Origin: Henricia sp. BOLD:AAB3569 | Lineage: Eukaryota > Echinodermata > Asteroidea > Spinulosida > Echinasteridae | DNA: 64,000 nucleotides | Assembly: GCA_037783545.1 (NCBI GenBank) | Contig: JBBELK010000930.1 | Coordinates: forward strand, 1-64,000 | Direction: 5' to 3' | In this document: one piece after another, positions 1 to 64,000 of the stretch | Numbering within the stretch: the stretch's first letter is position 1 | How the letters are laid out: every line of letters starts with the position of its first letter | The notes under the pieces: generated by a model | Told to the model about the DNA's origin: nothing | The model's input: the letters and a program-made list of their open reading frames with translations, nothing else | Database searches by the model: none | Made by a program: the position numbers and the translations under genes

Positions 1-742
1 GAAGCAAAACGTTTATTGTAATAACTCCACTGTTTTATGACAATCAGGACTGGGTTCTACAATTGTGAAACATTTTTACTGTCAGCTAGATGGCAGGCGA
101 TCCCAGGAACAGTCTTTTAAACATGGCCAAAATTCAATATTAAGAGTCAGTCCACGAAAAGACCATGCAAAATCTTTAAAAATCGGCAAATTCTACCCAC
201 TTAACCCCCTTCTGGAACAATGAGACCCAGTGGAGTAGCTCGGCCAATAATCACACAGGGGCCGAGAACAATGCACCAACAGTTTCCGTCACAAATGAGG
301 CACTTCTGGGTAGTAATTTTTGAGACGTTTTTAGCGTATAATAATCGTCGCGTTATTCGCTCTACCAAAATCGTATATTGTTGACCTGTACATCATATGA
401 AAGATCTGTTTCTGCTCTACACGATGGACCATAGACCCTGGAGTTGCAAGTAATCACGGCAGGTTTTTAGGCCTTGAGAAAACATACATCAGTTCCCGTA
501 GTGAAAATACATCTTTTACGCGCTGCTGAATAACGCAATTAGTGCAGGGAAAAAAGTCACCAATCTTGGTCGAAAATATAGTTCAATTATCCAGCTACAA
601 AAATAAAAAAAATAAAAAATTGTCAGCTTTTTTAGTTTGGCGTCGGGAGCGGAATGAATTTGTACCAATTCCAGTTGAAGCCACCCCTATCGTACTAGCG
701 CGCTACCAACAGAGGGCGCCATCACATTGCACATTCCCGTCA
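1..742. other. Anonymous DNA, no gene seen
   Basis: No convincing coding region. The open frame at 542-808 is lysine-rich at its start, runs into a repeated TIR motif at its end and resembles no family I know. Confidence 0.5.
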
Positions 743-1164
743 GCGTGTTTTTTTGTTTACACCGCAGCGAGGGGTACACCCCAATTTTTCAACCCGAATA
801 GAGTCTAAGTTTTCAATGACTGATACTTCTCAAGTGACAATCTTGTAAATAGCCAGAACTCTTACTCTCACTATTAGAGAAAAAGAAGAAACGAGAAATG
901 TCGAAAAATCTCAAATAACACTGATATTCGAACCAGGGACCTTATGATTGCAAGTCGAGATCTCTTCTAACCAGACCACCAAGCTGGTTGCAAACCGACT
1001 GCATTCAAAACCCTAAATTCCTTAAAAATAACCAACCCTAACCCATAACCCTAAACCCTTACCTATTATATAGTCTCCTCTCAAGACGCTAAAAAGGTAC
1101 AAAACCCTTCGTTTTCCCCTCGCAGTGGTGTAAAACAAACAAAAAAACACGCTTCCCGTCAAGA
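743..1164. mobile_element. Short TIR element, GCGAGGGG family
   Basis: Inverted ends face each other at about 745-788 and 1118-1162. Both read as a CCCGTCA/CCCGGCA-like start, a T-rich tract, then TACACC(A)C(T)GCGAGGGG. The same end motif recurs as an inverted pair at 22757 and 23749, so this is a dispersed family. No transposase is visible between the ends; it is likely a non-autonomous DNA transposon. Target duplication was not resolved. Confidence 0.5.
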
Positions 1165-1379
1165 TGGCGGCTGTTGATGTGCCGACTGTAGCATTGCAGT
1201 GCGATTTTGCTGATTTAGACCATTGTAGAAGCATTCAGTGTGGTATTTACCTGTTATATCCGAATGAAAAGAATTAAGACACTGAGCATTTGCAGATGCA
1301 CAAAAGACATTCGGAGGCACTTGCAAAAGTGAAAAGTTGCTGCAAATGACGTCAAACTGGAATGGAAACTAATTCTCCT

Positions 1380-2870
1380 GCGCTGTGGTTTGTTCGATGT
1401 TGATGCTCATGGTGCTATGATAATATGCCCGGCACATAGGTACAAATTAGGGTTGAGTTGGACATCAACAAGGAAATTTACTCATCCACTCCATGAAGGA
1501 AAAGCGAAGCTATTTCGTGGTGTGAATAAAACAACAAGTCGTGAGGTGTTCGATCGATGGGGTACCCTTCTCCCAGTAGGAACAGGTGAGTCATGTCATG
1601 CATGTGAGAGTTATGCACCTGATCAATTGTTCCCCCTCCCCCTCCCCGGGGTGCCCCACCCAGAAGGTGGGGATTCTTACTTTTGCGCGACGAAATCCCA
1701 CCCCTAGAGCAAAATGTAGGCGACAAAGAATCCCAATCCTCGGGTGCAAAACATGCACGCCTTGCTATCAGTGGGTCAAAATCCTCACCTTTGGGCTCAG
1801 GTCAGATAATGCATGCTGTTACCATTGTGTACCTCTTATCCTGTCCATGGCTAATCTCTCAAAAAAAGTGAGCATCAACATTTCAAAGTATGACTTCTCT
1901 GAGGACAGGTGCAGGCAGGAAAGGACATATATGTGATCGTAAGATAGCACCAATGAAAGCCCATATCGAGAGGTATGTAAATGAAGGAAACAACGTACTC
2001 ACTGCTGATGACATGCACACTGCCTTGGAGTCATATAATGGTGTGAGAGGATGCTATGCCGCCGTTATGGCAATCGGTGACATGCCTTTTTCACGAGAAG
2101 CTCTCAGATGGCCAGGTGTAACCAACTATACAAATTTCTGATTTGAGGAAGATGGAGTGCGCTCCTGGCTTGCTTACAACATCGAGAAACAGTTCCACTC
2201 ATATGCGAAGCTGATCAAACGACCCCTTGACCCACTGAACACCGTTTACTCTGTACCCAAAGTCTTTACAGGAGTAATTTGTCAAAAAGAAGCTGTTCAG
2301 TTCTCCTGCCCGGAATCAAACTGCATCAAAACCTTCCGAAGGGATGATCTCCTCACACAACACTTGGCAGCAGGACAACATATGTTTCGTCCCCTGCGGG
2401 AATCTCGTTTTGACCAGATTGCACGTCAATGGGCTGAAAAGGTTGGTGAGATGCCACTTGGTACCTCTCATTCTGATAAAGGTGGTCTAACGGAAAGTTC
2501 AACAGCAGCTTCTGCCTCCATGTCCCAGCTACTCGAGTGTGGATTGGCTCGCAAAATGTCCAGGCCAAACAAGAGGTTCTCACAGGAAATAAAGGATATT
2601 TTGCTTGCTAAGTTCATGTTTGGAGTAACTTGAATCGGGAAAAAAAGAAAACCCAGAAACTGTTTCCTGCGGTCTGAAACGTCAGTTCCGCAAAGACGAT
2701 TGGTTGACTGTCCAGCAAATCACAAGTTACTTCTTCCGTCTCACTGTCCTGCAGAAATCAGGGACTCTACATGTACCCTCCAGGGACCTCTCTGATGTTG
2801 AGAACAGTGTGGAAATGGCTGAAAGACGGATTCTTGCAGATGCTGTGCAGGAGCAGTGTGGACTGTAGAG
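1380..2870 (+). pseudogene. Degenerate C2H2 zinc-finger gene of a multi-copy family
   Basis: Several plus-strand frames carry consecutive pieces of one protein. Frame 1890-2141 gives a segment rich in DDMHTALESY-like residues, frame 2157-2633 contains a C2H2-like finger (C-x4-C-x12-H-x5-H, starting FSCPESNC), then a KRFSQEIKDILLAKF segment. After the stop at 2633 the bases to about 2860 continue in another frame with a WLTVQQITSYFFRL-type tail. From memory, proteins with one such finger followed by an RFS..QK..L...F segment and a WLT.QQI.S.F.RL tail are abundant multi-copy genes in several marine invertebrates. Frameshifts and stops between the pieces make it a pseudogene. Family recall is unverified. 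Confidence 0.55.
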
Positions 2871-3122
2871 AGTAATCGTCCTGCCCCTCACTTGCCACCA
2901 CACCCCTGCCGGCCTGGGGTACATCATAATTATTATACAAATATTACATATTTTGAGTGTGAATAGTCGATATTAGCTCCCCAAGGTATTGAAAGTTGAC
3001 ACGCTCGTGTGCGCGTTGTACCGTCGCGGTGCTGTATGTCGTGTGACTGCGCGCTGTATGCGCTATGTCCGGTTGTTTCGTAAATCGCACGCGTAGTACT
3101 ATTTCCGGGCTGCCAAGAAAGA

Positions 3123-3665
3123 ATGATTCACAAAACGCGTGCCTCCCCGCCTCCGCCCACCACCTCGCCCAATGCCCTGACCGCCCCCTTTTTAATTTCG
3201 GAAGTGGGTATTTTTCACAACTTTACATTTTTTAGGGTTAGTGCCCCCCTGGAGTGTGCACCCCCAGGTGCCTCCTCAGATGTCTCACCTAGTTACGCCA
3301 CACCTTCCCACCCAACCCCATGCCATGCTTCCGCACCCCTGCCACTTTCCACTCCTCCTTCGCCCCAATGCCCTGACTCGCCCCTGCCATGCCTCTCCAC
3401 CCCTGCCACCACCCACCCCGCCTCCACCCACCACCTTGCCCCAATGCCCTGACTCACCCCACCCCCTGCCATGCCAACCAACCCCTGCCTCTCCCCCACC
3501 CCTGACATGCATCCCCACCCCCTGCCAAGCCACCTCTGCCTCACCCGCACCCCTGACATGCCCCCACCGTACCCTGGCCCTGCTACTCGCCACCCTACCT
3601 CATCGCGGCGCTCCACCCTTTCACACCACCACCCCCACCGCCACTCCAACCCCCACCCCCACCCC
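3123..3665. repeat. C-rich low-complexity satellite (CCACCCC/CCCTGCCA)
   Basis: About 540 bp dominated by variants of CCACCCCTGCCATGCC and CACCCCCACC on the plus strand, with G-runs on the minus strand. Long open frames exist in several phases because stop codons are rare in such composition; the proline-rich and glycine-rich translations are artefacts. The G-rich strand could form G-quadruplexes. Confidence 0.85.
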
Positions 3666-4130
3666 ACATTTGGAAAAACATGCAAATATAAGTTCCTTGT
3701 TGACTCCAGTCTAATTGGTAAACAGCTAGATACAATTATGAGGAAAATTGAAGTCCCACTACACCATACTAAAAACTGCTGACAAATGGTTTATTAGTGC
3801 TGCCAAGAGATCACCACTCCAACACTCTTTCACCAGAAATTCATTACTGAAGGACCTGCACTAATGACAGTACGGTGGCTCAAAAATGACACATAATGTG
3901 TAACATATTTAGTGGTACCCTTTAATAATGACTTTCCATTGCCTTTTATGAGTATTATTTTTTCTTGATTTGTAGTTCCCCAAATAGGTCAGGATACAAC
4001 CTCAAGACCCGGCAAGGTTGATTGCTCTACGGCTTTCCAATGTTCAGCAGCAAGTGTTTGAAGTTATGTAGCCCAAAATAGCGGAAATAGCCCAATCATT
4101 ACATATAAAATATATTTTGGGCTCTCATTT
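3666..4130. other. Anonymous DNA
   Basis: AT-rich unique-looking sequence between the C-rich satellite and the repeat shared with 56.4 kb. No gene or clear repeat seen. Confidence 0.4.
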
Positions 4131-4399
4131 GTGGTACGGAGATTGGTTTGGCCTAACACTTTGTATACGTTCAAGGCTCCCTATAGCCCACCTACCCACC
4201 AAATTTGCCGACCCCCACCTTGCCACGATTTGCATGGTCCTCTCATGGACACACTCTTAAAATCCATTGACCAAACGTTAATGACTTTAGTTAAATTAAA
4301 ATTGGGCAGTGCAAACAAAGACGTTGCTAAAAGCTTCAAGTTTCCCTATGCACATATAACAAGGATTGTATCACATTAGGATGTTATGCCTGCATCCTT

Positions 4400-5230
4400 C
4401 AAAGGACTGTATCCTGATAAATATATGCCTCTACGTTCCCCAACAATTCACTGCGCTTGATACATGGGGAGTGCATATGGGATACACAACTAGTACACTC
4501 ACAGAGGCGCTCATTTACTTCTGTGCACAATTGAATGTGATTCTGGAGGTTTAAACTTGTAAAACGAGGCGAATTTGTGTTTTTGACACAAATGTTAAAG
4601 GCACCGGCTCGTCAGTTAACTGGGCACACCCAATTCATTCCACGAAATATGCAACTCCATAGCAAAGGCATGGAGCTGCGTAATTTGTGGCACGAATTTG
4701 TCGCGCTCGCATTGCTAACGAGCCTTTGCCTTTAACTACCGTAACATAGAGCTCAGACACAGATTCAAACTATTGTATATCTGTTTTGGGATTATATTGG
4801 CATCTAGGGGTAGAATAATTAAGATAAATTAGTTTATCCTTGACGATATCCTTGAAAATGTATTGAGAGCGCGAAATCTCAAGACCCATGAGAAAAATGG
4901 GAGCGTAAAAAATGTGATCTGGACACGCTCTTTTAATGGAATGAATAGTCCCGTTACTTTGAATAAAACAGGTGTCAATTACAATCTTTTTTCTATCTCC
5001 GTTTCCCGTAGGAGAATTGTAAGATGTAGGTCCATGTATGGCAAATATTTGAGATACTTTCTGTCTACTTTTGGCGCTTAATCTGTATTTAGGCAATCGT
5101 TTCGCTATTTAGACTGTTTGAATTTTCCTCAAAAGACTTGTATACGTGTTCGTTCAGAAACTGCTATTTAAATCAATTTTATTTATTTAATTTATTTATT
5201 CCATTTGTTTACCCAGGGTGTGCCCAAACA
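4400..5230. repeat. Dispersed repeat shared with 56.56-57.29 kb
   Basis: The block around ACATGGGGAGTGCAT (4463), GTACACTCACAGAGGCGCT (4493) and ACACAAAT (4587) is repeated at 56.6-56.87 kb in the same orientation, and part of it again inverted at 57.0-57.29 kb. Both the 5.2-kb and 56.9-kb copies continue into a TTTATTTA-rich tract followed by TTTACCCAGGGT. It carries no recognisable protein. It may be the end of a retroelement or a large non-autonomous element; the family is unknown to me. Confidence 0.6.
4599..4731. mobile_element. 133-bp hairpin MITE with TTAA target duplication
   Basis: Bounded by TTAA at 4595-4598 and 4732-4735. The two halves are near-complementary (AGGCACCGGCTCGT at the left, ACGAGCCTTTGCCT at the right), forming a full-length hairpin. 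A second copy lies at 57109-57216 inside the inverted relative of the host repeat, while the direct relative near 56.77 kb lacks the insertion, so filled and empty sites are both visible. TTAA preference resembles piggyBac-type integration, but the tips do not begin CCC. Confidence 0.75.
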
Positions 5231-5985
5231 GTTTACGAAAACTGGTTTCCATTGGGGCCCTGCAAACACTCATACAACAAATATATTAAATTAAACAACT
5301 TCACAATCACAAACAAACTGGAATAAGATACAACTACAACATCAACAATTCACAAAACATCAACGCTCGCACAATTGGACAAAACTAATGGTTACAGAAG
5401 AACAACATCACAATAAATATTATACATGCACGCACGTGACCGTGAAATTTACGCTAATTACGGGAAGGGCGAAAAACCCCAAAAAAACCTTTTTATGAGA
5501 AAAACAAGGGAAAATTCCCCTCCGGCTCCAAAATTAAAGTTTAATTTTATGGCAACCAAGTCATACGACTCCGTAAATTAGCATTTCTCCCTTGAAGTTG
5601 ATCATGTGAATATTATGTATATGTTTGGGGAAGTGCCAATTTGAATGAGTTTAAAGAAGACATAGTTCTAAGGTGTGCACTAAGGCTGTTCTAAATTGCG
5701 GCGCCAGTTACAGCAAAACTCGAGGCGTAATACTCCTTTCGTGCAAAGGAAATTTTCAATGTCTTTTCGGCAGACTGACGAGTTTCTCGAGTTTGTACGT
5801 ATGGTGGAGGGGGGGTGGGATCCAGGATTTTGAAAAGGGGGTTTGGGGGTGCGTTAAATTTTTAAGCATGAAATGCTGATGCCAATGAAATAGCGAGCGC
5901 GTAGCGCGAAGCCCTAACGGCTTCTAGATGGATTCTAGTTGCTCTGTGGTGCGATCTGGGGCAATATTTAACCACTTTGAGCAGG
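5231..5985. other. Anonymous AT-rich DNA
   Basis: No gene recognised. The short frame at 5673-5879 has no family resemblance. The stretch ends at the downstream edge of the minus-strand LINE remnant. Confidence 0.4.
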
Positions 5986-5989
5986 AAAA

Positions 5990-7200
5990 GTGTGCACAAA
6001 AAGCGGATATTTTTTAATTTTTTTAAATCCACCCACTTGCATTATACTGCGGGGCCAAGGAATTGTTGCTTTTAAAGACGAATATAGCTTTCTTGTATTT
6101 GACTCTCTCTGGATAGGCAAGCCAATCGAGCTTTTTAAACATGTCAGCTGTTGGAGTTAGAAAATCGCATTTCAGTATTATTCTGGCTGCACGTTTGAGG
6201 CATTTGTTCAGGACAGTGTTATGAGATGCGTAACGGTCACCCCATAATGTGCAACAATAATCTAGACTAGGCATGACTAAATTTAACATAAGGGTGTGCA
6301 TGTGTTTTTGAGTTACACAGTCCCGAATTCTTTTTAACATAGCTAATTTCGAGAAAACTGTCTTCTTTACATATTCGACATGTTGGTTCCAACTTAAGGT
6401 TTCTTAAATAATAACACCCAAGCATTTAAACGATTTAACGCTATGTACTTGAATGATTATTATTGATATGTACTCTGAAGCTCATACGCGCTTATCTTTT
6501 TCTTTGAGCCAATGAGCATACATTTAGTTTTACTGGCATTAACTTTGATTTTATTTTTAACGGACCACCGATGAATCAGGTCTAATGACTTGTTCAGGCT
6601 AGTTTCAATTTCGACAATGTCTTCGGAACTGCAAGTTAGTGTGGAGTCATCGGCATACATAATTTACACTTGTCGGATACATAAAGAGGCAGGTCATATG
6701 TATATATAATAAACAATAATGGGCCCAGAATTTATCCTTGTGGTACACTGACACTTATAGGCAAGGATTTTGACATATGTTTACTAATATTAACGGTTTG
6801 ACTGCGATCACTGAGATAGGACTTCGACCAGTTTATTACCGAAATCGACATGTTCAGCTTTTCTATAGTTTTTCTAAAAGAATTGTATGGTCAACGTAGT
6901 CAAATGCTTTACTAAGATCTAGGAAAACTGTTCCGGTCATTCTCCCGTAATCCATAGCTTGAAGACACTCGTTTGTTAAATCGTTTAGTGTACTTTCTGT
7001 TGAGTGCAAAGGCCGAAATCCAGATTGACAAACAGGAATGAAATTTGTTTAATCAAGGTACGAGTACATATTTGAGTGTATTCATCTTTCTAGGATTTTA
7101 GAGATAATCGGCAAGATTGATATAGGCCGGTAATTACATGCGTTGCACTTATCGCCTCCTTTATGAATAGGTGTAACTTAATTTTGCTTTTTCCTCTGGT
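5990..7200 (-). pseudogene. Decayed LINE reverse transcriptase (minus strand)
   Basis: Reading the minus strand from 7200 down, the translation shows RT landmarks in order: YRPISILP near 7130, FLDLSKAFD near 6900, a VPQG motif followed by a stop then ILGPLL near 6740, YADDSTL at 6640-6660, and KTKCMLIG near 6520. The C-terminal part (6023-6340) has PSLDYCCTLWG and KRAARIIL, typical of the tail of LINE ORF2 proteins. The VPQG-stop-ILGP lesion and frameshifts show it is dead. The endonuclease half is missing, consistent with 5' truncation. Motif style suits Jockey/CR1-type LINEs, clade not resolved. Confidence 0.85.
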
Positions 7201-7204
7201 ATAC

Positions 7205-8170
7205 TTGTTAAGTTCGTTTATCAAATTCGTTCGTTCATTCGTTAGTTCATTCCTTCTTTACTTCGCATGCCTGAGTGTTCGTTTTTAATTTCAACATTCG
7301 TTCCTTCGTCTCGGTCTGGACGATCCACTCCACAAGGACATCGCATTTGTTCAACGTGCACCCTACATTCTGATTTTATTTTATTTTATTTATTTATTTA
7401 TTCATATGCTTTATTTGTAAGTCATCGATCTCTCCGTTAAAATAAGCATTAAGCAAATACATAGGCCTATCTTTTCTTTGAAGCGTCCGTGGCTATGGAT
7501 CTGAGAAGATCTCTCTGGTAAATGTATGGAAGAAAACTGTTACTAGGCTATACTAAAATACTCTGGCGGTGGAATATTAAGTTACAAGATCAACACGGAA
7601 ATATGCGCTGGAATAAAAATCCATAAGGCTAAATGGATTCGATTTGTTATAAAAACAAATCTCCTATCCGGAGTTTTGTTTACCGAACAGTGGAACGGCC
7701 TGTGCAAATGGCCCGTGTTTTGAGTATCCTGTTTTAGTCAACGAAATAGCAAAGGCTCTAGAATAGAGTGGTTCAAAGCAAACGATAAATTAAACCAAGT
7801 TAAGAATATAAAGACACGTTTCGTGTTTACAGCTCTGAAAGATTTACCCCTGATTTTTCTCAGATAGCACTGTGTGTATTTTAAGGCGGCTGCTTAATGC
7901 TTACATTGGAGAGAAACCTTTATCTTGGTCCATTTTGCCATTCAGTTTACCAATCTGCAAGAGGTATACGATACGTCTCAGATATTAAGCGTTTGTGGGT
8001 TTTTGTTCAGGTATATCCGCAAAGAAACATTTAGTCCCAACCGATTTTGCCCATATTATCTTATTTCTTAAACAGCAAATGCAACTATTAGGATTTCGCA
8101 ATTCAAATATTTTAACTTGCTGTGTTTTAATTTTGCCCACTGCTGTGTTTTATTGAAAGTGAAGACCAAT
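7205..8170. other. TTCG-rich low-complexity tract and anonymous DNA
   Basis: 7205-7320 is a degenerate TTCG/TTCA simple repeat, and 7375-7400 a TTTA-rich tract. The rest holds nothing I recognise. Confidence 0.5.
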
Positions 8171-8172
8171 GG

Positions 8173-8266
8173 CGGATCCAGCCTCATTAAAATACAAAAA
8201 ACGGGGGTACAGCCCCCTTAAATCCATTATTATAAGTATTCCTGTATTTTAATGAGGCTGGATCCG
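8173..8266. repeat. Perfect 24-bp inverted repeat hairpin
   Basis: Arms 8173-8196 and 8243-8266 are exact reverse complements (beginning CGGATCCAGCC), separated by 46 bp that contain a smaller GGGGGT/GCCCCC hairpin. It looks like a foldback MITE or its relic. Confidence 0.7.
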
Positions 8267-8689
8267 TCACTGAATACGGATATATTTTAGCACTCGCCGC
8301 CACAAGCACAAGTCTTTGACTAGATCCATGTTCGGGAGAAAAACAAATATGAACACGCTCTCGTGTGTGCATTTTCATCTGACCCTTTGTTCTTGTGTCA
8401 TTTTTTGGGGTATTTTTTGCAGCAACATTGGCCATGAAACTATGCTTAATTTTCATCAAACTAGGTACAAGCATACGCCCCATGACAAACTTCTAGCAGC
8501 ATGTATGACGTAACTATGACGTCATTAGTTACGTAATTATAATAATTTGAAAATGAAAAATAAATTGATTTTAAATCATGAAAATTAAATTAAATGGTTT
8601 TTTTCCTTTCCAAAACCACGTGACCGTGGATCATATTTGGCAGACATATAGGCCTACAGTTGTGCTCACAATTATAAGCATTCATGGTT

Positions 8690-8967
8690 TAATAGGGCGA
8701 CAATTGGTGCGTAAAAAAGCTATATTAGGGCGACACGGTCGATTAGGGCGACATTAATCGACACTGTCGCCCTATTATTTATTTTTATTAGGTCGAAAAG
8801 CATTTTTAGTAGGTTACTTATCATTTTTGTTAGGTCGAAAACCGTTTTTGTTAGGTTTCGGACCGCTTTTTCGAGCTTTCGGTAGAGAAAGTAGGTGTTC
8901 GTTAGAGACGTTTTTACCGAAAATTCGGTGGTCGTTCAAGAAACGGTTCCCGGAGTGTCGCCCTGAT
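8690..8967. mobile_element. MITE, TAATAGGGCGAC family (copy 1)
   Basis: Ends AATAGGGCGAC (left) and GTGTCGCCCTGAT (right) are inverted. Internally it has repeated TTTTTATTAGGTCGAAAA-like units and a GGGCGACA...TGTCGCCC hairpin. It aligns in layout with the element at 12893-13209, which has better-preserved tips. Non-coding. Confidence 0.6.
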
Positions 8968-8969
8968 GC

Positions 8970-9600
8970 GGCATCCAGGAAGATTATTATTTATCCCCCT
9001 TGTAATTTTTACATCATGTAAATAAATGAGTTAGTTTTGTCTGGCTTACTTAGAATAAGTATGTGACAAACAACTGAGAGAATAACAACAAGTGACATTT
9101 TCTGTAATATATTATTTTGGGGGTATTTTATTGACATATTTCTAAAAATAGGTCATGTCCACAATTATCCATACCCTTAATAGAGTCAATCTTAATAATC
9201 AATAGAAAAGCCTTTGTTTTTTATCATCACTGCCTCCAAACAAATAATTGCCTAAAAACTGAGATTTTGTAAGGGGTATGATTAATTTTGAACAGGCACA
9301 AAAAAGCAAATCTGGACATCACTATTGTTATGCAAATGTGCTAAGCCAAAAACATGTGGTCTTGTGCAAGGCAACTAACTGTCCTAGGATACAATGAAAA
9401 CGGTTGCATGGTGAACTTTGAATCTGCAATACACTGTTAACAATCTGCTATCAATAGGCACTGCTCTCAAAACTTCATTGCTCCAACCAGAGAAGTGGAC
9501 TTACTTAAAACAACTTGCTATTGCAAGATGCACAACGAGATGATGCCGTGCTGGTTCAACAAAGCAAAGACAAATAAAAACTATTTTAACTCCTAGAACG
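8970..9600. other. Anonymous DNA upstream of LINE fragment
   Basis: No gene or sharp repeat seen. It could include 5' sequence of the following LINE. Confidence 0.35.
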
Positions 9601-9619
9601 TCAGGTGATCACTATTCAA

Positions 9620-11559
9620 CATCTACCCGACGAAGAATGTTGGTTAATGTGCCTAAGGCCCCTGATGTTACTCCGAAACCCAGCAACAAAGGCTTCTTGC
9701 CGACAATTGTACTGACAAATGCAGGTTCTTCTCTCAATAAACTTAATGAACTGGAAGATGCCTTACAACGAGACAGAACTGACATATGTGTTATCACTGA
9801 GTCATGGGTGCCCTCTGAGTCACTGTGCGCCTGAACAGTTTAACATCTCCGGTTTCAATGCTTTCAATAATTGTCGTTCAGACAAAAGAGGTGGTGGCAT
9901 TTTGGTGTATGTTCATGATAATATTAAAGCGGAACAGATAACTGACATCACTGTACCTGCAGAACTCGAAGTAACGTGGCTGTCGGTTTCACATTCGATG
10001 CTGCTCCCCCCCCCCCCCCCCCCCGAGTCGCCTTGCCAAGAACGTTTGTTATCACATTTGATAACTACTGTGGACTCTCTAACAGTCAAACCCCAAGCGG
10101 GTTTCCTCATACTTCGAGACATTAATCGAACCAATATTATACCTGTATGGCTAGGCAATGGCTTGATTCAGGTGGTCAATGAGCCCACTAGAGAGGATTT
10201 GATCGTTACTAATATGGCGGACCAATACCATGAGCCGATCATAACATCTCCTGTTGGGCGTAGTGACCACATAACTGTGTCAAGCTAGTGCTAAAACAAA
10301 GTAAATCTCTTAATGTCATCAAATCACGGGTTGTCCAACCTATCTCGGAGTCAAAACAAAGATAATTTGGCAGATGGATTCAGTCCCAATCATGGTTTGA
10401 TTTTTTTGAATTCGTGGATGTCCAAGACAAGGCCAATGCTTTTTATAGGATAATCAATGAGGGTATTAACAGGTATCTCCCTTTAAATGTTGTACGTACT
10501 CATGTCAACAACAAACCATGGATGACGGACAAAGTTACAGCCCTTATTGCGTTAAGACAAATAGAGCATTTGCCGAAGACAATAAACCTGTTGGAAGAAA
10601 CTGAGAAATCAAGTTGTCAAAAAGGTCGTATAACATCAATAAAGTTATATTTTTATACAGGACGGAACCTGGGAGGTGGCATAAGCAAATACGTAGTCTC
10701 GCTAACGTGCAGAAAGTGGACCCCACCATCCATGTTCCTGATATTGATCCTGGTGATTACGCAGCTGTTGCCAATGCTGTTAATACATATTTGGCCGGTT
10801 TCTCGCAGGGTCAACCAAGTTTGAAGTTGGATCAACTTCCGGCCTACCTTCCCAGTGACAAGCCACCTCGTAGGTTCCAGCCATAGGAAATGTATCATGA
10901 TCTGAAGAAGATGTATGTAACCAAAGCTGGGGGCCATAATGGCGTTCCATCAAAACTCCTTAATGAGTTTGCCTGTGAGTTGAGTGAACCTATCACTGAT
11001 GTTATAAACTCTTCTATATTGCAGGGCAAAGTTCCATATCAATGGAAAGAAGCGAATGTTATTCACATCCCTAAACAGACACCTCCTTCAATTGATAAGC
11101 TTCGACCAGTGTCTTTGACATCAAACATTGCCAAAATCGGCAGGATTTCTAAACTCATCGTTGAAGCAATCCAACCCCACATTGATAAATGTCAATATGG
11201 CAACCAGAAAGGAATGTCCACCACCCACTGTTTGGTCGATGTTTATCATCATCTCGTTTCAGGTGCTGAAAAACATGGTTGATAAGAGTTATATTCGGCC
11301 AGTGCTCGAATACGCTGCTCCTCTGTGGAATGCTGGCCTTGCTCAGAGTCAGGTAGCACAGGTAGAGAGGATCCAGAAACAGGTGTGGCGGAATATCCTT
11401 GGCGGTCGGTATATATCATATACTGATGCCTTGGTTACTCTGCAGTTAGAGTCACTTCACTCTCGTAGGGATAAAATCTGTAGAGAGTTTGCACTTAAAG
11501 CGAGCCGCTCTGTCAGATGCTCTGCCTGGTTCCCTGACTTTGAGTATAGGTCAACTTAG
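9620..11559 (+). pseudogene. Internally deleted LINE ORF2 (endonuclease plus RT remnants)
   Basis: Frame 9637-9834 gives an endonuclease-type segment ending in DICVITESWV; the next frame (9719-10288) continues with RGGGILVYVHDNI, typical of apurinic-endonuclease domains of LINEs, and contains an expanded C-tract at 10009-10024. Frame 10414-10824 has KPWMTDKVTALI, a pre-RT linker motif. Frame 10890-11282 has the RT N-terminus (KAGGHNGVPSKLL, WKEANVIHIPK, LRPVSLTSN). At about 11280 it jumps directly to the extreme C-terminus (YIRPVLEYAAPLWNAG, 11285 on), so the catalytic YADD region is missing. The orientation is opposite to the 6-7 kb LINE and the C-terminal motif differs, so they are different families. 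Confidence 0.85.
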
Positions 11560-11984
11560 ACTTTGAGGAAGACAGCAAAGTTTGGTCAATTTAAATGCAA
11601 TACTTAAAGGTTTGAACGAAACCCCTTGCCATACCTCACATCATTACTGAAATCATAACTTGTTGTGCAATATTTTAGTCATTTTTTAAGGGGATGCTTG
11701 ATAGTGGTGATTTGTGTGTAAGTGTCATTTGCAAAATTTTTGGGTATTATTGTTTCGTTTGTTTTTGGTGTATGTCTTGTATGGTATTTTATTTTTTAAT
11801 GTAGTATTGTTGTTTGTAACTTGTTGCTTATAGACCGGGAGCCCAAAGGGGTTAGCCTAGCTGGGAAGCTAACCAATATCTAAGTGTACAGGCATATGTG
11901 CCATAAGTCCCAGTATAACCAATTGGACGTCTGCCGCACGAACACTGGTGGGTGTGGCAATGGGTGGTACCTAAAGGACACTTC
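11560..11984. other. LINE 3' flank
   Basis: Untranslated-looking DNA after the LINE fragment; may include its 3' UTR. No poly-A or tandem tail is obvious. Confidence 0.35.
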
Positions 11985-12422
11985 AAAATAGGCTAGATCA
12001 TCTCAAAAGCTAACCCCTTGAAACCACTTGGTACATAATGCCCATCATCCCCGCAATAATAAAACATGAGTGCCAGACATTTTCATTGGTGGGAGGGGCC
12101 TGCCAGACGCCATTATGCCACTCCCCCAAAATGAGCTAGGTCAGCTCATCACCTAACCCATTGAAACCTGATGCAAATGTTCGTCTGAACTCCCTGTCTC
12201 ATAATTGACCACTGCCAGACGTTTTCTGTGGTAAATCCCCCCTGCCAGACGCCCCCAAAGTGGCCACTCCCCAATAATGAGCTAGATTATCTGGTCACCT
12301 AACCCATTGAAACCTGATGCAAAATGTTCGTCTGAACGCCCTGTCTCATGATTTACCACTGCCAGACGTTTTCTATGGTGGAGCTCCCCTGCCAGACGCC
12401 CCCAAAGTGGCCACTCCCCCAA
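11985..12422. repeat. ~145-bp tandem repeat, three units
   Basis: Units begin near 11987, 12131 and 12276 and share CATTGAAACCTGATGC, GTTCGTCTGAAC, CTGCCAGACG and CCACTCCCCC blocks. Units 2 and 3 are close; unit 1 is more diverged. Each unit contains two or more CTGCCAGACG motifs. The array abuts the truncated TTAA-family element at its right edge. Confidence 0.8.
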
Positions 12423-12798
12423 ATGCGCGACTCATTTTCTCATTCTTGGAAATAAGAAAGAATGTCTGATAAAACATACAACCACGCAACTACTGGGCAT
12501 ATCTCTGGCTTGTTGGACGAAAACAAATGTTTGCGTGTAAACGTATGGAGCTGACAATCGTGTCGACTTATCTTTCTCAGGATTTCGTCACGGGGTCACG
12601 CGCATATCATGAATACCTAATAAGCGTTTCAGAAATCGCGAAAATCTCATTTTCGAAAAGCGCACTTTTGCTTGCAATTTATTCACTTAAAACCGACAAT
12701 TAAAAAAAAAAACAGCTATCCACGTCGGCAAGAGATATGTTTGGACTATCGAAAAAAACCTAAATGCTGGATTTTCCTTCAAGGGGGATTCTAGCTCT
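12423..12798 (+). mobile_element. Truncated copy of the TTAA-flanked ~960-bp element
   Basis: Matches the right part of the element at 19561-20525 from the GCGACTCATTTTCTC block to the terminal GGGGGATTCTAGCTCT, followed by TTAA at 12799-12802. The left ~40-50% is missing, so it is truncated against the tandem repeat. Confidence 0.8.
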
Positions 12799-12892
12799 TT
12801 AAGAGTACGCATCCTGACAAGTGTTGGCTTTAAGATGATATCATCGGCTACTTCCTAATTTGAAAATACCTATTGATTTGACACAAACTGCC

Positions 12893-13209
12893 TTTCCCGT
12901 ATTAGGGCGACCGGTTATGGGTAAAAAAGGCGTATTAGGACGACCGACCGCATTAGGGCGACCGATAGCCGGTCGTCCTAACGACAAGTGCTTCAAAAAT
13001 CATCTTTATTAGGTCAAAAACCATCTTTATTAGGTTTCTCACCATTTTTATTAGGTTTGTAACCAATTTCGTCTAGGTTGAAAAACATTTTTATGAGAAT
13101 TTTAAGTCGAAAAAATAGGTGTCAACGGCAGAGTTTCTTGCCGACAAATTTGCCGTTTTAGTGGTCCTCCAGAGCACTCTTCCCAAAACGGTCGTCCTAA
13201 TACGGGAAA
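12893..13209. mobile_element. MITE, CCCGTATTAGGGCGACCG family (copy 2)
   Basis: Terminal inverted repeats TTTCCCGTATTAGGGCGACC (12893) and the complement ending at 13209 are well conserved. The interior has ATTAGGT-containing repeats as in the 8690 copy, plus a nested GGCGACCG...CGGTCGTCC hairpin. Non-coding, about 317 bp. Confidence 0.75.
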
Positions 13210-15370
13210 AGTAGTTATCTAACAAATTACGTTTATGACCTATGATTTATTTTTCCATTTGGCAAATCGATGGTCACTGTATTGGACCTTAGAGCGTGAT
13301 ATATAGGTGATGCCATCTTGAAAATTCTTAATGTCAACCTTTTTTAAATAGGCCTACATTGTACTCTGTTTAAACATTTAACCTGTGTCCTTTACATGCT
13401 CCCAACACCTTGCGGCTGTCTGGATTTAAACTTATCATTACAATTATTTTTCCACGACAATGTGGACGCAGCATAACGCACACAAACCAGGTGCGCGCAA
13501 AGGGTTACATGTACCTGTCAACACCTGCTCGGAACTCAATTTCTTGACCCAGTCTTTCCTTACAAAGTAAAAGCACGAAAGTCTTTTTTTACGAACCTCA
13601 TCAAGTAATATCTGGTTTGATTGAAACATTAATACAATTTCAAGAGAAACAGGTAATTGCTGGCCATACTTGTTCCAAATGTAAGCCATGTATCTTGAGA
13701 TTATTTTGGCAGCCGTTAAAGCGATTTCTGTAAATTATGACGTAAAGCGTCTTATTTCTCCAAAAACACGTTATTTTCCATTGAATACGCGTAATTACTT
13801 GATTGCATGTTTGTATGCAGGTGTTCTTGTTTAAATGATGCGACAATGGAATTGCCTACTCATCCCCGAATGCGGACAAAGCGATTTCCCCAAAAGTGCC
13901 ACCGTACGACGGGTTTATTGTCTGCGTGTGCCCTTGGGCAAGGCATTTTGCCGTGAATTTCCCATCTCCTACCAGGCGCAAATTGGTATATGTGAGGGTA
14001 GTGACAGAATTATGTGTATGATTAGCTCTTGAGTGCTTAACAGACAACTGGGCTGCACTTGCATGCTACCCTGGGAGTTGAGAAGGTTTAACGGAATAAT
14101 TATTGACCCCAAGACCACGATTTTTGCGGCGTCCAGCAGAGAACCTAGGGACGTTTGTGCATCAAGTAAAAACGTGTGCGTGAGACGAAATCAAAATGGA
14201 CGGATTAAGTAAAACATATTCACACAGTTGCTTTGAAAAGGAGGCCCCTCATGCAAGCGCCACGTTTTACAATAGATCACTACGTCATTAAACAGCGTCG
14301 CAGCAAGTTACATTGTAACGGCGCAAGGGAATCATTACTCTCACAAACACAGTCTCGTTGTGTAACCAATAGACTCTTTGCACCGGCGGCCATGTTAGAT
14401 CGAATGTTTCCTTATTTAAAAATGACGTGACAATAATCCTTCAAACGTCCTCGATATATGACGGTTCGTTGCGTATATACGTTCAAGCTTAATATAACTT
14501 GACACGAAATGTCGTTGAAAAGAAAAGAAAAACTCGCACTCTACGCCAACATTCCCAAGGGGATTTGGAGACGGAAAAGTGCTGTCAAAACTTGACAAGG
14601 ACTTTTAGGCCAGAGGGAAAATGCTACGTGCATAGACAGATAAAACCTCTCCAAATATTTTCTTCTTCGGAAAATCCGAAGTGTAAATACAGTCATTGCG
14701 CGATTGAGACGAAGTGTTTGGTTGGAAAGTGTATAAAGTCTGTGAGATAAAGCAATGGTAGAAATAGCCAAACAACTGAAGGGTTGTCCCAGTTTTGAAA
14801 TGACGAAGCAGTCAAAGTTTGACCTAGATGTGTTGATACGAATCACGTAAAAATAGAAAAATGTGTGTCTTAGTTCTCCAATAATTACAACAGTCTATCG
14901 TAAACCCAAGGACCCCAAGGAACCTCAGAAACAATGACACATATTTGGCAACTGAGAAAAATTCATGGCACTATACTTGGACATAAGTTGAGAAAATAAG
15001 CTTACTGGAGTACGGAAACTGTGGTAACTGAGAAGTGCTCAAAGGTATGTGTCTTTAATCATGGCCAATCTCGTCATGAAACAAGACTTGAAGTATACTA
15101 AGTGCATTTCCCGAGGACACGCTAAAGACTTTCAATAACATTTTCTTAGCTGGTCCATGTACTTACCTTTCAAAAATATTTTGATTAACACCGTGTGACG
15201 TTAACCGACCGGGGGTATGTTTAAAAAAAGTTATATTGTCCGTGGTTCTCAGCAAATTCAATGTTTGTTTCTCCGAACGAATTTTCAAGCATTTACTTTA
15301 TTTTAGACATCGGCAACCCTGTGAAAAACGCCGTTTTATAAGGCCGTTTTTGCACCTTGCCTAAACTTGC
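13210..15370. other. Anonymous DNA, no gene seen
   Basis: Short open frames only, none with a recognisable domain or consistent coding character. No tandem repeat or clear mobile-element termini noticed. Confidence 0.45.
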
Positions 15371-15373
15371 ACA

Positions 15374-15458
15374 AAGTCTGACTTCCCGTGTTTGGTCACC
15401 AGTCCAGAGGACGAGCTGTACGCTGCGCATTACAGACCAAACACGGGAAGTCAGACTT
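15374..15458. repeat. Perfect 23-bp inverted repeat hairpin
   Basis: Arms 15374-15396 and 15436-15458 are exact complements (begin AAGTCTGACTTCCCG) with a 39-bp loop. Weaker complementarity (ACTTGC / GCAAGT) continues outside the arms. Most likely a small foldback repeat; a hairpin RNA is possible but unsupported. Confidence 0.7.
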
Positions 15459-15469
15459 GGGCAAGTGTA

Positions 15470-18400
15470 CGCCTTGCCGTGAGTTGAATTATTGGCGGAC
15501 TGCCAATATTCGAAATATTGACAGTAATTGTTTGATAACTAAACGTTGGTCGATATTTTCGTTGATGTCTTATTAAAAAGCAAATAACTTTTATGTTTCT
15601 AGAAAATATAAATATAAAACAAAATTCTTATTTTTCGAGGTACCACACCCAAAATGTACGGACAATACATCTTTAATCGATTGACCAAAAAAGTAATCTG
15701 TACTACGTCCTTCAATATGCGATTTCGTTGTCTTAATCGATGCGCATTAACGCAGCTCGAGACAGCGACTGGAATCGCAAACTATAGGCAAAATACAAAA
15801 TATTACAGCGGTATTTGGTCGCTTGCTATTAGATATTCGCTCTTTGGCACGGATAAATAGCCAAGCTACTGTGAATCTAGTACTCGGCAAACATGGGAGG
15901 CAAAACCAAATTACTATAGCCCTGAGCCGCGAGGTTAACGAGACACCCAAAACCAGCCCATCAGAACCCGCCTCCGGTTTAACACCACAGAGCCGATATT
16001 TGATATGGTGAATTTAAAACTTAGCATAGATTTTTGTCGGTAAAGACAGCCCCAGTGTCCCCTCATCTGTTTGAAGTTATAATTAGATCTATCGGTTTTC
16101 ATTCCCCCCGCCAAACCACTGGCCATCCTATTAATTTGTGTTTCTACGGAGGATTTCCTTTTGTGACATTACATAAACAACGATATCTGCTTATTGTGCT
16201 CGAAGCGACGCAAGTACCACTGGGAATTATTGCTTTCAAATTTATAAAATGTGTCATATTCTACACTCTGTCGGCATTAAATTCATTGCGTTTCGGCAGC
16301 AAACAAAATGCGAACAAGATTTTGTTTGGACAAAAGAGAAAAACTAAAACACTATATCTCTTTGTGTTTCACCACACAGACTTCAGACACTGAAATATTT
16401 GCATACAGCAGAGATGTTTACCAGCTCTTTTGTATCAACTAAAACATCTGTCGCGTATTTTAATTTCAGTTTCTGTAGCTCATTCAAGTAGATTAAACCA
16501 TTGTTTCTCATGTGCATCAGGTGATGGTTTAGTTTGTTAAACTCGCGCCTCATACACATGTGGGGCCAGTAAATTGAAAAAGTAAAATGATCACGTCAGG
16601 TGCGTGAACTAGTGGACAGAGCATGCTGATGAGCAGCATTTGTTGCACCTGACGTGTAAGATGATTGCCAATGAAAAGTTTTTACTGAATATCATACTGA
16701 ATATCATTTACAGTTTTTACCAATCGCTTACACACGATAAGTGCAACTAAAGCCACAGTATTCGAATGCAAACACACGCCGTTCACAAACGTGCACCTTA
16801 TGCGCAAAACTTAAAGTACATTGTGGTTGTTTTCGCACCAATTGCCATACAGAAAACTCTAAATGCAAGCCACTTAATGGACAAATGTTTACGGAACACG
16901 TGTGAATTTCTGTTGTAATTCAAACCACCTTACTTCCAAAAAGTAGAAACTTGTACCAATTGAAATGGTTCATACAACACACAAAGAAATGCGGATAGCA
17001 CCTGAATTCGATCAATTATCACATGCGAAAACAAAACACTGAATCATTAGATGAAAATGTATGGATGAGAAGGCCTTATGATCTGAATCTATATGTAAAA
17101 AAAGGTAATAAAGAGGAAATGAAACTAAACGAGCATTATTTTATTTAAAACAACCTCTCACTCTTACTGATACGTATATACCCGCACGGTCATCAATTTT
17201 ATCAAATGTCATTCAGGAAAACAGTGCCAGAATTCAAATCGGAAAGACTGTCAGAACTTGAAGGCTTTTCACTTGTGATTTGTGAAGTTTGGTTGTTCTA
17301 AACAATGACAAATTTGCACATATCGATGAACTTTAAATCACTATTGTGTGTGTCACGAATACGATATAGGCCTAAGGCAATCTTACCTAAGCTATCGGCC
17401 TGTGCACAATTTTGTTTTGAAAAGATGTTTTTTTTTCTCGTAATATATTCAAACATTATTGCAGAAATGCCATTCAAGCTGAGACCTTTGTCATTACTGT
17501 AACCAGCTACTTGAGACTGTCGCTTGATACTTTGATTGATTTCCCACACCTTTCAGTTCAGTAACGTAATGCTTTACGACGTACATTTCCTTTTTCTTTG
17601 TTACCTGTTTGGTTCTCTGAAGAAGAATTGCGTATTTTGCACGATATAGTGATCTCAGAAATGGAAAGAAACAGATACTCAAAAATATATTATTGAGCTT
17701 TGTGCGTTAGTATTGCGTTTCCTGTTTTACGCAGCTTGTCACTATTATATATATTTATTTGGGAAATGTATGCGCAAATTTGGCAAAAGTATGTGCTTTT
17801 GAAACATGTGTTTTTAATTGAATGCAATGTTTTATTTCTACATTCATGTTATTAATTTAGGTGTTCGTATACATTATTTCTCGACGCGTGTTAGGTTTTT
17901 CGTCCAACGAAATATTGCTTCGCACAATGTGTGTAAGCGATTGGAGAAAAAAACTGTTACAGTAATTAAAGATACATTGTGCTCGAGGTTAGAGGATTTA
18001 GGCATCAAGATGTGTGAAGAAATAAAAAATAAAAATGAGAATAGGATGAATCACTCAAGTATAACCTCGTCTCATTATCCGCTGCGTAGATGGAAATTGA
18101 CTTAATTCCCGCGTTATAATTGGTTGAAGAAAATAATTTAATTTTTAATTTCAAGGCACTGCAGTTACTTTCAACAAATCGTAGCTTTCAAATCTTGCCG
18201 TACTTAAGAAAAAGTGTTTGAGGTCTTAAATCAGACACTACAGTACAAAGCCCATGAAACACCGGACGAAATACGCCATGTGCACAGCTCAAACGATCCA
18301 ATGCGCTTAAATATCACGATTTGTGGATATGCAAAATTATCCCAATCTCGAGTGGTAGAGCTTGGGGAAAAACGCGTTCGATCACCCCGGAGACGAGGAT

Positions 18401-19556
18401 TATGGCTCAGGCGTTCCTTCAAATGACTCGTTTGACAGTAATTGCCTGGTAAAGATACGATCTGGCGTTTCGGGGAGTAAATTTCACAACGTTTATGATT
18501 CCAAGTAAAAGAAGAACAGGAACCCATAGAAGAGTATTTATATGTTTATATTAAATCAGCAGCAAAAACGAAATTATACCGTGAAATTCTTATTGTCATT
18601 TTACTGAGCGAATTCAAAACAAATATTATATACATATGCAGAACGATCATACAGGGGCAGGTGTTTCTGAACTTCTGTTATCTTCTCATATATACATCTT
18701 TACCACTGGAGCGTGTTCCAGCCGTGATTGTTTTGCGGTAGCCTACACGTGACGTGTGGAAACCAATCAGATTTGGGTTTTCCTTCTTTCATGCAGGGTT
18801 GGACTTGGAACCACAAGTAGTTCTCAAAAGTAGCATGTGGCGAAGGGAAAACATGTGAAAAACGGAATTGACAGATCCGTAATTTCTGTAACGAACGCAA
18901 CGTGTCGGATACGTACCGCATTCAATGTGGACTAATTCATTCATTTTCAGTAAGATTGATACATTGACGGATCGGATACGTATTGCGCATAGGTAACGCA
19001 TACATGTACTTCTCTGTAAACAGTCCTTTATTCATACACACGCAAATAAATGCTCCAAAAATGATGCAGTTAAAGCAAATGGTAGGTTTTTGTTTGTTTT
19101 TGTTATATTATTCAACCCAATATTAGCCTCCTACACGTCTTATAATGGAATACGGTTGTAACATCTGGGCTGGTGCTCCTACGTGCTTGGTAGAATCCAA
19201 CGTCGTGCAACAAAACCAGCGTGCACGGAATTTTCGGTAAATTATCAACTGCTCCATGCAGAAAATACCCGATTAGAAGATTGAAATTAATTTGATTAAA
19301 CACGACTCCCGGTGTTTGCCAAGAGAAAAATCAAATATATGCCTTATGTTTTTCTCGAGAATACACAAGATAATACATGTTGATTTATTACATCTATTTT
19401 ACTTGAAGCATGCTGTTATTTCCTTCATTCCATTAATATGTTGTATACTTTGGCTGTTTGCAGTTTTAAAGTTAACATTGTTCACTGCCTTATGTCACGC
19501 CTGGGAGGTTTAGCACAGCTGTGCAAAACAGTAGCACATAGTGACGGCCCGATCGA
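15470..19556. other. Anonymous AT-rich DNA, no gene seen
   Basis: Four kilobases with only short open frames (longest about 119 codons at 16034-16393) and no domain I recognise. A small inverted repeat, CACGTCAGGTGC / GCACCTGACGTG, lies at 16592-16657. Could be intergenic or intronic. Confidence 0.45.
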
Positions 19557-19560
19557 TTAA

Positions 19561-20525
19561 ACAGCTAGAATCCCCCCTTCCACATTTTTTTAGTTTTTCT
19601 GTTTATTATGGAGGTGTATGTGTCTACAACACCATCACAACTTGTTTTTCAAAAAAAACCGACAGGCTTTTGCTTAAAACGTAAAGCAGTTCCGACCCTC
19701 TTCACCCAAATTCTGAAACGCTCGAGGTCACTTGGCTTGTTTATCAACAGGGTTTTGACGTCATCCTGAGAAACATACAAAACGGTCTGTGCAGTATTGA
19801 ATGGAAAATACACGAAGTGAATGTTTATCATGCCTATTTTGTCCTTGTAATTGAAAATACAAACGTGAAAAACACTTCATGTAATATGACAGCAATCTAC
19901 TATTACCTGTTTTGTGAAAAAACGATGAAATTGTGGATCACAGTGAAGCTCTTTTGAAGTAAATACTGGTGCATTACGACGGGTGGTTTTGTCACGGAAC
20001 GAACGGCATTCACAGCGGTCTGTGTACGGTCCCCTGCGGGCGTAGTTTCCACGTGTTTGAACATCGGCCGTACAAGTTATAGAATGAGCGACTCATTTTT
20101 CTCTCTCTTGGTAATAGAAAAGGAAATCTTTCTGCTCTTTTTTTTTCATAGTGTCTGGTAAAACATGCAACCACGCAGCTACTGGGCATATCTCTGGCTT
20201 TTTGGAACAACAAAATTCTTCAAAAAACACCATCTTAAAAGAGACGGTTTTCCAAGTTTTTTGCGTGTAAACGTATGGAGCTAACTATCGTGTTGACTTC
20301 TCTTTCTCAGGATTGCGTCACGGGGTCACGCGCATATCATGAATACCTAATGAGCGTTTCAGAAATCGCGAAAATCTCATTTTCGAAAAGCGCACTTTTG
20401 CTTGCAATTTATCCACTTAAAACCGACAATTAAAAAATAATAAAAATCCACGTCGGCAAGAGGGATGTTTGGACTATCGAAAAAAGCCTAATTGCTGAAT
20501 TTTCGTCAAGGGGGATTCTTCCTCT
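19561..20525 (+). mobile_element. TTAA-flanked TIR element, full copy 1 (965 bp)
   Basis: TTAA at 19557-19560 and 20526-20529 flank the element. Tips are imperfect inverted repeats: ACAGCTAGAATCCCCC at the left and the complement of AGAGGAAGAATCCCCC at the right. A near-full inverted copy is at 44980-45937 and a truncated one at 12423-12798. The TTAA duplication recalls piggyBac elements, but the tips do not begin CCC, so superfamily is open. Both long copies keep a ~60-codon open frame (here 19649-19831 minus strand) containing SDLERFRIWVKRVGTALRF; its significance is unclear. Confidence 0.8.
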
Positions 20526-20892
20526 TTAACCGATGCAGTTTGATTACAATCCGGCTCAGTGGCGCTGGTCAGTGTAAAAACAGGAGATGGACAAAACTAG
20601 AGGCGAAATAAAAACTATATGCAGAGCCGAGCAAATGGTGCCTAAGGGTCTCGCGATTGAACGGCTACTGAATCTCGACGGTGCTCCGTTAAGGGAGTCC
20701 CAAAACGAAAATCGAAACCAATCCTATGCGACTTGCGTCGGCCGCACATCGTCAAATACTTATGGGTTTATGGCCATACACAGGTTACAGACATCTGATA
20801 GGGAATCTACCAAATTATTTAAAAAGACCTTTTTGTCGGCAATAAGAGATCGATAGCAATAAGAGATCGATCGACTAATTTCTATAGTCACG

Positions 20893-21106
20893 TAAAACAA
20901 CAACTGACGATATATTTTCCAATGACTAATCGCATGACTAACTTTTGATTACATTACTAATGGCAAAAATAATCCAACCAAAACTCATGACTAATTTAAT
21001 TAGCCATGAGTTTCGGCGGGATTATTCTTGTCATTGATAATGTAATAAAAAGTTGGTCATGCAATTTGTCGTAGGAAAATAAATCTTCAGTTATTGTTTT
21101 CCTGCA
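20893..21106. mobile_element. ~210-bp foldback (hairpin) element
   Basis: The two halves, roughly 20893-20994 and 20999-21106, are imperfectly complementary over their length around an AATTTAATT centre; for example AACTCATGACTAA pairs with TTAGCCATGAGTT, and CAACAACTGA with TCAGTTATTG. Non-coding MITE-like structure. No target duplication identified. Confidence 0.65.
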
Positions 21107-22755
21107 GCTGTGCGACGCCATTACTTGCGAACCGTACCGTATGGGGACCCCATGGGGACGAGGCTCTTCAAGATTGTGAAGATATAAATACGTCCTCTCG
21201 CAAAGACCCACTTGAATAGAAAGGGGATTTCCCATCGAGGTTCATAAATCTGCACTGGGGACTAATCACGGCCAATGGAAAAAAAGGCATACGGATTTGT
21301 GGTGTCTTTGAGCTATAATCTTTGATCATTATACATGTACATTCATTTGCGACAGGTGAGGACTGTGCCTGCCAAACCCCTGGGGACTAAGATTGTAAAG
21401 ATATGACACGTATACACGCAGTGAAGCAAGGAAATTTCCTTCGGGCAATCGGATTATAAGACAGGAACGTATCGCGTGATGTGATAAGGTATATAATACC
21501 TATCAACGCGATATTTTCTGTAAGGTAAACAATATCTATCCCTGTGACAAATGTTGCTTGTCGAAGTTATTTCTAATAAAGTTCAACCCACAACCTGCAC
21601 TTTCACGTCGCACCACTCACTAAAAGGTTTTTTTTTATTACAAAAACTTCTGTCCGGTGGGATGCGTTCGCGCAGGAAAATATAATTATAAAGGCCAACT
21701 ATTTGCAATGACACAAACATGAGTTTAGGAGAAAAAAAACCTTACTGAAAGAGTTGACAGCAATGGTAACAAACACCACGTTTATTTCTGCCCAATATGG
21801 TACATTATATTTTGGTACATTCATTTTTTGGGGGAGTAATGCTATGAGGACAAACGCGCACCGTGTTGGTGTTACACTCTTCGCACTCATGGCGTTAAAG
21901 GCCCTGTAGATGATCTTTTTTTGAGCGATTCTGCGAATAAAACCTTTAAAAACCATAAGAAAGACATCAACAAACTCATCCGAAGAAATTTCAGCTTTGT
22001 CAAATGTACCACGTTTAAAAAAACCATGAAAATCCATACGCATTTTCCTGCCCTGGCGGGGCGTTTCAAATATTCGTTCTCAGTTGATCGGGTACTATAT
22101 GTGGCTTGCGTCATGCACTCTGTGGCGCACATACTGCGTGTGCGCGCGATCCATAAAAATGCATCGCGTTGGAACACGCACACAGTACACAGCGCCCATG
22201 CATTTTAGACCGCGTAGATGCGAACCAAAAATAAGTAAATCGTTTGCAAACGATCTCAATAATTTCATCTTTACGGATTATTTTCTGGTAAAATTATATC
22301 ATTTTGAGCGAAAACCTTTCATTGGGAAGTTGCTATTAATTCAATCTTTACTTTCATAATTTTTCCCCTGTAAACTCGTCGATTACTTTTTGGGGTGATT
22401 GCAAATGATCCACTGGGCCTTTAAGTCAAAATGTCGGCGCCAATGCAGAGTCCATATGAGTGGCTGCAATAGCGACTTCAACTCTATATATAAATCTATG
22501 ATATTATACAAATTTGACATGTTTGGAGGGTGGGCATCCGATATTACCTCCCCTGGGCATTGGAAGTTGACAATATAGTGCCCGCAGCCTTTGGCTCGGC
22601 AGAGTTGTAGTCGAGTCACCAATACCGAGTACGAGTCACTAGCCTCGAGTCCGAGGCGGCCTCAGAAATGACTATATAATAGTGTATCGACTCCGTAAAC
22701 AGGGGAGAGCTAATATCGATTACCCACCCTAAACCATTCCCAGCTATCCCCTTGT
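21107..22755. other. Anonymous DNA
   Basis: No recognisable gene. A block near 22490-22720 (CGATATTACCTCCCC, GGTTGAAAGTTGACA-like) weakly resembles 2930-2995, suggesting a low-copy repeat. Confidence 0.4.
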
Positions 22756-22756
22756 G

Positions 22757-23749
22757 CCGGGACGCGCATTTTTTTTTTACACCACTGCGAGGGGTAATCC
22801 TTCGTTACAGCGCACGTACAAAGACTACGAAAAAGTCGCGCATGCGTAATAAGCCCCATAAGCCAATGATTGCAAACCGCGTGTCTGACGACGATGATAC
22901 CGGTGACTTTTCACTGATACCGGTGACTTTTCACCACAGAAAACAAATGAGGGGTAGCCGATCTTGGCTTCGAGATCTTGTATGCAAAACATAGTTTAAT
23001 GATACTACACGTAGGCTGAAAAATATGTGTTCCCTGTGAAAGTCTTCTATATTTTCCCACCCTCAACGGGGTTTTTCCATATCAAATATGCACCTACTGA
23101 CATGATTGATGCTTTTACTGGGTAATTTTAAAGAATTTTACAATTCTCAACATTATAATTTTCGGAGTACTTAGAAGAAGTGATTGAAAAAGTGTTTGGA
23201 GGGAACGTTTGAAAAGTGACTTTAGGTAACAAAAAGTGCTTCAAGGGGCAAATTGTAGTGTTTTAAAAAGAAACAATCAAAAAGTGTTTCGAAACGTGTT
23301 TCAAGGGAAAGAAGAAAAAAAAGTTTTGGAAACAGAGTTACCTTGGCCTTTAACATGGAGGAAGGAAATGCCTTTAATAGGCCTATGGGCTTATACATAC
23401 TTTTGGGACATGTTGTCGATCGATGTTTTTTTTTTTTACAAAAATATTTCACCATTCATTTAACATAAAAAACATGCACTGATCCTTTGGCTGATATTTT
23501 AATACATGTATGTATGCAGTTCTACTTTTTTTCCTTTCTAATCAATCATGAAATTTATCTTATTATAATACATGTACAGTACGTACAGTACGTACACAAT
23601 CTACATGCACATGTACAGCGCATTGTATCATTGTATAGCACATGTATACGTATTGGGAACTTTAGTCTCTTCACCAGCAGTGAAATGATGCGTTTTCTGC
23701 CAAATTCCCCTCGCAGTGGTGTAAAAAAAAAAATGCGCTGCCGGGACTA
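22757..23749. mobile_element. TIR element, GCGAGGGG family (copy 2, ~990 bp)
   Basis: Inverted ends at about 22757-22796 and 23705-23748: a CCGGGA(C)GCGCAT start, a T/A homopolymer, then TACACCACTGCGAGGGG. The interior has no recognisable transposase. A direct 20-bp duplication (GATACCGGTGACTTTTCACY twice) lies at 22897-22936 and ACGTAC/ACATGTAC simple repeats at 23570-23620. Same family as 743-1164. Confidence 0.6.
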
Positions 23750-24785
23750 GCGATGACTGGATCTTATATCCAGTCATCAGGACACACCACCAGGCTTTAC
23801 TATTGGGATCTTCAGATCGTCTCACGTACATACGTATCGAGAGTTATATGTGGCATGGATTACAGGTTCATATACTAAATTCAAACATGACAGCACTAGC
23901 GCAAAATCATCAAACACTGAATCAAAGTCTGGGAGAACACTGCACTGTCAGGGAAACCCATCTTCTTGTCGCATAGCCGTTGCTCCCGTTTCGTTTGTCT
24001 TATTAAAATAATGTCAATGTGGTATATAAAGAGGTCATAACTTTGATGTGACGTCATGAAATTATATTTTCATAGTTCATGTTGGTAAAACAATCTTTCA
24101 GTATTATAACACACATTTTATGTCACAATTCAATTGCACTGCAGATAAATGGCCCGATTTTGTTTACAAATGGCGATCAATGAACATTATCAATAAACAT
24201 TAAACATGTATTTGTCTGAAAATAGAAATATTAGCGATCCTTTGGAAATGTTTAGTAATATATACCTCCATGACGATAATCAAGACTCTTGAAATTGCTG
24301 CTTGAAATGTGGGAGGTTTATCGTTCAACTCGAGTAGCCACGAGTCCAAAACGGTGCAAACTGACCATTAACGGAATTATGCAAAAAAACATGCAGGCGA
24401 ATCGTGTTTCTATAACCAAATCACCTCTTCCCAAATTGTCAACAATCCGCTTGCAGTGACGGATGAGTTGGAGGACCAACACTTCGCAAATTGAATTGCT
24501 CCTGTCTTGGGAGTAATTTGTCATTAATTGCCTTCATTCGGGAGTAGGCCTATGTAGGTTCGGTAATTCATCAGTAAAGGGTTCATCGAGGTATCAGATT
24601 GTCAAAATTATGATTAGAACGGGCTGCCAAAATGATAAAAAAAATGCTCAATATGCACCAACAAGGTTGTGCGACTAGACTGTGCTGTTCCAGGACATTA
24701 TTATAATTCAATACAAAAATTATAACTGCACTACTTAAAATGCATGGAACTTTGGGGATTGTTTTATCTTTAAAAAAATTTCATG
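23750..24785. other. Anonymous DNA flanking the gypsy element
   Basis: No gene or repeat recognised. The last bases, TTAA at 24786-24789, are the left copy of the gypsy target duplication. Confidence 0.45.
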
Positions 24786-25481
24786 TTAATGTGGGGATTG
24801 CCCCTTTAATTTGACCTCTGACCCGTCTCTATAGTTACAAACCTATTTACATGTCACGCAGAGCTCGAAAGAAATCTAGGCGCCACTGTGTGAAGTAGTG
24901 CCGCCCAGTATTAGGACGAGGTTCTACTCCTAATCGCATATGTAAAACCAAGAACAGTATGTTGTCTCGCATAGTGCTGTGTACCCTTGGGGATACTGGT
25001 CAGATGGTATTTTAATTCGTTATGTAATTTGTAGTGCATTGTACCGCGCATCGATATGCACTCTTGTAAGCTGTACGTTCATTTCGCGGTTTCGGCCTTT
25101 TTGCCATGTCTGACTGCCTGGCAGCGGGAGTTTGTCGCCAGAGCTGAGCTCCAAACGTGCAGAATTGTTGCAGTCCTGCAACTCCAGCCTACTCTTTTTG
25201 GCAAAGGGAATACTCCCTTCACCCCCTGGCATCTGGGTGAGTGAAATTCTGAATCTCTGGGCATATCTTTGCGATGGTACAAAGCCGTTTTGGGGTTATT
25301 GTTGACAACTTTTTGTAAAGTACATGGCGCATGCACGTGTACACGTACATGTACTATGCGTAAATTGTATGGCTAGCCTGGCGGACAGAGCCATTTGTCG
25401 TGCATGCTCCACGTAAACGTTGTCTAAGGGTTGCGTGCTGTGCGCACTGTTTATTTGGATAGCCTGGATTCCAGAACGTTA

Positions 25482-25487
25482 TATAAA
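25482..25487 (+). promoter_or_regulatory. LTR TATA box (TATAAA)
   Basis: TATAAA within GTTATATAAATGG of the 5' LTR, about 170 bp before the AATAAA signal. Repeated in the 3' LTR at 33546-33551. Probable core promoter of the retrotransposon. Confidence 0.6.
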
Positions 25488-25649
25488 TGGCTATTCTTTG
25501 ACAGAATGCATTCATATTGTGAGTGCTAGGGCTGTACGTAAGTTGCCATAATTATATTGTATTATTCCTGATGTTTAAGAAGTTAATTAAGATTTCTTTG
25601 TTTTGTTCATTGATAGGGTTTTTCTTTTACTCGGTTGGTATGATGAGGA

Positions 25650-25655
25650 AATAAA
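25650..25655 (+). promoter_or_regulatory. LTR polyadenylation signal (AATAAA)
   Basis: AATAAA downstream of the TATA box, the order expected for U3-R-U5. The functional copy would be in the 3' LTR at 33714-33719. Confidence 0.5.
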
Positions 25656-25786
25656 TCAGATATCATCAAGAACATATAAATCCAGCAGTGGTCCAGTCCA
25701 TCCCTTACTCGGAGGTCACTCTCCGCCCCTACGGAGGCTCACGCCCCGCCCCCCAGCTGATGCACACCCGTCTCGCTACAATTTAT

Positions 25787-25804
25787 TGGCGTCGTAGGCA
25801 GGAT
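25787..25804 (+). promoter_or_regulatory. Candidate tRNA primer-binding site
   Basis: TGGCGTCGTAGGCAGGAT starts six bases after the 5' LTR. TGG complements the CCA end of a tRNA, as in most LTR retrotransposons. I cannot assign the primer tRNA without comparison to the host tRNA set. Confidence 0.55.
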
Positions 25805-26313
25805 TGGATCGATTGGAGGCGATGACACCCTGGATGCCAACCCCTGATGGAGTGACTGATGGTCGACTAACCTGTGTAAGCCCAGCCCGGCAGTTACGCA
25901 CCTAGTATTACTGTTATACTTGTATAATAACACATTGTCATAGCCACCTTTCTGTGTAGAAGGATTTATGCTTTGCATATATGGCTTTCAATTTTGACTA
26001 AGTCTTATTGCTTAGTTTTTCACCCAAGCATTTTGATTGCTATTAGCTTCTAGTGCGTGTGTTACTAGACATGTCCGAGTATAATTTTGGGAACTGACCA
26101 ATTATTTCTCGACCATAGTGTATTGGTGAATTTACCCACTATGTACTGTATGTAAACTTAAGTTGTGCAACCTACATGTAGTTGTGGAATTGTGTATCCC
26201 TTTACAGGTTGTGCCCCAACTAGGGTTTCCTTTCTTGGTTTAGAACTTGCATATCTCCGGATGGTCCTTGCATTTTGACATTCTGACTTCAATCTGCATC
26301 ACTCAGTTCAGCA

Positions 26314-27402
26314 ATGGCCTTGCCAGAGTGCCTGGCCGAAGCCATTACAAAATCTAACGAAGCCTTGGCCGAAACACTTGCTAGCGCATTCAAAAACCTA
26401 AAGTATCAGCGAGCCTCAACCGTAAAGCTCTCAAAATTCAATGGGCGCCCCAAAAAGTCGGGTGACCCAACACTTAACGAGTGGTTGGATGGTGTTGATG
26501 CATATTCGCGACAGCTAGGGCTCAGTGATGAGGAAAAACTAAGTGTGGCAATTGACTACCTTGGGGGCGATGCCAAAGAGGAGATCCGTTGTTGCCCAAA
26601 AACAGAAAAATGCGAGTTTGGCAAGTTAGTTGCCGTGCTAAAATCACGATTTGGTTCAAAGGAAACCGTGCAAACATTAAATTGCACATTTTACACTAGG
26701 AACCAACTAGAAGGGGAAAGCCTTGAAGACTTTAGTAGAGCTCTCATGCGGTTATATGACCGTATGGAATTAGCTTCGATAGACCCCAACGAGAAAAAGG
26801 CATTGAAGCAACTTAAGCAGGGTGCACTAAAAGAACAGCTAATTCGTGGCGTGCGTGACACAATGGCGAAGCGCGAACTACGTAGGCTGGTTCACGAAAA
26901 TCCACAACTTCCTTTTTTTCAATTCCGTGAGCTTGCGTTGAAAATTTTTAGGGATGTAGACTGTGAACCTGTGACAAGTCCTCCTACATATTCCACAACT
27001 GGGCCGAGTGTTCTGACCCCACACGTGGATGCCGTGACTTCTTCGAAGGGCGCACGCGCGACCAGTGAAATTGAGTTGCTGTCTGGGCTGCTGGAGGGCC
27101 AGAAACAGCTGCGCGAATCAGTAGAGCGCATTGCACAGCACCAAGTAGACACTAACAAAAATATTCTGATGCTAACAGAAGCTATTGCGACCAGAGGGTC
27201 TATCCGCCCTGAGAGGCCACAGCAAAACCCCCAAAGGCGAAAAAGCACTGTGCAGTGCACTTACTGCAACAAAACTGGGCATGCCTTTGAGAATTGCTTT
27301 AAGAAGAAATATGACCTAAAGAACGTAAATGACCAGAAAGCAGGTAGTCAGCCGAAAATTAGCGACGTACATGTGACGGAAAACATGTCGCCTCCGTTGT
27401 AA
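26314..27402 (+). CDS. gag: Gag of the gypsy element
   Basis: Structural protein forming the particle and binding the element RNA. 362 residues from an ATG in good context (GCAATGG). The middle part (about residues 45-185) has the look of retrotransposon capsid: LNEWLDGVDAYSRQLG, then KSRFGSKETVQTLNC, FYTRNQLEGESLEDFSRAL. Near the C-terminus is a single CCHC zinc knuckle (C315, C318, H323, C328; CTYCNKTGHAFENC) followed by a lysine-rich stretch, the nucleocapsid-like end. Its last 40 bases overlap the open pol frame, which is shifted by -1. A 533-bp leader separates it from the LTR. The frame is intact. Confidence 0.92.
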   Translation: MALPECLAEAITKSNEALAETLASAFKNLKYQRASTVKLSKFNGRPKKSGDPTLNEWLDGVDAYSRQLGLSDEEKLSVAIDYLGGDAKEEIRCCPKTEKCEFGKLVAVLKSRFGSKETVQTLNCTFYTRNQLEGESLEDFSRALMRLYDRMELASIDPNEKKALKQLKQGALKEQLIRGVRDTMAKRELRRLVHENPQLPFFQFRELALKIFRDVDCEPVTSPPTYSTTGPSVLTPHVDAVTSSKGARATSEIELLSGLLEGQKQLRESVERIAQHQVDTNKNILMLTEAIATRGSIRPERPQQNPQRRKSTVQCTYCNKTGHAFENCFKKKYDLKNVNDQKAGSQPKISDVHVTENMSPPL

Positions 27403-30400
27403 AGGGCAACACTCCGGAGGACGACGAAAAGCCCACATTTTCCCCTATTGTTTATAATGTAAATAAGGTCTGCACGGAGGCTGATCGAGGCAAACTTTTT
27501 GCAAGTTGCCCTACTGCCGAGATTTTGATCAGTGGAGTTCCAGCCAAGTGTGTTCTTGACACTGGGGCTGAAACTTCAATGATCTCTTCGGAATTTTACA
27601 GCAACCATCTGGCCAAAGTAGTTGGGGAATTAGGTAATGTGGGTGGATTCTTCAAGCTGTTAGGCGCTAACCATCTTGAGATACCGCTCGAGGGTTATTT
27701 GGAAGCTCAGGTGGAAATTCTTGGTCAGAAATTCCCTGCTAGTTTTGTCGTTTCTAGCAAGAAAGAGTGTCCCAATTCTAGAAATAAAAGCATGCCAGTT
27801 TTGCTGGGATGCAACATCTTGAGAAAGGTAGCATTAAGTGCAAAATTTTTGGAGAGCTGTCCACCAAACTCGGGGTGGGATTTAGCAATTCGTTGGTTTC
27901 GCTCCGTTGCAGCTGGTAGTATGGAAATGAGGGTTCCTGGACCTACAAAACTCATGCCCCCGGTTGATATTTTAACTAATGGTGAAGAAACCATACAGCC
28001 AGGGACAGCGAGAGAGATCCACTGTGTGTTAAGTGGTTTATCAACCGAATCATGTCGTGGACTGATGTTAGTCCAGTCACACCCACTTTGTTCGTCCGAT
28101 AGTGCAGATGATACCGAGGCTGTGTGCCACGTTATTGAGGGCGTTCTGGAAATAGATGGGCCTGGTGTCTCATTACTGGTTGCTAATGCAGGCTCTAATC
28201 CATTGCTTGTCCCTTCCTCTACCAAGGTGGCTACTGCAACCAAAGTTGGTCTGACAGAGCAAGTTATGGTCGATTCCTGTGAGGACAGCTTCCGTGTTTC
28301 TGTCCACAGTGTGGTGGCAGATACGTCAGAGATGTCTGGCAGTGGTGCTGACACTTCTGAGCCAGTGGGTTCAGATTGCTCTGGGCATAGTGATGCACAG
28401 AGTTCATGTGATCAGCAGCGGGAGTTGTTTTTATTTCCTGACGGGACAGACTTTTTGCTGCCTCATGGGATCAGCTTAAGGAATATGAGCGCCACAGATG
28501 CACCGTTGGCAGCCGAATTGATTCGGAAGCACCAGGGCGTATTCTCCCAAGGTGCATTTGACCTAGGCTATACAGACCTAATTCCACACCAGATCAGTCT
28601 TTCAGACGACAGGCCAGTTAACTTACCATATCGTCGAATTATCCCTAGCCAAATAGCAGAGGTGAAAAAGCTGCTGCAGGATTTGCTTGACCGGAACATT
28701 ATCAGAAAATCAATGAGCCCATATGCAAGCCCTATTGTGCTGGTGAGGAAGAAGGATGGGCAATTTCGCCTATGTATCGACTATAGGTGTCTCAACGTTA
28801 AGACACATCGAGATGCATTCCCTCTTCCTAGGATTGATGAGACCCTGGAGTCACTGGGAGGGGCTAAGTTATTTTCTTCCTTAGACTTAGCGCATGGCTA
28901 CTTTCAAGTAGCCATGCACCCAGACTCGGTGGAAAAGACGGCCTTCAGGGTTCCTTGGGGCTTGTACGAGTTTCTTCGTCTTCCCATGGGGCTCTGCAAC
29001 AGCCCCAGTACCTTCCAGAGGATTATGGAGTCTATTTTTGGAGACTTGAACCTCTCCGAACTCGTCTTGTACTTGGACGACCTGCTTGTCTTCTCTGACA
29101 CATTTGATGAGCATTTGAGGAGGTTGGATAGGGTCTTCAGTCGGCTTGAGAATCATGGCCTAAAATTAAAAGGCACCAAGTGCCAGTTGTTCTGTACTTC
29201 TGTGACACACTTGGGTCATATCGTAAGTGATCAGGGTATCGCTGTGGACCCTAGCAAGATCGAGAGGATAAGGGACTGGCCAACCCCAACAAACCTGGAG
29301 CAGTTGCGCTCCTTTCTGGGCCTCGCGTCCTACTATAGGCGCTATGTTAGCGGCTTTGCCAAAATTGCGGCGCCTTTGCATGCCCTGAGCGGTAACGCTC
29401 TTGAAAAAGTAGGGAACTCTAGGGGGTCTCTGGGTTGGTCACCCGAGGCTGACGAAGCCTTTAGGGTCTTGAAAAGGGCCCTTTGTAACACTCCTGTCCT
29501 GTCGTATCCGCGATTTGACCGCGACTTTGTGCTCGAGATCGATGCGTCCCTCAAAGGACTTGGGGCATGCTTGTCTCAACGTGACGATTCTGGTTGTCTT
29601 CACCCAGTGGCGTATGCCAGCAGGGGGCTTAGAGGGGCAGAGCGGAACTATTCCGACCTCTCTAGCTTTAAATTAGAACTTCTCGCCCTAAAATGGGCTG
29701 TATCAGAGAAGTTTAGGGAATATCTTTGGGGTAGACATACTGTAGTCTGGACTGATAACAGCCCTGTGGCACACTTGCAGACTGCTAAGCTGGGTGCCAC
29801 GGAACAGCGTTGGGCTGCCCAGTTGGCTCCATTTGACCTAGAAATTAGGTATCGCTCTGGGCGAAGCAACAAATGCGCAGATGCGCTCAGCCGGAACCCA
29901 CCTGAAGTGGCTGATGTTCAGATAGCTTGTGTGTTTCAGACTTTGACCGATAATACATCCGTCCCAGTAAATATGAGGCACCCTAGCCTGGATCACCCCG
30001 TTGGAAGAGAAGACAAATCAAATCTATCTGACAGTGGCATGCCCGTGGTGGCACCTTCGGTGTTCCCATCCTACTCTCATGATGATCTGAGGGGGATGCA
30101 GAGACAAGACGAAGCAATTGGAAAAGTGTGGAGTCTTTGGGACCGTCGCTGGGATCCTGGTCAGGGTTCCCTAGAAGGTGATAGCACCAGTGCAGAAGTC
30201 AAAGGATGGATCAGGGAGTGGCCACGTCTGGTAGAGCATCGTGGTGTGTTATACAGATCAGTCGAGGACCCAGGCCTTGGTCAGGTCTTACAGTTGTTGG
30301 TACCAAAACGTCTGCGAAAGGTAGTCCTTGAAGCATCGCATGACCAGTGGGGTCACCAGGGCGTAGGAAGGACCCTCAACTTTATCAGACGGCGTTGCTT

Positions 30401-31616
30401 TTGGCCGGGGATAAGTGGCTACGTGCGAGATCATATCCGGAACTGCTACCACTGTACGGTCTCCAAAGCACCTACACCGACAGTGCGACCACCCTTGAGG
30501 CACTTACTAGCCTTCCGCCCACTCGAGAGGTTGGCTATTGACTTTTTGAAACTTGACCGTGGCCGAGGAAATTTCGAGGACGTCCTCGTTATGACGGACT
30601 CATTCACAAAATTTGCGGCAGCCGTGCCATGCAAAGATCAGACAGCACATACGGTGGCTCGTGTTTTACAGAATGAGTGGTTTGCACGTTATGGGATACC
30701 AGCACAGATCCATTCGGACAGAGGGAGAAGCTTTGAGGGTCACTTGGTGCAGGAATTGTGTGTGCTGTACGGAATAAAGAAGACGAGAACCTCTCCTTAC
30801 CATCCTCAAGGGAACGGCCAAACAGAAAGATTTAATAAGACGCTTTGTAACCTAATTAAATCTCTGGATAGCCAAAGCAGAAGCAGGTGGCCGGAGTTAC
30901 TCCCTTATCTCGTCTTCATATATAACAGCACACCTCACTCTGTTACTGGCTTTGCGCCACATACCCTCATGTTTGGCCGAGAACCCCTTGTGCCCATTGA
31001 CCATCTCATCAGCAATACCGACCGAAGCTGGAATGAGGACGCTGTTCGGCGGCAGGCCACGTTTATTAAGCGTGCACATAAGCTGGTGAAGGACCGCATG
31101 ATTAGTGCGGCAGCCGCAAAAAAGCAGCGTTACGATAAGCTAGCAAGTGCCAGCCCTCTTCCAATTGGGAGTAGAGTGTTGATTAAGCAGTGTTCTTTCA
31201 CTGAAAGGCATAAACTGAGCAACCACTTCGGCGAGAAACAATATGTCGTAGTCAAATGCAATACTGCAAAAGACCTGTTTGCAGTTAGGCCTGCTCTAGG
31301 TGGTCCAGAGAAATGGCTCAACAGAAAAATGTTGATCCTCGACCCGAGAGGAGAGCTCGTCATGCGTAAAGATCCATTACGAGGGTTGCCTACCGTCACT
31401 GACTGTTGTTCTAATTCCGATGCAGGGTCAACTTCAGACGAATCCGATGAGGAGCCACTAGTTTTGGTGCCACAGGAGCTTAAAGAGCCCACGGTGGAGC
31501 AGCCTCCTTCTAGTCAGGCAAAGGACATTGATTCCGCAGACGGACAACAACCGCGGCGCTCCAAACGCCTTCGACAGAAGCGCTGTTTGGGCAGCTGGCC
31601 AACCGGTATTACCTAG
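27363..31616 (+). CDS. pol: Pol polyprotein: protease, RT, RNase H, integrase
   Basis: Open in the -1 frame from 27363 (after TAG at 27360-27362) to 31616; it has no early ATG, so expression by -1 frameshifting from gag is likely. Numbering residues from base 27525: aspartic protease DTGAE at 12-16; RT with YLDD at 516-519; RNase H beginning FVLEIDAS (D673); integrase zinc-binding HHCC region from H939 (H-x3-H...C-x2-C); catalytic core D1006, D1065, E1101, spacing D-58-D-35-E. The C-terminal ~60 residues before the tail resemble the GPY/F-type module, and the tail is acidic then basic (RRSKRLRQK). No chromodomain recognised. All catalytic residues checked are present and no stops interrupt the frame, so the protein may be functional. 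Confidence 0.95.
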   Translation, partial: RRTCDGKHVASVVKGNTPEDDEKPTFSPIVYNVNKVCTEADRGKLFASCPTAEILISGVPAKCVLDTGAETSMISSEFYSNHLAKVVGELGNVGGFFKLLGANHLEIPLEGYLEAQVEILGQKFPASFVVSSKKECPNSRNKSMPVLLGCNILRKVALSAKFLESCPPNSGWDLAIRWFRSVAAGSMEMRVPGPTKLMPPVDILTNGEETIQPGTAREIHCVLSGLSTESCRGLMLVQSHPLCSSDSADDTEAVCHVIEGVLEIDGPGVSLLVANAGSNPLLVPSSTKVATATKVGLTEQVMVDSCEDSFRVSVHSVVADTSEMSGSGADTSEPVGSDCSGHSDAQSSCDQQRELFLFPDGTDFLLPHGISLRNMSATDAPLAAELIRKHQGVFSQGAFDLGYTDLIPHQISLSDDRPVNLPYRRIIPSQIAEVKKLLQDLLDRNIIRKSMSPYASPIVLVRKKDGQFRLCIDYRCLNVKTHRDAFPLPRIDETLESLGGAKLFSSLDLAHGYFQVAMHPDSVEKTAFRVPWGLYEFLRLPMGLCNSPSTFQRIMESIFGDLNLSELVLYLDDLLVFSDTFDEHLRRLDRVFSRLENHGLKLKGTKCQLFCTSVTHLGHIVSDQGIAVDPSKIERIRDWPTPTNLEQLRSFLGLASYYRRYVSGFAKIAAPLHALSGNALEKVGNSRGSLGWSPEADEAFRVLKRALCNTPVLSYPRFDRDFVLEIDASLKGLGACLSQRDDSGCLHPVAYASRGLRGAERNYSDLSSFKLELLALKWAVSEKFREYLWGRHTVVWTDNSPVAHLQTAKLGATEQRWAAQLAPFDLEIRYRSGRSNKCADALSRNPPEVADVQIACVFQTLTDNTSVPVNMRHPSLDHPVGREDKSNLSDSGMPVVAPSVFPSYSHDDLRGMQRQDEAIGKVWSLWDRRWDPGQGSLEGDSTSAEVKGWIREWPRLVEHRGVLYRSVEDPGLGQVLQLLVPKRLRKVVLEASHDQWGHQGVGRTLNFIRRRCFWPGISGYVRDHIRNCYHCTVSKAPTPTVRPPLRHLLAFRPLERLAIDFLKLDRGRGNFEDVLVMTDSFTKFAAAVPCKDQTAHTVARVLQNEWFARYGIPAQIHSDRGRSFEGHLVQELCVLYGIKKTRTSPYHPQGNGQTERFNKTLCNLIKSLDSQSRSRWPELLPYLVFIYNSTPHSVTGFAPHTLMFGREPLVPIDHLISNTDRSWNEDAVRRQATFIKRAHKLVKDRMISAAAAKKQRYDKLASASPLPIGSRVLIKQCSFTERHKLSNHFGEKQYVVVKCNTAKDLFAVRPALGGPEKWLNRKMLILDPRGELVMRKDPLRGLPTVTDCCSNSDAGSTSDESDEEPLVLVPQELKEPTVEQPPSSQAKDIDSADGQQPRRSKRLRQKRCLGSWPTGIT

Positions 31617-31912
31617 CTAGATTACTGACTGTATTGCTAAAGCGACTTGGGGCCTTACTGTTTTAATACATGCATTGAAGAGGGTTGCCTGCGTTGAGCA
31701 GGACATGGTGTATTGCCACCTCTGTATGCATGCTTGTCTGTCACAAGGCCTGGTAAAAGTTTCAGTCCCATATGTTAAGTCACATATGCTACAGTTCAGG
31801 TCCTGACTTTAATACTTGTTAATGTGTTTTAGAAATTGCTGCTTATATACTTCTGTAGTTCGGGAGTTCCTGTATAAACGTTAAATTCGCCGTACCTTTC
31901 TGTTATTTGGCA
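31617..31912 (+). other. Pol to third-ORF spacer with candidate splice acceptor
   Basis: Non-coding spacer of 296 bp. A pyrimidine-rich run ending in CTTCTGTAG (AG at 31857-31858) lies 55 bp before the start of the hydrolase gene and could serve as a 3' splice site, by analogy with spliced env messages. This is inference. Confidence 0.35.
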
Positions 31913-32515
31913 ATGTCTGCGAAGCCCCATGTTTATTTGTTTGGGCATTCTTTCGTAAAAAGGCTAGAAAGGAAAGCCTACGTGGAACACCGGTCCGTAC
32001 AGGATTTGATTGGACTGGCAGGGGAAATTGAACTAAGTGTGGAAGGTTATCCAGGCTTAACCTACGATAGGTTGTTTGGTAGTACAGACCATTACTGCCA
32101 TAAAATGCAGTTGAGGCCCGTAGATGCATTATTAGTTGATATGGGAACAAACGATCTTTGCAGTTTAGAGGTTACGCCTGATGTTCTTGTACAAAAGACA
32201 TTTGAATTCCTGCGTTTGTTAGAAAGCAAAGGGATATCATCCCACCAGGTTGTGTTCCTATCCATAATACAAAGGTCTACAATCTCTAGAGCTGGACAAG
32301 CCTCTTTGTCTACCTTCAACCACCGAGCAAAAAGATTTAATTCGCTCTTTGGCCTCAGGTTGAAGTCAGTTTGTCATAATGTACATGTCTATGCACAAAA
32401 GCGAGTAAACAATCCTAAGTACTTAGATGATGGATGTCATCTGAACGCCAGTGGCATGGTGAGGTACTGTAAAGGGCTTCGTGAGGTTATAATTCGTCAT
32501 GCGCTTCACTGTTAA
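31913..32515 (+). CDS. SGNH/GDSL-type hydrolase-like accessory protein of the gypsy element
   Basis: 200 residues from ATG 31913, in a different frame from pol. It shows all four SGNH blocks: LFGHSFVKRL near the N-terminus (nucleophile Ser13; GHS replaces the usual GDS), EGYPGLTYDRL (Gly45 or Gly48), VDMGTNDL (Asn80), and DDGCHLN (Asp173-x-x-His176). Spacing and length fit the single-domain esterase/lipase fold. No signal peptide or membrane helix is apparent, so it is probably intracellular. Related esterase domains are known in ORF1 of CR1-type LINEs; finding one as a separate gene in the env position of a gypsy element is unusual to my knowledge. Substrate unknown; a role in membrane or lipid interaction during particle assembly or intracellular movement is speculation. 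The frame is intact in a young element, suggesting it is retained for use. Confidence 0.85.
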   Translation: MSAKPHVYLFGHSFVKRLERKAYVEHRSVQDLIGLAGEIELSVEGYPGLTYDRLFGSTDHYCHKMQLRPVDALLVDMGTNDLCSLEVTPDVLVQKTFEFLRLLESKGISSHQVVFLSIIQRSTISRAGQASLSTFNHRAKRFNSLFGLRLKSVCHNVHVYAQKRVNNPKYLDDGCHLNASGMVRYCKGLREVIIRHALHC

Positions 32516-32853
32516 ACCTTCCTCTTGTTTTGTTGAGATGACATCCTAGTTGCATAGGCATACATGTGTTTTGATACGACGGGTTTACTCTAAACTAAAC
32601 AAAAAAAACAAATCAGGTTTTGGATCCTGAGACAGTGATTACGATTATAGTTAGATTCCCGCTTTACCTTAAAAAGTTAAGAGTGTAACATTTGTTCGAA
32701 ATGTTCTTCCAGATGAACATCAAATCCCTTTATGTGTTAACTTAATGATGCTGTTCCCGTTACACAAGAAGTGATGTTTCCTGTAATTATTTTGTATTTG
32801 TACGACATTTCAAAAAGGACCATCCGGGGCGTATGGTGTTCAAGTAGGGAACT
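32516..32853 (+). other. 3' untranslated region and polypurine tract
   Basis: Non-coding DNA between the hydrolase gene and the 3' LTR. The immediate pre-LTR sequence AAGTAGGGAACT is the best polypurine-tract candidate, though short and broken by T and C. Confidence 0.5.
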
Positions 32854-33844
32854 TGTGGGGATTGCCCCTTTAATTTGACCTCTGACCCGTCTCTATAGTT
32901 ACAAACCTATTTACATGTCACGCAGAGCTCGAAAGAAATCTAGGCGCCACTGTGTGAAGTAGTGCCGCCCAGTATTAGGACGAGGTTCTACTCCTAATCG
33001 CATATGTAAAACCAAGAACAGTATGTTGTCTCGCATAGTGCTGTGTACCCTTGGGGATACTGGTCAGATGGTATTTTAATTCGTTATGTAATTTGTAGTG
33101 CATTGTACCGCGCATCGATATGCACTCTTGTAAGCTGTACGTTCATTTCGCGGTTTCGGCCTTTTTGCCATGTCTGACTGCCTGGCAGCGGGAGTTTGTC
33201 GCCAGAGCTGAGCTCCAAACGTGCAGAATTGTTGCAGTCCTGCAACTCCAGCCTACTCTTTTTGGCAAAGGGAATACTCCCTTCACCCCCTGGCATCTGG
33301 GTGAGTGAAATTCTGAATCTCTGGGCATATCTTTGCGATGGTACAAAGCCGTTTTGGGGTTATTGTTGACAACTTTTTGTAAAGTACATGGCGCATGCAC
33401 GTGTACACGTACATGTACTATGCGTAAATTGTATGGCTAGCCTGGCGGACAGAGCCATTTGTCGTGCATGCTCCACGTAAACGTTGTCTAAGGGTTGCGT
33501 GCTGTGCGCACTGTTTATTTGGATAGCCTGGATTCCAGAACGTTATATAAATGGCTATTCTTTGACAGAATGCATTCATATTGTGAGTGCTAGGGCTGTA
33601 CGTAAGTTGCCATAATTATATTGTATTATTCCTGATGTTTAATAAGTTAATTAAGATTTCTTTGTTTTGTTCATTGATAGGGTTTTTCTTTTACTCGGTT
33701 GGTATGATGAGGAAATAAATCAGATATCATCAAGAACATATAAATCCAGCAGTGGTCCAGTCCATCCCTTACTCGGAGGTCACTCTCCGCCCCTACGGAG
33801 GCTCACGCCCCGCCCCCCAGCTGATGCACACCCGTCTCGCTACA
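32854..33844 (+). repeat. 3' LTR
   Basis: 991 bp, identical in length to the 5' LTR, offset 8,064 bp. Only T33643 versus G25579 differs in my reading. Followed by the TTAA target duplication. Confidence 0.95.
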
Positions 33845-33977
33845 TTAATAAAACTATTGCAAAGTATTGCAATGTTCGAGATTGAGGAACGTATTCTATT
33901 CATTTGTTCCCAGGTGAAAGCAAAGCACAGACAATAGTTTCTTATACACGAATCCGGTTCCTAAGGACTCCTTCCCT

Positions 33978-34192
33978 GCAAGTCCGCCATAGCTGGGGGC
34001 CATCCACTGCCATGGACTGGGCGCTTTGTCTTGTTGTTAAATCGAACAGCGCACAACGCGTACGCGTACACAGGCTTCGCAAGCAAATAAACGCGCAAAA
34101 TTGTTCGAAGTGACAACATAATGTAACAGCATATCATCAACACAAAACCCACAGTTCATGGCACTGGATGGCCCCCAGCTATGGCGGACGTA
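33978..34192. mobile_element. ~215-bp hairpin MITE
   Basis: Left end GTCCGCCATAGCTGGGGGCC and its complement at the right end (to 34192) form inverted repeats of about 33 bp, extended with interruptions (CATCCACTGCCATGGAC versus CATGGCACTGGATG). Located between the gypsy 3' LTR and the inverted-repeat complex. Non-coding. Confidence 0.65.
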
Positions 34193-34456
34193 CATGGACC
34201 ATGACTTTGCAGCTCGGATTGGTGTATACTGTACCTTTTTTGATACATTCAGATCAAAGCTCATGTGACTCATGACGTCACCGCGAAATCAAATCTATGC
34301 ACTCATAATATACATTCAACATGTTGTGACTTAAAATGAAAACATGTCGTTGTTAAGCAACAAGCGTGCGCGTTGCGCGCGCTTTAAACGTGACTGCATC
34401 ACACGCGCAGGCTCTCCAATAAGTCAGTTGCGTGATAGATTTGCATAAATCCTAGA

Positions 34457-34553
34457 GTCCTGCCTCTGCGCTATGGCGCTCGCATCATAATATAGTCATG
34501 TACCAGACTACCAGGCCGTTGGCAAAGGTTGCCAAGTGGCAAGTTGGTGCACG
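34457..34553. other. 97-bp insertion with CTAGA direct repeats
   Basis: Flanked by CTAGA at 34452-34456 and 34554-34558. The right arm near 40365 has the single uninterrupted sequence (complement of AATCCTAGAACATG). Origin unknown; no inverted tips seen. Confidence 0.6.
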
Positions 34554-34565
34554 CTAGAACATGTT

Positions 34566-34850
34566 GTTGTTGTTGTTGTATATTTTATGGCATCTTCGGC
34601 AACTAAGGCCCTTTATGCCATCAACTATACGGTTTTAGCTTTAACTATACTATATTATCAACTTGAGATGACGAAGAAGGAGTTGCAGTTTTAGAAGTGG
34701 GAGGAAAACCCCCAGAGAAATGCCCCAGGGGAAAACCCACGCGGTCAAGTAGGGACTGCAAACCCAATCCACATACACGCCCCGGATTCGAACCCGGGAC
34801 CCCAGAGGTGAAAGGCGAGGAAAGAACCCGTACGCCAACCCGACCGCCCC
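34566..34850 (-). mobile_element. tRNA-derived SINE (copy 1) with 13-bp target duplication
   Basis: Minus-strand SINE. Its tRNA-like head, at the high-coordinate end, keeps a B box GGTTCGAATCC (about 34789) and an altered A box (TTGGCGTACGG). The body contains GTGGGTTTTCCCC and TTTTCCTCCCACTTCT, and the 3' tail is an (AAC)n run (GTTGTT... on the plus strand at 34566). Target duplication GCTAGAACATGTT occurs at 34553-34565 and 34851-34863, and the opposite arm at about 40360 shows the unoccupied site. The A and B boxes indicate RNA polymerase III origin. Confidence 0.92.
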
Positions 34851-36120
34851 GCTAGAACATGTTAGCCGGCGCGAAGGTCTGTACGGTACCTGGAATACCT
34901 CGCACATTACTCTATGCATTTTGAAGCTGGACCATCCGAAATTACATGTTGAAATGAGCATGTTGAAACATGTACTCGCCATGAAATTTCAAAAAAATAA
35001 CGAGTTAGAACTTCTTGTTTGACTCGAAATGGACGTTAACTTTGAAAGCTGGATCGTTCCAAATCTGTGCATGATAAATTCAAGAAAAGAGTAACGATTT
35101 CGGATTACTAGTATGAGACTGGTTTAAAGTTGCCGATTGAACGTCGAACCCGAACGAAGGGAGACGTATACACTATATATACAGCAAACTTGACTTGAAA
35201 TAGGGGAAATAAGATGACATGCAGCTGGTAAATCTTGCCACAATATGATAACATTAATATCGCCGTTGATTGTTTATCCATTTGACGGAACATCGTCAGA
35301 AACTGGCAAGTTTTACTGTTCCAGAACTAGTCTTGGTGCAAGACGATACTGCGTGATATTTGTCACTGTACCGCCGCGCGCTAACCAACATTCACCGACA
35401 TTCGCCAAGAGAGGGCGCCATACACTGTACTATGGGGACAGGGAACCAGTCTACGTCCGTGCTCTGCAGTATCGTCTTGGGACTTTTCCTAAATCCGCTC
35501 GGGAAATTCCGAGCGCATTCCAAGCATTGCTCATTATGCCATGCATACCTATGACGTAGGGCTTATTAACATATTTTAAGCCGAGCGCTGTGAAGTCTGG
35601 TACCTGTACGTACGTCTTATCAAACAGGAAAAGCACACGTTATCGCGTCAGACAAGTCCGTGCTTTATTTGTTTTTAAAAGAAAAAATACGAAAATGTGG
35701 CAATGGGGCAAGTTTTTCCAATGGATTCAACGAACTTCGGCTTTGGTTTGTCGGCCCGGCAACTGAAGCCGTTATTTGGCTGAACCCGTACGCTGCAGAA
35801 ACGTGTCTTTGTTATGATTTCACAGACTGCGAAAACCGTACGGCACCAGCACTCGCTGGCTAAGCTAGCGCTACTCAGCCGTCGGACGAGACTGAGAACT
35901 AATGCGTCCTGTGTTTTTGAAGAAAAAACATAATTTTGTTTTTACTACTAAAATCACGTTTCCTCGCCAAATTTAAAGATAGTACATGATTGGTAAACTG
36001 TTGCAAATAGTTTTATCCCCCTGTGTGATTGAAGATATGCATGATTAAAACCAACCTGAGCAAAAACCAGCTCCGTACTTCGTCTAACTTTTGAGAAAAC
36101 AGTCAAAAAAGATTGCAGTC

Positions 36121-36330
36121 ATTTCGCCTCAAAACCACTTCGCCCTGAACCATTTCGCCCTGAACCTCGGCCTGTGCACGAAGTGGTTTGGGGGCGAAGT
36201 AGCATGTGGGCGATGTAGTGTTTGTACGAAGTGATTTGGGGCGAAATGGCACTCGGGCAAAGTGGTTTGGGGGCGAAATGGCACTTGGGCGAAATGGTTT
36301 TGGGGCAAACTGAATGTTTGTCTCATTAGA
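36121..36330. repeat. GGGCGAAGTGG interspersed repeat cluster
   Basis: Left part has CCACTTCGCCC / CCATTTCGCCC, right part its complements GGGCGAAGTGG / GGGCGAAATGG, each spaced about 17-20 bp. The cluster is an inverted repeat built of short direct repeats. Open frames across it are compositional artefacts. Confidence 0.7.
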
Positions 36331-36439
36331 CGAAAACTAATTGTTTTACTCATTTCTCAAAGACTATAGCACTTCAGACAAAACCATTTCAGGGGAAGTT
36401 TTCTACGGTCATCTTGTTAATATTGTGTAAGTTTGGCGT

Positions 36440-36990
36440 AAATCTGTGAACATTTCTGATTTTCGAGAATTATAGTGGCAAACGTGTATACAAAAATTTT
36501 CTGATTTTTTTTTTTTAAACAAAAGGTCATGCGCTGTTTCCGCAATTTTGATCGACGTCTCGCAGCAACTTGGGGAAAATCAAAAGTTCAATTATGAAGA
36601 AAAATGATTCTCTATAGCTACACACAATTAATTTACAACAGATTTTAGAAATACTTTGGTTGCAAAAATTGACCAAGCGGTTGCTGTGTTATGCTTGGTA
36701 CAGTTCGTCCATCTCCGTGCGGAATATAGTGAATTTACCACTAAAAATTGTGACGCTGGCAAAGGGCAGGCTTTAGTTTGTGGGCGACAAACAGCACCCG
36801 TAGCACACGTTTATTAGAATACAATTTTAAACAAATACGAACAAGTGTCCCCATGAACAGTAGACAGTTTCACAAATCTGTCCGAGCAAACACGAACCTG
36901 GACCGGACACGATCGAACTTTTTGGTATATTTAGCAGGCATCGCATTTTCATTATTCCCGGTCCGGCACACGCAAAATTCTACAAAATGT
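36440..36990. repeat. Diverged inverted relative of the 39.1-39.7 kb element
   Basis: Blocks such as CGACGTCTCGCAGCAACTTG, AGCAACCGCTTGGTCAA (as complement), AACACGAACC and GATCGAACTTTTTGG recur as reverse complements at 39130-39650, with indels. Non-coding. Confidence 0.65.
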
Positions 36991-37754
36991 GTGCAATGCC
37001 GTGCGGCACGCACAGAAACGGTCTCGAAATCGGTCGGAAAATTGCACTTTCTTTAAGAATGTAACTCAGTCATTGTACTCGGCTAAAACCTCGATAGGCT
37101 ACTTGAACCTCAGATGGTGTACAACGTGTATTTGTGGCCATTTTGAGGTTACAACTGTTGCTTTTTGGGGGCGTGTGTGGATCGGGAATTCCACCGCGAG
37201 GCGCGGGCCGCGCCGGGTAAGTCTATAGCTCGGCAGCGGAAAATCTGAGCCGTTCTTTTAAATTTTACGTTGATGATTCTCCCCAATTTGTAACACACTT
37301 GATTCGGGTATAACGTATATACAAGTGGCTTTTTTTTAAGGATATATGGGACCATGATCTCGTAGGAAGGAAATAACCCTAGCTGTGCAGGCACAGAAAG
37401 TTGCCAGGCTGGCATGCTCATTATGTGGAACTCTGTTGACCTCTATAATGAATATGTATAAGCTTAGGTTAGAGGTCACACAGTGTCACATACCAACGTT
37501 CGACAAATGTCCCAAGACGATACTGGAGACAGGTGTGTATGGCGCCCTCTCTTGGCGATTGTCGGTGAGTGTTGGTTAGCGCGCGGCGGTCAGTGACAAA
37601 TATCACACAGTATCGTCTTGCACCAAGACTATTCCAGAACGCGCGTTCAACATAACAGCGAGCGACTCTCGTTTTGCGTACATGACCGGCATATTTTAAA
37701 TACACCTTCCGAAGCCCAAATAAAATTGCGCGAAATGCATCAACCTAGTACGCA

Positions 37755-37867
37755 ACTTACTTGGCAAGGGAGATGATATTATCCCATATACCCGACTCTG
37801 AAACTGATGGTGGCTTACTTAGTAAGGGATATGATATGATCCCAAATACCAAACTCTGAAAGTGATG
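37755..37867. repeat. ~57-bp tandem repeat interrupted by foldback element (left part)
   Basis: Two units with TTACTTGGCAAGGGAGATGA, TTATCCC and ACTCTGAAA(C/G)TGATG blocks. The array resumes in the same orientation at 38713-38810 after the foldback element, so the element split an existing minisatellite. Confidence 0.75.
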
Positions 37868-38712
37868 TAGCCCCGCGAGCAGTGCTTCGGTTTTCGGAAC
37901 CTTAGCCCTGTGTTCTGCTATACACCAAATCTGTGGCAAACTCACGCAAATGAAATTTGGCCCACGGCTCTGATATTTGCTCAATAGGTGCACTCACCCC
38001 AGTTTATAAATATTCCGAAGAGTACGCATCGATCCGATGTCTAGTTTCGGTGAAATCGTGGGGACAGTTTGAGACCTTAATTGCCATCAAATTCACACTC
38101 TTTGACCAAAAATCAAATATGCGCATGCGCGAGGGCGGAGAGGTCAACATAATAGCGCCATCTCGCGACGGCGTCGTCACGTACCAGCTGCACAGCGGCT
38201 GTTTCATGAGAGAGCACATCGACTCTATCGCGCGGTACGTTCTACACCGGAGGTAGGTTGTAGCATGTACTACACGGTCACAACAAATTCTACCTCCGGG
38301 TTACCTCCGACCTCCGGGTTTCAACGATACCCGTGTAGAACGTACCGCGCGATAGAGTCGATGTGCTCTGTCATGAAACAGCCGCTGTGCAGCTGGTACG
38401 TGACGACGCCGTCGCGAGATGGCGCTATTATGTTGACCTCTCCGCCCTCGCGCATGCGCATATTTGATTTTTGGTCAAAGAGTGTGAATTTGATGGCAAT
38501 TAAGGTCTCAAACTGTCCCCACGATTTCACCGAAACTAGACATCGGATCGATGCGTACTCTTCGGAATATTTATAAACTGGGGTGAGTGCACCTATTGAG
38601 CAAATATCAGAGCCGTGGGCCAAATTTCATTTGCGTGAGTTTGCCACAGATTTGGTGTATAGCAGAACACAGGGCTAAGGTTCCGAAAACCGAAGCACTG
38701 CTCGCGGGGCTA
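37868..38712. mobile_element. 845-bp foldback element, 380-bp TIRs, 9-bp target duplication
   Basis: TIRs 37868-38247 and 38333-38712 differ at a single base by my reading (in the codon giving R versus T in the mirrored frames), enclosing an 85-bp loop. Tips are TAGCCCCGCGAGCAG. AAAGTGATG flanks both sides (37859-37867, 38713-38721). Long TIRs with a 9-bp duplication suggest a Mutator-like non-autonomous element. Mirrored ~100-codon frames in the arms follow from the palindrome and match no protein I know. Confidence 0.9.
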
Positions 38713-38721
38713 AAAGTGATG

Positions 38722-38815
38722 GTGGCTTACTTGGCATGGGAGATGATATTATCCCAAATATCGAACTCTAAAACGCACGTTGACTTATTTGGCATGGGTG
38801 ATTAAACCAAATACA
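38722..38815. repeat. ~57-bp tandem repeat (right part)
   Basis: Continuation of the array at 37755-37867: TGGCTTACTTGGCATGGGAG, TTATCCCAAATA, then a decayed unit. Same orientation as the left part. Confidence 0.7.
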
Positions 38816-39050
38816 AAGTTCTTAGCATGAGTGAATGCATAAACGAACCAGCTAGTTGGTTGGATGTGGAAAGTGAAGACAAACCCGAGTTATTCTTTTA
38901 TTTGTATATTGTAATTCGCGATTGTTTTTAAAATCAATACAAACCCTGTATTTGATAACAAAGTTTTGTTTTATTAAAACGATTTACCAAAAAACGCAAT
39001 TTTCGAAAAAAAGTGAACTAATTTAGTTCACATTGAGAATATTTGCTGTT

Positions 39051-39786
39051 TCAAGTGGATATATAAATACCGTACACCCTCGCCACTAATTATTTATAAT
39101 ATGACATGATGATGCCCCCAGAATGCGTAAATTTGGTTAGGAAACATGAATTTTGCGTGTGTGGACCGGGAATAATGGAAATGCGATGCCTGCTAAATAT
39201 ACCAAAATAAAAGAAGTTCGATCGTGTCCCGGTTCGTGTTTGCCAGGCAGATTTGTGAAACTGCATGTGTACTGTTAGGGGCGATACTTGTTCGTATTTG
39301 TTTAACATTGTATTCTAATAAACGTGTGCTACGGCTGCTTTTTGTCGCCCAAAAATTAAAGCCTACCCGTTGCCAGCGTAGTCTAGTGTGTGCATGGTAT
39401 GAGCGCAATAACATGGGCGCTTTTTTCACATAACAATTTTTAGTGGTGAATTCACTTGTATTCCGCACGAATATGGACAAACTCTACAACGCATAACACA
39501 GCAACCGCTTGGTCAAGTTTTTGAAGCCAAAGTATTTATAAAATCTGTTGTAACTTGTATGTAGCTATAGAGAATCATTTTAATTCATAATTGAATTACT
39601 TTTGATTTTCCGCAAGTTGCTGCGAGACGTCGATCATTTGCGGAAACAAATAGGCATGACTTTTTGTTTTTAAAAAGATTAAGAACATTTTTGTATACAT
39701 GTTTGCCACTAATTCTTCATGCCGAACGTTTAAATTTTTAAGAATTAATGGCGAGGGTGTACGGTATTTATATCTCCACTTGATTA
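39051..39786. mobile_element. ~736-bp element with ~40-bp TIRs
   Basis: Left tip CAAGTGGATATATAAATACC (39051) and right tip, its near complement, ending 39786; the inverted similarity covers the TACACCCTCGCCA block, about 40 bp. The interior is related, inverted, to 36440-36990. No transposase and no clean target duplication seen. Confidence 0.65.
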
Positions 39787-40404
39787 CATGTAAGTCGCGT
39801 ACGTTGATGCATTTCTCGCGATTTTATTTGGGCTTCGGAAGGTGTATTTAAAATATGCCGGTCATAGTACGCACAGGTTGGCAAAACGAGAGTCGCTCGC
39901 TGTTATGTTGAACGCGCGTTCTGGAACAGTAAAACTCGTCAATTTCTGACGATGTTCCGTCGAATCGATAAACAATCAACGGCGATATTAATTTTATCAT
40001 ATTGTGGCAAGATTTACCAGCTGCATGTCATCCTATTTTCCCTATTTCAAGTCAAGTTTGTATACGTCTCCCTTCGTTCGGGTTCGACGTTCAATCGGCA
40101 ACTTTAAACCAGTATCATAACCCGAAATCGTTACTCTTTTCTTGAATTTATCATGCACACATTGGGAACGATCCAGTTTTCAACGTTAACGTCCATTTCA
40201 TGTGAACAACATGTTCTAACTCGTTATTTTGACGTTATTTTGAGTACATGTTTCAACATGCTCATTTCAACATGTAATTTCGGATGGTCCAGCTTCGAAA
40301 TGCATAGAGTAATGTGCGAGGTATTCCAGGTACCGTACAGACTTTCGCGCCGGCTAACATGTTCTAGGATTTATGCAAATCTATCACGCAACTGGCTTAT
40401 TTAA

Positions 40405-40965
40405 GCCCGCCGCACACCTTTGCGATTTACCGGATAATCCGATCATCGGACCACTTACCGGAAAGGTGTGTGCTGAAACAATTCGGGCCGGTCTGACCGT
40501 ACACCATAGACCGGAGCAAATCAAACTTGTTTGATTTCTCACGATTAGCTACGATTAAGTACGATTGTGTGTCGAGTCTATATAGGGAGTCTCTGGTAAT
40601 CGTACCAATTCGTAGGAAAATCGTGGCAAAAATCGCACAATGGGAGGCCCGCTTAAAGCAGGCCTCCCACTGTGCGATATTTGCCACGAATTACCTACGA
40701 ATTGGTACGATTATCGCAGACTGCCTGTAGACTCTACACACAATCGTACCCAATCGTACCTAATCGTACCAATTCGTATCAAATTCGTGGCAAATATCGC
40801 ACAGTGGGAGGCCCGCTTTAAGCGGGCCTTACTGTGCGATTTTTACCACGAATTAGGTACGATTTGGTACGATTGTGTATATACTCTATACACAATCGTA
40901 CTAAATCGTAGCTAATCGTAGGAAATTCGTGGCAATAATCGCACAGTGGGAGGCCCGCATAAGTT
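40405..40965. repeat. Alternating palindrome array (GTGGGAGGCCCGC / AATCGTACC)
   Basis: A palindrome at 40624-40684 centres on GGGAGGCCCGCTTAAAGCAGG; a larger one spans 40738-40878; a half unit follows at 40914-40960. Short AATCGTACC/AATTCGTA words recur between them in both orientations. The segment looks like successive head-to-head, tail-to-tail copies of one unit and begins exactly where the large inverted repeat ends. Confidence 0.75.
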
Positions 40966-42464
40966 GTTTAACCTCCAGGTAGTAATGGTACACGACGTGG
41001 ATGTATAGTGTGATCCGGTGAGCATTTTGGTGATCATATTGTTAAAATATAACGATTCCGATGTGTGACGTCACGTACATGTACGTCAAAACATTTGAGA
41101 GACACTGCCATTCTAACTGCCCTCGCTTTGTCAGATTTTGTTCGCTGGGTTCCACTTTCAGTATTTCCAATGGCAGTTAACGCACAGTTGATAATTTAAG
41201 AAATGATTTCGTGAGTTGGGCGGGGATTTCTCCCACCCTCTAATGCAGGACACGGGTGGTAAGGCTGTATCCGTTTCGTATTGTAATCAGAATGGTTGAT
41301 AATCACAAAAGACAGAAGATATGTACAAACGAAGAGGCGTATTAACCATCCAAATCACGCGTGTTGGCAATAAAACTCAAGCCAAAAAGTTGGAGTTAAA
41401 GGTATAAAATCCGACGGCTGTTTGGTCAAGATGGCTGTTCCCCAACCTCTGACCAGCTGCATCATTGGCCATCCGGCCTTGTCAAGTCGGACAGGCGAAA
41501 ACAAATGAGCATGTTAAATTTGTTTCCTGATCTCTCGAAGAAAAGATCCATGTTGACGCCAGGAGCTGCCCCGGAGCCTCTGTGATTAGATTGGTTCCCG
41601 ATCCCTATAGATTGGTTCGCTTATTGCGAAAATATAGGGATCGGTAAAGGGCAGCCATGACGGGCAGAATTCTGCCCGTCACGTGGTTATTATTATTTAT
41701 TTATTTTTAGTAAGTGCGCAGATTTTGCATTGACATGTGTAACTTGGCCGTGCGTGTCGAACATATCCAATTATGTTAATAAAGTACATTGCCTAAAGCA
41801 AAGGGCTTGGCAAATTTTTAAATATATAAAACACAATGCGCACGCGCAAAGACGACCAATCACAGATCAAGATGAAGCGCCCTTTACCTGTCCTTGTATT
41901 CTCCTGTGTGGAATATGTGGACGGGAACTAGTCTACCTCTGTGATAAGCCACCGAAATGTCCGTCTGCGCCGTGTATAGACCCGGAAGGGATCGGGACCA
42001 TCCGGGAGTCAAAATTTCATCCAGGAGAGCTCATCAGAGAATGCCGGTCACAACATTGGAAAACAACATTGAACGGTGGCCAGGGACCGGGGGCGTGGGG
42101 GCCCAGCGGGTTTTGGCCAGGATTGTAGTTATCCGTCTGCCAGCCGTGTTCAGGTCGGCTTTGGTGACGTCACGTACAGCGTCTTGACACGCTGGATCAC
42201 CCCGGTTGGCCGAAATTTCTTGACCGGCATCATTCTGCGTCTCATCCTTGAATAGGTGAAAGGGGCCTAATACTTGCAATAAAACTCGAGATGTGGATTG
42301 CGTAATGTTTACATGACCATGATCCGGAACACACCTTCTTTGTTGGGCTATTTTGGGCTCGAAATAGACCCACACATTATTCTGAAGCGCATTCGAGAGT
42401 AAATTAGATATATCCTGAAAAGACGCCGTCAAATTTGGCCGTTTTTGAGCACTTTTGAAAAATC
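40966..42464. other. Anonymous DNA with short palindromes
   Basis: No gene. Contains a hairpin at 41599-41644 (CCGATCCCTATA and complement) and a perfect 24-bp palindrome at 41658-41681 centred on GAATTC. The block 42128-42250 (CGTCTGCC..CCGTG and GAAATTTCT) has a diverged direct relative at 63478-63590. Confidence 0.5.
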
Positions 42465-42521
42465 CAAGGTCACGTGACTTTTCGGAACCAAATTCTGGTT
42501 CCGAAAAGTCACGTGGTCTTG
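42465..42521. repeat. CACGTG-containing hairpin, 26-bp arms
   Basis: Arms 42465-42490 and 42496-42521 are complementary except for two positions, with a 5-bp loop. Each arm contains TCACGTGACTTTTCGGAACC. A related hairpin lies at 63867-63924 with flanks in inverted orientation. Confidence 0.75.
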
Positions 42522-44975
42522 TGAGTTAGTTGTATTTCCAGCCGTATAAAAGTTTGTTACTGCAGAACTGCACCAAATTCAACTCTGATTTTCCCCCAAT
42601 ATTTATAAGTAATTGACAAAAGAGAGACTATTTATACAGGTATGAAACAAAGTTAAACATAAGTATGAAAATTCGAACATAATTGTTTGTTTCGAGAGTC
42701 CGGAGAACGGGAGCGAGCGCGTGCTACGGCAGGCTACCGTGGAGTGTAGAAATTTGCCCCGCGCAGCATGCACGGCAAAGTGCACACACACGTACGTAGG
42801 AGTGTTGCTTCGGTGCACGTACGTTCGTGAAGAAAAAAACATGATGCCAACTCCTCAACAAGAAAACGGAAATTCCTATTCGGTCGTCCGGGCTGTCCAG
42901 TGAAATCGTGAGCAGAAAATTTGAGATATCCTGACCAGGAGAAGAGCGAATCGTTTGTGACAAAGTCGTGAGGCTCTCGCGTAGTTGCAACGGCTGGTAA
43001 AGCGTATAACCCGTCTTTTGACCGTTTTTGTTATTTTTGCACTTCTTTAGTAAATTACGGGATATTTTGATGAAATTTGTTTGGCAACGACCATCAAAAA
43101 AGTATTGTCAATGCTGCTACATCACTAAATCATGTAAACAGTAGGCAGGTGTGTACCTTTAATGAGTGCCTGCTATAAAAAAAAAACCCGTTTCCGTTCT
43201 CCATGCTGTAACCATGAGATGAGAGTATTACGTGGAGACAAACAGGGCCCATGAGCAATTTCCCAAAAAAATCGAGGAATTTATGAAAACCTTTTAGGAC
43301 AAAACATGCGCATCAGATAAAATTAATGGACAGCGGAGAGTAGCGCTAGTTCTACAAAATAATCCGCTCCAAAACAAGGTCGCTGTGTGTTATGCATGCG
43401 TGCATTAAGGTGAAATTAGACCCATAATTGGTCAGCTACAGCAACAGCGGATCAGCTTCCGTTAAAAGTCCAGCGAAGGTCAAGGCAATAAATTGTCATT
43501 TAGCAATTTTAGTGCTGTCAAGCTATCGCTGATATGGATATGGTAATCTCGGAGGTACAGACTTTCCAAAGATTTAATAAGTTAAAAGATAATTGGAACA
43601 AAAAATTAGTGTACATATGTGACCTTGTTCTACACTGCAATATGATTAGTAATTAACTGATTTAAACATGACTTTGCCAGATTACTAAATCGATGGAAAA
43701 AATAAAATCACGAAGCCTTCCATCGAAATATGTTTGCTTGTACGCCGTCATTGTCATAACAAGTGTATTCTAGATTTGCAAGAATAAAGGCCCATATTAA
43801 GCATATAATTTGCAGAAGAACTTATTTTAGCTCCTTTTTTTTGGGGGGGGGGGGGGGGGGGGGGGTGCAATAATTATGAAACTTGTAATGTGTAGATTTT
43901 GAACTCAACGTCGAATTCACTACCCACCACGGGATCTTCACTAGAATAAGATAACACACGAAGGGGCATTTTCATAAATTTAGATTTCACGAAATCGAAT
44001 AAAATGGATTCTGACAAGGAGGTCATACCTTGAATATACAGCGTTTATTGGCCTCTTGGGAAATATTGCAGTTTGATGCTGAAAGGAAGATGAAATTATA
44101 ATGAAAATACGGAGTGCGTTTGATATGTGCGCGAGTCTGTTAATTAGCAGCCGGCCCCATGCAGGGTGTTGAAGGTACGGGGGACGCTACATTAGAAAAC
44201 CGCGTGTTCTCTTTATCTAGGGGAGATAGTATGTCCTCGGACAGCAAAACAGCAAAACAACAAACAACATATCACACATTTCCATACTATCTTATACTAA
44301 TTTGAGTAAGCCCTTTTTCGTTTGTTATGGATAAACTCTCAAGCGCCTGAACGAAACTGGCTGAAAATATTCGTGCGTGGATATTTCGGGCTGGTCCAGA
44401 ACAAGATGGGTCGGAATTTGTTTATTTCCCCCTTTAAAAGATCGCATAAAAACATGTTTCTTTTCAAAAATAATCAACGCAATTACATTGAAAGAGGACG
44501 CCATGCATGTGTGCATTGTAGTTCTTCAGTGGGAAACTTATTCAGCTAGCCTACACACTTTGTGCATGTATGCCAATGTCGTTTGGACCTGGGCACTGTG
44601 TATGTGGTTTGATCAATGAATCCGACAGACAATGCTATTATATATGCATTAAAACATGCAGAGTTGTAAATCTTGAGTCCCTGGAATGCACTGCGACGAA
44701 AACAAATCCTTGGTGACATCTTACCAGATATTAAATGAAAAACAGTTTGAGAAGCAGGGCATTATAAAGGGTGGTTTCACATACAGAATCCCACAATTTA
44801 CGCTTCTGTTGCATCAGCTCCACTGAGACAGTGATGGTGCCGAAAAAAATATCAGTATCAAAAATGTAACTAAAATATCATAACTATTTATATGTAAAGA
44901 TAATGAGATCGAACTTAATCAATTAAAATGAACACAATTCATTGAAATCCATTCAGAAACGGGTAGACGACCCGG
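42522..44975. other. Anonymous DNA with a poly-G tract
   Basis: No gene recognised. A run of G, about 24 bases, follows a T-run at 43838-43865. TTAA at 44976-44979 begins the next element's target duplication. Confidence 0.45.
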
Positions 44976-44979
44976 TTAA

Positions 44980-45937
44980 AGAGGAAGAATCCCCCTTGAC
45001 GAAAATCCAGCATTTAGGCTTTTTTCGATAGTCCAAACATCCCTCTTGCCGACGTGGAGTTTTATTATTTTTTAATTGTCGGTTTTAAGTGGATAAATTG
45101 CAAGCAAAAGTGCGCTTTTCGAAAATGAGATTTTCGCGATTTCTGAAACGCTCATTAGGTATTCATGATATGCGCGTGACCCCGTGACGCAATCCTGATA
45201 AAGAGAAGTCAACACGATAGTTAGCTCCATACGTTTACACGCAAAAAACTTAGAAAACCGTCTCTTTTAGATGGTGTTTTTTGAAGAATTTTGTTGTTCC
45301 AAAAAGCCAGAGATATGCCCAGTAGCTGCGTGGTTGCATGTTTTACCAGACACTATGAAAAGCAGAAAGATTTTCTTTTCTATTACCAAGAGAGAGAAAA
45401 ATGAGTCGCTCATTCTATAACTTGTACGGCCGATGTCCAAACACGTGGAAATTACGCCGCAGTGGACCGTACACAGACCGCTGTGAATGCCGCGGTCGTT
45501 CCGTGACAAAACCACCCGTCGCAATGCACCAGTATTTACTTCAAAAGAGAGTCACTGTGAGCCACAATTTCATCGTTTTTTCACAAAACAGGTAATAGTA
45601 GATTGCTGTCATATTACATGAAGTGTTTTTCACGTTTGTATTTTGAATTACAAGGACAAAATAGGCATGATAAACATTCACTTCGTGTATTTTCCATTCA
45701 ATACTGCACAGACCGTTTTGTATGTTTCTCAGGATGACGTCAACACCCTGTTGATAAACAAGCCGAGTGACCTCGAGCGTTTCAGAATTTGGGTGAAGAG
45801 GGTCGGAACCGCTTTACGTTTTAAGCAAAAGTCTGTCGATTTTTTGTGAAAAACAAGTTGTGATGGTGTTGTAGACACATACACCTCCATGATAAACAGA
45901 AAAACTAAAAAAATGTGGAAGGGGGGATTCTAGCTGT
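44980..45937 (-). mobile_element. TTAA-flanked TIR element, full copy 2 (958 bp, inverted)
   Basis: Flanked by TTAA at 44976-44979 and 45938-45941. It is the reverse complement of the element at 19561-20525 over its whole length with modest divergence. Tips AGAGGAAGAATCCCCC and complement of ACAGCTAGAATCCCCC. The ~60-codon frame with SDLERFRIWVKRVGTALRF is preserved here at 45643-45849 plus strand. Confidence 0.85.
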
Positions 45938-46122
45938 TTAAGTATTTTTCAGGGTTAAAATTAGACGTGTGATAAGAAGCCCCCAGTTAAATTTAATCTG
46001 GGTTATATTTGCAGATACCAGGGTAGAAAAATACCCGGGCCGGAAGTGAGTACAGAGACTAAAATTATTGTGTCATAAAACGGGGGAAAATGGCATGGGC
46101 AGGGTGGCTGGAGATGGCCATG

Positions 46123-46424
46123 CACTCTCAGAACGTTGGTTAACATTTTTAACCAACTTGGTTAAAATTTTAACCAACCAGGTGAACATCCCAACAGTTG
46201 GTTAAAACCTTAACCCACTTCGCGGGTGGTAAAAATTATAACCATAGTTGGTTAAAATACAGCCCTCTGATCTTATATTTTACACAACCCGCAGTTTACC
46301 CAATCAGAAAGCAGATTATTTCTTAACCAACCCCTGGTTAAAGAAAAATTTACCCAACTCATAGAATTTAACCAACATTTGGAGATTTTTAACCAGTGAT
46401 ATTTTAACCAGCGGTCTGAGAGTG
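46123..46424. mobile_element. ~300-bp MITE with CACTCTCAGA tips
   Basis: Left tip CACTCTCAGAAC and right tip GGTCTGAGAGTG are inverted. The interior is crowded with GGTTAA/TTAACC words in both orientations. No coding content. Target duplication not resolved. Confidence 0.65.
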
Positions 46425-47690
46425 TGCACGGCTATAATGACGGTACAATGTAATTCATTTAACCCCATTTGACGTAACGTGCCCGATATTTTGGCAGTAT
46501 ATACAGAAATAGGGGAGGGGAGGGGATGGTGGGGGATCAAGCGCACTCAAAACAGTGTATCTTATGAGGCCCTTTATTTTACAAAACTGCTCTTCTTCAA
46601 ATTAGACCCTTTTTGAAAGCTTTGAGAAAATGCCAACGACCGTTTCTATTTGTGCTCAACAATTCCACAGAAAATGTACTCATTACGACAGCGAGCGGGA
46701 CGTTTATTATAGTTTGCTTCAAGCCCTTGCAATGCATCATTTGCAGTTACCCAAAATGTTACTTCACGAGTTGACGAGGAAAACCCGACAGAAAGTGTTG
46801 ATACCAATGGTTACAAACACCACATGTAAAATGGTACCTTGGTGAGAGAAATTGCCAACTGAAGGTGCCTTTTTTAAAAAGACTATCTGCAGACATTTTT
46901 GTTTTACCATTCATTCAAAACATAAACCACGCAAGAGGTTCTACAGGTTTTCTGAAATATTACTGCATCTATGTGGCTCAAATTTCTACAAGGCAGTTTA
47001 TCAACATTATTCTTTAGTTCTTTTGTTCCTGTTTTGAACAGTAATCTGTCTTTATTTATTTCACTTTGCCTAATCAGATTGCCGGCTCATGACAAAATCT
47101 GGAACAGATGTGAATTTTTGTATAAACTGATAGTGACATCAACATCTTGCGTCATGAATCCCTAACGAGCGGTTCGTGTCAACAATAATAATATTATTAG
47201 GATAACACGACAGACGTATGACACCATATCGTGCGTAGGTTTCACCCGCAACCATCTGTTTTATAACCCATTACAAGTCAGTAGTATTAATTTATACAAT
47301 AGAAACTCCTCAGATGAAGGCAACGATCGTTGTCATACATTCAGTATCCTGACCTACTTGAATTATTGGCGTGGCACCTATGGTATACGATCAAATATAA
47401 ACAACTATAGTTTTGCCAATCTCCTCCGACTAAGAGCTTTGAAATGTAATTTCTAACTTTACTAAACCTAAGTTCGTAAGAGCTTCTTATAATTATGGCC
47501 ATCTAAAGTCATTTTGACAACCCTTTTGGGGTGTATTAATAAAAATTACGGTTTGTATCTTCATATAAAATCGAACATAAAAACTAACAGTGCGAACATT
47601 ATATCTATAACAGAAGAAGTAGCTGTTTTAATTATGTTTATAGCCTTAATTCGTCATTTCGAAATTCAGGTCAATTTCTCTTATGTCTGC
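46425..47690. other. Anonymous DNA
   Basis: Short open frames only; none recognisable. Confidence 0.4.
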
Positions 47691-48144
47691 CGCCAAACAA
47701 TATTTTCATCTGATCTTCCTCCGTCCCTGCACCTCTATATCCATCACCCTCCTCTCTACTGTCCTCAGCATATGCCCAAACCATCTAAGTCTCGCTCCCT
47801 GAGCCTTCTTCGAAACCTTCTCCGACCTTCGCAGTCCCTCTGATACACACATTGCTGATTCTATCTCTCCATCTCATGTCACGTCCATTTTCAACTGACG
47901 TGCTTGCTCAATGGGTTTGACTTCCATATCATACAACATAGCCCGCTTGCCGCACCACTGTTGTCAAATACAATAAATTTATATTCGTTTTTTGTGTGAA
48001 ATTTGATTCAGTTTTACACAGCACTCCTGACACATTATTCCAGTTGTGCAATTCCGCATGATTTCTTCTGGTGTCCATCTTCTCCCCACCGTCTGTTGAT
48101 AACGTCGACCCCATATAGTAAAACCTACCTTTGTTTACCATCTC
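47690..48144 (-). pseudogene. LINE 3' remnant (RT C-terminus, minus strand)
   Basis: On the minus strand, GRFYYMGSTLSTDGG and NNVSGVLCKTE (47929-48147) are followed, in other frames toward 47690, by KVSKKAQGARLRWFGHMLR and RRVMDIEVQGR. This order (YLGS.LS.DGG, SGVLC, ARLRWFGH) is the usual C-terminal end of RTE-like LINE ORF2 proteins. Frameshifts and stops mark it as dead. A MITE abuts its upstream edge at 48145. Confidence 0.8.
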
Positions 48145-48385
48145 CACTATAAAAACTGTGGTGCTAAATTAACACCAGTGGTGTTGCCTTATATAAATAC
48201 CAAGCCTGGTGTTAAGTTTTAACACCACAAGTATTAGTTTTAACACCAAGGGTGTTAAAAATAATGCATTTATTTCAATTGAGGAATAAAAACTAACACC
48301 CATTGTGTTAAATTTTAACACCAGATTTGGTATTTATATAAGACAATACCACTGGTGTTAATTTAAAACCGCAGTTTTTGCAGTG
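48145..48385. mobile_element. 241-bp MITE with AACACCA repeats
   Basis: Tips CACTATAAAAACTG and CAGTTTTTGCAGTG are inverted, and complementarity extends inward through AATTAACACCAGTGG and ATATAAATACCA. TCTC on each side (48141-48144, 48386-48389) may be a short target duplication. Internal TTAACACC words repeat in both orientations. Confidence 0.8.
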
Positions 48386-51219
48386 TCTCCACCTAATCTT
48401 CCCTTTTTGGGGGTTTTGCTCTAAGCATCTCGCACTGTAAAAAAATGTATATAATGTTGTTTGAGGTTGTTTAAGATGTTGTATTGTCCACATAAGGTCA
48501 ATGTTCCCTTACCATGTAACTAGAAGTCTTGATCACACCCATTCCATTTACAGAAGAAAGATGATCGGTTGGTATGCCTTGGTTGGCCCCTTTGCTGTAA
48601 TCACGGTTGGAACGTCAACAAGTGTTTTGTCTACTGTATGTTTTTCTGTAAATAATTATTCGAGTCAGCATGCAAAACGAGGTCATCAATGTACGGTATT
48701 TCGCAAAGCCACATCCGCGTAACAGACACGTCCGTTTACTGTATCTTGTAAACGCCGTTTACGATGGATTACTGCTGTGAAATACAGTACAATACTGTAC
48801 ATTCAACACGGCCGCCAGTTTTTTCACACCATAATGAAAACTGACAAAGAAGCTGTAAATCACCAAATTACCATAATTATACATGTAAAAGGGGAATCCA
48901 CAACATTCAAGGCACACGATCAACCATACATAAAGTCAATTAGAATGCTGCGCACGTGTTTGTGTTCATGCACGTTTTTGCATCCTGTGCCCAACGTGAA
49001 AACTGCATGTAGCCCTTCAATTTAATTCAGACGAGGCAGCGTTGACGACGATGCTGTGGCCGCAAAATTATGTTATTATTTATTTATTTGTTGTTTTACC
49101 ACCGATTTAAAATAAATAAATACACAAATAAAATACACCTGCACAATAAATTACCTCTCAAACTAGGTACACCAGTATTTCTTCCCGTGATTAATCAAAT
49201 GTCTCATTTATCGTAAGTTTCGTTGCGAGATTTTGTGACTTACCTAGCGATTTATAAAAATTACCGTCCAGCTCAAGGTTTTTAGGGTGAAATAATTGTT
49301 TTACAAACAACGCTGTGCCTTTTTTTTCGTAAGGGCATAGACAATGGACACGTCATAAGAATATGAGCCCCCAAAAGAGGAACTGCAATACATTCGTCTT
49401 CCCAGCATAATATTATCTACTGTACTATATACTGTAATGTACTTATTAATAATCATTTAACAAAACTTTTAAAGCGTTTAGACATCAGCAAGTAGTATCT
49501 GCAGACGTAACGGAAAACGTGCGTATTTCGTATGACACTATATAACAGCAGAGCTTTTCTTGATTTTAGTACAGTTTATTTAGAGGAAACCCTGAAAGTA
49601 TTCATTGAGTTACCGTACGCCATGTGTATGGAGATTACATGTCTGCAGGGCTCAACGACATTCTGATACTTATTTCCGTTTTCAGAAATCGGTCAAATAT
49701 CTGCAAATGGCCCAATGGGGTTAAGTCTGCGGTCAGATTATCGGATTTAAGGTTGCACTGTGTATGTCTGCGCACGCTGAGCAGGCAATTAATTTCGATA
49801 GCACTATACTAAGTTCTCAAATCGTGACGTGGTTTACGTTTATCAGATATTGATGACGCGGTCAGTGGTAATCATCCTTCAACAATACAAAGAATAACGG
49901 AAATCGTGTGACCGGATATGGGGCAGAGGAATACGGGCTGGTTTGTTATTTACATGGTTTGGGGAGATGTTCGTCTTCGTCGTAGCATAAGCATAGCCTT
50001 TTGTATATATTCAGTTAAAATACGGGAATGTTATACCGAAGTTCAGTTTGGCATCAAAATGGAAAGTTTTTAAAAGCTCTTTTAGTTTACCTAGATCTTT
50101 TAATGATCTGTAGACTTTATTTACTTGCCTATGTATTTCGATGTTTATGCCGATCCTGACAGTTGTAAAGCGACACATGACGGCAGATATAGAATGCATT
50201 ACATAAGAGATAGCCATTGTTATTATAGTGGTCGAGATATGTCTCACAATGTTCCTGGAATGGTTCCCGGGCCACATATTCCACAGAAACACAGCAAGGA
50301 CCGGTATTGGATCATTTTAAAACACCCATGAGTGGTTGAACGACATACAACGATGAATATTAATGAGTGCAATGCCGGCGTGCGGCAAAATGGCTGTATT
50401 TATTTACGCCAGTCATGTAGCTGAAAGCCCTTGGTACATGTACCACTGTTTCTGTGGAAAGGGGGGCAAAAGGGGAAAAACACTTTTTAATGTTTCATTG
50501 CGGCTTTTGTGGTTTCAGAAATTCGGGACAACAAGCGAACGGGCATTGCAAAGCAGTTCGCTGTAATCATCTAAGAATAATTGCAGCAAGTTGTTGAGTT
50601 AGTAAACATGATAATATTGCAGCGTATTTTGATTGTTCCATTAAACCTTTTTAGTTGTCCATCTCCGTTATCACATCACCCACCCGAGTATTTTTAAATT
50701 CATTTTAGAAACATCGTCGTGCAGTCATTAAATACGGTCAAATTGTACACATTTGTCAATTCATTTAAAAAACATCGTCGTCATGAAAATGCGGTGAAAT
50801 TGTACAAAATCCTTGTGTAGCATTGGTGTTTAAACACTCACATCGTCCGCCTTATTCTGTTTGCTTAACGCGAGCCATTTTTGAGTGATATTCCCGATTG
50901 AAAGCAGCTGCTACGATGTTTTATTTTCAAGTTCTTAGTAAGTTTCTTGAATATTTTGCAAACAGCAGGCGCGTTTCAAATTTCGATTTCTTAAGTGCAC
51001 CTTTCATGCAATTCCCTATCCATAGGTTTTGATAGGGTCAAATCACGTACACATTTGATTTTAAAGAACGGGATCCGCACGTCTTTTCAAGTTCTAGCTT
51101 ATATGTCTATTTTTGAAAACGATGCGTATGACTTTGTCCTTCATTACGCATCCCGATGATAGCCAAATGATATCCTTGTGGTTTTGTTCCGTATGAAAGA
51201 CGCGCTTACATGACCCATA
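48386..51219. other. Anonymous AT-rich DNA, no gene seen
   Basis: About 2.8 kb without a recognisable gene or mobile-element end. Only short frames without family resemblance. Confidence 0.45.
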
Positions 51220-51223
51220 TTAA

Positions 51224-51678
51224 CCCTTTCAGTACCATTGAGCCAAATTGGCACAAATATGTTAGTACACTCCCGTACCCCCATCCCAATTGGCACCGAA
51301 TATTTTGCATGCCTTCGTTACTGAGGTGCCATTTAAAACAATCCAACCGGAAAGTTTCCGAAAGCATAACAGCGCCCTAAGTTGATTAGAAAATTGTGAT
51401 GGGTCGCTCGATGTCATTTTGTTTTCACCCCGCATTTTACGATCGAGTGATCCATTTCATTAACTACAGTCATCATGGAAGACGATGACATTTTGCAGGA
51501 ATTGTTAGCAGATAGCGACTCAGATATGTCGTCTGATGGTAGCGACGAAGTTTCTGAATTGCATGACAGTGGAGACGAGTCTTTACCCAAGCTTTCGTCG
51601 ACGCGAAAGACCGATTTTCGAGACGATGGTGTGAAGCTGCCCAAACATGGTATGAACCTTGGCCTACTATTGTACTAA
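51224..51678 (+). mobile_element. 5' end of a piggyBac-like transposon
   Basis: TTAA (51220-51223) is followed by CCCTTTCAGTACC, the style of piggyBac tips. Internal inverted words CCAATTGGCAC / GCCAAATTGGC occur within 80 bp. An acidic open frame begins at ATG 51475 (MEDDDILQELLADSDSD..., 67 codons), like the serine/aspartate-rich N-termini of piggyBac transposases; a GGTATG near 51650 could be a splice donor. The catalytic domain and the right tip were not found, so this is a solo end or a truncated element. Confidence 0.65.
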
Positions 51679-51679
51679 A

Positions 51680-52301
51680 AACTTGTAATAAAAAAATTGA
51701 CTACATCTCACGAAAGTGAACAAAAACATGTTTGTCCCTAAATCATGAACACCTGCATGAGGCACGTAACTGCTTATGGATGAGGTACCTAACGTGTTTC
51801 TGACTAGTACCTCAGGTAGCTTAAAGGGACACATTGCGTCCAATTTTCACAAAATCTTGCCGTTTGCAAATGTACCTTATACCTTTGAAGAGTTGTTCAT
51901 GCATTAAAACACTTACAATGTGTTGTAATTGGAGATTAATGATTACAAAAATTGGCCGTAATCATCCGACCCACGAGACGTAAACGTATTCGAGCAGTAA
52001 ATGGGTCATTCTTCAGTAACTGTCTATTTTTTAAGTTTTTCAAATTTTGATTATTTTTAGTGGATGTTTCACGAAGTTCATGACGGTACACAATCACTTT
52101 AATTAACGTTTGGCACAATATGTAGGTAAATTTTATTTAATTTCCTTAACATTAAATCTGCAGTGTTGTAGCATGGGAAAAATGTGCCAAAATCATATCC
52201 GTCACACTTTCGTGACAAAAATGACAACGACTTCGGAAGTTAAGTAAATTCAAAGAAGAGAATTTAAAGTTTAAACATATAATAACATCCAGTGAACAGA
52301 A
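51680..52301. other. Anonymous DNA between piggyBac end and transposon nest
   Basis: No gene. TTAAAGGGACACATTG at 51831 looks like a possible TTAA-element tip, but no partner end was found. Confidence 0.4.
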
Positions 52302-52612
52302 TAAACACCTTCACAAAAGTAAGTTCCCCCTAAACAATTGATTATATCTCCCAATTAAAGTAAACTTCGGAATTACACGAAATTTTGTGTAAATGATTAG
52401 TGCAATGCATGGAATGTGCATTTCAAGTGGTTCCATACATAATGTTATGCATGAAAGAGCAGCATTTAAAGGTAAAATGGACACTTTTCAAAAATTGCAA
52501 AATGCAGTCAACAATTCCCTAATTCTTTTCACACATGACAAGTACAGTTTTGGTCCTCAGTATCTTGTGCTGTTCGTGCACCGTGACTGCATTTTAATAA
52601 AAGCAGTTTAAA

Positions 52613-52916
52613 ATGCCACGCATGTCTATCCAAGACAGGGCCATTGCCATAGGCCTGCTAGAGACCCTTACACATGTAAAACAAGTAGGCCGTAGGATGG
52701 GAGTCAGGAAAAATAAGAAATTGCATTAAAAATTGATTGGAGCTGTCGCAGACTTGCCAAGAACTGGTCGAATTAACGTTACTACCCCTGAAAACGATAA
52801 TTTTATGGCAATGCACGTCCACATAGGCCGAGGGCAAGAGTGGTCAATAAATTTACCGGATGATATAGTCGGCAAACTCCCCAGATCTCGATCCCATAGA
52901 ACATTTGTGGGATCAA
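52613..52916 (+). pseudogene. Tc1-like transposase, 5' part with internal deletion
   Basis: Starts MPRMSIQDRAIAIGLL, a Tc1-type N-terminal helix-turn-helix opening, continues after one in-frame TAA with DLPRTGR, TTPENDNFMA, then jumps within about 100 bp to SPDLDPIEHLWDQ, which normally lies near the third catalytic residue. The central catalytic region is therefore deleted, and the gene is then broken by element X. Confidence 0.85.
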
Positions 52917-53115
52917 TAGACCTATGACATAATGACGTCACGCAATGTTTACCGCGGTGCATTATGGGTGAAGAGTTGGGACAGAAATCTGCATCGCTAG
53001 TTTGCGTGCGTTACGTGCATAGCGACCAGCGTGTTATGCACGTTACTTTGTAAACTTTACTAAACAAAGATCTTACATTTTTTTAAATGGTTCATGTCTA
53101 CTTAGTTGTGCCTGC

Positions 53116-53333
53116 GTGAATTTTAAGCGCACGACGGACGCCGGACCTACAAAAGGCGGCGAAAATGGCCCTGTAATTCTGCAACTTGAATCACCAACGG
53201 ACGCGGAGCATGCTTCCAATAATTCAGGGCCTGCGGGCCGCGCCGGGCGGGTGGCTGGGGAGGCCGAGGGCCAACAACTAGGACCAGTGGAAATGCAAAA
53301 CCCTGAAATCCCAGCACACTTCATCCAGTGGGA
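53116..53333 (+). CDS. Putative coding exon in the left terminus of element X
   Basis: Open frame reading KGGENGPVILQLESPTDAEHA, later EMQNPEIPAHFIQWEG, ending at a GGTACAT donor-like site (about 53334). The right terminus carries the same frame as its mirror (58257-58369 minus, continued at 61858-61925 minus), with changes that keep the frame and the same donor-like site. Conservation of the frame in both termini suggests a real first exon of a transposon gene. The protein is not recognised. Confidence 0.45.
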
Positions 53334-53475
53334 AGGTACATAATATCTTGTGGGTGAGAATAATCAGAAGTTGATCAGGATTGTTTTTCTTTAAAATAGC
53401 TTAGCATATCAAGCACGGCAAGTGCAGATTTGATGAAAAACCAATATTGTTTTATTTAAAAAACAAAATTTCATA

Positions 53476-53956
53476 CATGTATTTGTACATGTACCAGGGG
53501 CCGTATTCATAAAACAGTGCAACACTTTACTAAGAGTGTCACTTAAAGATAGTTCTAGATAAGGGAAACCCTTATTAAGTGAGTTATTACACCAAATATT
53601 GATAATCTGATAGCTCCTCCAATCACTGCACTCCATCCAAGCTCATTTGCATACTTGTACATGGCAACAAGAGATAAATCGTATGTCATATTTTGATGTC
53701 GTCCTCAGTTGGCTGAGACAGTCAGCAATTTATTGACATCTGCCAGAGTATTGAAGAGTGTCAAGAAATAATGGAAAATTTTGTGATTTCGACAAAGGCT
53801 ACAGGTTTGTTTTACTAGACAGGTGACCTCTAAATTCTACATGTTGTCTAATTGGATTTCTGAAATAACTAGGCTACATCATTGATTCAAACGTAACTTG
53901 GACGTACATGTAGGTCTATCACAGGCGTGTGTTCACCTACCAAAATACACAGCTAA
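53476..53956. other. Element X interior, anonymous
   Basis: No gene recognised between the left terminus of X and the DIRS-like fragment. Confidence 0.4.
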
Positions 53957-55300
53957 AAATGATTAATGCACAGTTTCTTTGAAGATGGGAGCACTGGACT
54001 TGTAGGACCTATTAAAATATTTCTCATGCTCAATTGTTCTGCGGAACAATGGTCCGTGTGGCACTGCTAGCTCGCATGAGCAGTTGCCAATTACTTTTGC
54101 AACTTCCCGAATGGTCGGCATTTGTTGATTCATAAGTTTCTGTATTGACGAAATGATGGTTTCTACTTTGGGCTCTGGGATTGAAATTCTCATAAGGTTA
54201 GAGTCCAAATTAAACCCAAGGAAATCAATTTCCCGTGTCGGGGCTAGAACAGGCCTTTTCTCATTAATCGTGAATCCCAGCTCGTGGGTTAAGGAAATTA
54301 TTCTGGACACATTCTGGACAATATTCTGGACAATATTCTGGACTCATTCTTTGAATGTTCTGCACAAGAGAAGTGAATCGTCTAAATAATCGCACAATTC
54401 AAAACCCCGTAACCTCAGAGAGGCAACAAGTAGTTTCATTACTTTAGTGAAACACGTTTCATTACTTTAGTGAAACACGTTTCATTACTTTAGTGAAACA
54501 CGTTTCATTACTTTAGTGAAACACGTTTCATTACTTTAGTGAAACACGTTTCATTACTTTAGTGAAACACGTTTCATTACTTTAGTGAAACACGTTTCAT
54601 TACTTTAGTGAAACACGTTTCATTACTTTAGTGAAAGCACATGCCAAGCCAAAAGGTAGGCAGGTAAATTCGTACAACTTATTGTCCCATGTGAATCGTA
54701 AGAATTTCCTTTGTTCACTTGCGATTGGCACGGCAAAATAAGCGTCCTTCAAATCTACAGACGCCATGTAACATCCAGGTCTTAATAGCTGGATTGCCGT
54801 GCGGATTGTCTCCATTTTAAAATGGAAATACGCTACAGATGCATTTAAACCTTCGAGATTGATAATAGGCCGATTAGATTCATCTTTTTTAGGCCTAATG
54901 AAAATTGTGGTAATATATTCGCCTTTACAATGTTCCGTTTGAACAATCGCTCCCTTTTGAAGCATTGTGGCTATTTTTTCGGCTACAATTTTAGCCTCAT
55001 GGGGTTCAAAATGTAATTCCTTCGGAATGTACGTTTGATGTGGCACAGAAATATATTCAATATGATGGTGTTGGACACTGTCCAGCACCCATCCATCGGA
55101 TGTGATCTTATGCCATTGGGCAATATGATGTGCCAATTTATCTGCCAGGATTTCCCCCTGTATTTACCAAGAGCGTTATCACATTTGTGCCATCGTCTAC
55201 TTTCTGCTTTTCGATGGTCTTTCATTGAGGGACTCGAGGACAGGGTTTGCATTGCGTCCGCCATACCGGTCATCTGGTCTTGTACTGTTGCAAACTCTTC
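53957..55300 (-). pseudogene. DIRS-like retrotransposon RT/RNase H fragment (minus strand)
   Basis: On the minus strand, 55136-54600 encodes RPIINLEGLN, YMASVDLKDAYFAVPI, RKFLRF and YEFTCLPFGLACAFTKVMK, typical of DIRS/Ngaro reverse transcriptases. After a tandem repeat (54433-54636) the frame resumes with FELCDYLDDSLLL (about 54400), then a short 11-12 bp repeat, then LGFTINEK, IDFLGFNLDS and TIREVAKVIGNCS (54310-53963), the usual RT-to-RNase H region. Upstream (55273-54983) a gag-like segment is in another frame. The tyrosine recombinase was not seen. Repeat expansions and frame changes mark it as dead. Confidence 0.85.
54433..54636. repeat. 23-bp minisatellite inside RT coding sequence, ~9 units
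   Basis: GTTTCATTACTTTAGTGAAA + CAC repeated almost without variation. One unit corresponds, on the minus strand, to the native codons for FTKVMK, so the array grew from coding sequence. Because 23 is not a multiple of 3 the reading frame is broken. Confidence 0.95.
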
Positions 55301-55536
55301 CCGTTTAACATCGCCTGAGGTTTTGCTGGTCTTTCTGCACTTCTATTTTCCCTTTTCCCCCGACGGGTTACCGCCGGACAAAGGCACCGAAGTTTCCGGG
55401 TCGTCCTCAGGCACCGTGCCGCTCATCTCGATGTCCGAGGGCCCGTACGTCCAGCAAGTGAAGCAGATCGGCAGTAAGTTGCGTGTTCATTGTGAAGCGA
55501 AGTATAGCCGGTCACAAAATGCACTGAGGTGTGTTG

Positions 55537-55773
55537 GTGTTGTTGTTGTTGTTAATTTATGGCATCTAGGGCATACTTTATTATCAACTATACTTAATTA
55601 TCAACTTGAGATGACGAAGAAGGAGTTGCAATTCCAGAAGTGGGAGGAAAACCTACGCGGGGTAAACACAAGTAGGGACTGCAAACCCAATCCACATACA
55701 CGCCCCGGATTCGAACCCGGGACGCCAGAGGTGAAAGGCGAGGAAAGAACCGCTACGCCAACCCGACCGCACC
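55537..55773 (-). mobile_element. tRNA-derived SINE (copy A)
   Basis: Same family as 34566-34850, minus strand, with an internal ~50-bp deletion near its 3' part. B box GGTTCGAATCC complement at 55707-55717. Flanked by 15-bp direct repeats CACTGAGGTGTGTTG at 55522-55536 and 55774-55788. Confidence 0.9.
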
Positions 55774-55788
55774 CACTGAGGTGTGTTG

Positions 55789-56072
55789 TTGTTGTTAATT
55801 TTATGGCATCTTCAGCAATTAAAGCCCTTTATGCCATCGACTATACGGTTTTATCTTTAACTATACTTTATTATCAGCTTGAGATGACGAAGAAGGAGTT
55901 GCAGTTTTAGAAGTGGGAGGAAAACCCCAAGAGAAATACCCGGGGGGAACACACGCGGACAAGTAGGGACTGCAAACTCAATCCACATACACGCCCCGGA
56001 TTCGAACCCGGGACGCCAGAGGTGAAAGGCGAGGAAAGAACCACTACGCCAACCCGACCGCCTACTCACTGG
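55789..56072 (-). mobile_element. tRNA-derived SINE (copy B)
   Basis: Full-length copy, minus strand, immediately beyond the right target repeat of copy A. Head has A box TGGCGTAGTGG and B box GGTTCGAATCC. Its right flank CACTGGGGTGTTG (56077) resembles its left flank. Confidence 0.9.
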
Positions 56073-56089
56073 GGTGTTGTTGTTGTTGT

Positions 56090-56368
56090 TGTTAATTTTA
56101 TGGCATCTTCGGCAACTAAGGCCCTTTATGACATTAACTGTACGGGTTTAGCTCTAAAGTTTAACTATACTTTATTATCAACTTGGGATGACGAAGAAGG
56201 AGTTGTAGTTTTAGAAGTGGGAGGAAACCCTCAGAGAAATCCCCAGGGGAAAACCCACGCGGTCAAGTAGGGACTGCAAACCCAATCCACATACACGACC
56301 CGGATTCGAACCCGGGACGCCAGTGGTGAAAGGCGAGTAAAGAACCACTACGCCAACCCGACCGCCCC
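56090..56368 (-). mobile_element. tRNA-derived SINE (copy C)
   Basis: Third copy in the same orientation, A and B boxes intact, (AAC)n tail at its left. No matching right-hand target repeat was found, so it may derive from tandem duplication rather than a separate insertion. Confidence 0.88.
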
Positions 56369-56559
56369 TAAATTATTTTACACACATTCTCGGTTTCAAC
56401 CAATTTGTAGTCAATGCATTTTTGTTTTGTGGGACACCTTTTGTTACTTAAACTGTTCAATAATGTAAACACAATACATGTACAATTATGTGCAACCATG
56501 CATGTCCTAAAGGAACAAATAAACTGGCCCACAATATGGTGGCTATTCGATATGGTCTA

Positions 56560-57290
56560 TATATATGTGCATTTACGGTTCTCCCACAATTCACTGCGCA
56601 TCGTACATGGGGAGTGCATGATGGGCTACAATTCTAGTACACTCACAGAGGCGCTGGTTTACGTCCGTGCACAAGTGAATGTGATTCCGGACTGGAAAGC
56701 GGATCGAGTTCTTGGCCGCTTCAAACTTGTACAAATGTGGTGAATTTGTGTTTCTGACACAAATCTTCCCTGGTAATATAAAGCTCAGGTACAAATTCAA
56801 CCTACTGTCTGTTTGGGATTATATCGGCAACTAGAGGTGGAATAATTAAAATGTATTTCGAAAACCTGTCACGCGCCAGCAGGCGCTCATTGTGACTGCG
56901 TGGGTATTTATTTATATTTATATTTATACCATTTCTTTACCCAGGGTACGTACTCCCTTGAACTTTAAACGGGCACACGCTCGTTGTTAATGACGTGACT
57001 GCGGGTTTTGACGATCACCTTAAATATTCTACCCCTAGATGCCAATATAATCCTAAAACAGATATACAATAATTCGAAACTGTGTCTGCGATCTATGTTA
57101 CCAGTTAAAGGCGGCGGGTCGTCAGCAATGCGCGCGCGACAAATTCGTGCCACGAAATACGCAGCTCCATGCATTTGCTATTTGGTGTGCGCACATTGCT
57201 GACGAGCCTGTGCCTTTGTAAAAAACACAAATTCGCCTCGTTTTACAAGTTTGAAGCGGCCGCGTGGGGTAACTTGGATTTGTGTAACAC
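56560..57290. repeat. Inverted pair of the 4.4-kb dispersed repeat
   Basis: 56560-56870 matches 4400-4860 directly (without the TTAA MITE); 56990-57290 is the inverted relative and contains the MITE. Between them lies TTTATTTATA-rich DNA ending TTTACCCAGGGTA, as at 5167-5220. Confidence 0.7.
57109..57216. mobile_element. Second copy of the TTAA hairpin MITE
   Basis: Starts after TTAA (57105-57108) with AGGCGGCGGGTCGTCAG and ends CTGACGAGCCTGTGCCTTTG; the right TTAA has decayed. Related to 4599-4731. Confidence 0.65.
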
Positions 57291-58129
57291 TCATTGTGGG
57301 GTTAATCAGCTACAGCAACGTCATCCCTTACTTCCAGGCTAATGGCTGGTGTTTTATTTGAGTCTGTCACGAGTACAAGCCCAGTCAAAGGCCACTGTAC
57401 AAAGTAGGTCACAATTAGATGCTTTTGCATTTTGGTGTTTTTAATAGCTTGTACATGTATTAAAATGGGTGGATTGTGAATGGACTCCACTTTAACACTA
57501 ATGGTATTACAAAATTATCAGAAGATTCTGGAAAAACTATTTACATTATTTTTACCTCGGGGGTGGGGGGAGTGGGGGGGGGGGGGGGGGTGTGCTTGAC
57601 GATTCTACATGTTCTCCATTGTCACATGAACTTTGGCTTGGTATCGCTTTTGAATTACTTGGGTCTTCCTGTGGGCAAAGAAAAAGTAATGAGATTTATT
57701 CTGGCATCCTGGTACATGTACGCTGGATATCAAGTGCCACTATTTAATAAAATAAATCCAAAACCAACATAATAACTCAATGAAAAATAGTAATTGGCTT
57801 TAGTCTGTCTGCATGTTCAAGAGGAACCCGTCAAGTTTAAAATTATATTTCACCTACAATCTGTGTTTAGTAATTTAAATTAGATACAGGGAGAAAACAC
57901 TTGCACACTACCCATTGGGTGTTGGATGATGATTATTGATTGCTGTCATCAATTGTTGTCATCACAATCTTCCAATGTCACAATGCTAGATTCCTAAAAA
58001 AAATAGCAGAATTTCTTATTAGCATTTAAAATGTTAGTTTGTCATATTGTTTCATAAAAAAGTGTGCAAAACGGGGTGAAAATTGTGCGGTCATAAATTT
58101 TTCTCTCTCTCAAGACTCAAAAACAAAAT
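57291..58129. other. Element X interior, anonymous, with G-run
   Basis: No gene recognised. A G-rich tract at 57558-57591 gives glycine-rich open frames that are compositional. Confidence 0.45.
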
Positions 58130-58371
58130 TTTTAAAAATAAAACAGGTATTGGTTTTTCATCAAATCTGCACTTGCCGTGCTTGATATGATAAGCTATTT
58201 TAAAGAAAAACAATCCTGATCAACTTCTGATTATTCTTACCCACAAGATCTTATGTACCTTTCCACTGGATGAAATGTGCTGGGGTTTCAGGGATTTGCA
58301 TTTCCACTGGTCCTAGTTGTTCGCCCTCGCCCCTCGGCCCGCAGGCTCTGGAAGCATGCTCAGCGTCCGTA

Positions 58372-61300
58372 AAGCGGCGGTCACAACCCACCGTGCATGT
58401 TTTTAATCCGTACGTTTTTTGGGGAGGCCACGGCCGCCACGTTTTTCTGAAAACGTGTAGAGGGAGTGGCAAGAGCAGGGAGGGAGTACGTCAACGCACG
58501 TCACCCGCACGGTTGCGCAAGGTGTAAGTACGTGGCTCGCACGCCACGCCCAGCTGGCCGTACGATCTCCGTGCGATTGTCACGTTATCGTACGGAGGCC
58601 GTACTTACACGTGCTGCTCACGTACGGTGTCCTTACTCACTCGCATGTTGTAAGTTCGTGCAAGTGCGATGAACGTGAGTTTTTTCGGGGGGGTATATAT
58701 AGAAAAAAATACTGATTGTTTTTTTTTGGGGGGCGGGGGGAGGTTTTTGTTATCATTTTGTCCCATGCACCATATAGTCTTGAGTTCTGACATTTGTTCA
58801 AAGTACAAATCAAGGAAGACAAGCACTTTTAAGGCAAACCAGTTCTTTATTATACTCAATAATACAACTAATAAGTAATAAGTAATAATAGCATAAGAAC
58901 AAGAACATTCCAACATGAGCAACGAAAAAAAGTTGACACTTTAGTCCACCAAACCCCTAATCCCCTTGTCCACACTGGATAGTAGTCCAAAGAAAACCCC
59001 TAGTCCACACTGGAAGGAGTCAGTTTAAGTCCACAAAACACACTAGTTGGTGGGGGAGTCTGGGGAGCTGTCTCAGTCGTCCCCTGAGTCCTCCTGTGTA
59101 CCCGAAGGACTGGCTGCCTGCGATGCTGCTATACTTGGCTGGTGTTGCCCGAGGGGATACCTTGGGTCAACTGCTTCATAAACAAATCCGTAAGACCCCT
59201 GCCAGTGATTGATGAATCCAGGAGGAGAGGGACAGACTGCGACCGAGGTGCACCAAGCTGGAGCAGAAAAAGAAAGAAGGAACATTATAAGTGATTATAA
59301 TTGTATGCTAAGTTAATAAAAAGTATTGCCAGTTTTAAGCTAGAAAATATGTTAAGTTTTATCTACTTCTCTTATATAGTTTCTACTTTCATCAAGTCTT
59401 TACAACTAGTCTTTATCAGGGCCGTGCTCAGAAATTTCTTCAAGAGGGGTTCCGGTGCCAAAATGTTTCCAATGAAATGCATTATGTATGTGATATACAT
59501 ATATACAAATGAGAAATGTAGTGGGGTTGCGGACACCCGAAACCCCCCTCCCCCTCTCCTGGGCACAGCCCTGTTTAAAACTAACCCTAAAGGAATATCA
59601 AAGCTCAATTGTGTATTTACCTCGGGAGTCTGTCTCACAGGCTGCGCGGTGGCGGTTGGGTGCAAGGGTGCGTCAAGGAGCTGGATCTGTGGCTGAGAGG
59701 AGAAGCTGAGCTGCTGCCACACCGATGACTGTTGCACCTGGGTGGAGGCGCCCCACTGCTGCTGCTGCCGCTGTGGCCACTGTTGCTGCCATGTCTGCAT
59801 CTGACCCCACTGCTGTTGCTGCTGCGGGAAGTGCGGCCACTGCTGCTGGACCGGTGGCATTGGCCTGGGCTGTGCAGTTGGAGATGGAGATGTGTCAGGG
59901 TTGGGTTGGGGCCTGCTGTAGTCCTGCATCAGGCGCATAGCAGCCAACTGGAAGTCGTCCCACCTATCGTGGGGGATCCCTGACATTCTGGCCGCGATCC
60001 ACTGGCTAAATGCTGTGCGCTCGTCTGCTTGTGGGGGTGCAGGGGCAGGGGCAGCAGCAATTGTCTCCAACTGCAAACACACAGGTACGGAAAGGTAAGT
60101 ATATAATAAAAACACCAATGTGGTACATACAATATGCAATATGCAATGTGCATTTCACACCAATAGTATTAACATTATATACCTGTTTACTCAGTACCTC
60201 CTCGGGCCTGGGCCTGTCCAAGAACTTCATAAGAAGGTCGTCGATCTTCGACTTCTTGCTGGTCGGAGGCTTGGTCTTGCGGGCGGCCGCAGAGGTGGAG
60301 GAAGATGGAGACGCTGGCCTGGTGGGGATCGAGTGTAGTGACTCCTCATCCTCGCTTTGCTCTCCCGTCTCCTCCAGCTGAAAGTGAAAATAAGTTTTAC
60401 ACATTAATAAGTTTCCTTTCTTCCATTTACATGTTCTGAAATTTAAAAATGAATGATTACATGTTTGTAACATAATATATTACATGTAAAATGTACAATT
60501 GTGTATTCATGTAATGTTGTCATGTTTAAAAACTAGAAATGTCTATCCATGTAATAACTCTGTAGAAAATCTTTACCAGTGTGGTCTCTACAGTATGTGT
60601 GCGTGGGACAATGTGGGCCTTCAGGAAGGCGAAATTCTGGAGTTGCCATTTCTTCCTTGCTGTGAGAGGTTGGGTAGCCTGCCCTGACTTGGTCCTGTAG
60701 AGTTTTCCCACTGAAGTCCGCATGTTTTTGAACCAGCCCTGGATCTGTTTTCCTGTGTAACAGAAAAAGAAAGTACCAAATTATTGACAATACCAATAGC
60801 TCAAATAATTCATGGTACATTATATGGTACAATCCTACTTGGACAACTGTGCTTATGAAAGAGCTTATACATGAAAGCACGCATGTTTCTCCTGAAATAA
60901 AATGTACACAGCAACACGTGGAAAATGAGGGTACTTACTGGTTGTGTGGAGTTCCTTGGCCAGCTGGTCCAGGAGTTTATCCTTCTGTTGCTGGTTCTGG
61001 TAAGTTTGGGTGCGACTTATCGTAGAAGCTCGGGTTGACCGAACAGAACTCAACCAGGCGCTCCTCCTTTTTCGCCGAAAACGAGCAGTTGCCCTTCTCC
61101 TTTGTCACAGCCCCTTCTTCATGTGACCCCCTCTCCAATCAACCAGCAGCACCCTCGTCATGATCAGACTCTCTGGCGTCACCATCTTCGCTCCTCCTCT
61201 CATCTCCCTCTCTGGCCCTCTCATCTTCCGCGGCCCGTTTCCGTTAGGCCTCTCTGGCCGTATCCGCTGCCTTTTGAGCTGCAGATGCAGTTGACCCCTT

Positions 61301-61855
61301 CTTCTGTGTCTTCTTACGCATCTTGGAGAGGAAATGTTGGCACTCGTCCGTCGGCTCGGATTTTATATATACTGCAGAAATCAGTGCACACAACGTGCGT
61401 TGTAAGTAGGGAGCACGTGCTTACTCGGTACGCGCGGTCCACGTGAGTTATGCGTGCTCATTTGACAGTTGAACTGGGGAAGTGCCGAGTAAGTACGGAT
61501 CACGCACTTATCACGTGCGCAGCACGCACGTGCTAAGTGCGCCGTCCGTAGAGCAACTGACCGTGGGAAAATTAAAAATTTAAAATTTAAAATTTAAAAA
61601 TTTAAAAGACTCACGGAGTCAGTGCGTTGTGCGCTCATTGGCTGTAGAGGGCACGCGCGTCACCCGTACTGGGGGTGAATCCGTAGCCCGAACGCAGCGA
61701 AAGTTCCTCGTGCACTAAAAGTGCTACGGCGTGTCTGCGTGCTCCGAAATCCGTACTGAGGCGGTACTCACCACGTACGGATCCCCAAATTTTGCCCACG
61801 TTTTTGCAAGTAGACAGCACGCACTTGCAAGTACGGCGGGTTGGGACTACGGCTT
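58372..61855 (-). mobile_element. 3.5-kb element carrying the MADF gene
   Basis: TA at 58370-58371 and 61856-61857 flank similar inverted tips (AAGCGGCGGTCACAACCC versus AAGCCGTAGTCCCAACCC, then CCGTGCATG / CCGTACTTG). Both subterminal regions, 58380-58670 and 61380-61850, are dense in CGTAC, GTAAGTACG and CACGTG-like words. It splits the exon in the right terminus of X, whose uninterrupted counterpart is at about 53190. It encodes a DNA-binding-type protein but no transposase that I can find. Pairing of a MADF/Myb-type protein with a transposase is known in PIF/Harbinger elements, which usually duplicate 3 bp, so the class is uncertain. Confidence 0.75.
59073..61321 (-). pseudogene. Five-exon MADF/BESS-type DNA-binding protein gene, disabled
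   Basis: Minus-strand exons with consensus splice sites: E1 61321-60939 (GTAAGT donor), E2 60752-60577, E3 60377-60183, E4 60070-59621, E5 59257-59073. E1-E2 encode a MADF-like domain: RLVEFCSVNPSFYDKSH, then KLLDQLAKELHTT, QIQGWFKNMRTSVGKLYR, WQLQNFAFLKAHI. E3 is acidic then basic (PTSKKSKIDDLLMKFL). E4 begins with a BESS-like segment (FSQWIAARMSGIPHDRWDDF), followed by a Q/W-rich stretch. Phases join correctly E1 to E4; E5 needs a 1-nt shift. E1 has stops at 61244-61246 and 61139-61141 and a frameshift near 61000, so it is a pseudogene. MADF-BESS proteins bind DNA and often act as transcription factors or transposon partners. Confidence 0.75.
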
Positions 61856-62183
61856 TAGTGGTTCCAGTTGCACAATTATTGCAGGGCCATTTTCGCCGCC
61901 TTTTGAGGCCTTAAATCCATAGTTCCGGCGTTTGTCGTGCGCTTAAAACTCACGCAGGCACAGCTAAGTTGACATGAACCATTTAAAAAAGTTGCGATCT
62001 TTGTTGTTGACGTTTTTTTTTGCCAGCGAAGCTGGTTAGTAAAGTTCACAAAGTTACGTGCATAATACGCTATGCCTATGCATACAACGTACGCAAACTA
62101 GCAATGCAGAGATTTCTGTCCCCAGTTTTCACCCATAATGCACCGCGGTAAACATTGCGTGACGTCATTACGTTTCAGGTCTA

Positions 62184-62366
62184 TTGAAGCGGACATTTTG
62201 ATCGGAGAACTGGTGATCAAACAACACTCCAGGACTTGCCCCAGATGCTGCAGGAGTGGATTACCCTTCCGCAGCGGATCCGGAGGATCTCCCGTCTCTT
62301 GAACACAATATGCGTAATCGATGTTATCATGGTGGTTACAAAAGATACTGTGGACCAAAATTGTAA
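62184..62366 (+). pseudogene. Tc1-like transposase, 3' part
   Basis: Directly after the right end of element X the plus strand encodes DLPQMLQEWITLPQRIRRI, then in another frame RCYHGGYKRYCGPKL and a stop, the normal C-terminal end of Tc1-type transposases. Stops and a frameshift are present. Confidence 0.8.
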
Positions 62367-62609
62367 TTGTCATGTGTGATAAGAATTGGAAATAATTTGT
62401 TGACTGCATTTTGCAATTTTTGAAAAGTGTCCATTTCACCTTTAAATGCTGCTCATTCACGCATAACATTAGGTATGGACCCACCACTTAAAATGCACAT
62501 TCTATGCATTGCACTAATTTTTCATACCAAGTTTCGTGTAATTCCGAAATTTACTTTGGGAGATATAATCAATTGTTTAGGGGCGAACTTACTTTTGTTG
62601 AGGTGTTTA

Positions 62610-64000
62610 TATGGTCCAAGTTACTCGGACTAATCCCCGCAATGGTGAGATATAACAGCCGGATGGCTCGAAGATAGCCGGTGTTTTCACGGCGTGTTGC
62701 CGGACATATCAGAGTATTTACGGTTTTTTACACGGTGGCTCTCCGGTTACGGGGTAGTCTAACCAGTAGGTAGACTGGTTTCCGCTCCACATATTCCACA
62801 TACAACGACTGAATATGAGGACCGGCTACTGTGGTGTTTAAAATAGCACTAAGCATTACGTCATGTATTTATTTTTAGGAGCGCATCATAGCGCGGAACG
62901 AGTGTATAACAATTTGAAATCGGTTATTCCATATTTGGCAAATACAAATTAATATATTAACCTTAAAATATTACACATGCCAACTATAGCATTAAAAATC
63001 AAACCTTGACTGCATCATCGTAAATAAACAAGCGGCGAAATACTGACGAATCGTACCCGACGATTAACGATAACGCCTGGGCGTACATTCGGGTAACTTT
63101 GGGAACCTTCGGAAAAAGGAGGAATTCCTCCTGTTTCAATATGGCGGACAAACATGTATACTAGCGGATGCCGCACCTTAAAATCAGTCTAGTGATCGAA
63201 TGTTTTGGTCCGGGAACTAGACTAACCGGTAGGGGGACGGTTGCGCCGGACTATATAAAAAGCTCCCGGTCAGTAGCAGTATCGATATGCATCGTGAGGC
63301 CGCATGGGAAAGACCGCATTTGAGACCGTCTTGTTCATTGTAGGCATCGAGTGAATCCGTCTTCCTCCGTACGTTCCGCCCTCTGTCCGGCCACTCCGGC
63401 GCCATCCGCGCATAGGCCGGAAACGTCTCCGGCGAGGACGAGCTAGCGACCGCGGTCTGCCGGGAAGAGACCCCAGTTTTACGTCTGCCCGCCGTGCTCA
63501 GACTGGATTCGATTGACAACCCGGATCACCGCAGTGGCAGAAATTTCTCGTCGGGCATCTCATCCGTGAGGAGTTGATATCGTGGTTTCTTGTTCTTCTC
63601 GTACCTACCACTCAAGCAACCGGCTGTTTGTAAGAGTGGGGCGTGTATAGAAATAACATACTAAAACATCTAAAGACGAAAGACACCCGGCGTCTGGCTC
63701 CCTGTCACATGTTCAATGCCTCGTTAGCCCACGACTACGCTCCCGTTACCCGGAATTACTGAATTAAAATCTTACTTTTGATTTTTCATAGTTATTTATG
63801 CTTGTTTTCATAACCAGAATAATTGTCTCTTTTGTCGAATATTCGTAAACTATACGGCTAAAAACTCAAGAACATGTGATTTATCCGAACCAGAAATCTT
63901 GTTCGGATAAATCACGTGACCTTGATTTTTAGAAATAAATTCAAAAACGGCAAAATGTTGTGGTTTCTTTTCAGGATATATTTGGTTTATTCCAGAAAGA
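62610..64000. other. Anonymous DNA, repeat related to 42 kb at the end
   Basis: No gene recognised; the 100-codon frame at 63217-63519 (minus) has no family resemblance. 63478-63590 is a diverged direct relative of 42128-42250, and 63830-64000 is the inverted relative of 42370-42570, including the hairpin at 63867-63924. Confidence 0.5.
63867..63924. repeat. CACGTG-type hairpin (second copy)
   Basis: Arms CAAGAACATGTGATTTATCC (63867 on) and the near complement ending CACGTGACCTTG at 63924, 10-bp loop. Same design as 42465-42521 but a different arm core (TTATCCGAAC versus TTTTCGGAACC). Confidence 0.7.

Follow-up and report, generated by a model that had tools for sequence, protein, structure and literature searches.

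In bdelloid rotifers, Vesta1 LTR retrotransposons carry an ORF3 downstream of pol that codes for a GDSL esterase, and the available part of the source article records its authors' suggestion that the protein aids membrane crossing or plays an auxiliary role (PMC5408684). Ngaro elements have an SGNH hydrolase frame after the recombinase (excerpts of PMC9210276), and a hydrolase is mentioned for some Ngaro-like elements in the accessible portion of PMC6681497. The esterase of the ZfL2-1 LINE has low turnover and binds acidic phospholipids mainly by surface charge (partial text of PMC3905857).

The window, which is the whole 64,000-nucleotide stretch of DNA analysed here, contains a gypsy-type element with a free-standing SGNH hydrolase frame, also termed ORF3, after pol. 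This element is a striking new case of a known, poorly understood arrangement reported earlier from rotifers. The original prediction knew of no described gypsy lineage with such a gene, a claim not supported in view of the published GDSL ORF3 of Vesta1. Among the open-access literature matches listed (titles and abstract openings), no other gypsy element with an SGNH gene was found. In the available portions of other open-access articles that join gypsy, SGNH, and retrotransposon, SGNH appears only in a reference title or in connection with plant genes, and the terms esterase, hydrolase, and SGNH are absent from the text of the Troyka article (PMC12440569).

Like Vesta1, the window element is an LTR retrotransposon in which pol is followed by a GDSL/SGNH ORF3 whose catalytic residues are intact. 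However, Vesta LTRs are 159-551 bp long, and Vesta pol includes a dUTPase between the protease and the reverse transcriptase (PMC5408684, partial text), whereas the LTRs here measure 991 bp and the window pol yields no dUTPase at E<=1. When relatives are included, dUTPase-type models give weak matches to the stretch between these two domains (window 27939-28310), with dUTPase matching one of six members (E 0.0013) and Herpes_ORF11 two of six (E 0.0051). The stretch may be a degenerate relic of a dUTPase-like domain such as bdelloid LTR elements have, but a PDB profile search, with no dUTPase among the 39 matches listed, gives this no support. The Pfam matches are too weak to tie the element to Vesta through a dUTPase.

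With Ngaro, the window element shares an extra SGNH frame after the integration enzyme, but Ngaro elements use a tyrosine recombinase and split direct repeats (PMC9210276, excerpts), whereas the window element has LTRs and a DDE-type integrase. A Pfam search found no recombinase in the window pol. The ORF1 proteins of CR1, L2, and RTEX LINEs likewise include a retroelement-encoded SGNH hydrolase, which there is a domain of a larger coiled-coil protein encoded upstream of pol (PMC3905857, partial text), whereas ORF3 is a stand-alone frame of 200 amino acids downstream of the integrase. The SGNH genes of these different retroelements may stem from convergent acquisition, as originally proposed, or from sharing between elements. 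The match of an ORF3 profile to the ZfL2-1 esterase 4c1b is not significant (E 0.086). Texim SGNH genes, which are moved by fish Helitrons, are also tied to a mobile element, but they are intron-containing genes beside a DNA transposon without a reverse transcriptase (PMC4021074, partial text). The catalytic subunits of brain PAF acetylhydrolase Ib (1bwp, 3dt6, and others) are cellular enzymes and share 14-17% identity with ORF3.

The host element and its third gene

The LTRs, gag, and a pol with the order PR-RT-RH-IN identify the host as a Ty3/gypsy LTR retrotransposon (Table 1), flanked on both sides by the target-site duplication TTAA. The single mismatch between the LTRs indicates a recent insertion, in agreement with the earlier description of a young element whose gag and pol are open.

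Table 1. Coordinates of the element within the window
Feature	Position	Strand	Description
5' LTR	24790..25780	+	991 bp, TG..CA; direct repeat, spacing 8064, one mismatch (position 25579)
Putative primer binding site	25787..25804	+	Starts TGG, 6 bp past LTR; inferred from sequence reading
gag, 362 aa	26314..27402	+	Single CCHC knuckle (residue 315); PNMA Pfam match
pol open frame (protease, RT, RNase H, integrase), 1417 aa	27363..31616	+	Pfam domains and motifs
ORF3, free-standing SGNH hydrolase, 200 aa	31913..32515	+	Frame, catalytic blocks, profile matches, predicted fold
3' LTR	32854..33844	+	991 bp direct repeat of 5' LTR

The gag product matches PNMA at E 1.1e-5 (25.3 bits against a cut-off of 25). 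Pol, as called, runs from 27525 to 31616 with its stop codon at 31614-31616, and it matches RVT_1 (E 1.2e-33), RT_RNaseH_2, Integrase_H2C2, rve (E 2.8e-12), and two RNase H-type models. Its motifs include DTGA of the protease, YLDD of the reverse transcriptase, and those of the integrase, and a family profile also recovers a retroviral-like protease (E 7e-4). Relative to gag, pol is read in the -1 frame, and the two share 40 nt where gag ends, so a frameshift is likely.

ORF3 is open from 31907, with its ATG at 31913 and its stop codon at 32513-32515. It starts 296 bp after the pol stop in a different reading frame, and 338 bp separate its end from the 3' LTR. The 200-codon frame is intact and contains all of the SGNH blocks originally predicted: GHS (residues 11-13), G48, GTND (78-81), and DGCH (173-176). 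In alignment A2, which comprises the window protein and 23 of 29 retrieved proteins, the catalytic residues are invariant in every row that has a residue at the position (S13 22/22, G48 24/24, N80 24/24, D173 21/21, H176 21/21). Structure prediction, proposed beforehand as a check, yields a model with the SGNH fold, and acetylhydrolases and sialate O-acetylesterases are among the solved structures nearest to it. The 50 fold matches listed do not include the ZfL2-1 chain 4c1b, an absence from which nothing follows.

A Pfam search had also been proposed, and its outcome is divided. Lipase_GDSL_2 is matched at E<=0.01 by 11 of the 12 members of alignment A1, and genomic relatives above the curated cut-off exist (for example, C684:202186 with 42.6 bits). 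The window protein alone reaches E 9e-4 and 20.2 bits, below the cut-off of 32.9, and its SGNH assignment thus rests on fold and residues. As a single sequence it has no match among PDB sequences at E<0.5 and none in NCBIfam, and a scan of IMG/VR with alignment A1 gave no relative by tblastn.

Distribution, inheritance, and selection

The genome searched for relatives comprises 740.7 Mb in 2104 contigs. The ORF3 protein has at least 126 matches at E<=0.001 (150 of 157 candidates scored), of which 77 span 175 residues or more, 65 of them stop-free and 12 with one or more stops. A query made of the last 448 residues of pol gave at least 95 genomic rows (94 of 1907 candidates scored). These rows cannot be counted as independent insertions because many are probably alleles or duplicates (for example, C684/C809, and six identical-frame groups among 27).

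For 59 of the 77 longer ORF3 matches, a same-strand pol match ends 226-941 bp (median 472) upstream. The other 18 do not necessarily lack pol: C616:476805 has no row in the pol search, yet pol is present in the fetched locus. All 20 of the best-scoring loci fetched (~9.5 kb each) have pol followed by ORF3, and 18 also have gag sequence, two of them only as a 37-residue piece. Direct repeats of at least 98% identity and more than 3 kb apart are found in 13 of these 20 loci, which were cut at fixed distances. An ORF3 frame with an ATG and an intact first block is present in 27 of 30 loci; two others are partial (L010, L011), and in L026 the first block is altered and the frame is interrupted by a stop. 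One contig carries two identical ORF3 frames 8,120 bp apart (L035/L036, G000:C412:1063676-1081380), and 1,465 bp are repeated there at 100% with the same 8,120 bp spacing; these are apparently tandem elements with a common LTR.

The presence of ORF3 within 3 kb downstream of pol follows pol identity: 4 of 4 rows at 90-100%, 49 of 57 at 56-89%, 16 of 21 at 49-55%, and 1 of 13 at 40-48%. No ORF3 match lies within 3 kb in 25 of the 95 pol rows listed. With five stops in its stretch of pol, the lone ORF3-bearing row at 40-48% (C1527, 47%) probably represents a member in decay. In the 16 ORF3-bearing rows at 49-55%, the gene belongs to a divergent subfamily that is 29-35% identical to the window protein and 48-59% identical to the retrieved protein P0015. 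This subfamily has 24 rows of at least 150 residues, two with a stop and 16 with pol upstream. Three rows with 52% pol identity (C195, C2027, C162) have 1405-aa pol frames, stop-free in the matched part, and no match to either ORF3 query, which suggests loss or strong divergence of ORF3. ORF3 may therefore be dispensable. As read from the sequences, the overall pattern fits a single gain of ORF3 close to the root of the clade, with inheritance thereafter and loss in some lineages.

The integrase tree and the ORF3 tree both set L005/L008, L018, L023, and L028 apart from the other loci (support 100 and 82) and disagree inside these groups. In a comparison that left out L012 and L030 (broken or no integrase) and put in L014 and L016, the integrase topology is rejected by the ORF3 data (AU p 0.0002), whereas the reverse test, of the ORF3 topology on the integrase data, gives no rejection (p 0.08). 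Thus, ORF3 might occasionally be exchanged between families, or the integrase signal might be weak. Two proteins from other sources, P0001 and P0002, are 63-64% identical and adjoin the window's family with support 100 in a tree of 21 of the 29 retrieved proteins and 11 of our own copies, which makes it probable that the gene also occurs outside this genome.

Omega is 0.127 over 17 distinct ORF3 sequences under the MG model, and the fit worsens by 335 log-likelihood units when omega is held at 1. Saturation of synonymous sites in most comparisons between families makes the figure approximate but leaves the direction clear. The 17 derive from 30 loci after removal of nine identical duplicates, the partial L010 and L011, L026 (internal stop), and L027 (frame cut short). 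In nine families with both regions (a tenth, L028, was excluded for want of a long stop-free piece), ORF3 has an omega of 0.115, and the C-terminal portion of pol that includes the integrase has one of 0.082. Young pairs within families differ at few positions and give 0.96 (L012/L014), 1.88 (L016/L030), and 0.31-0.57 in most others; decay after insertion would give high values in such pairs. The bdelloid ORF3 likewise shows no constraint and no departure from neutrality within genomes (PMC5408684, partial text), whereas here the constraint between families is strong.

The original prediction that the gene has been kept is borne out by these copies, in which ORF3 follows pol, is intact in related elements, and shows no random decay. 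The SGNH fold, the Lipase_GDSL_2 matches of A1, and an omega far below 1 confirm a signal beyond chance, and it is nearly certain that ORF3 is a genuine SGNH (GDSL-type) hydrolase gene under purifying selection. Its retention across many families, nearly as tight as that of the integrase, suggests that GDSL/SGNH third genes are more than a peculiarity of rotifers whose value is uncertain.

Possible roles of the ORF3 protein

The ORF3 protein is basic in all 11 representatives examined (+7 to +12 by count of K, R, D, and E). Its highest 19-residue hydropathy mean is 0.78 in the window protein and 0.74-1.29 across the representatives, and its first core strand is predicted to begin at residue 6. 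With this charge, no hydrophobic segment, and a core strand so near the N terminus, the protein looks like a soluble, intracellular enzyme.

By our preferred account, an ancestor of a gypsy-type clade would have acquired an SGNH gene, once or a few times, and purifying selection would then have maintained the gene as it passed down together with gag and pol. Its soluble, basic, and probably intracellular product would act through an intact Ser-Asp-His triad and Gly/Asn oxyanion residues. Given the 296-bp gap after the pol stop and the change of reading frame, ORF3 is probably translated from a spliced or separate mRNA. A pyrimidine-rich AG occurs no more than 200 nt from the ATG in 9 of 11 representatives, at varying distances, and is lacking in two; no splice acceptor common to the families was seen in this region. 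As in the ZfL2-1 LINE esterase, charge may hold the enzyme to acidic membrane surfaces, where it could hydrolyse an acyl or acetyl ester; this would help the particles or RNPs of the element to be assembled, trafficked, or released. ORF3 would then be an auxiliary enzyme in the env position and not an envelope protein. By analogy, membrane-linked handling of particles or RNPs is the likeliest role, although we propose it only tentatively, with action on a protein or signal ester next. The account as a whole, an inherited gene under selection that codes for a membrane-linked auxiliary enzyme, has somewhat less than an even chance of being correct.

The intact triad and the selection on ORF3 would also suit an enzyme that acts on a protein or small-molecule ester and not on membrane lipid, for example by removing host palmitoyl or acetyl groups to tune replication or counter host control. 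Depalmitoylation is an option raised for the LINE esterase (PMC3905857, partial text), and the closest solved folds include the acetyl-removing enzymes noted above, but a common fold alone shows no function, and we rate this role as somewhat unlikely. That ORF3 is a structural, lipid-binding, or RNA-binding protein whose catalysis has little weight would agree with its uniformly basic character, and the ZfL2-1 esterase turns over slowly and binds liposomes despite active-site mutations (PMC3905857, partial text). However, the catalytic residues of ORF3 are invariant in rows that are otherwise often <50% identical, which makes a role with little weight on catalysis improbable.

The haemagglutinin-esterases of some viruses have an SGNH domain that acts outside the cell, and ORF3 occupies the env position, where an env-like surface protein with an extracellular SGNH domain could be expected. 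However, a core strand from residue 6 leaves no room for a signal peptide, and none of the 11 representatives has a 19-residue window above 1.29 by simple hydropathy. Thus, neither a signal peptide nor a transmembrane segment is indicated, and we rejected ORF3 as Env, an identity that is very improbable. SGNH sequences are common in the genome, so one element could have caught a host gene by chance, but a mere passenger would hardly occupy the same position across many divergent families with an omega close to that of the integrase. On these grounds chance capture was rejected and is scarcely credible.

In a broader proposal, the SGNH hydrolase would be a replication gene that marks a diversified gypsy lineage as a clade and has long been conserved in it. 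This intracellular third gene would do on membranes or acyl groups what Env does elsewhere, and it would come from an SGNH pool common to gypsy, Ngaro, LINE, and Penelope-like elements. We regard this proposal as speculative and rather doubtful. A small soluble protein and natural sister lineages without the gene make it possible to test why lipid- or ester-acting enzymes occur in unrelated retroelements.

Other features of the genome and window

A genome search with Lipase_GDSL_2 gave at least 127 matches (150 of 212 candidates scored). Those outside the ORF3 family include repeated frames of 183, 189, 194, and 214 aa (multicopy range 183-257 aa), and others lie inside open frames of 609-673 aa that could, as a guess from length, be LINE ORF1. 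SGNH enzymes thus seem to occur in more than one kind of repeated element in this genome.

Just downstream of the element, a near-palindrome of ~5.5 kb (34852-40367) has nested inverted arms, including a pair of 383 nt (37868-38250 and 38330-38712) that are 99% complementary and 79 nt apart. It could be a recent inverted duplication, a foldback element, or an assembly artefact. Rfam gave no match on the window at gathering score. A tandem repeat at 54433-54636 has a 23-nt unit in 8.9 copies with 100% matches, and a 304-bp tandem repeat at 55668-56366 (2.4 copies) has a tRNA T-loop-like stretch in its unit, which is perhaps tRNA-derived. A reverse transcriptase fragment lies on the minus strand at 54603-55136 (RVT_1, E 1.6e-6, 28.4 bits against a cut-off of 29.6).
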